The notes below the pieces were generated by a model. It was not told where the DNA came from and made no database searches. It worked only from the letters and a program-made list of their open reading frames with translations. From Ypsolopha sequella (taxonomy: Eukaryota > Arthropoda > Insecta > Lepidoptera > Ypsolophidae): DNA of 64,000 nt. A program made the translations under genes and the position numbers. The DNA is taken from the NCBI GenBank assembly GCA_934047225.1, contig OW203990.1, positions 21,183,045-21,247,044 of the forward strand. Reading direction: 5' to 3'. This document shows positions 1 through 64,000 of the stretch, piece by piece; position 1 is the stretch's first letter; the number at the start of each line of letters is the position of its first letter.

Positions 1-581
1 TAAAATATAGTAAATATATATATGAAAAAAAAAAAAATGGTTTCGTCACCAGTATCTTGAACATAACTTACCCTGTGACGAAAGTTGCTGACCAAATCAA
101 CAACCTGTATAAAGATATCACGGAAATCACGAAAGTTGTTTCATACATTTTAATAATCTTTCCTATTGGAATAGCTGTTTTTTTTCGCGATTTCTCTAGT
201 TTTCGTCTTTCAGCCAACAAACTAAACGCTGCTTTCAGCATATAAAAATCCAGCCCGTATATTTTTGTACTTGTAGAGTGCAGATTACATCAAGCTATAC
301 ATATTGTTACCTATCTTAGTTTGTACCTATCTTATATCATTTACTATCTATAGGGGCTAATGTAGTACTGCAAGAGATAGTTTGATGTGATCTCCACAGT
401 ACGACTATAATTTTTAGGCAAAGTATTATGTATGAGCGGCAGGTATTGACAAATCATTGGTGGCAGGGGATTTACTGTTACATACCATCTTATTTGGTTC
501 ATACCAGGTTTATACAGTACAATAACAGTAGTAGCAAATTATTGTGGTGCTTGTATGTGGTTTTATTCTTTTTTTTTTCAG
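1..581 (+). other. Intron sequence upstream of the SP1 active-site exon
   Basis: No coding exon of the protease could be found here. The preceding exon of this gene family (the one holding the VAGWG-type motif) must lie outside the window. One short inverted-repeat element sits at 273-402. The stretch ends in a pyrimidine tract and AG acceptor at 580-581. Confidence 0.6.
273..402. repeat. MITE family C, copy 1
   Basis: The ends are imperfect inverted copies of GTACAGTGGAGATCACATCA; the left one is diverged and the right one reads TGATGTGATCTCCACAGTAC. Two more copies lie at 15700-16061 and 16181-16297. No coding capacity. Confidence 0.65.
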
Positions 582-1144
<563 letters not shown>

Positions 1145-1281
1145 ATAGTCTTTTTTTTTCTTTAGTTTAAAATTAAGCTTTAGGATCTAGGAATCATAAT
1201 TAAATTACTTCATATTGCAAAGAGAGTAACATAAGCCTCTTTCCTTTACTTTTTTAGGTTTTCTATAGATATTGATGCGAC

Positions 1282-1673
1282 CAGGGCCGTCTTTGGCCAT
1301 TCAGGGGCCTGGGGCACACTGAGTTTGAGGGGCCCTTTTGATGAAAACATAATTGTGGTGTGTTTTTGTTGGTTATATTTAATGAAAATGTAAGCTAAGT
1401 CATGTGTAAATTTAAAATATTGATGGAACTGTAAATAATATGAACTTAAATTGCGCAAATATAAAGAAAAACAAATTGTTGCAAGACCGTCCGAACGAAA
1501 ACGTAAAATGGATGTGGCTTTTTTTCTATGTATTTGTGCATATTGTTTATATCTGCCTTATTTGGTGTAAATATATGTCAATAATCATTTAAAAATGTAA
1601 AAGTCTCTGAGGCCCCGTCAAACCGGGGGCCCTGGGCTAGTGCCCCCGTGCCCTTATGGAAAAGACGGAACTG
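1282..1673. repeat. Short hAT-like non-autonomous element in the SP1-SPH2 spacer
   Basis: Starts CAGGGCCGTCTT and ends AAGACGGAACTG, a 12-bp imperfect inverted repeat of the CAGGG type common in hAT relatives. The inner sequence holds complementary GGGGCCC-rich segments. I could not find a clean 8-bp target duplication. The rest of the spacer 1145-1985 shows no gene; the SPH2 start follows at 1986. Confidence 0.55.
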
Positions 1674-1985
1674 GACTAGATAAAATATAATGTTTAAACG
1701 CATTCGTATCCCCGATCTTTTAAAACAATTCAATGTGCGGTTAAATAAAATGATATTAAAATTTTCTTTTCACGTGTACTTTATTACTTTAAGTCAACTT
1801 TTTATCTGAAAAAGGCCTTAATTAGCAGTTAAACGAGGCCCGCATTTTCGGCAATGAAAGTTTGTAGTGACGAAATCTGCTGTTTTCACTCCATACCGTA
1901 TTGGTTTTGTTAAAAATTCACACATACGGAATTTATCAGTCGCTGATTTTACATCTATTTTATAGAGAGTATAATTTTGAGTAAA

Positions 1986-4900
1986 ATGTTTGGTATTAAT
2001 TTATTATTAATTTTTAGTTTCTATTTGGTCCAGTTTTCGGTAAGTTTTTACCTAACAAATTAACTTGGTACCTATGTCTTCAAGTTGGGATCTCAGCATA
2101 GAATTATATTTCAGTATTGCTTCAGCGGATCTAATGGATTATTGGGGTTGATGTTCGGCTACCAAAAAATATGTTTTTGTAGTGAGTATATATTTTTCTA
2201 GAATATAATAAAAATTCAGCTTCCCTTTTAGGGTTGAAAGATATAGATTGGAAGGTAAACAAATACTTAATTACTTATAATACGTCTTTATCAACCCCAG
2301 CGAGTATTAGTATTTATCTAACTTTACTTCCTAACTTTGTCTTCACCTATTAAATTGCCGTTTTCTATATAGAATTTGAAGGAAACTCAATTTTCAGTAC
2401 TAACATTTTTGCATTTTGTTTAGGAATGACAAATCCAAATTATGTAATTTTTTTGTGTATGAATGAGACAATACTAACAACAACATTAATTTAATTTTTA
2501 AAAAGTGTCAGCTGTAAAAAATTATTACGAATCTTATCATGGAAATTGATGGCATTTAGGACGGACTGTTTTGGTTATCAAACTGACAATAAAAACAAAA
2601 TTTAATTCGTAGATGTACAACCTTGAAATCAACTTTCAAACAAAAAAACAAATAATGGAAATAGCTATTGAATTACAGGAATTATGAACTTATGAATCTG
2701 TAAGAAAATTTCGGCAATTTCATAGATAAAGACCTATTACTTCTTCCGCAAAAACAGGATGTGGAGTATCACAAAAGAACATCCTGGACCCAGTAAGGAG
2801 TGGTCGTCTCCTGGGTGGAGAGCCAGCGACACCTCATCAGTTCCCATGGCTGGCGATTGTGAACACTGGATCTCAGACGTTTGGTGGCGCATTAATTTCT
2901 GATAGACATATATTGACTGCTGCTTCACCTTTATATGGGTAAGTTAGGATATTTATACAGTTGTAACTTTAAAATAATTCTTTGGCAAAGGTCGTATTTC
3001 CTTAAATTTTTTATACATATAGGTAATATTATTAATACTCGCGTGAGCTGACATACTAAATTATTATTACATAGGTACGGCTTGAACACTCGCGTGTGAT
3101 TGTTGTTGACTATATGCCAACCGTTTCATATAGTCAACGGTTCATAAGAAACTATTGGCATGTAGTCAACAACAATCACGTGAGTGTTCAAGCCGTATGT
3201 AATAATAATATAATAATTTTTATACAGTTTATGACAGATAGTGCATGTCCGATCGCTCATGCGTATTATATCTATGGCAGATCTGTAATTATTTTTTGTT
3301 CATTATACAGTAAATAGCTACAAAACTTAAATTCCAAGGTCTACTGGTTATACTTAAGGGTTGGTTCCGTCAAACATGCTCTCGCGTGTGGAAAATTTAG
3401 CATATAAAATGAAAATATTTTTAACAAATAAATTTTTTGTAAATATCTGTAGTTAAGAAGTTAAATTACATTATGTATTTTTCAGATTTGACACAAGTAT
3501 CACAATTATCAGGACAAAAATTTTTAAGAATCACGAATAACTTAATTGGCATTGCAAATAGAAAAAAAAAAAGTTTTTTAGAAGTTTCATTTTTTTTTGC
3601 GTTAAGAGGTATTTTAATATTTTTCCTTTAATTATTTTAAAAGAAATACGCAAAATTTTAATTTTTAATTTTTTCTGTACAGATAGAATGTTGAATGTTT
3701 GGGTATTTCTTTTAAAATAACGACAAGAAATAAAAAAAAAATTAAAATCTGAAAAGGCTACTTTAAATTCTTTACTCTAAGTAAAGAAATATTTTGTTTT
3801 GTAGTTAGATTAGTAGACTGATCATACCAGTTCCAACACCAAATGACGTTTTCCGTGATTTAAGTGATATTTCCGTTTTTTTTTCTCGATGATTTTGATA
3901 CTTGTGTCAAATCTGAAAAATACACAATGTAGTTCAACTTCTTAACTTATTACCTAAATTTTATTAGTTTAAAATATTTGATTTAATATGCTAAATTGTC
4001 CAAACGCGAAAGCATGTTTGGCGGAACCGGTCCTTAACAAACTTTGTTCTAAAACAATTCATTTTAAAAATTTCACGTTATTTCAAAAGTATTCTAAATA
4101 AAATTGTTCTATAAGATTAGGTCAAATTGTGAATATGCAGTTTGTGGCGTAGTAGTTTGTAAGTAATATCTATAAGAAGCGAGTTATATAACTTAATTTC
4201 AGAGTCCAAGCCACCGAAATAACGGTGACTCTGGGAGCCCACGACCGCTGCGGTAACCACCAGCCGACCCTGAACGGTAGCGTGGCCTCTGTGGTGATCC
4301 ACCCGACCTACTCACCTACTGACATGAACAACGATATCGCACTGCTGCGGTTGAGGCACGCCGTCTACTTCAGCCAGTTCGTGTCTCCAATCTGCATGCC
4401 TCAAACCAGTGAGTGTCTTGTCTGCGACTTGTTCTAACCGACTACAACCCTAACGATTCTTGTCCCATCGTCTATTGTTTTACTATTGTTCTATATTTTT
4501 TGGTCCTGTAAGGGTTAAGGGTATGGCATATTCTAGCAAATGACGAAACAAAAACATAAATGACAAACTTAAAACGAAATGCATCATGATGAATTTGAAT
4601 AAAATAAAAAATATTTTATCTTTATATAAAAATAAAAAATGTCTTTGTAATAATATAATATTGATGCATCATGTTTTTCTGCAAGTTCTATAACAATAAT
4701 AACAAATAAAAGTGAATAGACGAAGTCGATTGTCGATCGTAAATCAAATTTGATTTAACATAGTCCTAAGATGTTTTAAATTTTAAAAATAGTATTTTAA
4801 TAATAAATATGATATAAATATTCAACACGAGTGTTATCTATAAAATTTGATCATTAATAAAAAAGTTAATATGCAGTTGAACTAAAGTGGAATAAATTCA

Positions 4901-7900
4901 TCCTAAACACATTGTTACACTTAATGAAATACAAAAAGGAACTTAAAAACAGTGTCAGAAGTGAAGAAACTAATAAATTTTACTTAAATTCAGTGAAATA
5001 AGTGTTAAAAAATCAAAAACAGTGCAAGTGCAATCTCAACAGTTTAAAGTCCAACAACCGTCCTTGCATGGCTTTAAAACAATTATTCCCAAATAAGGTT
5101 GATAATTTCGCATCAACTTGTAATCTCAAATTGGCGTAGTGGTTAAAGAGGTCAATTTTTGCAGTATTACACTGCACACTCAGCGAGGACCTGGTTCGAT
5201 CCCCGCCAACCTACAACTTTTGTAAGAAGAATGGATTTTCTAAATAATATTACTTTCCGTAAAAAAGTACACAGTCAATCGGAAAGTGATGAAACTAAAC
5301 ATAACTCATCGTCCTCGTTAGATGGCAGCACTAACAGCTTACCAAACATATCAACCGACGAACAAGTTAATCTGGAGCAGATGCGTCGCGAATTAGAAGA
5401 CGCAAATGTTCAATTAACTATCGCGCATGAAGAAATACAAAATTTGTCGTTGGAAAATTCAACTTTAAAATCAACAATAGAGGAATTGAGAAAAACATGT
5501 GACTTGTTAAAAAAAGTAACAATTGATTTGACACCCAAAAAGGCAAAACAAAAATCGACGTCTACTCAAAGGACTAAAGCTGACAAAGTGCAGATTATTC
5601 AAGCCAATCACACATCGGTTACCATTGATGTTCCGAATAACATTGAACATCAACAAACTACACCTGAACCTCCTGAACCTGAAAAAATTTGTGATTCTAA
5701 TACAGATAATACAGCAACGAAGGCAAATAAGAACAGAATATGTATACTCAGTAGCAATAAACATAACAAAATTATTAACTTAGCTGAAGAGACCTTTGGA
5801 ACTGACTACCAAATCTGTCATTATTTAACACCCCAAGTTGGAACCAGGGAGATATTAAAAGGTTTTAATGAAATAGTTAGAGACTTTACAAATGATGAAT
5901 ACTGCTTCATAATGATCGGAGATGAGGACTTCAAAAAAACAAAAAGTTACTATGACTTGGTCCTGCACATAAGGCAATCTTTAGAAAAAGTTAATCATAC
6001 AAACGTCATAATTTGTCTTCCTACTTACAAATATGGAGAACACACTAATATGTTTAACTGGCGAGTTGAAACTTTTAACAATCTCTTATATCTTGACGTT
6101 ATAACTAATGAGTACGCATACATAGTTGACTCAAACGTAACACTAGTTTATGACTTCAGCATGTTCTCAGAACGTTATAGTCAACTTAACAATCGAGGAA
6201 TGATAAACATATTCAAGAGTATGAAACAAAAGGTGATTCAGATAGAAAACTTTCATAGTAATTATTATTTAGGAACAGGTAAAAATGAGGAGGACATGAC
6301 AGAAGAAGTAAAAGAAGACGTGATAGAACAAAAACATGTGAAATACGATGATAACGTGAAAAAACAAGAGACGAATTTTTTTCGCGTATAATTATATCCA
6401 TTTACTCCACCAGAACATTTCAGGACTGATAAAAAAATCGGACGTCTTAACAGTGTATTTAGAAGAGTTATCGTCGCAAGAAACACCAGTCGAAGTCATC
6501 TGTATCACCGAGCATAATATGAAGCCGGGAGATGAACAACTACTTACGGTTCCGAATTTCAGTTTAGCAGCGCACTTCTCACGGAGTACCAAAAGAAGAG
6601 GCGGCACCTGTATCCTAGTGAAAATGGGTCAACAATTCAAAGAACTTAAAGATGTGGCTAAACTCTCGATAGAAAATGTACTTGAGTGTTGTGCAATAGA
6701 ATTAAGTAATCTTGGAGTTATTGTAGCATGTGTATATCGAGTACCTAAGAAAAGAGATGCCAAAAAGTACTTTGAAACTTTTTTCGAGAGATTGGAGCTT
6801 ATATTGTGTAAGATCCATAAGAAATCAAATAAAAAAATCGTTCTTTGCGGAGATTTTAATATTGATATTCTGAAGGACACAAATACTACGCGACGTTTCC
6901 AGAATTTATTATTTAGCTTTAATTTAAAACTTGAAATAAAAGAACCTACAAGGCTAGCAAGTGGGACGTGTTTAGACAACTTTGCTCATGATGTGAAAAG
7001 GGGTTGTAAGGGAAAAGTCATTGAATACGGTCTTTCAGACCACACAGCTCAGATATTAAAGGTTCCAATTAAAAAGACTTGTAAAATAAGTTCATGGTCT
7101 ATAGACAAGAGAGAATTCAGCAAGGATAATCTACAAAAATTCAAAAATTGTCTTAAATGTGTATCATTTTCTGAAATGTATGATTGTAAAGAGGCAAATG
7201 GTGCTTATAACAAATTCTCTGACCTTTTCCTTTTATTTTACGACCTATGTTTTCCGCTCATGAAAGTACATATAAAAGCTAATAAAAAACCTAAATGGGT
7301 CTCAAAAGGGATTAAAAAATGCAGTCGAAGACAAAGAGAGCTTCTTTGGAAATATAGAAATAATCCTACACAAGAAAACCAACTAGAACTTAAAACGTAT
7401 TCCAAAAGATTTAGAAAAATTATAAGATTGACGCAGGCATCGCAAAATAATCACTTCATACAATCATCTGAAAATAAATCAAAGGCTAGTTGGAAAGTCA
7501 TAAATAAAACAAAAACAAATTTTCCTCAGGAACCAATAGGCATAATAAAAACTGATAAAACTATAATTACGGACCCAAACCACATAGCCAATGCGTTTAA
7601 TGACTTTTTTGTGGATGAAATAAATAATGCAAATCAAAGTGCATCCAGTAGCTCTGGTAGAATAAACTATAATTCAGTTAATTCAATGTATATGCCTCCA
7701 ACAACACCAATAGCATTACGTAAAATTATCCAGTCTCTAAAAAATAAAAATAGTGTAGGCTATGATGGAGTTCACACCAAAGTAGTAAAATATGTCTCAG
7801 AAATAATAGCCCCACATATATGCTACATTTTCAACTTATGTATTAGCGATGGTATCTTCCCAGAAAGACTAAAACCGGTCATAGTCAAACCACTGTTTAA

Positions 7901-10900
7901 GAAAGAAGATAAACAAAACATGAAATTTTATCGACCCGTGGCTTTGACATCAATATTTTCCAAAATATTAGAAAAAGTAATTTACGAAAATCTATCGTCT
8001 TACTTAGAAAAATTTGGCATACTAATCAATGAACAAAAAGGTTTCCGTAAAGAAAAGACCATTAACATGGCGGTTTATGACTTACTAAACGAAATAATAT
8101 CATGTGTCGATAAAGGTAGTCCAATATGTGCTTTATATATGGACATGACGAAAGCATTCGACTTTGTTGATCATAAAATATTATTGAATAAACTTTACTC
8201 ATATGGAATAAGAGGAAACATTCATTGCCTGATTAAGTCCTATTTAAGCAACCGGCATCAAAGAACTGAAATTAATAAAATATGTCCTATTACAAGAAAA
8301 CAAATTAAATATTTGTCTCGGAAAAGAGTTATCTCCTGCGGAGTGCCACAGGGCAGTGTGCTTGGACCCTTATTGTTTTTGACATATATAAATGACATGC
8401 CCAAAAATATCCCACATCCTATGGTGCTGTTTGCAGACGATAGTACGGTGACAATAAAATGCATGAATCATGAAAATTTTGAATTAATTATTAATAATAC
8501 TTTACATGATATAATCAATTGGCTTAGTAATAATAATCTAATAGTAAATCTTGAGAAAACGAAATGTATGAATTTTTATCAAAGAGTAAACAGAATTGGC
8601 GACATTGAAATAAAATATAATGGTAAATCAATAGAAACAGTACATGTTACAAAATTTTTGGGGTTACAGATTGATCATAAACTAACATGGAAGGCTCAAA
8701 CTTCTGAAATATGTGAAAGAGTGCACAAATATGCATATCTCTTATACAAACTGTCTCAAATTGTTAATCGCGAAACAGTTATATCTGCATACCACGGCTT
8801 CGTTGCCTCCGCACTTCGATATGGTATCATATTTTGGGGCAACTCAACCGAAAAAGAAAATGTATTTAAAGCTCAAAAACGATGCATTAGGTCAATATGT
8901 GGACTAAAAACAACGGACTCTTGCCAACCTTTTTTTAAATCGCTCAAGATACTGACTTTTCCGTCTTTATACATTTATGAGATGGCAGTTTTTGTGAAGT
9001 CAAACCCTAACTTATTTACTAAGGTCTCCGAGTCGCACCATGCTAGTACTGTAAGATCACAATTTAGACATACATTATCTCTTCGATCAGCAAAAACTGC
9101 CTTAATGCACAAAAGTGCCTTCTGTATGGGACCTAAAATTTACAACGCAATTCCAAATGACATAAAAGATTTAGATATAATTTTATTTAAGAAGAAATTA
9201 TTTAATTTGCTTATTGATAAGTGTTATTATACAATTAATGATTATTTAAATGCAAATTCTTCCTTTTGACATGTGTAATATAATAATTTATAATTGCTTA
9301 TTGATAAGTGACATTGTACAATTAATGATTATTTAAATGCTAATTATTTCTTTTGACATGTGTAATATAATCATCTATTGTAAATAATATTCATAACGTT
9401 TCATAAATGTCTATTTTTTGTTTAATGAGCATGTTTAAAGTTGCATGTGTTTAATATTTGTATGCTATACTTTAAGGCAGAACATAGCGGTCAAACGCGA
9501 AACAACCACCATCTTGTAAAAAATATAATGATACACCTATGTTTCACAAATAAACGATTGATTCTGATTCTGATTCTGATTCTGATTCTGATAATTGTTC
9601 CGTTCATTATAGCAAATATTAAAACGATAAAATTAAGTTATTGATTGACATCGTAATTGCTATGCTAATTTGATTCTTAAGAATCCCAGAAAAAAAATCT
9701 TCGGAATTCCTATCATTTGTATTTTCATAAATTAGGTACATGTAATATGTAAACAAAATAGTAGTTTATGCTACAGGGGCGCAAAGGAATAATTAAACGT
9801 AACCGAGTAATTTATTGCTTTTACGCCCGTGTATCATACTACGTTTTTCAATGCATAGTGTGAGGAAATGAAAACAAATACAATCTTGTGAACTTTAAAT
9901 TATGATTGGCTCAAAAGGATTGTATCCAGAGCCGTCAAACAGTGGAAAAAAAAAGTATAATATCTATGGTACACAGGAAAAGCTGCAGGTTAGCCAACCA
10001 TTGCAAATGAATTAAAAAAATAATAATAATAAAGCCCTAGGGCAAAATAATCGACGTTCTGTTCGGTTTTGATGCATAAAAAGTGGGCCTTTACGAGCAC
10101 TTGCATTGAAAATATTATTTTTTGTTAAAGAACCACGCTCGATTTGGATAGTGCTTTTTTTACTTGCGATTGTCGGCACTTGGTGAAAGCTTATAAAAAT
10201 TTATTATGAATTATTATATAATGATTGACATTATGTCATTGCAAAATAGAAACGCAGAAAGAAAAGTAAATCTGGATGTGAGGAGCTCTGAACCGGGATT
10301 CGAACCCGGGACCTCTCGCTTACCGGGCGATTGCTCTACCAAATAACTAGCCATTGTTGAATATTATGAAATATATTTGTTTATGTAATGTAGGACGTAG
10401 GTATATCAGATATTATAAATCACTTATTATATAAAACACTTATTATAAATCGGTTTTAATGTAATATAATTAAATAATCTATGTCTATAGGTACTAGTGG
10501 ATATAGGGAAATACACAAGAAAATGATAAAGGTTAGGTTTACTTAAATTTAATAAGAAAATACACTTGAATAAAAAAAAATATATAGAAATAAGGAATAA
10601 ACAATATTATAAATACATGCGTTCAATACATATAATAAATATATGCCTAACTCCGCACATTTGATTAGTCTTGCTAAGAAGAAGGGCAAGAAACTTAGCA
10701 AGATCAACTCTTTTTTTTTATATAATATTAGTTACAAACAAATAAATGTAACAAGTAAGCTAAAACTTTAATTGAATAAAAGATAAAAAGCTAAAAACAT
10801 TAAAAATATTATAATCATATTAATTAATTGAAGTGTGAAAACTGGTTTAGAATTTTGAGAATTCCAATGAGGTCACGGCACTTTTTCATCGAATTACCTC

Positions 10901-12963
10901 TGTTAATGGGACTTTTCGAACCTGGTTAAATGAGATTTGATTTCTAGGATTTTTTTCGATGTTTACCTCTGTAATTGGGACGTTGTAGCTCAATTCCCAG
11001 TATAAGTGAGACATCATAATATGTGTATATCATGTTATGTAGTGCAATCAAAATTAATTACGCGATACCTAAGTTACTAACAAAGGAAACATCAGTTAGC
11101 ATTTCAAAATAAACCGACAATATAAGGGATTGACGTTTTCTCTTATAACTTTACAGTATTCAGAATTTTTAAATTTCTAGGGTCAGAAGATTCCAGCCAA
11201 GTGGCTTGGACGGCAGGATGGATGGACACGGATAACCTAACCACCTGCACTCCAAGGGTAGCTGCACTGCCCATACTGCCCCCATCATCCTGTACCAAAA
11301 CAGCTGTGGATAGTAAACTGGTGACGCACGACAAAGGGTGTCTGGGACCAATAGGAGTGAAGAACATCGTGTGCAAAGTTTGTTTATCTTTTATAACAAA
11401 ATGACTGATTGAATATTTCAAAAGGTCCTATTCTACGTTTATGTATACACTGTAGCCGATTCTGAAGGCTTTAACTTTAGTTTTAGTGCTGTCAAGACTA
11501 AATTTTCATCGTTGCAAAATAGTTCATAAGTGTGAAGAACAGAAGCTAAATTACTTTGGACAAATTTAAGTCTTGACAGCACTAAAACTAAAATTAAAGC
11601 CTTTAGAATCGGCTTTAATGTTATTTTAAAGTTACTTACATTTACCAGTAAAACCTTAGAATTACCACTATGTTAGCTTTTACAGCTCTAATTCTTGACT
11701 AGGATATGACATACACCTTGGCAAAAAAGAGTATGATGCAGTGACAGGTAGAACTAAATGTTTTATTCGTAGTATACCGTTATGACATACAGGTGGTAGA
11801 GCTGATGCTGGGCTCGACTGTGGAGGTACCACCATCTTACTTGGAGACCCCCACGAAGTAATTCGGGGGAGAGTAAGAGGACAGCTCACATGCAAAAAAC
11901 CAGGAGGCCCACCATGCCTGAGACCGATGGATGGCGGTATCTCCATCCCTAATAGCGGGGCCTTATATGGAACAGACTGGTGACGGGCAGCGGTGTCACT
12001 GGTGCGAGGGTTCTAGCACCGCGCTCACCAACCCGCCTGCCCAGCGTGTGTGAGTATGGGCAATTCTTCCAGGATTTCCAGGATTCTTCCAGGAGTGGCA
12101 AAGTCTTGGAAAGGCTTATGTCCAGCAGTGGACGAACTAGGCTGATGGATGGATACCGTTATGTCCGTTATAGTCGTAATAATAGGTCTTTACCTATGAA
12201 ATTGCCGAATTTTTCTTACAGATTCATGAGTTCATAATTCCTGTAATTCAATAGCTATTTTAATTATTTGTTCTTTGTTTGAAAGTTCATTGTAAGGTTT
12301 TACATCTACGTATTAAATTTTGTTTTTATTGTTTTAACCAAAATTAAACTTTGAAAAATAGTTCGTCCTAAATGCCATCCGTTTCCATAATAAAATTCGT
12401 AATAATTTTTTACAGCTGACATTTTTCAAAAATTAAATGAATGTTGCTGTTAGCCTAATGTTGTTTCATTCATACACAAAAGAAATTATACAATTTGGAT
12501 TTGTCATTCCTAAAAAAAAAAAAAAATGTTCGTACTGAAAATTGAGTTTCCTTCAAATTCTCTATAGAAAACGGCAATTTCATAGGTAAAAACCTAATAA
12601 TATATGGTGTGGCCACATGTGTGGTACAGCGCCCTAATCTTTTCCAAAATCTTTTTTTTCAATTTACTTCTTTTCAATTATTATATTTCAGTATTTTACC
12701 ATTTGTCGCAGAAAGGGTCATTGTACTTGTTACTAATTACTTACAAAATCTCTAGTATGAATCAAAGTCACGCTATTTGTTTCCAGGTGGATGTAGGAGC
12801 CCCTATAATGACTCGGTGGTCATCGAGCGGAGTATTCCGTCTGATCGGTGTGACGTCACCAGGGTCATCCTGTGACCAGCCAGCTGCTCCTCTCTACACG
12901 AAGGTCCTCGATCACGTCACATGGATCCGTGAGAACACTCGAACTGACTGCCAATGTTTCTAG
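1986..12963 (+). CDS. Serine protease homologue SPH2 (catalytically dead), complete, six exons
   Basis: Exons 1986-2039, 2115-2181, 2758-2938, 4203-4408, 11181-11377, 12787-12963 join to 293 residues with consistent phases 0,1,2,1,0. Residues 1-18 form a hydrophobic signal peptide. Activation would cut after Arg57 to expose LLGGE, a variant of the usual IVGG. At the catalytic His position the sequence is LTAAS, so His is Ser97 and the next Cys is Pro98. Asp145 in NNDIALLRL is kept. The GDSGGP motif reads VDVGAP, so the nucleophile is Val238. It therefore cannot hydrolyse peptides by the S1 mechanism. Non-catalytic homologues of this fold in insects act as cofactors or binding proteins in immunity or reproduction; which applies here is unknown. 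The frame is open and splice sites are good, so it is not an obvious pseudogene. Intron 4 has been enlarged to 6.8 kb by a LINE. Confidence 0.9.
2337..2736 (-). repeat. MITE family B, copy 1
   Basis: Ends pair as AAATTGCCG near 2351 and CGGCAATTTCATAG near 2711. It is the inverted copy of 12183-12596 in the same gene. The right end stops about 20 bases before the SPH2 exon 3 acceptor at 2757. Confidence 0.75.
3037..3215. repeat. MITE family A, copy 2
   Basis: Same ends as 784-958. Flanking text (GGCAAAGGTCGTATTTCCTT on the left, TATGACAGAT on the right) recurs without the insert at about 34840-34890, so an empty-site relative exists in the window and supports the borders. Confidence 0.75.
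3354..4037. mobile_element. Foldback element with TTAA target sites (piggyBac-like MITE)
   Basis: Long arms are mutually complementary: GGTTCCGTCAAACATGCT near 3364 and AGCATGTTTGGCGGAACC near 4012, then CAGATTTGACACAAGTATCA near 3484 against GATACTTGTGTCAAATCTG near 3897. The element is bounded by TTAA at 3354-3357 and 4034-4037, the target site of piggyBac and a few other superfamilies. No ORF, so it is non-autonomous. It lies in SPH2 intron 3. Confidence 0.75.
5131..5210 (+). other. tRNA-like fold in the LINE 5' leader, with box A and box B
   Basis: TTGGCG at 5131 can pair with CGCCAA at 5204-5209 as an acceptor stem. TGGCGTAGTGG (5132-5142) fits the pol III box A consensus at every position. 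GGTTCGATCC (5193-5202) is a near-perfect box B. GCAGT-ATTAC-ACTGC (5161-5175) forms an anticodon-like hairpin. It ends 20 bases before the ORF1 start. It may be a pol III promoter, a captured tRNA or SINE head, or an RNA structure. It is not a normal tRNA: the anticodon loop is five bases. Confidence 0.6.
5231..6391 (+). CDS. LINE ORF1 protein
   Basis: 386 residues from the ATG at 5231; an upstream in-frame ATG at 5159 lies inside the tRNA-like fold and is less likely. Residues about 40-100 are rich in Glu, Leu and Asn with heptad-like spacing and look coiled-coil. A Lys/Thr-rich basic linker follows. The C-terminal half (from about NRICILSSNKHN) has a hydrophobic alpha/beta pattern and a GDEDF motif, resembling the esterase-like domain seen in ORF1 of some CR1 elements; I see no clear catalytic triad, so that is tentative. 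No zinc knuckle is present. ORF1 proteins of LINEs bind RNA and act as chaperones in the particle. Confidence 0.75.
   Translation: MDFLNNITFRKKVHSQSESDETKHNSSSSLDGSTNSLPNISTDEQVNLEQMRRELEDANVQLTIAHEEIQNLSLENSTLKSTIEELRKTCDLLKKVTIDLTPKKAKQKSTSTQRTKADKVQIIQANHTSVTIDVPNNIEHQQTTPEPPEPEKICDSNTDNTATKANKNRICILSSNKHNKIINLAEETFGTDYQICHYLTPQVGTREILKGFNEIVRDFTNDEYCFIMIGDEDFKKTKSYYDLVLHIRQSLEKVNHTNVIICLPTYKYGEHTNMFNWRVETFNNLLYLDVITNEYAYIVDSNVTLVYDFSMFSERYSQLNNRGMINIFKSMKQKVIQIENFHSNYYLGTGKNEEDMTEEVKEDVIEQKHVKYDDNVKKQETNFFRV
6360..9269 (+). CDS. LINE ORF2: AP-like endonuclease and reverse transcriptase
   Basis: The open frame runs from 6360 and overlaps ORF1 by about 32 bases. It encodes HQNISGL, VICITEH and CGDFNID of the apurinic-type endonuclease before the first ATG (6519), so translation probably starts upstream at a non-ATG codon or by re-initiation. 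SDH near residue 190 (counting from the GTG at 6453) is the endonuclease histidine motif. The RT domain shows YRPVALTSIFSKILE, GVPQGSVLGP and the catalytic FADD near residue 660. A C-terminal domain follows, without RNase H or an end zinc knuckle. There is no internal stop, so the copy may be recent and possibly competent. Confidence 0.9.
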   Translation, partial: KNKRRIFFAYNYIHLLHQNISGLIKKSDVLTVYLEELSSQETPVEVICITEHNMKPGDEQLLTVPNFSLAAHFSRSTKRRGGTCILVKMGQQFKELKDVAKLSIENVLECCAIELSNLGVIVACVYRVPKKRDAKKYFETFFERLELILCKIHKKSNKKIVLCGDFNIDILKDTNTTRRFQNLLFSFNLKLEIKEPTRLASGTCLDNFAHDVKRGCKGKVIEYGLSDHTAQILKVPIKKTCKISSWSIDKREFSKDNLQKFKNCLKCVSFSEMYDCKEANGAYNKFSDLFLLFYDLCFPLMKVHIKANKKPKWVSKGIKKCSRRQRELLWKYRNNPTQENQLELKTYSKRFRKIIRLTQASQNNHFIQSSENKSKASWKVINKTKTNFPQEPIGIIKTDKTIITDPNHIANAFNDFFVDEINNANQSASSSSGRINYNSVNSMYMPPTTPIALRKIIQSLKNKNSVGYDGVHTKVVKYVSEIIAPHICYIFNLCISDGIFPERLKPVIVKPLFKKEDKQNMKFYRPVALTSIFSKILEKVIYENLSSYLEKFGILINEQKGFRKEKTINMAVYDLLNEIISCVDKGSPICALYMDMTKAFDFVDHKILLNKLYSYGIRGNIHCLIKSYLSNRHQRTEINKICPITRKQIKYLSRKRVISCGVPQGSVLGPLLFLTYINDMPKNIPHPMVLFADDSTVTIKCMNHENFELIINNTLHDIINWLSNNNLIVNLEKTKCMNFYQRVNRIGDIEIKYNGKSIETVHVTKFLGLQIDHKLTWKAQTSEICERVHKYAYLLYKLSQIVNRETVISAYHGFVASALRYGIIFWGNSTEKENVFKAQKRCIRSICGLKTTDSCQPFFKSLKILTFPSLYIYEMAVFVKSNPNLFTKVSESHHASTVRSQFRHTLSLRSAKTALMHKSAFCMGPKIYNAIPNDIKDLDIILFKKKLFNLLIDKCYYTINDYLNANSSF
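9207..9373 (+). repeat. Tandem duplication at the LINE ORF2 end
   Basis: The last codons of ORF2 and the start of the 3' UTR are duplicated with a period of about 87 bases (TTGATAAGTG, then ATTAATGATTATTTAAATGC, in both units). The second unit contains no extra coding. Confidence 0.75.
9560..9592 (+). repeat. GATTCT hexamer tail of the LINE
   Basis: Five and a half units of GATTCT follow AAATAAACGATT. The copy at 56398-56652 ends the same way with fewer units, so the hexamer marks the 3' terminus of the family. Confidence 0.85.
9759..10111 (+). repeat. Dispersed repeat family D, copy 1
   Basis: Begins TAGTAGTTTATGCTAC, passes ACGCCCGTGTATCATACTAC and GCCCTAGGGC, and ends near CCTTTACGAGCAC. 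Copies at 19201-19586, 63419-63811 and a short one at 45459-45600 share this order. No ORF. Copy 1 lacks an inner palindromic segment (ACACGAGCGTAGCGAGTGT) present in copies 2 and 4. Confidence 0.8.
10286..10351 (-). other. tRNA-derived sequence (SINE-like fragment)
   Basis: On the - strand it reads as a tRNA body: a D-arm-like TTGGTAGAGC, then GGTCCCGGGTTCGAATCCCG with a perfect T-arm and box B. The upstream acceptor half and the anticodon arm do not fold as a standard tRNA, so it is a pseudo-tRNA or SINE head, not a functional tRNA gene. Confidence 0.6.
10352..11180 (+). other. SPH2 intron 4 remainder, nothing recognised
   Basis: AT-rich sequence between the tRNA-like fragment and SPH2 exon 5. 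I see no exon, inverted repeat or tandem array beyond short A/T runs. The exon 5 acceptor TTTCTAG lies at 11174-11180. Confidence 0.5.
11451..11617. repeat. MITE family E, copy 1
   Basis: Inverted ends: GCCGATTCTGAAGGCTTTAA on the left and TTAAAGCC-TTAGAATCGGC on the right, with inner arms AGTGCTGTCAAGACT and AGTCTTGACAGCACT. A second copy is at 15388-15553. Confidence 0.85.
11970..12157 (+). repeat. RTE-type LINE 3' end, copy 1
   Basis: The stretch near 12106 encodes LGKAYVQQWTN followed by a stop, the typical C-terminus of RTE-clade reverse transcriptases, then GGATGG tail units. The same sequence recurs at 31689-31876 (minus), 46340-46492, 58003-58074 (minus) and 60540-60720. Confidence 0.75.
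12183..12596 (+). repeat. MITE family B, copy 2
   Basis: TAGGTCTTTACCTATGAAAT at the left end pairs with ATTTCATAGGTAAAAACCTA at the right. Copies at 2337-2736 (inverted) and 39493-39736 (right end lost). It lies in SPH2 intron 5. Confidence 0.85.
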
Positions 12964-13015
12964 AACTTTCTTTATCTATATATACGTGAACACCGTGAGA
13001 TTTTGTTGTTTTTAC

Positions 13016-13021
13016 AATAAA
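13016..13021 (+). terminator. Poly(A) signal of SPH2
   Basis: AATAAA 53 bases after the SPH2 stop codon, the first such hexamer downstream. Confidence 0.6.
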
Positions 13022-13117
13022 AACTAGTTGATACGAATATATTTATCTTTTAGGATAACTATCCCTGAAAACGTGAGACAATTAATTTCATACAAAAGTG
13101 CAATGTTCTTTATTGTT

Positions 13118-14600
13118 TACTAGCTTCTGCCCGCGGCTTCGCCCGCGTGGCTTACAGGAAACAAATTACATTTTTTTCAGAAACAAACATTATAAGTGCT
13201 CTCACTCCCTCTGGGAGTCAAGGTGTAGTGCTCGGCCGAAAAACTTGCATGCTCAGATTACGAACGCGCCCTGTCCGTCCTCACATGCTCGTTTTTCGGC
13301 CTCACCAGAATGCCAACCGGACTCACCGATCAAAGTTTTTCCGAAAGAGTGTCAAAATCCCTATCAGTTGTCAAAAAATTTCAAATTTGAATACAGCAGC
13401 GTAATTGGCGACCCCGAATGCCCCTTGAGTTTTATGCAAATCGGGATACTTTTTTTGGACCTGTCAAAAAACTGTCAAAACTGTTTAATTTTTTTTTTGG
13501 TCATATAGCCCCAGCTTGACCGATCACAATAGTTGAAACCCGAACTCCCTACAATTAGCCTTTCGGGAGATATGGCCGATCAAATGTTTGGCAATTTTTT
13601 TTTTTCGACTTTAGATCTTGCCGAGCCCTTTTCTTAGAGTACCATGAACATGGGTCTATAGCATTAGCTGTTTGGGAGATACGGGCCTGTAAAGTTTTGA
13701 CACTTTCGGCGGGTAGATCTCGTCGAAACCTTTTCCTAGACACCCATCAACATGGGTCTAACTCTAGCCGTTTGGGAGAAACAGGCCGTCAAAGTATTCA
13801 CATAAAAAAGAACTTTTTTTGGTACCCCGTGGTCCAACCCCTTCAACCTTCCATTCCAAAAATATTTTGCTGGGATATTGAAAGATATAGATAGATTGTG
13901 GATATATAGATAGATAGATACCTCAAAAGGAAAAAATGGAACCCTAATAGGATCACTTGTGTGGCTGTCTGTCTGTTCGTCTGTTACAGCCGATTTGCTC
14001 TGGCACACATACTTTCAAGAATTTTCATGTCCACTATATTAAATTTCAAAATCGATGCCATTTTCATAATTAACGTCCCAAAAAAACATAAAAACGACAC
14101 CCATATTGATATTTACACATTTCAACATATCAACCCCATCGCACCCCAACAGGGGATGATGGTATTTCACGTCCACTTCGTTGGATTTAGAAATAGTTGT
14201 TGTTTTCGTAATCAGCGACCCGATAAACCATACAAACGATACCCATGTTGATTTTCAGAATTTGTCACCCCATTTCCCCCTTTTAGGGGTGGAATTCTGA
14301 AAAAACCTGAAACACATGTTTACTCATTTATAGATAGGAGTACTCTTGTGAAGTCTCGAATAAAATAGTCTAACTAATCTTGTTTCCCCATATAAACTTT
14401 GGACCCCCGTTTCACCCCCTTAGAGGGTGAATTTTGAAAAATCCTTTCTTAGTGGATGCCTACACTATATAAGGTATCTATATGCAAAATTTCAAGTCTC
14501 TAGGACCAGTGGTTTAGGCTGTGCGTTGATATATAAGTCAGTCAGTCAGTCAGTCAGTCAGTCAGTCAGTCAGGACTTTGAATTTTATATATACAGATTA
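13118..14600 (+). repeat. Unclassified interspersed element ending in a TCAG tract
   Basis: It opens with CTAGCTTCTGCCCGCGGCTT and closes with nine TCAG units and a short AT-rich tail. Repeated phrases (CGGGAGATA-GGCC, CATCAACATGGGTCTA) and short homopolymer runs fill it; reading frames are broken. The opening and closing words are typical of a very common lepidopteran repeat, but I cannot assign a superfamily from sequence alone. Confidence 0.6.
14537..14573 (+). repeat. (TCAG)n microsatellite
   Basis: About nine uninterrupted GTCA/TCAG units at the 3' side of the element 13118-14600. Confidence 0.95.
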
Positions 14601-14761
14601 TTTTATATTGTACACACACGGAAATATAAACATAAACAAAATTACACTGAAAAAAGATGCACATGGCGAGCTTATTTCTAAACAGAGACTTCTGACAGCA
14701 AAGCCATCACAATAGGAAAAACTTTTAACAAAAAAATAGTAACCGACTTCAATAGTAACAG

Positions 14762-15023
14762 CAGGCATTCACTAAAAAGTTAATAATAATTCTATAAAGA
14801 CCGATGGTACCGAAGCAACACTTTTGCCGACTTATCTTCCTGAAACAATATGTTATCTAGAAGTCGGCGCTCTTATATTGGTTTTTATGTTGCTACGATA
14901 TGTCGTAGGAAATACGCCGACTTCTAGATAACATATTGTTTCAGGAAGAAAGAAGTCGGCAAAAGTGTTGCTTCGGTACCATCGGTCTTTATAGAATTAT
15001 TATTTAATTGTTAGTGAAGCCTG
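14762..15023. repeat. MITE family F: long palindrome
   Basis: Arms of about 110 bases: GACCGATGGTACCGAAGCAA near 14799 against TTGCTTCGGTACCATCGGTC near 14970, and TAGATAACATATTGTTTCAG on the right against its complement on the left. The outer CAGGCATTCACTAA and TTAGTGAAGCCTG also pair. RNA from either strand would form a stable hairpin. Confidence 0.85.
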
Positions 15024-15387
15024 TTGTTTTTGCTCGGAATTTATTTCGGCTCCAACGACATTGAATGTCGTTTTTCGGCTCAATATTAAATGTATAAACA
15101 TAAATAATGTACATGTATTTAGAACAATGTTCGTTATTGACCTCTGATTTTATTCGTGTTCATGAATCGGGCAGACTCGGGAGTTGATCGTTTGCAATGT
15201 AAATTGAAATCATTCTCTGACCTTTCTTCCTTGTACATATGTATATTTAAATATAATAAAATCGACACAAGCTCGTATCTGCTGTTCATGTAATATTTCT
15301 GTGTAACAAACAGATTTTTCATTTTTTTTTCGTGATCTTGTTTTTAATAACCTCTCCGTTGATTCACTTTTCACTCTAATAACACAA

Positions 15388-15553
15388 TAAAGCCGATTTC
15401 GAAGGCTTTAATTTTAGTTTTGGTGCTGTCAAAACTAAATATTCTTCATTGCAAACTAGTCCTTCAGTGTTAGGATTAAAAGCTAAATTACTTTGGAATT
15501 TTTCAAGTTTTGACAGCACTAAAACTAAAATTAAAGCCTACAGAATCGGCTTT
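15388..15553. repeat. MITE family E, copy 2
   Basis: TAAAGCCGAT and ATCGGCTTTA ends with the same inner arms as 11451-11617. Confidence 0.85.
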
Positions 15554-15699
15554 AGTGACTGACACACTATGCTTCTGATTTGTCTAAGAGTGAAAGAAGG
15601 ATTAGCGAAACTTTGCCCGATAGTACATTATGTATAATGCATGTGAACACTCCTTACAAAGTAGGTAACTGATTTGACGGAGTACCTATTTAAAGATTT

Positions 15700-16061
15700 G
15701 TACAGTGGAGATAACATCACTTGCAGTACTACATTAGCCCCTATAGATAGTGAAGGGTATAAGATAGGTACAAACATTGACATACAAACCATTGACCTCG
15801 GGTCTAGTACAAGATTTACGAAAAAAGAGTCCTTAGTGAAGTGTAAAAATATTAAGAGACAAAATATTTTAATTCGAATCGTATGTCATTGCTGCGTGGC
15901 TCAATTTTGATTGACGTGCGATTGACACGCTTTTTTAGTTATCAATGGTTTTGACACTCTTTTGGTTTGGACACTTTTGAGCACAGATCCAATGTCTACT
16001 TGTTAGTACGTCAATGGATACAAAGTCCAATGTGTATAGCTTGATGTGATCTCCACTGTAC
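15700..16061. repeat. MITE family C, copy 2
   Basis: GTACAGTGGAGATAACATCA on the left, TGATGTGATCTCCACTGTAC on the right. Its middle is longer than in copy 1 and contains unrelated sequence. Confidence 0.7.
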
Positions 16062-16180
16062 AAATTGTATCGTTTCCCAATAGTTGAAATCACGCTACGA
16101 CATTCAGCATTAGAGACCAAGCTATATAAGACTCTGGTTCGACGTCGCGGGCAAATGCTAGTTGGATGATTTCATAACAT

Positions 16181-16297
16181 GTACAGTGGAGACCACATCA
16201 AGCTATACACTTGCAGTACGACGTCAGCCCCTACAGAGAAGAATATAAGATAGGTACAAAGTCCAATGTGTCTTACTTGATGCGGTCTCCACTGTAC
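16181..16297. repeat. MITE family C, copy 3
   Basis: GTACAGTGGAGACCACATCA and TGATGCGGTCTCCACTGTAC form the ends of a compact 117-bp copy. Confidence 0.8.
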
Positions 16298-16361
16298 TAA
16301 TGTTTGTTTTAGGTTTACCTTGCCTACAGCAGCAGGTAATTAATGAACACTATTAAGAAAT

Positions 16362-16512
16362 GAAAGTGTCTAGCCATCCACCAGCGGCCGTTTAGCAACA
16401 CAATATATTCTGTCACTCGCTAGTGGTAGAATCATTATTTTTATTATTCTGCCGCTAGTGGCAGAATATATTATTTTGCTAAACGGCCGCTGGTGGCAGA
16501 CTAGACACTTCC
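16362..16512. mobile_element. MULE-like MITE G with 9-bp target duplication
   Basis: Inverted arms of about 60 bases (AAGTGTCTAG, CAGCGGCCGTTTAGCA and complements). TTAAGAAAT occurs at 16353-16361 and 16513-16521 on either side, a 9-bp duplication of the size made by Mutator-like transposases. No ORF. Confidence 0.75.
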
Positions 16513-16788
16513 TTAAGAAATCCATTTAAAACACTGATTAATTAGAAAGAAAATTTAATTATAAATAGGTAGTTGTTTAAGTACTTACATAGCTAGGTAC
16601 ATATATAGATAGATTAAGTTTTTAAATTATCTTATGAATCACGCACAACATTTTAAGTCCTACAGGAAGGTATACTATCAAAGAAAAAGCCTAAAGGCCC
16701 ACTTTTTGACCAGTAATAATTAATAGTAAGTGCGAAAAGTGGGTCCAGGGAATTTTTTTCCTAAAATTTCGCCGGTCATCTTATCTCT

Positions 16789-19700
16789 TCAAGCTGATCC
16801 CACATTTCTGCTTTGAATGCCGTCATCAAACTCGAAGACATCTTTCTCGTGAAACAGTGGAAGACCTTTCTTCTCAAGGACAGCTTCAGGTGCTTTGTAC
16901 TTGGCGGTGTACGTTGGGTTCAGAGGATGTAGTATACCAGTGGCCGTCACAGCTGATCTTGCTTCATCATTGCCAAGCTTGTGGTGGGTTCCGTCACCTG
17001 TTCTTACTATTCTGTTGTTAACCTGAGAAGAGAAAGTATAATTTACCTCATAACATTTTATGGTTTTCCAAAAAAATGCTTCGTTTTCGTCGGTACGTAT
17101 TTGTAACCGAACCTTATATAGTACTAAGACCCCGCTGTCCGTCTGTCTGTCTATCACAGTTCACAGGGGTCTGAATCTTTAGCCGTAATAGGTAGCCAGT
17201 TGAAATTTTTACAGAATACGTGTAACGATTAGCTATCACGGCAAATAACAAAAATTTAAAAAAAAAATGTATCTCCTTATATAGCGGATAATGTAACTGT
17301 GAACCGTGACTTCAGTGAGTGACTTCTGTAAAAATCTACGGAAGTTGGTAACGGATGAATGGCTGACACTACGCAACTGCCTGCAACCACTCTCCGGTAC
17401 AGCTACTCATGACGTCATGGTGGAACACGGCGAGTCGCTTGGCTACACGGTTTAATTTTTAGCGGTTTCTGTGGTTTTGAAAATGAAAACATACAAGATA
17501 GCCTCCTGCGGACGCAAGCAACAGCCGTCTACTCTATTTTTGTCGACTACTATGTTGTGATCGAAGCACACCGACCAGACACTTATTGTGCAACAGTAAT
17601 AATTTTAGAAATAAGATAAAAAAATACTTTATGGAAAATTGATATACTATGTACTCTGTTTAAGATGTAAAATTAACATTTATAAGAACGTCCGCTGCTA
17701 TCAGATAAACCAATAGGTTTCCGATGGTAGCTATATAACACAACTGTTTTAAAAGTAAAAACTATATGAAAATAAATAAAAAAAAAAAAAAAAAAAAAGG
17801 AGTTGAACCTAGAGTATGTCACTAGATTATTCATATAATTTAACTATCTGTTACCTACGGAAGAGTGGAGCCTCCTATTACAGGTATATCTTGCTTAAAA
17901 GGACACTCCAATCTCTATCTACGAAATTGTATGTATAAGTTTTGAAATAAATAATGTTGTATTTTGTATTTTGTACATACATCTTCACGAAATGATATCC
18001 CGAGGAGGTGGCAGAGGTGTTTTCGAGTGTTAACTGTGAAATGCACTTAGAGAGTGCGTTCTCTAAGTAAAAACAAGTCAGAGTCTACATTTGTACATGT
18101 ACACCCATGTTTCATCGACGATTATTACAAAATTGTGATGGGTGATGGATGAGCCCTTTTGCCGTACATAAATTCAGGCACAAATGTGGATCAACAGCTT
18201 GAGGGTTCCGATATTAGATAAAAGTAAATATTAAAATGACAGTGGGCAAATTCGGTCCAAGCGCCGCCAAGATCAAGACATATTTTAATAAAGGACATAA
18301 TGTAGTCCTAACTTACTTAGTGTGGACTGTGACTTGCATTTCCTTAGATAAGTTACCATTCTCTAAGTGTATTTCACAGTCCACACTTGCAAACACCTCT
18401 GACACCCATTCGGGACATCATGTCTTGACAACTTATGTATGAATGTATATTATCTAGGGTCATACTAAGTTAATTCGACCTCTAGGCCACAGAGGTCGTC
18501 AAATTGTAAGGTGACAGCAGGAGTTACCTACATAAATCTTATTTAGTTACCTAGAGCTGCAAAATTGTTACCATTTCGGGTGATGCAGTCTTCAGATCAC
18601 TAGCCAATCCGATTCTCTCAAAGAAACGTATGAAAGCTGCTGATTGGTTGAAATGCATTGTCAGCTCAGCTGCCTTGTAGTCCCATGGGAAGGCATGGTG
18701 GTAGTTGTGCCAGCCTTCTCCCAGAGATATCATCGAAACAAACCATGACTCTACTGGCTGCAGGTTCCTGTAGAAAAATAATAATTAAATCTTTAGTAAC
18801 GTATATTGACAAGTAGGTAAATTATAGTTATACGTATGCACTACACAGGGTGTAGTTATAGTCCGCAACTTTCGTCATAGTGTTGGTATACTCTCACAAA
18901 GTGATTCCAATTCAAGATGTAATGTGTGTGATGTGTGTGTCCGTCCGATATGAACAAAATATGTTATTTTGGTAACACTTCCCTACGAATCCGCTGCTTA
19001 GCCTAGATCTAGATTGAATAAATTGGCTCCAAATAAGTGACTTTTAAATATTGTGAAATCTGATGAAAAACAATAATCTATACTAATAATAAAATAGTCA
19101 AAAAGTCGTGTCTCCGCATTGAATATTTTTATAGTGTCCTATAATGAGTGAATCATAAGTGAAACAAAAGTTTGATGGTTTTTGAGATAGTCAACATTAA
19201 TAGTAGTTTATGCTACTAGGGCGAAAAGAAATACGAGGACGATTTAAAACACGAGCGTAGCGAGTGTTTTAAACGTAACCGAGTAATTTATTGCTTTTAC
19301 GCCCGTGTATCATACTACGTTTTTCAATGCATAGTGTGAGGAAATGAAAACAAATATAATCTTGTGAACTTTCAATTATGATTGGCTCAAAAGGACTGTA
19401 TCCATAGCCGTTAAACGGTGTAAAAAAAGTATAACGTCTATGGTACACAGGAAAGGCTGCAGGTTAGCCAACCATTGTAAATAAATTAAAAAAAAAATAA
19501 TAATAAAGCCCTAGGGCAAAATAATCGACTTTCTGTTCGGTTTTGATGCATAAAAAGTGGGCCTTTACGAGCACATGCATTGAAAAAAAATTTAAAACTT
19601 CTTGCCGTCCCTAGTTTTATTGTTATCATTACTTTATTATTGAGTAGGCATTATTTTTTTATAAATATTATTTGGAAATGACCATGTTTTCGATTTTTCA

Positions 19701-22700
19701 CAAAAACTGAAAACAAAGTCCTGCCACTTAGATTTGGTGTAACTATTTGGTAACCAAATCATGACGTGGTCATTTCAAAATAATATTTATGAAAGAATAA
19801 TGCATTAACTGAAAAATAAACGAATGACAGCAAAAAAACTAGGAACGGGAAGAAGTTTAATTTTTTTTCATGTTAAATATCTCAGAAAACATCAAACTTT
19901 TGTTTCACCTATGTTTATTTTATTTGATAGGGCTTTGGCTAAGCTACCGCCCATAACCATTTGATTTACTCATTATGGGACACTCTGTATATTAATTGCG
20001 TTATTAGGATTGCACTGAGAGGCCAAAAACACGAAATAGATACCAGAAGGCCGACTCGACGTCGGAGCGAAAACAGACGCACACATGCATAGACACAGGC
20101 ATTCACCCAAATATCTCCGAGATCGTCGTGCGTACGCGTCTAAGTGTGCGTGCGCCTGTTTTCGCTAGTTATGCGGAGTAAACCTTCTGTAAGTGGTTAT
20201 TTTGTGCCAAAAACTACAATTTTAAAATTTTTGTCCTTTGTCTCTGTCTTTATGTTCCGTTTTAAATCAAGAACCACGTAACGGATTTGGATGCAGTTTA
20301 ATTTATAATTATCTTAGTGACCCTGGTCAATATATTATTACAGGTTATATGGAGTGTTGATAATATAACCACCAAGCCAAAAACAGTCGATAATTGAAAG
20401 GCGCTTCCACGCGGTTATTCCGCGGACTACAAAATATAAATAAGAAATTTGAACACTTTACTTTTTGAAAATCATGTTAATTTGGAATTTGCACTTGAGT
20501 TTAGTAACTATGTGCTCGCACTTACTGATCGTAAGGCCTCGTCCCATAGATATGGGCGGCGCTGTTGACGAGCCAAGTTCCGTTCAGCTGAATGAGGTAG
20601 CGACAGAAGTAGACCACTAACAGTGAATTGAGCCACGACTCCCCCAGACAATGGACGGCCACCCATGAAGGACCCAAAAATGCGAAAACGAAGTACAGGG
20701 GGTAGTAATATCTGAAACAAAGAAGCTTTCATATTAATAAGCGAAAACATATTGTAAAGCACTTTTATTTTCTATTTTATCAAATTATGTTGTCTAATCC
20801 AGGTACATATATAGCCTCACAGCCGTTCCCGGCTACAGCGACAGCTTCTTTAACTCCTGTCAAGTTTGAGAGCTAAGATGTCCAGCTCTCTGATGTGCTC
20901 TCAAGTGACTCGCGTAACCAATTTTTGCATTAAATGTACGCCCACATAGGGCGCACGTCAGCACACCATTCATGTAGTTGTAAGAGATGTTCGCAGGTGG
21001 CCGCCCTTTTTCGGTCTTAATCGGACCTTCGTTCTTGTTCAAAGTCATAAACTTTCCTTTGAACAAGGTTCCGCCACTCTGCGCGTTGAGCTGCCTTATC
21101 CTCCCACTGCGACGGCTCAATGTTGCATATTTTCAAGTGTCTTTTCAGAACATCCTTGTACCTAAGGTACTAAATAGATATTAGGCCCTAAATAGACTCG
21201 CACAGTCAGGGCACAGTATAATGTGGTCAGGGCTTCGTTCCGTTTGATCGCCGGATGACGCCCGCTTGCCATCTTGCACGCGTAGTATTTGCAAACGAGA
21301 TGCAAATTGCTGCATCTGAATTATCTGCTATCCTGCTATTAGTGTAGGGCGGGCGTCTTCTGACGATAAAACTGAACGCAGCCCAGGGAATTCGCGCGCG
21401 TTAAGAACAAAAAGAGTCAAATGAGAACAAAACGGGTCGTATTTTGCCGATTACAGCGTTGGCGGTTTTTAGGGTTCCGTACCCAAAGGGTAACCAACAG
21501 GACTCTATTACTAAGACTCCGCTGTTCTTCTGTCTGTCCGTCTATCTGTCCATCTGTCTGTCCGACTGTCTGTCCGACTGTCTGTCCGTCTGTCTGCCCG
21601 GCTGTCCGCCTGTCACCAGGCTGTATTTCATGAACCGTGATAGTTAGACAGTTGAAATTTTCACAGATGATGTATTTCTGTTTGCGCTATAACAACAAAT
21701 ACTAAAAAACAGAATAAAATAAATATTTAAGGGGGCTCCTATACAACAGACATGTTTTTTTGCCGTTTTTATAGATAATGGTACGGAACACTTCGTGCGC
21801 GAGTCCGACTCGCACTTGGCGGGTTTGTTTTTATAGCTAGCGACCACTTTTGCCGCTCGCTTGCAACCCTTGCAAGCGACTAGATGAGTTGTAGTCACGT
21901 AACCGTAACTTAAAAAACAAAATTTTAGTTCGGAACACCATATAGTTCGATAGTCTAATCGAATTTATCTAGACCAAACTTTTTTTGGGAAGTCCCTCGA
22001 ATGTGCATTTTCATCTACCTATGTAATAAATGAACATACGTAGGGCGGCTGACATGTAATCTCCTTGGTCAGAAATATATACAAAAATAATGCTGGCTGA
22101 TATGGATTTATATTCGTTTGTTATTCTATTTTCAAAATGTATTACATTCATTTGTTTATTGCATCACGTTTATTTGTCTCCTACAATTGTTTCGAACATG
22201 TCGGTAGAGAAAGTGAAAATGGATAAAATCGAGCAGCGTGCGGTGATTAAGTTTTTGACTAAAGAAGGGAATACGCCTTCGGAGATCAGACAGCGTATGT
22301 TACGTGTGTTTGGCAGTTCGTGTTCTTCCGAATTTGTTATAAAGTTTTGGTCAAGGCAGTTTAAATTAGGTCGTGAGAGCCTCGAAGATGATCCTCGTAG
22401 CGGAAGACCAGTTTCGGCCGTCACCGATGAAAATGTAGCCAGGGTGAAAAAAAATATATTAGAGGACCGACGAGTGAAGCAGTGGGAGATAGCTAGAGAT
22501 GTGGGCGTCAGTAAAGAGCGAGTCAATGAAATAATTCATGAGCATTTGAACATGTCCAAGGTTAGTGCACGTTGGGTCCCTAGAATGTTGACTGCATTTG
22601 ACATGGAGAGGCGTGTCAAATGTTGCGAAGAGTTTTTGGACATGAGTCGAGGGAAAGAGGAAGAAATAATTTCTAGAATTGTAACATGTGATGAGACTTT

Positions 22701-25700
22701 GATTCGACAATGGGACCCGGAAAGTAAGCAAGAGTCGTTACAGTGGAAATTTAAGGATGAGAAGCCGCCTCGGAAATTCAAGGTCTGCCCATCGGCCGGT
22801 AAACTTATGGCTACAATCTTTTGGGACACAGAAGGGATTTTGCTCATAGATTATTTACCGAAGAAAACTACAATGAATGCTGATTATTACTCAAACTTAT
22901 TATATCAACTAAGAGAGACAATAAAAGAAAAACGGCGAGGTAAACTAAGCAAAGGAATTCTGATTTTGCACGATAACGCACCAGTGCATACCGCACGCAC
23001 AACAAAGCTAGCAATTAAAGACAATGGCTTCGAAACCATTGACCACCCCCCTTATAGTCCAGATCTAGCCCCCTGTGACTATTTTCTGTTTAGACTTCTC
23101 AAGAAAGACCTCAGGGGACGAAGGTTTATGACCGATGACGAAATGAAGGCAGCGGTTTCTGACTATTTTGACGACAAACCGAAAATAATTTTTTTTAATG
23201 GCTTAAATTCAATATTTGAAAAATGTAATAAGTGCATTTTATTAGCAGGGGACTATATAGAAAAATAAAAATAAACTATCCAGTTACGTCTTTTCTTTCA
23301 TAGTTAGGTAGATTACTTTTCAGCTCGTAAAGGTGATCGACGTGACACCTAGGACTTTCTTGGAAAATAAGTTCATATAAAAAAATCTTTATGTATAAGA
23401 TTACTGACTTTTTCTGGAACATAACCATCCAATCAGCTTCGAGATCACTCATGTCGATCTTCCGTCCAAGTTGTTTAACCAGCGGATGTTTCCTGGTCAT
23501 CAGCCAGCCGACGTGGGAGAAGAAGAACCCTCGTTTAGCGTTGTGAGGATCAGCATCCGTGTCTGAGTAGCGATGATGGAGCCGGTGGTCGCGGCACCAG
23601 ATGAACATCGAGTTCTTGGAAAAAATAACACGTAAACTTTAACACTTCCGCAATTTTCACACATCACTGATCGGCCACAGCTTCAGGCTTCGAGAGGCGC
23701 GCCAAGCGGTTCTTTTTGCGACGGCGGCGCAGGCGGAGAGAACAAATGTATGAAGTTGTATAGAGCCGGCCATGGGTCGCCGCTCACGCGTCTTGTCCGG
23801 CTTCGAGTGACTTGCGCTCTCGCAACGGCGGTGTGCGGGGAGGCGGGGAGCTGCGCCAGTGATCGAGCGCACAGGACGATCCTAGTGTCGAGTGCTTTGA
23901 GCGAGCAAGCGCTGTACATCCGATGCGGTGCAAGGCACCGACGGGTGTCGTGGCAGGGCAAAGCCCGTCGCAAAAACCGCCTGGAAGCGCAGCAAGAAGC
24001 GCCGCCGCCAGAAGCCTGAAGCTGTGGCCCTGGTTATGAGTATAAGAACATACCGAGTTTTTAATACAATTGTCATATTTGACATTGCTATTGCTGTTCC
24101 AGAAAAAGTTCCAGTCACGCTACTGATTATTTGACAGTAATGGTCCTTATTGCAAATTTTTTTGTTTGTAGGAACTGTTGGCTTTAGCTTGAAAAATTTC
24201 GGGAAAAAAAAGGAAATTTTTTCGAATTTTGCAAAAAACGTTCATCACACCTTAGCGCGGATCCCTGACCAATTCATCAAATTTTCTGTTTCAAAAGTTT
24301 CAATCAAAGACAGCCTATATACCTAACAATACTCGACAGCGATGCTAACAGAAAACAGCGGCAGAAAACAAATGACGTCAACAGCAATGGGAAAGAAAAC
24401 CAAAAGCTTTTACGGTAGAGGGCGCTGAGTGTTTATCTCTTATCACGCTCTTGTAAAAGACGCTGATAGATGTTATTTTTGCATTCCACATTTCTAAAGA
24501 CTTTTGTGCCTTTTTTTTGTTGGTGTATTCGTCCTGTATTCTACCTGGCGTATCGCTCAGTTGAAGGAGTTAAAGAAAAGAGGTGCTTCGCTGCGAAGAA
24601 AGAAAGGAGACCTTGTCGTTCAAGTTGCCTTTCCTTTACACCCAAAAGCCACACAAACACCAATTGCTTAAACTTTTCAATGAAAATGAGAAATTACTCA
24701 ATTTTTTGTATGTGAACTGACAAGCTAACAGACACAAACACACAGTGCTCTCTATGGGGAACTAATTTGGCAGTAAGCATCCCCATTTGCGGGGATAATA
24801 CATATTGGCACGTCAGTCTAAGGGGGAGTCAGAGGTGTTTTTCTGAATGTAGACCTCATTTCACTGACAATTTTAACGTCCCACCCATCGTCATAAAACC
24901 GTCCAAACTTTGAGCATTTATGCTTTTTAGGCTATGACCTTTTATTTTAAGTCATCCACCCACCGATCAACGGTTTCAAGAGACCAAAATATTTTTGTTT
25001 ATTAAAAATATGCTGTTTTTGGACCCCCTAACAGCTAAAAAACCCGCTCTGTCTCAGCCACATTTTCTTGGTCAGATGGCTAAAAATTACTTGCTAAAGT
25101 TACTCTAATTTGATATTCCCCAGCACCAATATTAAGCTTTTCCATCCACGAAAATGTTCACATTATATCTCTTTTTTGCATGTACAACATTGAAAAAACT
25201 GTAGATCTATTTTTTTACTTACTGTTTTGTTCAGCTTAAATACTCGTATATATTTTAATTACAAACGTATTTTATTTATATTATTATATTAAAATGATAT
25301 TATTTACTTATTTTTATTTTTATTTATTTATTTTTGTAACTTTTATTTATCAGGTATTTTTTATGTACTTATATACCTATATTATTGTTTTCTGTATAAA
25401 AATTATTGCATAAATCACTGTAATCGTTGTTAAAGTAATTAATTATTCTGTTTTCCGCTAATAATATACAAAAGCATAGCAAACTGTGTACTCCCATTTA
25501 AATCATAATATTTGTAACCTTGGTCTAGACCCCCAGGACAAGTGCGACTTAGTGTGGGGTCTGCTACTAACCATTATTTTATTGTTAAGTCTATGCTCAA
25601 GTACTTTTTAATTTTTTAACGTATGCGTAACGCCTAGTTTAGTTTAATACTGTACTATTACTGTTACTGTTTATTAGTTTACCCACATTGTAAAGCTTAT

Positions 25701-28700
25701 ATTATTATCTTGTGCTATGAGAAATAAATAATTTTTGTCTAATTTGTCCTTGTCTATCTTCAATAATAACAAAATTAGCTAACAATTAATATAACACTCA
25801 ATACATTTTTATAAGAGTGCAAAGGTAATAAATAACTGTTTTAAATCCGAGGCTTGAGCTATACAGGGTTTTAAGATTAAGTTGCGGAAGCTGAGAACTG
25901 GCAACAGAAATCGTCAATATGAACAACATTTCGTAAAAAAAAATGGGAAATCGAAAAAAAAACAATCTGTTATTTCATACATTTTGATCGGGAAGCTATG
26001 TAAATTTTCTATGAAACAGCTGTTTTTTTTGCGGTTCGACTTGTTCTTATGGACTAGTCGCCAGTTTTCAGCTTCCGTAACTTTATATTAACACCTAGTA
26101 TAAAACGTGAGCTCAAAACAATGAATATTTGTTGCATAGAAAAGCTATAAAATAAAACACAAGTATTAACTTCAAATAATCACTATTGTATTGCATTACC
26201 ATACATTAAGTAAAACAGTAATACAAGTGCAATAGTGAAAATTAAACAATAAACAGCATGAGCTAATAATATAAAAATACTCTTCTTATAAGTACCTAGA
26301 CATTACATGTAATATGGTAGGTTTGCAATAATAATTCACATTAATTCATACAATACTGTTCGCGTCTTGGAAAAAATGTATTATTTCACGATAACAATAT
26401 GTGGTTTCAGTGAATGCAGGAGACAGACTTCAAAGGATGAAAAATAATAATACTTTAGGTTATAGTCTGAACGGTGCGCCAAAAAAAAGCTGTAAATGGT
26501 GTAAAAATTACGAAAATTGTTACCATTGATCTTAGGGTCATACTAATAAATTAGAACCTTAGCAGTTATTTGAAAATCAAATAAAATACTTACTTTAAAA
26601 AAACAAAATTTAGGTGCTCGTTTAATTAAAGAAATACTATTGTGTAGTATTCCTATGACATATTCAAATTCAAATTCAAATAGTTTATTTCGCAAAGTAG
26701 GTATATATAATACACTTATTACACGTCAAATTTAATCTAATAAAAATATATGTAATAAAATAATAAATGTACATGGACTAGATTAAAGGTTTATTTAATT
26801 TATGTAGCAATATATATACGATTAAAATGGTAGGTAAAATATGTACTATACAAGGTGAAATCCAATCAACCGCCCGAACCCATACCGGAGACCCGGCCAG
26901 GGACCAGGAACAAGGTTCAATGATCACCAACCGAGCTATATATGAAACATAGTTATAATATGAAACTTATCTACAGATCCTTTTTCTGGTACATTACGAT
27001 ATAATTTTTTTTAACATTGCCAAAAATTTATCAAAAATTTCCAATAACCTGGTATCGGGGACTTCGGTGAAAATAAGAAAAAATATATATAGTTGAAATT
27101 TCAAGACCAATTCCCATAGCTTAATTTTCAAGGTTTTTTAAATTTTTTTTAAGAGAATGTACTTATTTTAAGACAAAGTTTTTATTATTTTGGTATATGA
27201 ATTAACCATTATATTTTAATTATTTTTTGAAGAATTGTCCTATATATGGCGTCACTTGAGAATTTTAAACATTATACTTACTGATTGTGATGTGTGATTG
27301 CTTATAAAAAAAGTGGTGTGTCTTTGTCTGTCTACTCATCTGTCATTCAGCCGTCAAATCAGTCGGATGCAAATTATTATAAATTTATCTTGATAGCAAA
27401 GGACATATTTCTAAACAGCCATTTCTCAAGTGACGTCACACGAAGGCAAGTTGCACAGGAATTTGCAGCTTTTTTGTAAAAATATTCATCATCAGCAATT
27501 TTTTTAGACCACAAGCTCTAAAATACGGCTCATTAAACCTAAATCTCGAAATGGTTTTCGAATTAACACACCTTAACATAATTTCATCTAATCGAATTGT
27601 ACTGATTTTCATGCTTTTAGCGCCATTGGCAGCTTTTATACTGAAAATCGGTGTGTATCGCTAGGACCAGTTTAGCAGTTTTTTTTTTAGAGATTATTGT
27701 TGGAAGATTGTTTTAGGAAAGTGATGATATCTATCATTTAATAAACTTACCTGGCCTGCCATTGTCTGGGCTATAATCAAGATAGCTTTGAGGATAGGAT
27801 GTGCTGTAAATGTTCTATGGGCATAAAGTCTATGTGCACCTATTGTTACACCTTCAGTTGTGATAAGTCCCATAAGTAGAGCTGAAAAGAAAATGTTGTG
27901 TCTTTACATTATCACTATCACTACATAGCATAAAAAAAGTCGCTTCCCGCTGTCTGTCTGTCCCTATGTATTCTTAGATCTTTAAAACTACGCAACGGAT
28001 TTTGATGCGGTTTTTTTAATAGATAGAGTGATTCAAGAGGAAGGTTTTTAGGTATAATACATGCCCGTGCAAAGCTGGGGTGTGTCGTTAGTGTTAAATA
28101 AACAGTTTTTCTGTAAGTTTGCTATGAGTAACAGGCGTATTTATATCTCAATACATCTGGATATTAGGCAGATGGTGATGATTATTATCACAATATAATT
28201 GTTATAATCAATGTATTATTATTTTCACACACTTTCTAAAGGTTCCATCAATTAACGAAAACTGTTACAGTGAAGCCTCGATCTGGGACAATTGAGATAC
28301 ATACTACTGACGATTCGGTGTAACACGATTTAATTTATTTGACAGGACCACGGGAAGATGAGTTGGTGTATGAATGGAGCCATGTTACGATCGATGGTGT
28401 CATAACGTCACAAGAGGGGGCGATTGTGATTGGTGGGATGTGCTTTGTGATTGGTGGAACGGCAGAGTAAAACCTTCCCCGTACCTCTGCCTTCCACCCC
28501 ACGCACAATTTTCCCTAGAGAAGTGATCTATCGGCAACTCCTCTTCTTAATTGCTCCGTTGACAGGACTAAACTTAATTTAAGCGTTCTGTCTTTTTCTT
28601 TCTTTATCGAAAAGACAAAGACAGTACACGTAAAATAAGGCTAGTCCTGTCAAATAAGTTAGGTCGTATAACACCATGGTGTTAATTCGGTGCAACATTG

Positions 28701-29716
28701 CGACCTTGGTAAAATAAATAAAGGTTTGTAGACGTCACTTTTCACGTAAGGTAATCACCTCCAGTCCAAGCTCCCAGTCAATTAAACGATTTTAACGGCT
28801 ATGATGTCGCAATAAAAACTGCCAATAAGTAGTAGCCTGTCATGTTGGCGTCAGTACATCATATACTCATGTTATACGTCAATTATAATGTAAAAACAAA
28901 ACATTCCCATAGTTTTAATCCTAAAAGATTATTTAAAAAAAAAACTGATTTTCAGCTTTTATGCTCCATTTTAGATCATAGTTTTCATTATTATGGTATA
29001 TAATTTGATTATTACTTTTTAATGATTTTAAAGAATTTTCAGATACGACGTCACTTGGGTGGGGCATTAAACTGATTGTGGATCTTTGCCTTGCTTATAA
29101 AAACCATGGTTTGTCTCTGTCTGTCTTCTCATCTGTCATCCATCTGTCAAATCAGTCGGAAGCAAATTATTATGAATTTTATCTTAATAGCAAAGGACAC
29201 ATTTTTTAACAGCCATTTCTCAAGTGACGTCACACGAAGACAAATGGAAGTTGCAGCTTTTTCGTAAAAATATTCATCATCATGAAGTTTTTTATACCAC
29301 AAGTTCTGAATTACGGCTTATTTTTGAATTAAGACACCTTAACATAATTTATTCTAAGTGAATTGAACAAAATTACTATAATACGGGGAAATAACTACAA
29401 TTTAAAAATGTCGAGTACTTTGACTATGAATGGCGAACACTTGAAAGAACTTTTAAAGTAACTCACCCCAAAATAAAGTGCTCCATTTGACATCTGATGG
29501 CGTGAATGCTTTCCAAGTACCCCAAACGGCTAGCATATGTAGAATCAGGAATCCTATCGCGTTCTTCCATACTACCTTATGCTTGAAACTATAATCCGTA
29601 CCAATAGTTTTAGCAGATACGAAACCATCTGCGATTTGATCTTTCAACGTCTTTATTTCTGATTTAATATTTGTTACGGTGTCCTTGTGTTGGCTTCTCA
29701 TGTCTTTCACTGTCAT
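16789..29716 (-). CDS. Acyl-CoA desaturase, complete, six coding exons
   Basis: Coding exons in transcript order: 29716-29467, 27881-27751, 23614-23409, 20711-20526, 18767-18572, 17022-16789. Phases agree and give 400 residues ending in TGA. It is a membrane di-iron enzyme that inserts a double bond into acyl-CoA in the ER. All three histidine boxes are present: HRLYAH (100-105), HRLHH (137-141, in [17 protein letters not shown]) and HNYHH (278-282, in [15 protein letters not shown]). Hydrophobic stretches at about 51-70 and in exon 4 fit the family's four-helix layout. QPVE (261-264) occupies the site of the signature quartets (NPVE, KPSE, LPAQ) used to name lepidopteran clades. The N-terminus has a charged extension with Lys/Glu repeats, and at 400 residues the protein is longer than most. 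Regiospecificity, and a role in lipid metabolism versus sex pheromone, cannot be told. An intact mariner sits in its third intron. Confidence 0.93.
17085..17290 (+). repeat. Fragment of the GGTTCCGTA dispersed repeat
   Basis: Shares ACTAAGACCCCGCTGTCCGT, CTGTCTGTC units, TTGAAATTTTTACAGA and ATAACAA with the fuller copy at 21469-21833. It lies in the last desaturase intron. The remainder of this intron (17291-18000) shows no exon; it holds a poly(A) run at 17780-17798. Confidence 0.6.
18001..18431. repeat. Inverted pair of family H repeats
   Basis: 18001-18215 (plus) and 18285-18431 (minus) carry the words GGTGT, AGTGT-AACTGTGAAAT and ACTTAGAGA in opposite order. Other copies: 37387-37535, 50636-50750, 63008-63160 (minus). 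Confidence 0.6.
19201..19586 (+). repeat. Dispersed repeat family D, copy 2
   Basis: Full-length copy including ACACGAGCGTAGCGAGTGT. It lies in the desaturase intron 18768-20525. Confidence 0.85.
19592..19863. repeat. MITE family I: palindromic element
   Basis: Arms of about 90 bases: AAACTTCTTGCCGTCCCTAG on the left against CTAGGAACGGGAAGAAGTTT on the right, and AATATTATTTGGAAATGACC against GGTCATTTCAAAATAATATT. Confidence 0.85.
20022..20213. repeat. MITE family J
   Basis: Imperfect inverted ends (GGCCAAAAACACGAAATAGA and TTATTTTGTGCC) with inner arms AGCGAAAACAGACGCACAC and GTGTGCGTGCGCCTGTTTTC. Confidence 0.6.
20862..21176 (-). pseudogene. LINE C-terminal fragment with C2H2 finger
   Basis: Reading from 21176 downward, one frame encodes [20 protein letters not shown] and then, after a frameshift near 21060, another encodes [20 protein letters not shown] with two Cys and two His. 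This pairing is the known tail of a group of animal non-LTR retrotransposons, so it is a broken LINE end, not a host zinc-finger gene. It lies in the desaturase intron 20712-23408. Confidence 0.7.
21229..21385. repeat. MITE family K, copy 1
   Basis: GGGCTTCGTTCCGTTTGATC on the left; AAAACTGAACGCAGCCC on the right. A second copy is at 49129-49256. Confidence 0.7.
21469..21833 (+). repeat. GGTTCCGTA dispersed repeat, long copy
   Basis: AGGGTTCCGTACCCAAAGGG start, a tract of GTCTGTCCG/GTCTGTCTG units at about 21529-21610, and a GTACGGAACACTTCGTGCGC end, so the ends are loosely complementary. This is a very common lepidopteran repeat; its class is not clear to me. Confidence 0.7.
22013..23313 (+). 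mobile_element. Intact mariner element in desaturase intron 3
   Basis: Full transposase ORF with sequences on both sides that resemble each other in inverted form: ATCTACCTATGTAATAAATG at 22013 against AGTTAGGTAGAT ending at 23313, with ACGT at the inner side of each. These are taken as remains of the inverted repeats; the exact ends are uncertain. It is inserted opposite to the desaturase. Confidence 0.7.
22198..23268 (+). CDS. Mariner transposase, uninterrupted
   Basis: 356 residues from the ATG at 22198 ([10 protein letters not shown]); an in-frame ATG at 22090 would add a hydrophobic 36-residue leader not expected for the family. The N-terminal half has two helix-turn-helix regions that bind the inverted repeats, with GRP in [12 protein letters not shown] as linker. 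Catalytic residues are Asp165 (VTCDETLI), Asp259 ([10 protein letters not shown]) and Asp294 ([10 protein letters not shown]). The gaps of 93 and 34 residues are exactly the D,D34D pattern of mariner. RWVPRML corresponds to the WVPHEL motif. No stop or frameshift. It cuts and pastes the element at TA sites. The length matches the family (about 345-355). Confidence 0.92.
   Translation: MSVEKVKMDKIEQRAVIKFLTKEGNTPSEIRQRMLRVFGSSCSSEFVIKFWSRQFKLGRESLEDDPRSGRPVSAVTDENVARVKKNILEDRRVKQWEIARDVGVSKERVNEIIHEHLNMSKVSARWVPRMLTAFDMERRVKCCEEFLDMSRGKEEEIISRIVTCDETLIRQWDPESKQESLQWKFKDEKPPRKFKVCPSAGKLMATIFWDTEGILLIDYLPKKTTMNADYYSNLLYQLRETIKEKRRGKLSKGILILHDNAPVHTARTTKLAIKDNGFETIDHPPYSPDLAPCDYFLFRLLKKDLRGRRFMTDDEMKAAVSDYFDDKPKIIFFNGLNSIFEKCNKCILLAGDYIEK
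23673..24029. repeat. GC-rich MITE in desaturase intron 2
   Basis: Ends GGCCACAGCTTCAGGCTTC (23673) and GAAGCCTGAAGCTGTGGCC (ends 24029) are perfect 19-bp inverted copies. The inside is far more GC-rich than its surroundings. No coding evidence; open frames across it are a by-product of high GC. Confidence 0.8.
24030..25170 (-). other. Desaturase intron 2 interior, nothing recognised
   Basis: No exon in either strand is supported. It contains scattered homopolymer runs and one unplaced phrase family (GCGGATCCCTGACC near 24257) but no clear repeat borders. Confidence 0.4.
25171..25745 (+). repeat. LINE 3' UTR-like repeat, plus copy
   Basis: About 570 bases closely similar in reverse to 59292-59830 (shared CTTGTGCTATGAGAAATAAA, AGTGTGGAGTCTGCTACTAA-like and GTACTCCCATTTAAATCATA). 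It ends in an AAATAAATAATTTTTGTCTAA tail, suggesting a retroposed 3' UTR. Confidence 0.65.
25859..26103. repeat. MITE family L, copy 1
   Basis: Left TATACAGGGTTTTAAGATTA, then GTTGCGGAAGCTGAGAACTGG; right CCAGTTTTCAGCTTCCGTAA, then AACACCTAGTATA. A close relative is at 46672-46948; looser relatives with TGTAACAGAAAGGT ends are at 32297, 57528 and 58268. Confidence 0.8.
26659..26940 (-). repeat. LINE 3' end with TTGAAT tail, copy 1
   Basis: On the minus strand it ends AAATAAACTATTTGAATTTG followed by TTGAAT units. Copies at 29941-30237 (same orientation) and 60960-61242 (opposite). All three are joined to the same phrase, CGGAGACCCGGCCAGGGACC, so that phrase belongs to the element. Confidence 0.75.
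27179..27603 (+). repeat. Dispersed repeat family M, copy 1
   Basis: Shared order: GTATATGAATTAACC, CGTCACTTGAGAATTTTA, CTCATCTGTCATTC, GCAAAGGACA, AGCCATTTCTCAAGTGACGT, TATTCATCATCA, ACACCTTAACATAATTT. Other copies at 28975-29368 and 56811-57225. TGACGTCAC-type motifs near both sides are complementary (ACGTCACTTGAG and CTCAAGTGACGT). Confidence 0.75.
28336..28665. repeat. Inverted-repeat element N
   Basis: TTATTTGACAGGAC at 28336 and GTCCTGTCAAATAA ending about 28662 are perfect inverted words; further inner GACAGGACT occurs near 28560. It lies in the desaturase intron 27882-29466. Confidence 0.5.
28975..29368 (+). repeat. Dispersed repeat family M, copy 2
   Basis: Same word order as 27179-27603, same orientation, in the adjacent desaturase intron. 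Confidence 0.75.
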
Positions 29717-29787
29717 TTTTAGTTAATAAAATTTTGCTTTTATCCTAATCCAAGCCTCATCACACATTGACACATCTTATCTGTTAG

Positions 29788-29800
29788 CTCGCTATATAAA
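29788..29800 (-). promoter_or_regulatory. Possible TATA box of the desaturase gene
   Basis: On the minus strand, CCTTTATATAG lies about 75-85 bases before the ATG at 29716, with a weak initiator-like TCAAT about 30 bases further on. A spliced 5' leader starting elsewhere is equally possible. Confidence 0.3.
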
Positions 29801-29940
29801 GGTACCCGTGAAGGTAACGATTGCGTTGTGATTCAAAACCTATTGTTTATTAAAACACATTCATGAACTTTGGTTGATTTGGTCAGTTGTTACACGAGAT
29901 TTTATACATTTAGATTTTACCCGTGTAAGAAAACGTTTGT

Positions 29941-30237
29941 ATATTCAAATTCAAATTCAAATTCAAATAGTTTATTTTGCAAAGCAGGTATAGATATATA
30001 CACTTTTTACACGTCAAATTTAATCAAATAAAGAAAATATATGTAATAAAATAATAAATGTACATGAACTAAATTAAAGGTTTATTTAATTTATGTAGCA
30101 ATATATTTACGATTAAAATGATAGGTAAAATATATATTATACAAGGTAAAATCCAATCAGCCGCCCGAACCCATACCGGAGACCCGGCCAGGGACCAGCA
30201 ACAAGGTTCAATGATCACCAACCGAGCCCCCAGCACG
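29941..30237 (-). repeat. LINE 3' end with TTGAAT tail, copy 2
   Basis: Nearly identical to 26659-26940 over its whole length, lying just upstream of the desaturase start. Confidence 0.8.
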
Positions 30238-31688
30238 ATATATCTTCTCATTTTACTTTTTGTGTTTCCTTCTTTTGTACTTATTATCTATGGATTGTCT
30301 CAAAATTCAAAATATGAAAGAATGGTGAAGTAAGGGTTAGAAAAGAAATGTCAGAAATAATTACCAATATTTTATCGAAGAAAATAATTTTAAAATGCTG
30401 ATTTGCTTAGAAAATTAATCGAAACGGAGTATTCGAAACTTGTTTTCCAAGAAGTTTACTAAGTTAAATTTTAGAAACGGACGGCAGGTAACGTTTTGAT
30501 ATTATTTGTTTTGTTACTTGGTAGTCTTGTCTATACTTAGGGATATACCTATTTAAGATGTGCATTTCTACATTGCAGCGTGCTGCCGTCCTTTAATTCA
30601 TTAATTTTAATTGAAAGGTCGAGAGCGAAGGAAGAAAGTTGTTCGAAAACATCTGGACCGTTTTGTCCTATATAAAGGACGTACATGAGATTCAAGACGA
30701 GTAAGATAAGTACTCATGGTGCAAGATAATGTAAATAATAATATTTAGCCGAATTTAAGAATTGTCCTATATAAAGGACATTACAAAAATATATTTTGAG
30801 AAAATTCAGGGTTGAATTTTGATGTAAATATTATTTAGATTATTCAATTTTATTTTAACTTAGCATCTATCTTTATTTTATACTAGTAGGGTTGTTTCTT
30901 TTTTTTAATTCTGAAGGAGAATTTTCTTTTTTTTGTGTGTGTCATGAAGGTTTTCTTAATTTTACTTAATAAATTAAGTGGCGCTCAACGTTTCTTTTGT
31001 TTATACATTCTGTAGCGTAAATCCAAAAATAAGTCGAACCAGAAGTAGTAATCTCGTAACACAGTTCATCGCCCGATATTCACCTTGAGTGTGGGCTTAA
31101 GGCGCTATGGAAAATAAATTGACCCTTTAAGAACTTGCATATCTACTTCAGTAAACAATGTATTACAATGTAATGTTTGTTTTACATTAAATTTGATAAA
31201 AAAGTATATTATTTTTGGAATCTTTTTCTACGGATCTGTTAAAACAGAAACGCGATTGGAGAAATTCGGCTCGATAGAAATATTTATTGAAATGAGGTCT
31301 TTTTCGACACTAATTCTCCTGGTTCGACAATTTAATATGAAATATGGGCTGCAATTATATTTTACTAGGTGGGTTAGGACCTGGTTCAACGAAGTTTTGA
31401 TAGCAACTTTAGTACATTTTATATTGATAAAAAACCGACTTTTTGGTACTTTTCCACGAATCCGTCCCTCTCGCACTGAAGGTTTTTTCGCATATGGAGT
31501 AACAGGGACGCAAAACATTCACACATCGCCTTAAGCTGTCAAATTCTTTGAACGCTTCTTACAAACCGTGTTTCATTTTCAAACTTGTCCTTCATAGCGC
31601 TTATTTATCTCTTTTATATAGTTTGATGCATATTGGAAAACTACAGACATATCGTCAAGAAATTTATAATCAGACTGGAGTGCTCATC
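30238..31688. other. Intergenic AT-rich stretch
   Basis: No gene found. TTGTCCTATATAAAGGAC occurs twice (about 30662 and 30765), a palindromic word with a TATA core. GACGGCAGGTAACG and GTGCTGCCGTCC at 30479 and 30582 may be ends of a small element. Open frames at 31193-31534 overlap on both strands and show no family likeness. Confidence 0.45.
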
Positions 31689-31876
31689 TATCCATCCATC
31701 CATCAGACTAGTTCGTCCACTGCTGGACATAAGCCTTTCCAGGACTTTGCCACTGCCGGCGGTCATCTTGGAAGAATTGCCCATACTCACACACACTGGG
31801 CAGGGGGGTTGGTGAGCGCGGTGCCGGAACCATCGCACCAGTGACGCCGCTGCCCGTCACCAGTCTGTTTCATATG
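31689..31876 (-). repeat. RTE-type LINE 3' end, copy 2
   Basis: Minus strand encodes PSVCEYGQFFQDDRRQW followed by GKAYVQQWTN and a stop, then GATGG tail units. It is the best-preserved copy of the RTE C-terminus and explains 11970-12157. Confidence 0.8.
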
Positions 31877-32296
31877 AAGTGCTCACCTTCATTAAAAACC
31901 ACACGCTTAAAAAAAATTGGGCAACTGTGAGTCAGACTTGCGCACAAAGGGTTCCGTACCACCATACAATACGGCTACGGAGAACAAAATATATGGTAAA
32001 TAACAACTATACATACAGACCTGCCATAGCAATATTAAAGCAACAAAAAAACAAGCTGCTAAAATGGTAGCGCCTGGCAAACAATACGCGGTTCCCGCTG
32101 AGCACGGAACCCTAATGTCTTAACCGCTTTATTTTTATAATTAATTACCTGTTACTTACCATGATTTTTTTTATATTTTTCGGTAATCTTGTTTCGGAGA
32201 TACGGGGGGGGGGGACATGATAAAGTTGAATAATAATACTTTTTGAGATTTTTTTGCATGGGGCAATTTTTATTTTTTATTATTTGCTGTATATAC

Positions 32297-32566
32297 TATA
32301 CAACGTGTAACAGAAAGGTGTAACCATATTTGAAGAGCTTATTCAGTCAATGGTATAGAACAACTTTTACTATGGAGCCAACATCGAAATCTCAAAAAAA
32401 AAATCTGCCCTTCCATACATTTCGGCCGAGTGGCGTTGCATTTTTCTATGAAACAGTTGATATTTTTTTTCGAGATACAGGGTTTGTTCCATAGTAAAGT
32501 TGTTCTATACCATTGACTGAATAAGCTCTTCAAATATGGTTACACCTTTCTGTTACACGTTGTATA
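32297..32566. repeat. MITE family L-like element with 100-base arms
   Basis: TGTAACAGAAAGGTGTAACC on the left and GGTTACACCTTTCTGTTACA on the right, with inner ATTCAGTCAATGGTATAGAA and complement. A fragment of the GGTTCCGTA repeat in reverse follows at about 32580-32700, and another piece lies at about 31945-32115. Confidence 0.85.
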
Positions 32567-33314
32567 GTAGAACGTATTCTGTGAAAATTTCGACTAGCTA
32601 CGTATAAGGAGCTGAAGGTGTAGACCCTTGTGACAGACTTACAGACAGACAGCGGAGGCTTAGTAATAGGGTCCATTTGGCACCTTTCGAGTACGGACCC
32701 CTAAAAATGACCTCCGTGTATCTTTAACTCTATTACTCATGAAACTTTTTCTATCCACGATTTCCACGCTATCAATTCTGTGAGAGTGAAGCCTCAATGA
32801 CGATGTCCTTAGATTCTAAGCTTTGGACCAAACTTCGATCATACATAGTTGTATGATCGAAGGGACCAAAATATGTATTTTTATCTTGGTTAAGTTTGTT
32901 GATGTTATGTGTCTGTAAATATTTTATGTAAATTGTTATGATTAATTATTATTACCTTTTTAATTGTACAGTTATTACAGTGTACAGTTAATTGGATTAG
33001 TCTGTAATGCTGTGCAATATTTTTGATAAATAAAGAAAAAATAATGAATAAATCAATTGTCGCGTTAAATTTCAACACCACGCATCGCCCGCAGCGATGA
33101 ACTGTGCGGCGGCGATGGATGTGTGATACTCGACCATTTTTACCTGTCAAAATGGCACATAAAATACAGATCCATAATCTTATCCATTCTGGTGGGCCAA
33201 ACTAAAATGGCTTCTATACTTTGTAACAGTCTTCGCCACCGGAACAGATAAGTTCGTGGCTTCTATACGAATACAATGCAGAGAGCAGCGGAAATTATGT
33301 GAAATGGTCGTTTA

Positions 33315-34579
33315 TACTGGGTGACGCAAAAGTACTGGCACTATAGAAAATACTTATATAATTTTTTAATGGCGTCTCTTATCTTCTTAAAAAAAATTGT
33401 GTAGTAAACAAATGTAAAATACACCAGAAATAAACATAAATCGTTTTACTCCCCAAGAACGTGGAATAATCGTGTCAATGTTTTTACAGAATACTTTATC
33501 AATGATAAAAACACAACATGAGTTCCGTCGATGATTTCCCCACCGCCCGGCACCGGTTGGTCGCACATTTCAACGCTTTGCCACGCACCTCGAAGGAACT
33601 GGCTCCACATTGGATAAATCTAAGTCTGGAAGACCAAGAACTGGCCGTTCAACCGAAAATATCGATGCTGTGTTTTACTATGATGCTGTGCACGAAGATG
33701 TGGAAGAGTGTCCAGAAACATCAACGAGGCGATGTGCCACGCAATTAGTAATTTCTAGGCGGATTTTGCACCGTATTTTGGCAAAAGACTTGAAGATGTT
33801 ACCGTATATGATTCACCAGCTGCTGCCTACTGACCACCGGGCTCGTCTAGAGTACAGCCAGCGCGTCATCAACCTCAACATTGAAGAGGATGATTTTCCT
33901 TCAATTTTCCTCATAAGCGAGCGACGAAGCGCATTTTCATCTCTCAGGACATGTCAATAAGCAAAATACTCACTTCTAGGGTCCTGAAAATTCGCGCATT
34001 ATTCAAGAAACACCTTTACATCCAATAAAAGTTACTGTGTGGTGTGGCTTCTGTGCCGAAAGAGTGATCGGAACCTATTTTTTCCAAGATACTGCAGGCA
34101 AGTTACGGGAGTTTTTGATACCCAGTTTGGATGAATTGGGGATGGAGCACATCTGGTTCCAACAAGACAGCGCCACGGCACACACAGCTATGGACTTAGT
34201 GAAGGACACCTTTCCAGGCCGTGCATTGACCTGCGAGATCGTCCAATCTGACGAGTCCAAACTACTTTATTTGGGGTTATTTGAAATCTGTGGTGTAGGT
34301 GAATAAGCCACAGTCTCTCGCAACCCTAAAAGAAAATATTCATCGAGAAATAAGGAACATATCACCGGAATGTGATATGTTCACTTGTGTTGCGACAAGT
34401 TACGGAAAATGTCATAAATAGGACTCAAATGTGCATCAACTCCAGAGGTCACTATTTAATAGACATCATATTTAAATCTTGATGGGACGAAATTTGATAG
34501 CCAAATATATAGTACCTAGTTGTTGTAAAAGTAGTTGTAGCTAAACGAAATAGGGTCATTACTTTTGCGCCACCCAGTA
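33315..34579 (+). mobile_element. Decayed Tc1/mariner-superfamily element
   Basis: Ends TACTGGGTGACGCAAAAGTA and, in complement, TACTGGGTGGCGCAAAAGTA. TA dinucleotides at 33313-33314 and 34580-34581 are the target duplication. Length 1,265 bp. Confidence 0.88.
33440..34450 (+). pseudogene. Broken transposase of the 33315-34579 element
   Basis: Pieces in shifting frames: FTPQERGIIVSMFLQNTLSM (N-terminal helix-turn-helix), KSGRPRTGRSTENIDAV (GRPR linker), then VWCGFCAERVIGTYFFQD and WFQQDSATAHTA, which holds the second catalytic Asp. The segment around the first Asp is missing or scrambled and there are several stops. This is an inactive copy. Confidence 0.8.
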
Positions 34580-34645
34580 TAACTCTTTGCAACCCGTTGC
34601 ACACTTTATCACTGCGGGCGATGCGTGGTGTTAAACGCGACAGCT

Positions 34646-34717
34646 GACTCTTTACTCTGACTCTTTACTCTGACTCTTTACTCTGACTCTTTACTCTGAC
34701 TCTTTACTCTGACTCTT
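34646..34717 (+). repeat. 13-bp tandem repeat
   Basis: Five perfect units of GACTCTTTACTCT plus a partial sixth, starting four bases after the right end of the MITE 33059-34642. Confidence 0.95.
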
Positions 34718-35485
34718 GAATGGTAAAGAATTTGAAGGCCAAATTTTTTGGCGTGGCCTTGAGTATTTGTTGGTTATAAGATTCTTGCATACCATAGTAC
34801 CGTTAAATAATGCGTATAGGAATCTTCGTCACTTTTCGGCAAAGGTCGTATTTCCTTATGCTTTCTATATAATCCATGACAGATGTGTAGTCAACGTTCG
34901 GTCGGTCGTCTATTTAGATTTCTATGCGCATTATATCTGTATGTACGTACTAGCCGTAGGTATTCAAACAATCCTAATACGAATATATTATACTCGTAAA
35001 ACACGTGGGTTACGCTAATCGTTCAAGTCACAGGTTCAAGTATTTACATACGTCATACAATGTATGACATACATAACTATCAATGAACGATAAAAAGTAA
35101 GTATGTAAAGTAATATGTATAGTAAAACGTATAAGTATCATATTTTCCAGGCCCAGATCTAAAGGGGGGCATAACGGGGCACGTGCCTGAGGCGGCAACT
35201 TTAGATATCAGCAAATTCAAACGTGCCACATTTAAATGTTTTTTTAACAAACGTAACAACATTTTTTTCGTGTATGTTTATGTGTTAGTTTTTTATAGCG
35301 TTAGGAATCCTAGAAAGTCTGTGTAAAAGTCTGTACTTTAATTTTTTTTTCTTTCTTTTTACATTTACACGCTCCCCTCTATATTTTTTCTCATCTCCTA
35401 ATTCACCTAAAGGTTGTCTAAAAGAAATTCTTATTAGTAATTAGTGCCGCCTTTGTACACTATACAATATTCGTGATATCCAGTT

Positions 35486-35558
35486 TAAATTATTATTACA
35501 TACGTACGGCTTGAACACTCTCGTGTGATTGTTGTTGTCTATATGCCAACCGTTTCAC
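35486..35558 (+). repeat. MITE family A, half copy
   Basis: Left half only: TATTATTACATACGTACGGC to CCAACCGTTTCAC. Confidence 0.7.
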
Positions 35559-35762
35559 CGATACAATTTCGGTATTATCAAGGCGAGTGTCGTTCTTAGG
35601 AAGATGACGCGGCGTTCACCGTCGTTGTCAAACGGGCACTGGCAGTCGCCTTTCGGCGAGCTGCACGTATTGCTCGTGCGCGAAGCATTGGCTGCATCGT
35701 CGAAGGAGGTGCGATGGTGAATGCACTTGATTATTTTAATTGTTCCAATTGTTTTCTATTAG

Positions 35763-36063
35763 GGGAGGTTATTAAACAGACCGAGCTCACAACGTCGTCA
35801 CTGTCATTGGGCACTGTCCTAAAGTTGTTCGATCCATCGAGAACCAGTTTCAGACAGTCTTGTGGTCACATTGCGGTTCCTCCTATGTAGCTTTTGCCAC
35901 AATCGCACGGGACTTTATAAACTCCAGGTGTGTTGAAAGAGTTTCGGTCCTTTGGAGATCTCAGCCAGTTCCGTAGTTTGGTGGTTGCTCGGAAGACAGT
36001 CTTCACACTGTACTTCCGGCGAAGCAGGTGTCCAATCCTATCAGTTGCGCCTTGACACTTATG
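35763..36063 (-). pseudogene. Penelope-like retroelement fragment, GIY-YIG endonuclease
   Basis: The minus strand reads RIGHLLRRKYSVKTVFRATT and then GVYKVPCDCGKSYIGGT, matching the linker and GIY-YIG endonuclease core (GVY ... YIG with CxC) of Penelope elements. A stop follows directly. The RT part is absent. Confidence 0.75.
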
Positions 36064-36284
36064 ATCTATTAATCTATTTCACGGTGAGCAAATTTGTATG
36101 AAATTGATTATAAAAGTCCAATTACTTTTTTCGCGTCGAGTTGGTAGGCTGATTTTTTTACAGCACCATAGCCGTAGACTTCTGTAGGAGGTATCATTTT
36201 TAACTTTATATTTGACGGGGCCGAGCAAAAGGGTCTTGACAGACAGACATACAGACAGACGAACAATAAAGTGATCCTATAAGG

Positions 36285-37018
36285 CAGGGGTCGGCAACCG
36301 GCGGCCCGCGGGCCGCATGCGGCCCGTAGACTATCTCGGTGCGGCCCGCAAGCCTGAGGTCCGTAAGAAAAAAATACCGAAGCAAAAGGCCATATAAATT
36401 CACTAGAATTTATACGGCCATGCTGCTGGGCCATGAGAGTATTCTTGAAAGCTCGCTCCCACGCGGGGTGATAAAAATGTACCTCTATTTCATTTCTTAA
36501 GAACTGTTTATCAAGACTGTGATGTTATGTATTGTTTCTACCGAAAATAAATATTTGCTGTACTTATTCAATTCTTGGCAATTTCTTGATACAGTTCTAC
36601 GGAGGTTTGAGTTCTGAAAACTTCAAAGAATTGAAAAAGTTTGCTCAGCAGATAATAACTATGTTTGGTAGTACATATTTGTGTGAGCAGACTTTTTCAA
36701 TTCTCAACTACCGCAAAAATAAGAATTGTTCGCGGTTAACGGATGAACATTTAGACGCGATACTGCGCGTGTCTACTACTAAAATGAAAGCAGACGTTAA
36801 AAAACTTGCAAGTCAAATGCAGCCTCAAAAATCTCACTAGTTCTTACTTTTATGTTAGTATAGTAGTTCAATTAAAAAAGACATAATTGTATGAATATAT
36901 ATGCGTTTTATTTCAAATATTAAAAATACATGCCCGAACATATAAATATAAGTGCGGCCCGCACTGATACTCTGGCAACATATGTGGCCCGGCTATAGCA
37001 TAAGGTTGCCGACCCCTG
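36285..37018 (+). mobile_element. Internally deleted hAT element with 8-bp target duplication
   Basis: Perfect ends CAGGGGTCGGCAACC and GGTTGCCGACCCCTG. CTATAAGG stands at 36277-36284 and 37019-37026. It lies inside a GGTTCCGTA repeat, whose two halves join across the duplication. Confidence 0.92.
36532..36840 (+). pseudogene. hAT transposase, C-terminal dimerisation region only
   Basis: Residues from FAQQIITMFGSTYLCEQTFS through NYRKNKNCSRLTDEHLDAIL match the hAT C-terminal (dimerisation) domain with its catalytic-Glu motif CEQTFS. The upstream RNase H core and BED finger are deleted; the first 30 codons do not resemble the family. It cannot transpose alone. Confidence 0.85.
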
Positions 37019-37290
37019 CTATAAGGGTTCCGTTTTTAATTTTGAGGTACGGAACCCTTAAAATAAAAAATAGAGGGTTTAAGTGGTCCGAGTAGGGGCA
37101 GCAGTTTAGGGTTTTGCCCCACCTCAAAACAATCCTAGATCCGGGACTGATATGTTCTTTCCGTATCTGCCCATATTTTAATTAAAAAACTGAGTTTGAT
37201 TCGCCAATTTGATGCCAAACAAATCATTGTAGTGATGCTAATCGAAACAGAGATTTCTTTTACAGCATATATACCACAAGCATCCATAAA

Positions 37291-40200
37291 ATGAAAATAA
37301 ATTGTGTTGTATTGTGCCTTCTCTTAGTCAAGACAGTAAGTACCCTATACTTAGAATAATGCTTGTTCGCTTTAGTTTACAGCGACATTATCGAGGGGGT
37401 GTCAAAAGTATTTCCGAGTGGGGACTGTGAAATGCAAGACACAGTCCACACTCGTGCACCCACATTTCGCCAACGATTATAATGTCTCAGTGTGATGGAT
37501 GTTGAACCGCATCGCCGTTAATCAGGCATAAATTTGACCCACCTGCTTTCCGGCGCACGTAGAGCAAATGCTATTTTAAAAACAGCAACTTTTTTGTCTA
37601 TGCTTATATTATGTTTATCCTTATTACACACAGAAAACTTAATTCTAAATTATATAATAAAAGTTATGTACAATGGCGTGCTTATATCAATAATGAGATT
37701 TCTTCCAGCAAACCAAGGGTGATAAGGATATTTGAAATAAATAAGATATTCATATTGTGCACGATAATACTTATACAGACACAAGATTAAATTAATAGTA
37801 GATACCTAATTAGTTGAAAATAATAACAAACTACATAAAATTTACATGCCTACATAGTATAAATAAATATAACAATACATATTCAGTAAATAAATACACA
37901 ATAAATTATATATATACACACATCTACACGATAGGTTGTCGAAGATAGTGCTCTTTTATTTTCCTTTTGAATACACCAATGGAGGGGCTATCCCTGATAG
38001 TGTGAGGAAGGGAGTTCCACAGTTTGATGGAATTAACATTGAAAGAGTTTCCATACGCCCCGGTGTTATGAGAAGGTGTTTTTAAAAGTGAGACTGTATG
38101 AGACCTGACTTGCTTGTCTCTAAGGAAAATATACTCATAACGATCGCGGAGGTATGGAGGAGAAGTGGGACTCTTTAAAATGTTGAAAAGGCAACAGAGG
38201 ATATGAACATACTGAAGCTGTTTAATGGGAAGGCATTATATTATATGTCCTTCCCTCCAAAACGAATGGAATAGAACCAAGCCTCGCTCTATTAGGGTTC
38301 CGTAACATCGTAACATCGCAACAACTCGTAAAAGAAAAAAATATCGTTTGTTTTGATCATAGCTTACAGACTACATTATGAATTGGAGTTTTCAGTATTT
38401 GTTGTTTAAGTATAGTTAGAATCCTGAGCATGGTAAGGCATAAGAAAGACATAATATACAACTTTTCACCCCGCTAGCGAAAAAACACAAGATGTAAAGA
38501 CACTAGTATCTTTTCGAACGAACTTCAATGCTTTTTCAGTGCGAAGAATTCAATGCTTTTTTTCTTTAAATAATACACTATGTAAAGGTATTGAACATAA
38601 AATAAAATGTAAGGAATGTTAATTGATTCTAAAAAGCCGTGCAAAATCGGAAAATCTTTGATAAACTGATCGAAAACGCAAAACACAACCATCACGCGGG
38701 CGTTTTACTCTATCTATCCGTTTCCGGTAGAAGTATATTTGTTTATACCACTGACTTATAGCAATACATGGACATGTTTTGCCATACAAAATTGCAGTTC
38801 CTTTTTGTGCCGTTTCCAAGCGAACGTACCGGGAATAAATTGACACATGTTATAGTAGATAACGTTATTTTCTCATCTTTATTGTTAGTTAGCGCCAAAA
38901 TGTCGATAACCAAATTTCATAATTTCAGTCTGGCTACTTGTATTATTATAGTGGTCCGCTGTTCATTCGGAGTCCAAAGTCTTTGGTACGGATTCCATAC
39001 ACATTGGCAGGCTATCCACAGGACTTCTACGGTATCTGACAAGCTGTGGGGTTGTGTATAGCCTCCCAATGTGTATGGAACCCATATAGAGTGAAAGAGA
39101 TAGCCGCCATGCTGATTTTTGCTATCTCTCTTTCTCTGGAGCAAAGGATATGGAGTTTCTGAACAATTCGCAGCGTTCAAAAACTTTTCTTCACTGGATT
39201 TAAGAAACAAAGGCGCGTTTTTTGAAATGAAAAATATATTTGTACACTACTCAGGCGAAAGAGGTGTGTCTAGATCGTAGCAGATGGAAATCTGTAGTCT
39301 CTGCCTACCCATCTGGGAGTCAGTACATGTGTATACACTGAGTACATGTGTATATATATGTCAACGAGCTCTATACAATGACACTCTACATGCAAGGTTA
39401 AGAAAACTTTACTTTTTCGGCTCCTTTAAAAAAAAAATAAGCGAAACTACACTATGTTCGACGAGCAGATACGACCGTTTGTCGTGACAGCAAAAAATTG
39501 GCGAAACTTTCATACAGATTCATGAGTTCATTATTCCTGTAATTTAATAGCTATTTCCATTATTTGTTTTTTGTTTGATAGTTGATTTCAAGCTTACACA
39601 TCTACTTATTAAATTTCATTTTTATTTTCAGTTTGATAACTAAAATTAAATCTTCAAAAACAGTTCGTCCTAAATACCATCCATTTCCATGATAAGATTT
39701 GTAATAATTTTTTACAGCTGACACTTTTCAAAAATTTAAGAAGTTTTACTTTTCAGAAATTTGTGATAAGTCAGCAAGCCATATCTATTCTTAAGAGGCC
39801 TGCGGAGCAATCCTAGTTCATACAAACGAAATACCAAAACCATTTGTAAATTATAGATATTCTTAAGGTAGTGTGTATTTATTCCGATTGCTTTACAGGA
39901 TATCTAGGTTCGAAATATAGAGGTATATTAAATAAGAACACTGATTTAAACATAAAATATGAGAAAAATAAGCTTTTTATGGAAATTTCAAATTGTTGAT
40001 ATGCCGTCTTTAAATCAATGTCCTTTCAAAATAAATATTTGGGAACCTAGATATTTTGTAATCCAATCGGGATAAACACACACTATCCGAAGAATATCTA
40101 TGATTTACAAATGGTTTTGGTATTTCGTTTGTATGAAATAGGATTGCTCCGTAGGCCTCTAAAGGGAAGGTGCTTTCCGAGTCCTTATTACTGTTTTAGT

Positions 40201-43200
40201 GTATGATATTTTGATAAGAAAATAATAATCTTTTATTAGGTGCAGGGACGGGACAATACGAATGGCTCATGTGGTATGTTCTCTTTACTTCTTACTTACA
40301 ATGTAGGTTGCTTAGAATAGAATTTAATAGAAAAAGCTTTATAAGTGCCACACAACTAAAATACAACATAACTAATAAACAAACAAGAGTGACACCTAAA
40401 AGGCCTCCACTCAGCACGTGTGTGATTTATCCCGCTTTAGACTCTCTTGTTCTCTTTGAAGGATAATACACAGAGAGCTAGCCACACTAGGAACGTTGAT
40501 AAGAAAAAGGGATCTTTGTATGTATATTGTGCATGCGCAAAATCAACATCCACAGTTTTTTGACGAACATACCATACATTTAAATATAAGGTGACTTTGA
40601 TTTATACAAGATGACTTTTTGATCATCGTCCAAATACATACTGGAGGCTTGGTAAGTAACCAGCATCATGAATCGATAACAATTTTTGTGAAATTTGTAT
40701 AATAAAATTTCGACTTCCCATAGTAATTCACTCTCAGTCCTGAGTGAATCACTATGGGGAGTCAAAATTAAATTTTATGAATTTTACAAAAATCGTTATT
40801 GGCTCATGATGCTGATTACTTACAAAGGCTCAAGTATGAATTTGGACGATGTTCACAAATTCACCTTGTTTAGCTAAATTCATACTGGAGACTTTTTAAC
40901 AAATCAGTCACAAAGTTTAATGACCCTTTCTGTGAAAATCGCAAAATATTTTAGACTTCATACTAAATTGACTCGGGGTTGTTCTTAAATAAGTAGTAGG
41001 GTGTGTCACGTTGTATGGAGAAAAAAAAAGTTGTCTTTTTTTTTGACGTAATAGTTTTCAAAAGTTGCATAGAGTTCTTAACTACAAGAGTATGTAAAAA
41101 AAATGGCATTTGAGTATACTTTTGGCTCGCTCAAACATGCCAAATATTTCATAAAAATTGGTTATGAGCACTTTTTAAAAGGAGGTTTAAGTGATGCTCT
41201 ATTTTTAAATTTGTTGTTTGTATTGCGTAGATTTGTCAATTAGAATATGAATTAAGCAATAAAATGAAATATTTATAGAAAAAATAAGTTTAATCACAAA
41301 AAAATGGCATACAAAAAAACGATATTAAGGTACAAAAAACGACATTTTTAGACGAAAGAAAGTTATTTAAAGTCCTTTTTGGAATTAAATTTTGGCATAA
41401 TTTTTCTAGAATTTTGCTTAGCTGCAATTAGACCTTCTCTAGATTTTTGCCCTGCGACAGAGCCTGCAGCTTCAGTCGTCAATTTAACAGCTCTTTCTAC
41501 CGACTGAGTGTGACAGGGAAATTTGGGAAAATCGAAAATTTCGATGTTTCCTTTGGCGACAACTGTTTCCAGATCTTCAGTTTTTAAGGAGCGCAACAGC
41601 GGTGGTTTAGTAATGACAAATATTTCCTCCTGCCAGGGAATCATATCATAATAGTTTTCACAGTCAAAATTGATTTGTGGAATGATAAAAGACCTCGACA
41701 TTGGTTTTTGCGAGGCACGAGCTTTCAAAACTTTTCTACATCCAAGTTCTCTTATAACTTTGTTGTCATCTGTTAACATTGATAACAGTAAATTCTCTGG
41801 GTGAGCAAAGTATGCGTTACGCTGAATTACTGGATCCACTATTTTCTTAATGCTATCATCCAGGTATCTCGAGTTTTTGATGAGGAACCACAAATTTCTG
41901 GCGCCATCTTTACATGAGCTATGAAATTTTATTTGAAACCAGGTAGGAGCGTAAGTTCTACAGATATAATTCGCCAGCAAAATCATTTCACTTGTCGGTT
42001 GTTCTGTTGATACGTAAACCCGTAGTATTCTGTTGGCAGAGGTTAGCCATCTTGCGTGCGACATCTTTCCTGGCGATCGCTTTGATAGGTGATGGCTTAC
42101 CACTCCAGTTGATACGGCTAGACATATCTCGTACAAATATTGTTGATCCGTACTTAATTTTGTTGCTGAGAGATCCGGTAGTGAAACTGCAATAGGTTCA
42201 AACTGTTTAATTTCCCTGGTTTCACAATTTTTCAGCAATTTTCCAAGAGGGCCTGAAAAAGCATTTGGTCCGGATGTTTTTCCATCTAAGTGCTGAATTA
42301 AATGCCGCAGTGGCAATTCATTAGCATGCAGTTGACAAATAAGCCACTGCAATGGTCTTTGAAGGCGTTTTTCTAGAAGTACAATTATTCCATTTTTTCT
42401 TCCAGTATTTGTATTCGTGCCATCGCATCCCACTGCAATCAATGAATCGAGTTTAATGTTTCTTTCGGTAAGAGAAGAAAACATAACCTGTTCGATGTCT
42501 CTAGATGTTCCAGACGATGGCGTAACATGTCCAAGATAAATTGATCCCGGTTCTTGAACCAAGGTTACGTGCTCTTCTACTTTAGTACGACGATACAATC
42601 TGTTTCTATCTCGAACACAGTACATTGTTTGGTCTTTTCTACCATCAAAGAATAAAGCTTCCAGGACATTAAATTTTCGTGTTTTCATAAGAATGTCTCT
42701 TCTTTGAATTCTACGCCGTCTCAGTTTGCTATGGTCTATAATTACAGGGGGTGAAGACGTAGATTTTTTTCTAGTATCGCTCAAAGTTGCCGAAGCAATG
42801 GCAGCCCCAGCTCTATAGGATACACCGTAGCGATCGCATACTTCAGCCAACTTTTCGTATTGTATTGGAGCCAATTTTCTCTTTCTTTTTGATTTTACAG
42901 ACGGGACTTCTTGGTTGAAATCAGTGTTAGAAATTTTTACAGTTTCACTATCTGAAGAACTGTCAGAAATACAAGTCGAGGTACAAGGCTTCGGTGAGTC
43001 GGTGGTCGGCGGTCCACGGCGGCGGTTTTGCCTTTCTTGAGCCCTTTCATTTTTTTTCTGAAGAATTTCAGTGGTGGTTTTGTCGATTTTCCCAATGACC
43101 ATGCGTCTGAATGTTCTTTGGTCTTCAATAAATGGGCGTTCTTTAACTGGAACAGTTTTATTTTTTCCACATTTACAAATAGTATAATCTTTACATTTGC

Positions 43201-46200
43201 ACGCAGCAATGTCAAAAAGCGTTGCAGATTTGGTGATAAAGTTTTGTATTTTGTCCAAGTACGATTGACTTTTAGAATCTCTATTGAAATTTTTCGATAG
43301 AAGTCTGTACTGATTGCAATAAGAGAATATAAGCTGTTTTACCCTTAGGTTTGAAACGGTCGGAATGCCTGCTTTGTTCCAAACTTCAAAAATGGTTTGA
43401 GCCACTTCAGAAGCAATTACTTTTGCTTGTGGTTCTAAGCCACTTGGCTGTTTCTTTTCAAGACGAACACACTCATAATGCCTTAAAACTTCTTCATAGG
43501 TGGGCAAAGTAATATTTTCAATTTTTTTTGGATATTTATCAATAATGCGTATTTTTATTCGAGTTTTGGTATTTTTGGAACTTATTGGATTGGATGGCAT
43601 TGTTGTTCGTCTGTTGAATCACTTTTCTTTTTATCTGGAGAAACTTCACAACAGTACTAACAATAATTAAAACAAAAACGTCCGCCCGTCATTAAATTTT
43701 CAATCACACTGACAGCCGATGCGCGAGTGACGCGAAGGCGCGAAACGAGCCGAGATTGTCCGAACGACGATAGGTATTTAAAGCATTGTAAAAATAGTTA
43801 AAATGAACTTATTTTTGTTTTTTTCTAATGTTCACTATGGAAATATTAGAAAAACATGATATTATTATAAATACGGTGCGTAAAAATAACAAATATATCG
43901 TTCTAAAAAAAACGTTACTTAGCGTGTTTTTGTATATTTCTAGGCCTTTGAGCGAGCCAAAAGTACTATTTTTAATAAAAACTGTTAATGCAGTATTTAA
44001 ACGGATAACAAAATGCAACTTTTGAGACCTATTACATTCGAAAATTCGAAAGTTAAAAAAAATGACACACCCTAATAAGTAGGCACAAATAATATTTTTC
44101 GTGTTTTGCAAAAAGGCCATTGAAAATTTCATCCAATCGCGTTTTTCTTCAGTGAGAATCTTAATCAAATACTCAATAAACATTTAGCCAAAAATGACAT
44201 ACGTAGATGACGTTATAGTGGAGTAAATGGATTCGAGAAAACCCCATTTTTTTTGGTATCGCCTTAGTCAAGTGTCAAGACAGTATAGCTCCAACTGGTA
44301 CAAATGGCTGCTCATCCTTCATCAGACAAAAAACGACATGACTGACTCAACTAAGTGTTTTCGGACCCGCCAGGAAAGCTGGCTCCCTCAGTATCCGATG
44401 AGATACTCGGAGTTGTATGGCTCACTTACTTCCTGGGATGAAAATGCACGTATACATGCACGCCGAGCCCGGTTCCATTGTTATCTAATCACCTTGGTAC
44501 TGTAATGCCGGCTGTACACACTCGCCTCTCGCCGAGAGTCTTGGGCGAGAAGTTCTCGACGAAAGCACAGCATGTACACACTCGTTGCGTCATTTGAACA
44601 GCGGATATCGGCCACGATGGACCTAGAAACTGCTGCTGCCGTTTGTCTTTGTGCTGTTAGCCATAAGCGAATCCCGCTTCTTCTTTAAATCTTCAACGGG
44701 AATGTCTATCATGTTGCTTATTCGGACCCAAGCATCATGAATAAATTGTTTGTCTTTATGTTTTAAATGCTTTGGGTCCCAAATCACAGGTTCATTTTGA
44801 TAGCATTCTAAAAATTCTATTTCACGATCGTTGGACCACATTTTTAACCGATAGCGAACACGTCTTTACACAAATACAGTAAGCGGGCAACTAAATGAAC
44901 GTGTGTGTACATGCTTGGTCTCGTTTACCTCGCGAGAGCGGACAAAACACTTTGAATCGGCCACAAAAAACCGACACGCGGCCGAGGCGAACCGAGGCGA
45001 GAACCGAGCGGGCGAGACAAGGCGAGAGAGCATCATGTACACACTCGTTCTCGGTCAGTCTCGGGGTGTCTCGGCGAGTGTGTACAGCCGGCATAACAAT
45101 TGAAGTCTTGCAGAATGCGGCATTGCCGGAGCGAACCGGCGCATCGTGGGAGGAAGTAGAGTGCAGCCTCACAAGTACCCTTGGCTCGTGGCGCTGATGC
45201 TGGGACCAAAGCTGCACTGCGGGGGAGCCATCATCACGGACATGCATATTCTTTCAGCTGGTCATTGTATCACATTCGGGTTAGCATTATTAACTGCGCT
45301 TTTATAACCAGATTGCGCTCTTTAGGGACACTGAAGAAAGTCGTTCAGTGTGATCACCAGGTTTTAGATTTGTAACTACTCGCTTGAGAACGAATTCGGA
45401 AAGAATTCGAAACATGTCACGTATCGCGAGATAATTCATGTAAGTTTATCCGTTTTTATAGTAGTTTAGGCTACAAGGCAAAAAGGAATAAATTACGAGG
45501 ATGATTTGTGTTTTAAACGTATCCGTGTAATTTATTCCTCTTACGCCCGTGTATCATACTACGTTTTTCAATGCATAGTGGGAGGAAATGAAACAAATAT
45601 TAATATTAATTTCAGCTTAATTGGCGTAATTATATACTGGGTTGCGAATAAGTACGACCATAGATATCTGAACCGATGAGATATGGTAAGGGGGCGTAGC
45701 GCTTGTGAACGAACGCATGTGGCCAAAAATAGCCCTGATGCGAGACCCAATGTCAATATCAGTAGAGATGTGATGTGGTGTTGTCTTCGGCTACAGGTTG
45801 ACGCGCAGCCCTCTTTTTGCATGTGCTCTATTAGTGTGCGTGAGAAATATGAGTAGGTACTGTGGTTTTTGTGTCTATGTCGGTAAAATAAGTGGGAGGA
45901 AACGTAGAGACATCTGAGCACGAACAATTAGAGTAAAAAGGCAAATCTCATCTGATCTGAGGGTGTGACGACGATTAATCGTATTTAAAATTAAATTTCT
46001 AGTGTCCACTTCAAGGATTTGAAAGTGAACGTGGGGATGCACGACCGCCTCGACAACAACTTTCAGGAGTTGCGCATCGCCAACGGAGTGAAACACCCTT
46101 CCTTCACCTCGAATGCTGTGAGGGACATCAATGACATCGCCGTGCTCACCCTGAATCAGCAATTGATGTTCTCGGACAGAATCAGACCCATCTGTTTACC

Positions 46201-49200
46201 TAGCCCTGGTACGATCAGTATTTTGTCACCTTGTCTTTCATTTACAACTTTTCGTTCGCCCGTTACACTTCCGCTGGATTCCACTGCAATCTGCTATATT
46301 AAGGTAGCTTATGTACCTAGCAATGGGAGATAATATGAATGAAATGTCGTTGCTGTCGTCGTCGGTCAGCTGTCCAGCGGGGGTTGCGGGTGTCAGCTGG
46401 ATGATGAGAATGGAGAACCGCCAAGCTTGGAAAGGCCTATGTCCAGCAGTGGACGAAAACAGGCTGATAGATGCGTGGATGGTGGATGCAATAGACAAAA
46501 CCAAAATTAAATTTTTGCTACGAATCAGTGGCTATCTCGAATTTTATACGAGTATTAGCCATTTTGAAATAAGGGTCCCAATGGAGCCTGAGAGGTTAAT
46601 GGTTGTCTAATTGTAATTTCTGAATTCAAAAATGTATGTTTTCACATTTCACTACAAGATTTGACATTATTAGTGCACTGGGTGGTAAGATGAAGTTGTG
46701 GAAGCTGGAAACTGGTAATTGTACTCGTCACTCGTCCATACGAATAACTTTTACTGCAAAGCCATCAATCGAATCGTGAAAAAAAAATCTGCTCTTCCAT
46801 AGAAAAGTAACATAGCTACCCGACCAAAATGTGTGAGGCAACCGTGTTTTTTTTCGATTACTTAATTTCTTTCTGGAAAAGTACTTCGTATAGACGAGTA
46901 CTATCGCCAGTTTCCGGCTTCCACAACTTCATCTTAACACCCTGTATAGGTAACATTTAAGAAGTGGTGCTCCTCGGCTGACCTTTTTGTTTTTGTACTA
47001 TTTTTCATAGGGGCCAATTATTGATTTTTTTAAATACCAGCATAAATTTCTGGAAGAAATCGTCCGAGAACAAAAATCAAGATACCGTTGGACTCAACAG
47101 ACACAGCACCTTTTTGGACCAGATATTTATTCTACCCCCTCTTACATGATCTGCCGGAGGCACCACTGCTCATATACTTGAATTGTGCCAAGTTTCAACC
47201 CAACAGGTTAAAGTGCAAGGTTGGGTCCCTTAACCTCTGTACCATATGAATGCTTCAGAAGCCGAGCTATTGGAAATATACTTATATTTTAATATTTGTG
47301 TAAAACACTGCATTTTTTGCCCGGTGTCTCCACATTCTTATGCTAGTACTATTACCCAAATTAGATTTCGAACTTGTTTTGTAATTTTAATGTGTTTATA
47401 ATGCTTTTAATAGTGTAGAGTGTTTCTATTGAAACAGTTACAAATATCACATTCCTTACAGATTTTAATTTCAACAATGTCGCACTGACGGTTGCCGGCT
47501 GGGGCAAGACTCGGCAAGGAGCTCTGACATCATCTAGATTCTTACTGGAAACAAGGGTTCGTGTGGTCAGTGGCGAAGACTGCAGGAAAGCGACGGTTTA
47601 TCAGGAGAACTTGGAGTCAGATACGATGATGTGCGCTTACGCTATAGGAACTGATGCATGCCAGGTATTGTAACCATTTTTATTTTGATCTCTGTTCTCA
47701 AATATTCTCATAGGTTCGGCGAAAAACTAGGGAAATGGGAAACTCTTAGGTTACTTACAAAAAAATATATACCTAAAAATGAAATCCTTATGGTATACCT
47801 CGTGTGTCCATATAACTGTTTATCCCTAGTCTGTCACAGCCCTTACTGCGCGATAAATAAAGCAATCAACTTGAAATCTTATTTGTCCACCCACACCTAG
47901 ATTCAGAGATATTCGTTTTAAAATATTTGTTCTCTATTGTAAAAGGGGCTCGCCCTTTCTACCAAAATTTTAGTGCTTGGATCAGGATCAACGGGGCATG
48001 CCCTGATTGGTTTTACACCTTAGAGGAGTTAGACAAGGATATGTAGCGTCACCGTAGCTATTCAATCTATTTATGGACAGTTGTTTAAATAATTTAAAGG
48101 AGCGCGAATGTGTACTGAAGTTAGGGGAACTACTTATCAAATGCCTCTTATACGCCGATGACCAATTTCTCCTTGCTTCATCGAGGGATGAGCTGCAAAA
48201 AATGATTACCATTATGGAAGATGCTTTTGAAAAGAAAGGAATGAAAATAAATGTAAAAAAAAAAGGTAATGGTGATAGAGAGGAATGAAGTTGAGACAAG
48301 GAAGTAGAGCAGGTTAACGCGTTTGTCTATCTGGGTGTTCTATTTACACGCGATGGAAAGTATGACGGTAAAATTGAAAGTAAAGTGAATGCGTCAAATC
48401 AAGTGAACGGAGTCCTGCACTCCTTTATGGGTAGCCAAAGTGTGACTGCAAAGGCACGATTGGCGGTTCATAATGGAGTGTTGGGTCCTACACTTATGTA
48501 TGGTAGTGAATGTTGGGTATGGCAAGATAAAGATCAAAGTAAAGGCTGCTTGTAAGCAGTTTTTTCCAATATTATGTCGTATGTTGTATGACATGTCTAA
48601 TAAATCAATATGTTACCTACTCAACTCATACTTGTTTTTATTTTTACCAAAGTTTTAAATGTACGTACCTCATCACTAAACGCAGCTGTCATAGGTGCCG
48701 TGTCTCGTTGCTCCTAGTGTAAGTACGGGACTCTCAATGCGCGAGTAAAATTCGCACTAGCCCAAATAGAAAATGAAAATAAATTTCACTGAAATGTTTT
48801 CTTACAGGGTGATAGTGGAGGACCGCTTTTTGCAACACATGATGTGACAAGTAATAGAAAATGGTATCATGTTGGTGAGTATTTATACTGTGCGGTATTA
48901 ACTTATTCTTCCACATAATGTAGTTTTAGCAATGACATTAGAAGAAAGTGTAGATAGGTAAGATTCGAACTTCTAAAACGGCACACAACATAAATCACTT
49001 TAGCCAATTACGTCAATTGCAATGTCACATAAGGGCAGATCCAGCCTGCGAGCCAGGGGGGGGTCACCGGCTCCGAATTAGTCCAAATATGGAAAGACAA
49101 ATATTTTGTGAAAAGTTCCTTGGACCAGAGTTGCGTTCAGTTTGATCGCCCGCCGACACCCGCTCATCACTGACAGCAGAATACAAATTGAGCACGTGTA

Positions 49201-51606
49201 AAAGAGATGTCATGATCGCCGGGCGATCAAGCCGCCGATCAAGCTGAACGAAGCCCAGGCCCCGTAGAACAATGTTTAATCGTGCGCGACGCGACTTAGG
49301 TGAATCACAGGTGCCAGGAGTGTGACATACTTTAAAAACATCGTGTCAAGCTCCTCGCACTTGTGATTCAACTAAGTCGCGTCCCGCACGATTAAACACT
49401 GTGCTACGGGTGCTGGATTTAGACCGGCGCGGCGGCGACCTCTTGCTCACAAGGTAAGTGCTCTCCCAACTGAGCTACCGAGGTCCTCATGTGGTAATCT
49501 CGATATAGTGACTCAAATATTTGTTTTTCTACTAAAAGTTGTATCTGCCTGAGGCTAAAAACGCAAATAATACAAGAAATTTCTACCCAGTTAAGTTAAT
49601 AATTAATTTATAATCTTAATAGATATTTTTGTAAACTGAATTTTGCTCTTAGGTATCGTCTCATGGGGCATTGACTGTGCAAAGCCGGATTATCCAGGTA
49701 GGACAATTCATGAAACTAAAAATCAGAAATCTTGAGTTATTTTTTTAAATTAATTATTGTCTTAGTTGTTAATGGGCGATTTACATATTTTTTTACCATT
49801 TCTATATCCATCCATGACTTCGCTTCCATGTCCGTCCAAGTACAGGATGTACTAACAAGACCGCCTTGAGCCCGGCGTGAGACAGGGGGATGTTATTTCC
49901 CCAAAACTGTTTGCCGCCGCATTGGAGGACGTCTTTAAAACACTGGACTGGCATGCTCGAGCCATAAATGTGAACGGAGAGTACATTTCACATCTTCGCT
50001 TTGCCGATGACATCGTCATAATGACGCTTGCAATCGCTGCAAAACTGGAGGAAATGATGCGCAGCCTAAGTGATTCTTCCAGATGAGTGGCCCTGCAGAT
50101 GAACTTGGATAAGACTAAGGTCATGTTCAACTGTCATGTCATCCAAAGGCCAGTAACCGTCAACAATGTCAGCAATTACGTTGTTAAAAAATATGTTTAC
50201 CTGGGTCAAGCTATCCAGCTGTGTAAAAACAACTTCGGCTGACAGAAGAATATGCTTGGGGTGGGTAGCATTCGGGAAGTTGCGTCACATATTTACGTCA
50301 CCAATACCGCAGTGCTTAAAGGCTAAAGTATACAACCAGTGCGTCCTTCCAGTGATGACGTACGGCGCTGAGACGTGGTCTCTTACCAAAGGCTTGAGCC
50401 GCCGATTTAAGCTCGCTCAGTGTGCTATGGAGCGGGCTATGCTTGCGATATCTCTGATGGATAAAATCCGAAACGAAGATATCCGTCAGAGATCGAAGGT
50501 GACCGACATAGCCTGCCGAATCAGTACGTTGAAGTGGCAGTGGACTGGCCATATTTGTCGCCGACATGATGACCGTTGGGGCCGTAAGGCATTGGAATGG
50601 AGACCACGTACAGCAAAGCGTAGCGTAGTTCCGAGTGTGAACTGTGAAATGCAAGTCACAATCCTTACTCGTTACACCCGCGTTTCACCGACGATTATTA
50701 CGTCCCAACGTAATGGGTGGTGAGCCCTATCGCCGTACTTCGGGCACAAAACACACTTTTTAAGGCATACACGTTTCCTTACGATGTTTTCTTTGACTGT
50801 TCAGCAAGTGGTAATAACAAAAATACTATTACATACTCGTATAAATTCCGAAAAACTTATTAGTATACGCCCTACCGGGGATCGAACCTGGGTCTCAATA
50901 TTGAGAGGCCAGCCTTCTACCCCATCTTCTTCTTCTTCTTCTTGGTGGGCTCGGTTTCCGCACCTAGTCTCTTACTTGGACCTTTGTGCGTGGAAAGTGT
51001 GGAGCCGGCTATTCCAGCCAGCCCAGCTCTCACCAGAATCCCAAGAGGTGCCCTAGGTCGCCACAGGATTGGCGAAGCGTCCCCGGTTCACCGAGGATCT
51101 TAGCCCGTTGTGTGCTGACGCCTACGCAGTCTATCGTCACGTGGGTCGGCGTTTCTTCGGTCTCCATACAAGCTCTGCATAGAGGACTGTCCGTCAGACC
51201 TATATTATAGAAATGTCTGTTGAGGTTACTATGTTCCGTAATTATCCCTACCATCATGCGAAGGTTCAGTCTATTGAGAAGTAGTTTCTTTGTCAGGCGA
51301 CGGTCCACGGTGGGTAGAACCGCTTTCGTCTGTCTACAAGTTGTCATGCTTGCCCATCGCTCAGCATGTTGAGAGCTGGTTCTCTCACGCAGCCAGCCTT
51401 CTACCCCATATAGTATATAATAATTAGAATAAAATATATAATTTCTACACAAAAATGTCCAGAATTTATATATATTATGTTATTCTATTATGTAACGCAT
51501 GACTGACTTAGTCTACATATTTATTTCAGGAGTTTACACGATGGTATCAAAATATGTTGGCTGGATCAAACAAGAAACTAAGGATGGATTTTACTGTTCA
51601 CGTTAA
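37291..51606 (+). CDS. Trypsin-like serine protease SP3, complete, eight exons
   Basis: Exons 37291-37335, 40240-40273, 45114-45279, 46003-46208, 47462-47664, 48808-48874, 49653-49697, 51530-51606 give 280 residues with consistent phases. Residues 1-15 are a signal peptide (MKINCVVLCLLLVKT). A short propeptide with NGSCECG ends at Arg36; cleavage exposes IVGG, so it is made as a zymogen. The triad is complete: His77 (LSAGHC), Asp126 (INDIAVLTL), Ser221 (GDSGGP). Asp215, six residues before Ser221, predicts cleavage after Arg or Lys. SWGIDC and PGVYTM complete the pocket. Exon 4 is exactly 206 bases, as in SPH2. Intron 2 holds a 3.1-kb transposon and a Harbinger-like element that ends 20 bases before exon 3. 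The substrate is unknown. Confidence 0.92.
37387..37535 (+). repeat. Family H repeat
   Basis: GGGACTGTGAAATGCAAGAC, ACCCACATTTCGCCAACGAT and CGCCGTTAATCAGGC match the 50636-50750 copy in order. Confidence 0.65.
37929..38220 (-). pseudogene. LINE reverse-transcriptase C-terminal fragment
   Basis: The minus strand reads YLRDRYEYIFLRDKQVRSHT, then IKLWNSLPHTIRDSPSIGVF, the standard end of Jockey/CR1-group ORF2 proteins. The frame is open over about 95 codons but has no start or catalytic part. Confidence 0.8.
39262..39310 (+). repeat. LINE ORF end fragment
   Basis: GATCGTAGCAGATGGAAATC encodes DRSRWKS-type residues (then VVSAYPSG) seen at the C-terminus of some RTE-like LINEs. The same sequence recurs at 57914-57960. 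Confidence 0.5.
39493..39736 (+). repeat. MITE family B, copy 3 (right end lost)
   Basis: CATACAGATTCATGAGTTCA through AGCTGACACTTTTCAAAAAT matches copy 2; the part after this is missing. Confidence 0.75.
39795..40160. repeat. Long palindromic element, arms about 150 bases
   Basis: GAGGCCTGCGGAGCAATCCT at the left and AGGATTGCTCCGTAGGCCTC at the right. CATACAAACGAAATACCAAA, then AACCATTTGTAAAT, and their complements follow inward. It ends 79 bases before SP3 exon 2. No coding. Confidence 0.9.
40624..40851. repeat. Inverted-repeat element, arms about 110 bases
   Basis: CATCGTCCAAATACATACTG and CAGTATGAATTTGGACGATG-like ends (right: AAGTATGAATTTGGACGATG); centre GAGTGAATTACTATGG-type arms meet at CACTCTCAGTCCTGAGTG. 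Related phrases at 58560-58615 and 60048-60115. Confidence 0.8.
40997..44074 (-). mobile_element. Autonomous DNA transposon of uncertain superfamily, 8-bp target duplication
   Basis: 3,078 bp with ends TAGGGTGTGTCA and TGACACACCCTA (12-bp perfect). ATAAGTAG is duplicated at 40989-40996 and 44075-44082. Two subterminal inverted pairs are kept: TCAAAAGTTGCAT (41058-41070, complement 44013-44025) and TACTTTTGGCTCGCTCAAA (41117-41135, complement 43947-43965), likely transposase-binding sites. One long ORF fills the centre. The perfect duplication and open frame suggest a recent insertion. Confidence 0.92.
41363..43600 (-). CDS. Putative transposase, 745 residues, intronless
   Basis: ATG 43598-43600; the frame is open to 41363. 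Residues 126-150 hold a Cys cluster (LFDIAACKCKDYTICKCGK), possibly zinc-binding, followed by FIEDQRTFRRMVIGKIDK. Residues 190-245 are Ser/Arg-rich with a KRKRK nuclear signal. The core shows FFDGRKDQT (Asp319), VGCDGTNTNTGR (Asp393), LICQLHANELPLRHL (C422, H425) and a late TQSVERAV (Glu702). The order D, D, C..H, E is like hAT-type RNase H transposases, but I cannot place it in a named family. I recall unannotated arthropod proteins with the same blocks; this is unverified. Position within perfect terminal repeats makes the transposase role likely. Confidence 0.75.
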   Translation of the reverse strand: MPSNPISSKNTKTRIKIRIIDKYPKKIENITLPTYEEVLRHYECVRLEKKQPSGLEPQAKVIASEVAQTIFEVWNKAGIPTVSNLRVKQLIFSYCNQYRLLSKNFNRDSKSQSYLDKIQNFITKSATLFDIAACKCKDYTICKCGKNKTVPVKERPFIEDQRTFRRMVIGKIDKTTTEILQKKNERAQERQNRRRGPPTTDSPKPCTSTCISDSSSDSETVKISNTDFNQEVPSVKSKRKRKLAPIQYEKLAEVCDRYGVSYRAGAAIASATLSDTRKKSTSSPPVIIDHSKLRRRRIQRRDILMKTRKFNVLEALFFDGRKDQTMYCVRDRNRLYRRTKVEEHVTLVQEPGSIYLGHVTPSSGTSRDIEQVMFSSLTERNIKLDSLIAVGCDGTNTNTGRKNGIIVLLEKRLQRPLQWLICQLHANELPLRHLIQHLDGKTSGPNAFSGPLGKLLKNCETREIKQFEPIAVSLPDLSATKLSTDQQYLYEICLAVSTGVVSHHLSKRSPGKMSHARWLTSANRILRVYVSTEQPTSEMILLANYICRTYAPTWFQIKFHSSCKDGARNLWFLIKNSRYLDDSIKKIVDPVIQRNAYFAHPENLLLSMLTDDNKVIRELGCRKVLKARASQKPMSRSFIIPQINFDCENYYDMIPWQEEIFVITKPPLLRSLKTEDLETVVAKGNIEIFDFPKFPCHTQSVERAVKLTTEAAGSVAGQKSREGLIAAKQNSRKIMPKFNSKKDFK
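44506..45093 (-). mobile_element. PIF/Harbinger-like non-autonomous element
   Basis: Ends TGCCGGCTGTACACACTCGC and, in complement, the same first 20 bases. TAA at 44503-44505 and 45094-45096 fits the 3-bp target of this superfamily. It carries part of a MADF/Myb-like ORF, the second gene type of Harbinger elements. The transposase is absent. Confidence 0.82.
44626..44841 (-). pseudogene. MADF (Myb/SANT-like) domain fragment
   Basis: 72 residues; FLECYQNEPVIWDPKHLKHK and DAWVRISNMIDIPVEDLKKK match the first two helices and conserved Trp residues of MADF domains. After KKKRDSLMA the frame departs into unrelated Ser-rich codons and stops, so the third helix is cut. It likely came from the DNA-binding partner protein of the Harbinger transposase. 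Confidence 0.75.
45459..45600 (+). repeat. Dispersed repeat family D, short copy 3
   Basis: Left part only, TAGTAGTTTAGGCTAC to GGAAATGAAAC, in SP3 intron 3. Confidence 0.75.
46340..46492 (+). repeat. RTE-type LINE 3' end, copy 3
   Basis: Encodes LGKAYVQQWTKTG and stop near 46430-46470, then GATGCGTGGATGG tail. It lies in SP3 intron 4. Confidence 0.7.
46672..46948. repeat. MITE family L, copy 2
   Basis: AGATGAAGTTGTGGAAGCTG on the left and the complement on the right, ending CACCCTGTATA. The rest of SP3 intron 4 up to 47461 shows no gene. Confidence 0.8.
48018..48545 (+). pseudogene. LINE reverse-transcriptase fragment
   Basis: GVRQGYVASP, a stop in place of Trp, then LFNLFMDSCLNNLKE and the catalytic YADD in LLYADDQFLLASS. 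After a frameshift near 48275, VNAFVYLGVLFTRDGKYDGK and GPTLMYGSECWVW follow. It lies in SP3 intron 5 in sense orientation. Confidence 0.85.
49129..49256. repeat. MITE family K, copy 2
   Basis: GAGTTGCGTTCAGTTTGATC on the left, GATCAAGCTGAACGAAGCCC on the right. Confidence 0.75.
49259..49411. repeat. MITE family O, copy 1
   Basis: CCCGTAGAACAATGTTTAAT against ATTAAACACTGTGCTACGGG; inner arms with GATTCAACTAAGTCGCGT. It directly abuts MITE K. Other copies: 54690-54831, 55746-55884, 55889-56019. Confidence 0.85.
49413..49490 (-). other. tRNA-derived (SINE-like) sequence
   Basis: The minus strand reads GGTAGCTCAGTTGGGAGAGC, a perfect D arm and box A, followed by a plausible anticodon arm. The T arm is decayed (GGTCTAAATCC), so it is not a working tRNA gene. 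Confidence 0.65.
49857..50635 (+). pseudogene. RTE-clade LINE fragment, broken
   Basis: GVRQGDVISPKLFAAALEDV, HLRFADDIVIM with the catalytic FADD, VFNQ-type thumb VYNQCVLPVMTYGAETWSLT and CAMERAMLAISLMDKIRNED, then KWQWTGHICRRHDDRWGRKA. A TGA after SLSDSSR and frame changes near 50085-50165 disable it. It stops at GKRSV, where a family H repeat begins. It lies in SP3 intron 7. Confidence 0.88.
50636..50750 (+). repeat. Family H repeat abutting the RTE fragment
   Basis: GTGTGAACTGTGAAATGCAA through CGCCGTACTTCGGGCAC. Confidence 0.65.
50868..50925 (-). other. tRNA-derived sequence, interrupted by a LINE
   Basis: The minus strand contains CCCAGGTTCGATCCCCGG, a T arm and box B, and an upstream hairpin CTCAATATTGAG. 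Its 5' part was separated by the LINE insertion 50926-51391. Confidence 0.55.
50926..51391 (-). mobile_element. 5'-truncated LINE with 18-bp target duplication
   Basis: GCCAGCCTTCTACCCCAT at 50908-50925 is repeated at 51392-51409. The insert, on the minus strand, encodes the end of an ORF with LRMMVGIITEHSNLNRHFYN and LCRACMETEETPTHVTIDC (Cx2C..Hx4C zinc knuckle), and ends in AAG units instead of poly(A). A tail with a zinc knuckle points to LINEs of the I/LOA/R1 range. Confidence 0.88.
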
Positions 51607-51688
51607 GCTAGACCAATTAGTTTATATTAAGTGTTCCAAGTGCATGATATGATGGACGATTGTGTGATAATTTTGATAAAAAATTGCA

Positions 51689-51699
51689 AATAAAATAAA
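51689..51699 (+). terminator. Poly(A) signals of SP3
   Basis: Two overlapping AATAAA hexamers 83 and 88 bases after the SP3 stop. The spacer to SP4 (to 52087) holds no gene I can support. Confidence 0.7.
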
Positions 51700-52087
51700 G
51701 TTTTCGATCCTAATTACCACTTAATTGTATGTTTCAACAATGTTTGTATTTTTATGCTTTTACAAAACCACTTAAGTTGGCTGGTGATAAGAAAAGCGAG
51801 ATTACTTTGAAACGACTGAATTTTTTATGAGACATGAGTCGCAATCGTGTAATCGGACGAAGAATGGCTGCAAGGAAATATTTTGGTCAGAAATATTGTA
51901 GAGTTTGCACAACCGTATTGAGTGACAGGTCCTGTAATTAGGTTTTTGACGGGTATAACATACCTTGTCGCTGTAAATTAAAACAGATTTACAGCGTGGA
52001 TAATCTGGATACGAACACAAAGGTGCGTCGAATACACACACACATAGCCACTTCGCGTCGTCGCAAGGTGTTGTGTCAAATACAGTT

Positions 52088-55000
52088 ATGTGGTTTATCG
52101 GAGTAGTTGTGGTTGTTTTGATTGGAATTTTGAAGGTGAGTAAAAATGAAAATTCTTTTCAAATTTCTAATATGTTGTAAAGGTAAATAACAGAGTAAAT
52201 AAATTTAAGGTGGTGATCATCGAGGGTGCACAGTGTCGTAAGTTCTAGACTTTTTTATTTTTATTGTAATATTATCAAAAACTTAATGTACCCGAGACAG
52301 CCTTTATACAAGTCATTGTCATCAACAACAGTTCATATGTATATGCGTATATTATAGACGTGACTCTATTATCTTTTACATAACAATTCATAAATTAAAA
52401 AATTAAAAACTCTAAGTACGGGAGCTAAAATTTTGTTTTGCCATTAACTTGATATTTCCGTATGAATTTGGCTGTAGTGTAGATCTAAATCACTACTTTT
52501 TTAAGAGATCATCAATCAGCCCACATCCACCCACTATTGGACATTACTTTCTTAGGATTGACATAGGTAAGGAAGGGAATTATCATCCAAATCCTTTTTT
52601 TTTTTCGTAGATCTAATATGGCATATTTAGTTCATCACCGTGAATCGTAATCATGTTTCAATATTTCGTTGATTTTACGATAGCTACACGTAAATAAATT
52701 GTGAAAATTCGGGCAAGTGCAAGTTTGGACTGAGTTTTGAATTCGATCTCTGCTGAAAAACTCCCGTTGCGTACAAAATCTACTGCGGGAGTTTTTCGAA
52801 TCGCTGGTGCAGAGGTGATTTTAGTAACCGTATTAGTAAGTTCAAATAATGTCAAAAGATTATTTATTTTTAATTGGAGTTAGGAAATTTTCGAAAGCAT
52901 TTCAACAAAAATCCATAATTGGTACGACGACAAGGAAAGCGGAGCCGAGCGACGAGGAGCGTGTTAGGTTGCTCGTAATGATAATTTTCGCTTTCCAAGG
53001 AGACCCTGTTGGGTTCCTAAAGGTATAAGAAACACTTGGTGCTTAGTGATATGATAACACCCAACAGATGACAATAAAAGTATATAGGTTGAAAATTAAC
53101 CCCCTAGCTATTTTGAAATATATGAATCAGAATCACTAATAGAACACAGAATCGTTAAAAAAACGTCGTTTTCTTTCATATTTTTTATTGGATATAGTTT
53201 CGTAATTTCGAATAAATGGCTAACCTACGTGACGCGACATGTGATTGACAATATACTGTAGGGCCTTCCCCGCAACGAGCCTCCGACCCCCAGTCATCGA
53301 TGAAAAATCTACGCAATCCACCCTCCCACCCGCGATCTATTTTGACGGCCGATATCTTTATTTTTTATTATGAAACAAGACATTTAGATAGTATATTTGA
53401 TTTAGAACATAGAATAGTTTTCTCTGATATAGCAAGGGGGTTCATTATCAACCTGTATAACAAACTACCTAATATCATTAAAAATATAAATTATATTTTC
53501 AGTCAAAAACTATTTTTTTTTTATGTACGACTATCACTCAGTGGCGTGCACAGAACTTTTTTCCGGAAAAGCAATCAGAAGGTCAAGTACGACAATAAAA
53601 AAAATATGAAAAAATTTAAATAACACTTTGAAAAAAAAAGTTTGTATGAAAATGTTCACTCTGGGAAAGGCAGTGCCTACCCTGGCGTCATACAAACTTT
53701 TTTTTTTCAAAGTGTTATTAAAAAATGTTCATATTTTTTTTATTGTCCTACTTGACCTTCTGATTGCTTTTCCGGAAAAAAGTTCTGTGCACGCCACTCT
53801 ATCACTAGTGGTACATAAGCCACTAGTGATGGTGGTAAATAAACAAAATTGGTTGAAAACACTAGTGGTTGTTTTTGACTGAAAAATATTATTACTTTGT
53901 TGACGAATATTTAAATGATAAAGACATATGCAATTAATTTGTTATCTTATTGTATCATGTATTTTTCAATTAGTATTTCTTTGACATTGCTACTGATATA
54001 ATTGACATTAGATTTAAGTGTAAATAAATAATGTAAATAGATAATAATGTCATTCATGGCCCATTTTTGCAATACCGACAAGGTTAAATATATATGTCTT
54101 GGTATGTATGTACTTTCTATTTATTAACACCATTTTAATTTTAGGTTAAACGACAGTCCCTTAGCACAAAGTGCATAACTTAACTTTGTTTGTTTTGTTT
54201 TAACCTTAAGCTTTTTTTACTGATTTGATTACGAAACGAAACATAGCTAGTTAAATGTCAAAATGGGATGACGTTCCGTAGTGAATATGATCAAAGTGTG
54301 ACTTGGTGGTATAAATAAATCAATAAAAGATGCTTAATTGTTCCTTACAAAATACAAATAATACATAAGTGAAAAGACAAAAAGGTCAGCATACAGCTAG
54401 CTGACACACATGCAGACAGCCCCCGATTTTCAACTTAGCCTTGATGAAACACATATTAGATTAAAGTAACAACAATAAATACTACAAAATAAAAAAAAAA
54501 TTAAAACCATAGAAAGAAAAAAACTACAAACATTTAAAAACATCAAGAAAATACTAATTTTTAGAGGAAACACCTAGAGCTTGAGACTGCTTCATCCGCT
54601 ACACTTAGCGCGGAAAGAGTTTAATGATGGTGGTGGTAGCACATTCCAGCATTTAGATGCAACTAAGTATCTTGAAGCAGCCCCTGGCCCGGTAGCATAG
54701 TGTTTAATCGCGGGCGACGCAACTTAGTTGAATCACAAATGCGAGGAGCGTGACACGATGTTTTTGCGATTAAACAGTATGTCACGCTCCTTGCACTTGT
54801 GATTCAATAGTGGCGTCGCGCGACGCCGCCTGGTGTTGGCAAGAGTAGTTTTAGGAGTTATGATTATGTTTCTACGAGATGTACATAACCATACTAATTT
54901 CTTATATAAATATAAAGGAGTTTTAGTTTAACATGATAGTTTTAATGCTCTTGTACAAGTCATATTCAAGATACCTTTAACCTGAAGATGGGGTGAAATG

Positions 55001-58000
55001 TGATCCTTCTTAGGAATATTATTGCAAAATCGGGTGCAAGCATTCTGAAATCGATGCACAGCTTTAGCTGTATTTTGGAATAAACATGGACCATACACAA
55101 TATCACAATAGCTTAGATGTGAGACCACGAGACTATTACAAAACTGTAACCGGACCTTTGGATCTAAAAATGGCCGAATTTTGTGTAAACTTTTAAAAGT
55201 TTCAAAGGACCTATGGTAAAGTTAGAGTTGTATAATATTTATGATAAAATGGAACGTCCTTTTTTGACAAAAAAGACTGTAATGTTGATGACCAGTATTG
55301 ATGAGCGAAGCGCACCCCCTGTTTAGTTAAATTCGGCCGAATCTGTTCCAAAACCGAATCTGTTCCAAAACCGAATCAGTGCACCCCGGTTCTACACAGT
55401 CTTGTCTACAACTAGAATGTATAATAAAAAGCCGGAGTCGCGGTGGGGGGACAGCCCTCGCCCACTGTAACCAAAGCACAGGCACCAGTGCGAGCTGTAG
55501 TGGCTGAGGCTGGTCGCCGAAGTTCATTAGACCATGGCGAGGAACAATACTTTTGAGATCAAGAGTCGAATTATTTTCGTTCGTCATAGAAAAAAAACTA
55601 TCAATTTCCGCAAGGGGGGTGTTCTATAAAATGGGTTCCCTCCCCCTGAACCCCGCTGACCCTCTATTCGAGAGGAAATGTTCTTATGTGCTTCTGAGTT
55701 TTTTATTCTTGTAGATAATTTATAACGTTACAGAGCAGAACCTGGCCCCGTAGTATAATGTTTAATCGCGCGTGACGAAACTTAGTTGAATCACAATTGC
55801 GAGGACCGTGACACAATCGTACCTCCTCAGTACGTTCTCAAATAACTCGCGTCGCGCGCGGTTAAACATTATGCTACGGGGCCACCATCCGGTTTAATCG
55901 CGCGCGAAGCAAATTAATTGAATCACAAGTGCGAGAAGCGTAACACGGTGTTTTTGCCATAAAACAGTATGTCACGCTCCTCGCACTTGTGATTCAACTA
56001 AGTGGTTGTGCTACGGGCGCAGTTGATCTATAATAGGAAATCTTGTGGCATGTTATAGCCCGCTACCTGTTGTAATTTTTCTTACTCAAATGAAAACAAT
56101 AATAGTGTTATTGAATTTATTATTATTCGTAGTTCAAACGTAACATCGCTTGCTTCGCTTCGCTTGTAATTCGACACCCCATAATTACAAGATAAAACTG
56201 GAAAAGTTGGCAATTTATATAAATTAATTATGTATGGCACATAACGCCGCCGCGCGCCGTGTACAAAATAAACAATACTGTTAAGGGTCGATTCTTGGGA
56301 TTGTTTAACAAAATATTAAGAAATAATTATAACGGCCAAAGTACAACATTTAGGTAAGACAACTTTTAACAACAGTTTGCTATATGCATAAACATAATGA
56401 CTATTATTTAAATGCTAATTCTTTCTTTTGACATGTGTAATATAATCATCTATTGTAAATAATTTTCATAATGTTTCATGAATGTCTAATTTTTGTTTAA
56501 TGAGCATGTTTAAAGTTGCATGTGTTTAATATTTGTATGCTATACTTTAAGGCAGAACATAGCGGTCAAACACGAAACAACCACCATCTTGTAAAAAATA
56601 TATGATACACCTATGTTTCACAAATAAACGATTGATTCTGATTCTGATTCATAATTATATTATGGCGGCTTCAAAATAATTGTCATTTGCACAAGCGTGA
56701 TAATAGAATATTTTAGAAATTTACGGCTGGTATCACGAGTCATGCACGACTACATTCCTATAGCTTGATTTCAAAAAGTTTTTTTTTCACCGAATATACA
56801 CCAATTTAAAAGATAGTTTTCATTATTATGGTATATAAATTAACCATTTTATTTTTTATGATTTTTTTAAAGAATTGTCGGTTATGACGTCACTTGAGAA
56901 TTTTAGACATTATACTGATTGAGATGTGTTATTGCTTATAAAAAAGTGGTCTGTCTCTGTCTGTCTACTCATCTGTCATCCATCTTTCAAATCATTTGGC
57001 AGCAAATTTTTTATAAATTTATCTTAATGGCGAAGGACACATTTCTTAACAGCCATTTCTCAAGTGACGTCACTCGAAAACAAATGGAAGTTGCAGCTTT
57101 TTCGTAAAAATATTCATCATCATCAGGTTTTTAGACCACAAGTTCTAAAATATGGCTTATTAAACCTACATCTTGAAATGGTTTTCGAGTTAACACACCT
57201 TAACATAATTTAATCTAAGCGAATAGTTTTACAGCTATTATAATATCATAAAAATATGTTTTTTTACAATAATATTGTTACAAAGGTTGTATTTAGGCCG
57301 TTATAATGATTCCTTAATATTTTGATTTAAAAAAAAAGGAGAAATATTTTCAATAATATGTACGAATACAGTGTGACGAGGCTATTTTGACGCGTGGCTT
57401 GGTCGTGGCTAAAATTGGAACTAATTCCGCTATCCTAATGAACCGTTACCCTTGTTTCACAGCTGCGCCCCCTTTCAATATCAAACACGCGCCAAAAGAG
57501 CCTTGTTGCACTGTACCATAGATTTAGTATACAAGGTGTAACAGAAAGGTGTAACCATATTTGAAGAGCTTATTCAGTCAATGGTAAGGAACAACTTTTA
57601 CTATGGAGCCAACCCTGAAATCTCAAAAAAAAATTTGCCCTTCCATACATTTCAGCCGAGCGGCATTGCATTTTTCTATGAAAAAGTAAATTTTTTTTTT
57701 CGAGATGCAGGTTTTGTTCCATAGTAAAAGTTGTTCTATACCATTGACTGAATAAGCTCTTCAAATATGGTTACACCTTTCTGTTACACGTTGTTTACTG
57801 GCGTATAGATGAACTGACATTGACAGCCCAATAACGCGTGACAAATTTTGATTTGTAATTGTGTGCGTCAACTGACGTACATTTTACGTTCAAGAACTAT
57901 CGAAATGTGTCAGGAGGATGATCGTAGCAGATGGAAATCTGTAGTCTTTGCCTACCTCTCTAGGAGACATGCGTGAGTATATATATGCATATGTATGTGC

Positions 58001-61000
58001 AATTCCATCCATCGGCCAAGTTTGCCTACCGCTGGACAAAAGCCTTTCCGGGATTTCGCCACCTTGGTGGTCCATTAATTACAAAAAGGCGGGTTTTTTA
58101 TAATTTGGCCGCTAGAGGGCTCTTAACAGAATTTGCAATTATCCGGACCTTTTTGCAAAATCCTAGAACTTTCACGTTGATCTGTTTTTTCCGATTATCC
58201 TGCGACATCGATATAGATAACATTTTAGTTTCAAGCCCTAAAAGCCTAGGCCAAACTAGTTTATCATAAAATCTGTAACAGAAACAGAAAGGTCGGGTCA
58301 TATTTGAAGAGTTTATTCAGTCAATGGTACAGAACAACTTTTAATACGAACAACATGAAACAAAGAAAAAAAAATCTGCCCTTCTATTCATTTCGGACAT
58401 TTCGGTCGAGCGTCATTGCATTTTTCTATGAAACAAAAAATTTCGTTTTTTTTTTCATTATTTCAGGGTTGGCTCTATAATAAAAGTTGTTCTATATCAT
58501 TGACTGAATAAGCTCTTCAAATATGACCCGACCTTTCATCGTGACTGCATGGTATAGCGAAATTCATACTGGAGATTCGGTAAGTGGTCAGGACCAAGGT
58601 TCAATGTATGTTTCTAATGCAAATACTAATTAACTGAAGGTTATGTATAAAAGGGTCATTGAATGGTTCTGATCAATTATAAGCACTGATAAGTAGAAGA
58701 CCATAAAAACATGGGAATCTCTATGGAACCTGATATTAAGGGCCTTACTATTGCCAAATGGGTACTTTCTAAAGCCTACTCCTCGTTTATGGCCAAACCA
58801 AAAATAATGAAAAAATGTATTATGAATAATCAACTCTTAGACATTATATGCAACAGTTTTCTTTTTCATACCACCAAAACTTCTACATGAATTTTTTTTT
58901 ACTGAATGGTGTTTTTTGACGTCAAATTCCCTACTGCTCCTGAGTTGCTTGGCCGATTGAATTCATCTATGCTTTGATAAATAGATAAACTTTATAGCTA
59001 TAAACATAACATAAGATTATTCAATCGAGTAATCACGTCCAAGTGAAAAGTATAATTTCCCCCTATTTCGCCCTATCAAGGACGCAGCGAGCGTCGTAAC
59101 AGCAGCCACTATGCATTGCGCGCTGATATGAACGTTATTTCAATGTCGTTTCCGTTGATATTTGTAGTGACAAATATCGAGCTGCTAATTTGGCGATGGT
59201 AATCGCCTTAAGCCAATTAAGTTCAGTGTAGAATTTGGTAATGTAATTATACTTAAGTATCTAGTCTGAATACTCAGACACTCTGTTAGCGATTAAAAAA
59301 AGACAAAAAGACAAAAATTATTTATTTCTCATAGCACAAGATAATAATATAAGCTTTATAATGTGGGTAAACTAATAAACAGTAACTGTAAAAAGTACAG
59401 TATTAAACTACACTAGATGTTACGCATACATTAAAAAATTAAAAATTACATGAGCATGTACTTAACAATAAAATAATGGTTAGTAGCAGACTCCACACTA
59501 AGTCGGACTTGTCCAAGGTTACAAATATTATGATTTAAATGGGAGTACACAGTTTGCTATGCTTTTTGTATATTATTAGTGGAAAAAAAAAACAGAATGA
59601 TTAAATACTTTAAAGAACGATTACAGTGATTTATGTAATAATTTTTATACAGAAAACAATAATATATGTTTAAGTATATAAAAATAAAATATAAAAATAC
59701 CTAATAAATAAAAGCTACAAAAATTATAGCATTTCAATATATAAATATAATACATTTATAATTTAAATATATATTTAAGCTGAACAAAACAGTAAATAAA
59801 AATAGATCTTCAGTTTTTTCAATGCTGTACCTTTAGGACAGCTTCAGTGGAGTCAAAGTCAAGGGCAAAGAGTACATTATAGTCAAGGGTAAGTAGCCAT
59901 TTGGTGATTTTGTTTCAATCAGGACCAGGAACAATGTTTAATGAAAGGAATGGTGAGAATCGAAAAAAAATATTCATCTATAAGTTGTATTTGAACTAGT
60001 CCAGTGTGAATGGAAGCAATTTTTTTTTATTATTTAAAAAATGCACAATTGAACCTTGTTCCTGATCACTAACCAAGTCTCCAGTATGAATTCAGGCGGT
60101 TGATTAAATTTCACCTTGCATGTAGTGAAAACATAAATTGAGAAGACCGTTACGCTTATTTAGATTCTAAGAAGTTCCGAAATAGCATAATCTACTCGTA
60201 CGATGATAAGCAACATGGCAACACATTGCGAACATTGCGATATGTGTTTCCCCAGAATGTGGTGTACCATCAGACACGGTTGCATCCATGAGGATTGTGG
60301 GTGGCAGGCGAGCAGAGCCCCACTCGTTCCCTTGGACTATCGCCATCATGAAGTTTGAAAGAATGCACTGTGGTGCGGCTCTCATCACGGATAGACACAT
60401 GCTTTGTGCTGGACATTGTTTTAAATGGTAATGATGGTTAAATTTTCTTTTCCCCATTTTATTATAGTCCACAATTCTCTGCCCTGCTAATTCAGTGCAA
60501 AAAAGAATTTCCCATCTTTATTTTGGTCTGCCCGGGTGGTCTTTCAAAGCGTACATAAAAGTGGCAAAACATAGCGTAGGCCGACCTCGTGCCCGCTGGA
60601 CCAACCAACGGAAGGACGTCGCGCGGTTGGATGGGGATGACGGACAACCACAAAGAGTGGCGAAATATTGGAAAGGCCTCTGTCCAGCAGTGAACGAACA
60701 CAGGCTGATGGATGGATGGATCTTTTCGTCGGTCTTCTGGCACTAGGAGGCAAGTTGTGCCCACCTATCCGGGTGTATACGTGGCTTGCCCATCAGGCCC
60801 ATTTCAGCATTGCAGTGGGCAGACCAACAGCAGAGAATATAAAGTATTACTACCAACAGTGAGTTTATAAGCTTATAGTGATATTTCGTGTAAGTTTATT
60901 TAACTTAGGCATGTATAAGATATGTAGCCTATTAGTATGTAGTATATAGGGTGGGATTTGGTCGGCCGCCTGAATTCGTGCTGGAGGCTCGGTTGGTGAT

Positions 61001-62274
61001 CATTGAACCTTGTTTCTGGTCGCTGGCCGGGTTTCCGGTATGGGTTCGGGCGGCATTAGATTTTACCTTGTATAAATATAGATTTTACCTATCATTTTAA
61101 TCGTATATATATTGCTACATAAATTAAACAGCCCTTTAATTTAGTTTATGTATATTTATTATTTTATTACATATATTTTTATAAGATTAAATTTGACTCG
61201 TAAAAAGTGTATTTTACTTTACAAAATAAACTATTTGAATATACCCACCTTATGATATATGGGGTCGTCCATTAATCACGTGAGGCTCGAAAGGGGGGGA
61301 GAGGGTTCGGAAAAAATCACCAAATATCACTAGGGGGGAGGGAGGGTGTAGTAAGATATCACGTGTATTTATTTTTTTCTTTGAATGCACAATTTTTAAA
61401 CCAAAAACGGTGCGTTTTCTTGACTCGCGTTGCTAAGCAAATAAAGATATATTTATAGATAATTTATTATAGTTATTATAGTTATGATAATTAAAAAAAA
61501 ATTCAATAAAATTTAATTTTATAAAAAATATTTATTTTAATTATTACAATTAAGTTATAATGATAAAATTAGTATATTAAAATATTAAAAATATATATTT
61601 TAAGGAATTCGGCAAAAATTTATATTTAAATATATAATTTAAATTGAAGATAATATTCTGAATTTTTTAATACACTTTGTACCAAAAAAATACACGTGAT
61701 TTTGGGTAGGGAGGAGGGGTAGTCTAAAACCTCACCACGTATCACCATGGGGGAGGGGCGGGGGGTTGAAAAGTTGCTAAAAACATCACGTGATTAATGG
61801 ACGCCCCCAATGCAACAGATGATAATAATTATGTTATGGGTCGAAGAGATTTTATTATAAAAAATAACAAAAAATTTATCAAACAAATCCTCGTGTAATG
61901 CGCTCGTAATCTTTACTTTATGTATTAGGTATGTAGGTAAATAACCTTTTTAATTTAAGACTCAAATTCACATGCACATCGTGGTAGTGAACTTTTGTGT
62001 GGTAATGATTTACAGTCTCTGAGTATAACAGGTCCCAACCAAGGTCTATAACATATGAATTGCAGGGACAACTTCAGAATAATGGATGTACTGATCGGCC
62101 TGGATAATTTGGACAACTTGGAAAAAGTAGAGAAAAGGAACATATCGGATGTTGTCATCCACGAAGGCTTCACTTCGACAACCGTCCGGGATGAGAACGA
62201 CATATCCGTAGCCACATTGAATATTCCTGTCAAGTTTGGGGACACTATTGTTCCTATATGCTTACCTAAGCCAG
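52088..62274 (+). CDS. Trypsin-like serine protease SP4, first four exons (3' part outside window)
   Basis: Exons 52088-52135, 52210-52237, 60256-60427 and 62066-62274 join in phases 0,1,2,1, the same as SP3 and SPH2. Residues 1-16 (MWFIGVVVVVLIGILK) are a signal peptide. AQCQCG precedes Arg38, after which IVGG starts the mature chain. His79 (LCAGHC) and Asp128 (ENDISVATL) are present. The serine exon lies beyond 64000, so catalytic status is open; Ser76 of the usual SAGHC is Cys here (CAGHC). Exon 4 is 209 bases, one codon more than in its neighbours. Intron 2 is 8 kb and full of transposon remains. No exon was found in 62275-64000. Confidence 0.88.
53539..53798. mobile_element. hAT-type palindromic MITE with 8-bp target duplication
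   Basis: AGTGGCGTGCACAGAACTTT at the left and its complement at the right, with arms of about 115 bases that are almost identical. CTATCACT stands at 53531-53538 and 53799-53806. Confidence 0.88.
54690..54831. repeat. MITE family O, copy 2
   Basis: GTAGCATAGTGTTTAATCGC start, TTGAATCACAAATGCGAGGA and complement inside. It splits a LINE fragment: the pieces at 54600-54660 and 54928-55128 lie on either side. Confidence 0.75.
54928..55128 (-). pseudogene. LINE reverse-transcriptase fragment
   Basis: The minus strand reads SHLSYCDIVYGPCLFQNTAK and VHRFQNACTRFCNNIPKKDH, the thumb region of Jockey/CR1 ORF2. A further piece with CWNVLPPPSLNSF lies at about 54600-54660, beyond the MITE. Confidence 0.8.
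55746..55884. repeat. MITE family O, copy 3
   Basis: GGCCCCGTAGTATAATGTTT and AAACATTATGCTACGGGGCC are near-perfect ends. Confidence 0.88.
55889..56019. repeat. MITE family O, copy 4
   Basis: Four bases after copy 3; GGTTTAATCGCGCGCGAAGC start, GTGCTACGGGCGC end. Confidence 0.75.
56398..56652 (+). repeat. Truncated copy of the 4870-9592 LINE 3' end
   Basis: Matches 9340-9592 nearly base for base (GCAGAACATAGCGGTCAAAC, CAAATAAACGATTGATTCTG) and ends in GATTCT units. Confidence 0.92.
56811..57225 (+). repeat. Dispersed repeat family M, copy 3
   Basis: Same word order as 27179-27603; TTCATTATTATGGTATATAA start. Confidence 0.75.
57528..57796. repeat. MITE family L-like element, second copy
   Basis: Close copy of 32297-32566 in arms and centre. 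Confidence 0.85.
57914..58074. repeat. Two LINE end fragments, back to back
   Basis: 57914-57960 repeats the 39262 fragment (GATCGTAGCAGATGGAAATC); 58003-58074 is a minus-strand RTE end (complement encodes PGKAFVQR-like residues) with CCATCCATC. Confidence 0.55.
58268..58540. repeat. MITE family L-like element, diverged third copy
   Basis: AGAAAGGTCGGGTCATATTT against AAATATGACCCGACCTTTC. The next 750 bases (58541-59290) show no gene. Confidence 0.8.
59292..59830 (-). repeat. LINE 3' UTR-like repeat, minus copy
   Basis: Reverse copy of 25171-25745, starting with an A-rich tract and ATTATTTATTTCTCATAGCA. Confidence 0.65.
60540..60720 (+). repeat. RTE-type LINE 3' end, copy 5
   Basis: HSVGRPRARWTNQRKDVARL and then LGKASVQQ-type residues with GATGGATGGAT tail; it continues the domain order broken off at 50635. 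Confidence 0.75.
60960..61242 (+). repeat. LINE 3' end with TTGAAT tail, copy 3
   Basis: Opposite orientation to 26659-26940; ends CAAAATAAACTATTTGAATA. Confidence 0.75.
61261..61808. repeat. MITE P with G-rich ends
   Basis: GGGGTCGTCCATTAATCACG and CGTGATTAATGGACGCCCCC; second pair GGGAGGG-rich segments inside. The AT-rich centre has no ORF. It lies in SP4 intron 3. Confidence 0.85.
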
Positions 62275-62633
62275 GTTAGAAAAGTTTTACAATTCTTGTA
62301 CGGACGCTAGTATCACAGGCTACCTATTGGCGGCTGTTATTCCGGCGTCATAGCCGTTACAATTGTTTACAAATAGAGAGCTTGAACTGCAGGTGACTGT
62401 ACATGTGTACATACAGTAATTTACATAAATTCTCAAATTAAAACAAATGGTACAGAATATTATGCTATCGCTGATAGACTATCAGACACAATAAAGATAC
62501 TCTCGAAATAATATCATATAAATCTGAAAATAATCATAAACATAAGTAAGATTCGATCAGCAAACGAAAGGCTTGAGTTGATTTTCGGCATCGTCATTTT
62601 TCTACCCTAAATGTGGCCCAACTTCGTGTCTAC

Positions 62634-62932
62634 CGCGCCCACGGGGTATAGGGGTTGGCGGGCGGGGTCTCGGAGGGGATGCGGATGGTGTGGCGGGAGG
62701 GTGAGCGAGCACGACGCGTGGGGCGGACCAAGGCGAATGGCCAGTCGCCGGAGAGGTCGCTCCATAGATAAGAGTAGTATAAACCGATGTATAATGGATT
62801 TCTTTTGTAGACTCTATGATATTTTAAAGTTGTCAATGTCATACTTGTGTACTTGGAATGCCTTGCGCACGGCCCTGCACACTAAGTCGCGTGCTACCTC
62901 GTACCCGCCAACCCCTGTACCCCGTGGGCGCG
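62634..62932. repeat. GC-rich inverted-repeat element Q
   Basis: CGCGCCCACGGGGTATAGGG and CCCTGTACCCCGTGGGCGCG, arms about 28 bases. Open frames across it are a by-product of high GC. Confidence 0.75.
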
Positions 62933-63007
62933 TTAAGCACGAATCCCCTCGGTGTTTTATGTGTTTGGTCTACGTACTTCAGAACGCACGTTCAGGTGTT
63001 GTTCCAT

Positions 63008-63160
63008 TTGTGTCCCAAGTATGACGATAGGGCTCACTTACCACGTTTGGAATGTAATAATCGTCGGTGATAAGCGGGTGTACCATGTGTGTACAGTGAC
63101 TTGCATTTCACGGTTCATACTGGGGAATACCTCTGATACTCCCTCGGGTTTATGTCGTGG
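63008..63160 (-). repeat. Family H repeat, minus copy
   Basis: TAATAATCGTCGGTGATAAG and GTGACTTGCATTTCACGGTT are complements of the 50636-50750 words. Confidence 0.65.
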
Positions 63161-63243
63161 CGATATAATTTTTTGATTCGTTTACATAGATAGATTAATC
63201 GCAAAGTATTAACAGAAATACCTGATTTCAGTTACTACAGTTT

Positions 63244-63369
63244 GCGTCAGGTAAGAAAGCGGGTGTGAAATTAGCTGTTAGCTATGCTACCCCTTCCCCC
63301 CTTCCCCGTAGAGCCTCTGAAACTGCGGCGCTACTTGAGACTACGCTCACACCGCCTTCTAGCTGACGC
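63244..63369. repeat. Small inverted-repeat element R
   Basis: GCGTCAGGTAAGAAAGCGGG with TGTGA; right TCACACCGCCTTCTAGCTGA ending CGC. Confidence 0.7.
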
Positions 63370-63418
63370 GTTCTTGTATTTTTCTTTGAATGTTTTTTAT
63401 TTAATAAGGGCACGATAA

Positions 63419-63811
63419 TAGTAGTTTATGCTACAAGGGCGAAAAGGAATAAATTACGAGGACGATTTAAAACACGAGCGTAGCGAGTGTTTTAAACGTA
63501 ACCGAGTAATTTATTGCTTTTACGCCCGTGTATCATACTACGTTTTTCAATGCATAGTGTGAGGAAATGAAAACAAATATGATCTTGTGAACTTTAAATT
63601 ATGATTGTCTCAAAAGGATTGTATCCAGAGCCGTTAAACAGTGGAAAAAAAAGTATAACATCTATGGTACACAGGAAAGGCTGCAGGTTAGCCAACCATT
63701 GCAAATAAATTAAAAAAAATAATAATAATAAAGCCCTAGGGCAAAATAATCGACTTTCTGTTCGGTTTTGATGCATAAAAAGTGGGCCTTTACGAGCAAA
63801 TGCATTGAAAA
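63419..63811 (+). repeat. Dispersed repeat family D, copy 4
   Basis: Full-length copy with ACACGAGCGTAGCGAGTGT and GCCCTAGGGC. Confidence 0.85.
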
Positions 63812-63932
63812 TTATTTTACGATGAACCCCGTAAGATAGCACCTTGTTTCTGATATCTGTCCTCTTTGAATGTAAAGTTCCTGTTTAATTTTTATAGAAT
63901 ATTTAGTCCGAGGCGGTCATTTGCGTACAAAC

Positions 63933-63989
63933 GGGGAGCCAGGGGGCCATGCAGGCCTACAACCGGTGGGCCAGGGGGCCATGCAGGCG
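63933..63989 (+). repeat. Short direct repeat at window end
   Basis: CCAGGGGGCCATGCAGGC occurs twice about 40 bases apart; it may be the start of a larger tandem array cut by the window. Confidence 0.6.
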
Positions 63990-64000
63990 CCCTCTGGTGC

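Follow-up and report, generated by a model that had tools for sequence, protein, structure and literature searches.

The window, a 64,000-nucleotide stretch of contig OW203990.1 from Ypsolopha sequella, contains a complete DNA transposon of 3,078 bp that carries a single gene on the minus strand (Table 1). The sequence-only reading of this region had described perfect ends of 12 bp, a perfect duplication of 8 bp, a nested set of two subterminal inverted pairs, and a single 745-codon ORF with the blocks DGRKD and GCDGTNTNTG, a C..H motif, TQSVER, and an N-terminal CxC cluster. The ends at 40997..44074 and the flanking duplication were confirmed, and all of the protein blocks were present, the C..H motif as C-x2-H and the Cys cluster as CKC...CKC. 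The subterminal pairs proved to be real, and the perfect pairing of the TACTTTTGGCTCGCTCAAA arms over 19 bp exceeded the maximum of 15 bp in resampled end pairs (n = 300).

Table 1. Coordinates of the transposon and its parts in the window
Feature	Position	Strand	Basis or remark
Whole transposon, complete	40997..44074	-	Ends and target-site duplication (TSD); five complete genome copies
TSD, left, ATAAGTAG	40989..40996		T at position 2, A at position 7
TSD, right, ATAAGTAG	44075..44082		Perfect 8 bp, same as left
Terminal inverted repeat (TIR), left, TAGGGTGTGTCA	40997..41008	+	12 bp, perfect
TIR, right, TAGGGTGTGTCA	44063..44074	-	12 bp, perfect
Subterminal inverted repeat 1, left arm, TCAAAAGTTGCAT	41058..41070	+	Putative transposase-binding site
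Subterminal inverted repeat 1, right arm	44013..44025	-	Pairs with the left arm
Subterminal inverted repeat 2, left arm, TACTTTTGGCTCGCTCAAA	41117..41135	+	From base 121 of the end; putative transposase-binding site
Subterminal inverted repeat 2, right arm	43947..43965	-	From base 110 of the end
Transposase ORF, intact, 745 aa	41363..43600	-	ORF list; 455 homologues at E ≤ 1e-3
Cys cluster C134-x-C136...C142-x-C144 (CKC...CKC), N-terminal	43169..43201	-	Invariant in 106 proteins
D319, proposed first catalytic Asp (FDGRKD)	42644..42646	-	Alignment, predicted structure
D393, proposed second catalytic Asp (GCDGT)	42422..42424	-	Alignment, predicted structure, hhalign register
C422-x2-H425, CxxH motif	42326..42337	-	Alignment, hhalign register
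R517-W518, insertion-domain RW motif; proposed to correspond to Hermes W319	42047..42052	-	Alignment, hhalign register
E702, proposed catalytic Glu in P-x6-ER	41495..41497	-	Spacing as around Hermes residue 572

A scan for 12-bp perfect inverted pairs, with arms 100 bp to 6 kb apart and a perfect 8-bp flanking duplication, yielded three places in the window and none in 20 Markov-resampled windows. The second place (36285–37018, 734 bp) had hAT-like ends, CAGGGGTCGGCA, and the duplication CTATAAGG, contained no ORF of 150 aa or longer, and looks like a non-autonomous hAT-type element. The third (53569–53769) was flanked by the palindromic TTCCGGAA, so that the apparent duplication may belong to an inverted repeat of greater length. 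The window also contained a non-LTR retrotransposon with two long ORFs (5159–9269), the second of which (938 aa) matched a reverse transcriptase model, with an endonuclease model just under the cut-off, and a mariner-type transposase ORF of 392 aa (22090–23268; PF01359), for which a quick scan of 750–800 bp on each side found no inverted ends.

A six-frame search of the 867-Mb host genome, in which the window lies on contig 7, gave at least 63 matches to the transposase, a lower bound from 60 scored candidates out of 259. The matches comprised the window's own family, with 96–100% identity, and other lineages with 33–55% identity. When the left end of the element (274 bp) was used as a query, five places were found, all of which were complete elements. 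They differed pairwise at 0.16–1.33% of sites and carried five different 8-bp duplications, one each. The ORF was free of stop codons in three of the five (L001, L002, and L003), contained one TGA in L004, and was broken in L005; one further locus (L006) was a fragment of the same family. The same 274-bp query revealed no MITE or other non-autonomous copies of the family in DNA searches that skip common words. Since the second copy differed from the window element at only 5 of 3,078 sites, the element appears to have been mobile recently, in agreement with the earlier description of it as apparently recent. Several copies of the other lineages also had open frames, including some of 748, 772, and 745 aa. 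Five decayed copies with 33–37% identity (L029–L033) were considered as bridges to hAT and rejected, as they belonged to the same family and contained stops and frameshifts.

Target-site duplications were surveyed at 28 loci (L001–L028, the window copy included) with no end sequence assumed. Eighteen loci had an exact 8-bp duplication, and the element ends at 17 of these began with TAGGGTG, the remaining one (L027) having TAGGCTG. Position 2 was T in 15 and position 7 was A in 16 of the 18 duplications, several of which came from copies of one lineage, each being a separate insertion. Both bases occurred together in 13 duplications, corresponding to the nTnnnnAn target preference described for Hermes in PMC10368747. 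No clean 8-bp duplication was found at the other ten loci: L006 is the fragment mentioned above, L018 lies inside an AT repeat, and at L012, L015, L016, L019, L025, and L026 one or both ends were not found or the ends had no matching duplication. At L011 (910–3913) and L023 (870–3873), a flanking 7–8-bp repeat was displaced from the right end by 4 and 3 bp, respectively, as though the insertion, or else the end, were slightly shifted.

Uninterrupted paralogous target sites with a single copy of the 8 bp were found for three copies of sister lineages. L008 matched the window at 3058–3127 (8 bp exact) and at 35487–35598 (one change), L007 matched L004 at 939–1004 (8 bp exact), and L013 matched L023 at 4471–4573 (one change); these sites are short repeat matches with 79–92% identity, and further matches of L007 and L008 had at least one change within the 8 bp. 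For L005, of the window's own family, a site in the window (32164–32218) had the same 8-bp spacing with other letters. In the host genome, the search for further copies and empty sites suggested in the sequence-only reading yielded five complete copies and empty sites for sister copies, but none for the window's own insertion. The different 8-bp duplications of the other copies and the paralogous empty sites of the sister copies support the reading of the element as an insertion.

At least 455 homologues of the 745-aa protein were found at E ≤ 1e-3 among 7,994 scored candidates. Among the matches listed, the nearest relative was from Helicoverpa armigera (70%), other named sources included Diatraea, Spodoptera, Amyelois, Cydia, Diabrotica, and Daktulosphaira, and the named relatives were called hypothetical, uncharacterized, or unnamed proteins. 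In the prokaryote and viral collections, no relative was confirmed by tblastn, and a hAT consensus search of viral contigs gave no match. BFVD gave no match at E ≤ 0.001; its first row was a bracovirus protein of unknown function (8.9e-3).

Alignments of 43 and 64 rows were built, giving 107 rows and 106 distinct proteins (the window protein and 105 of the best 120 homologues, 15 being left out). D319, D393, C422, H425, R517, W518, E702, C134, C136, C142, and C144 were invariant in these 106 proteins, and the four N-terminal cysteines possibly form a zinc-binding site. In the Pfam search proposed in the earlier reading, the window protein matched no family at E ≤ 10, and NCBIfam gave no match either. 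Likewise, the hAT dimerisation domain PF05699 and the BED finger, both absent according to that reading, were not among the families listed for the 106 proteins (the best 25 of 44 and the best 25 of 43). PF14372 (hAT-like_RNase-H) matched weakly in 3 of the 43 members (best E, 0.028) and was not among the best 25 of 43 families listed for the 64-row alignment; we treated it as a chance match because COR-A, with hits in 3 of 43 members (best E, 0.00055) and in 5 of 64 (best E, 0.0019), scored at least as often and more strongly. Searches of solved-structure sequences with the protein and the 43-row profile gave no transposase.

The predicted structure of the transposase (mean pLDDT, 82.7) contained a Hermes-like RNase H core interrupted by a helical insertion; an N-terminal piece predicted alone reached a mean pLDDT of 55.3 and was left unused. 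Hermes was the best match by Z in structural alignment, which extended to Hermes residue 609. The model thus agrees with the earlier suggestion that the protein is a D,D,E transposase with an RNase H fold and close to hAT. In Foldseek, TM-scores by query were low, at 0.16–0.26, for the Hermes, ISCth4, and P-element rows among the first ten. The CxxH motif and the insertion-domain Trp, to which PMC4763223 assigns a role in hAT enzymes (W319 in Hermes), were present as C422, H425, and W518 in all 107 rows. The length and the 12-bp TIRs lie within the ranges of 2.5–5 kb and 10–25 bp stated for hAT elements in PMC3942097.

Canonical hATs carrying PF05699 were abundant in the host genome. Six of them (L059–L063 and L039), taken from 150 scored PF05699 matches out of 1,459 candidates, served as a comparison set; the open frame of L063 lacks the usual SER motif, and that of L039 is cut by the locus end. 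With hhalign, the 43-row profile aligned to the six hATs over residues 364–559 with a probability of 0.4 and a score of 22.3, compared with a maximum of 24.7 in 30 column shuffles and 14.4 for the reversed profile. Although this score lies below the shuffles, the path placed GCDGT on the second hAT Asp and SRW on TRW, and it aligned the CxxH motifs of the two sides with each other. With L063 left out, the best path against the five remaining hATs covered residues 102–137 and was meaningless. Against the Hermes C-terminal piece, the profile scored 10.8–11.0, whereas 60 shuffles reached up to 14.9. Profile–profile proof of hAT homology was therefore not obtained, the scores being within the shuffle range; the proposed hAT register fits the alignment, but the score proves nothing.

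These results suggest, with good confidence, that a complete cut-and-paste DNA transposon of the hAT type, most likely hATm, is present here and was mobile recently; its predicted D,D,E RNase H-fold transposase has an all-helical insertion domain. Weighing against this reading, the window protein matches no Pfam family, the profile scores do not rise above those of shuffles, Foldseek TM-scores are low with ISCth4 just ahead of Hermes by E-value, the residue corresponding to Hermes W182 is Arg, the TIRs are shorter than those of hATm-6, and ten of the 28 loci lack a clean 8-bp duplication. hATm was proposed in 2018 as a fourth hAT family, with more than 74 Repbase entries, and is marked by 5′-TAGGGTG...CACCCTA-3′ ends and 8–9-bp TSDs, as set out in PMC6004678. 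By that description, the window element agrees with hATm in each of the seven terminal bases of either end and has the 8-bp TSD, so the element, whose transposase the earlier reading could not place in a named family, can probably be named. A new superfamily without known relatives is not the best reading, given the ends, the target bias, and the fold.

A reading that we consider unlikely is that the element represents a separate superfamily-level lineage, a sister group beside hAT that is widespread in insects and invisible to Pfam. In such a lineage, and with the same low probability, a CxC zinc domain of its own would have replaced BED and the recognisable dimerisation sequence would have been lost, while the hAT active site and the nTnnnnAn preference were kept; TAGGGTG ends would be common to it and hATm by chance or ancient descent. 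The window protein without any Pfam family at E ≤ 10, PF05699 and BED missing from the families listed for the 106 proteins, profile comparisons with canonical hATs that score no higher than shuffles, and the invariant Cys cluster are consistent with such a lineage. The agreement of all seven terminal bases at both ends with the published hATm marks and the first place of Hermes by Z argue against it, as does the six-hAT hhalign path, in which the second Asp, CxxH, and RW fall in the hAT register, although the five-hAT path does not reproduce this.

Transposons of the Mutator/IS256 type also make 8–9-bp duplications, and ISCth4, which we take to be a bacterial member of the IS256 family, was second by Z (11.2) and first by Foldseek E-value (2.4e-4), just above Hermes. 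Its Z was lower and its alignment shorter than those of Hermes; we regard an origin of the element from the Mutator/IS256 type as highly improbable. A relative of the P element or of KDZ/Zisupton is more improbable still. A hAT-type mechanism is, in our judgment, very likely.

By analogy with Hermes, the catalytic triad of a single protein would consist of D319, D393, and E702. The transposase would bind the 12-bp TIRs and, further in from each of them, probably also the paired subterminal repeats. Excision would proceed in the hAT manner, with a hairpin formed on the flanking DNA with the help of CxxH and W518; both 3′ ends would then be joined to the target 8 bp apart, preferably at nTnnnnAn, and host repair would produce the 8-bp duplication. 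Paired subterminal repeats started at bases 110–128 from both ends in four of the six loci examined (L001, L007, L017, and L027); L009 and L024, which have ends in common, shared no stretch of 11 bp or longer beyond the TIR. The repeat letters differed between lineages, though perfect pairing and position were kept, and GCCTCCGGAT was common to L007 and L027. The subterminal repeats of Hermes are bound by BED, as described in PMC10368747, and those of the present element may do the same job.

The window element is unlikely to represent a new kind of transposon; its value lies in being a well preserved, clean, and recently mobile copy of a group missed by Pfam. No Pfam model was found for this family, and a model built from the 43- and 64-row alignments would classify its relatives. 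With its five complete and nearly identical copies, of which three have stop-free ORFs, the host genome is a practical place for testing if members of this hAT-type group can still move and how they bind DNA without a BED finger.

Compared with Hermes (PDB 4d1q and 8edg), the best match by Z, the element has the same nTnnnnAn target and also carries subterminal repeats, and its protein has proposed counterparts of CxxH, W319, and E572 with the P-x6-ER spacing kept. It differs in having no detectable sequence similarity, a different TIR sequence, no recognised BED finger, and Arg in place of Hermes W182, two residues past the first Asp. The canonical hATs L059 and L061 likewise have 8-bp duplications, with TAGA... 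ends (the duplication of L062 is doubtful, and none was found for L060 and L063), and in the six-hAT comparison the C..H and RW motifs fall in register with those of the window protein; these six match PF05699 above the cut-off, whereas the window protein does not. According to PMC6004678, hATm-6 carries PF05699 and has TIRs of 417 and 575 bp, unlike the window element with its 12-bp TIRs and no PF05699 match. Since this PF05699 statement does not hold for the window protein, we describe the element as hAT-type and only probably as hATm. The hATm label, which likens the element by ends and TSD, is favoured to a moderate degree: like hATm as characterized in that source, the element has TAGGGTG...CACCCTA ends and an 8-bp TSD and is found in insects.
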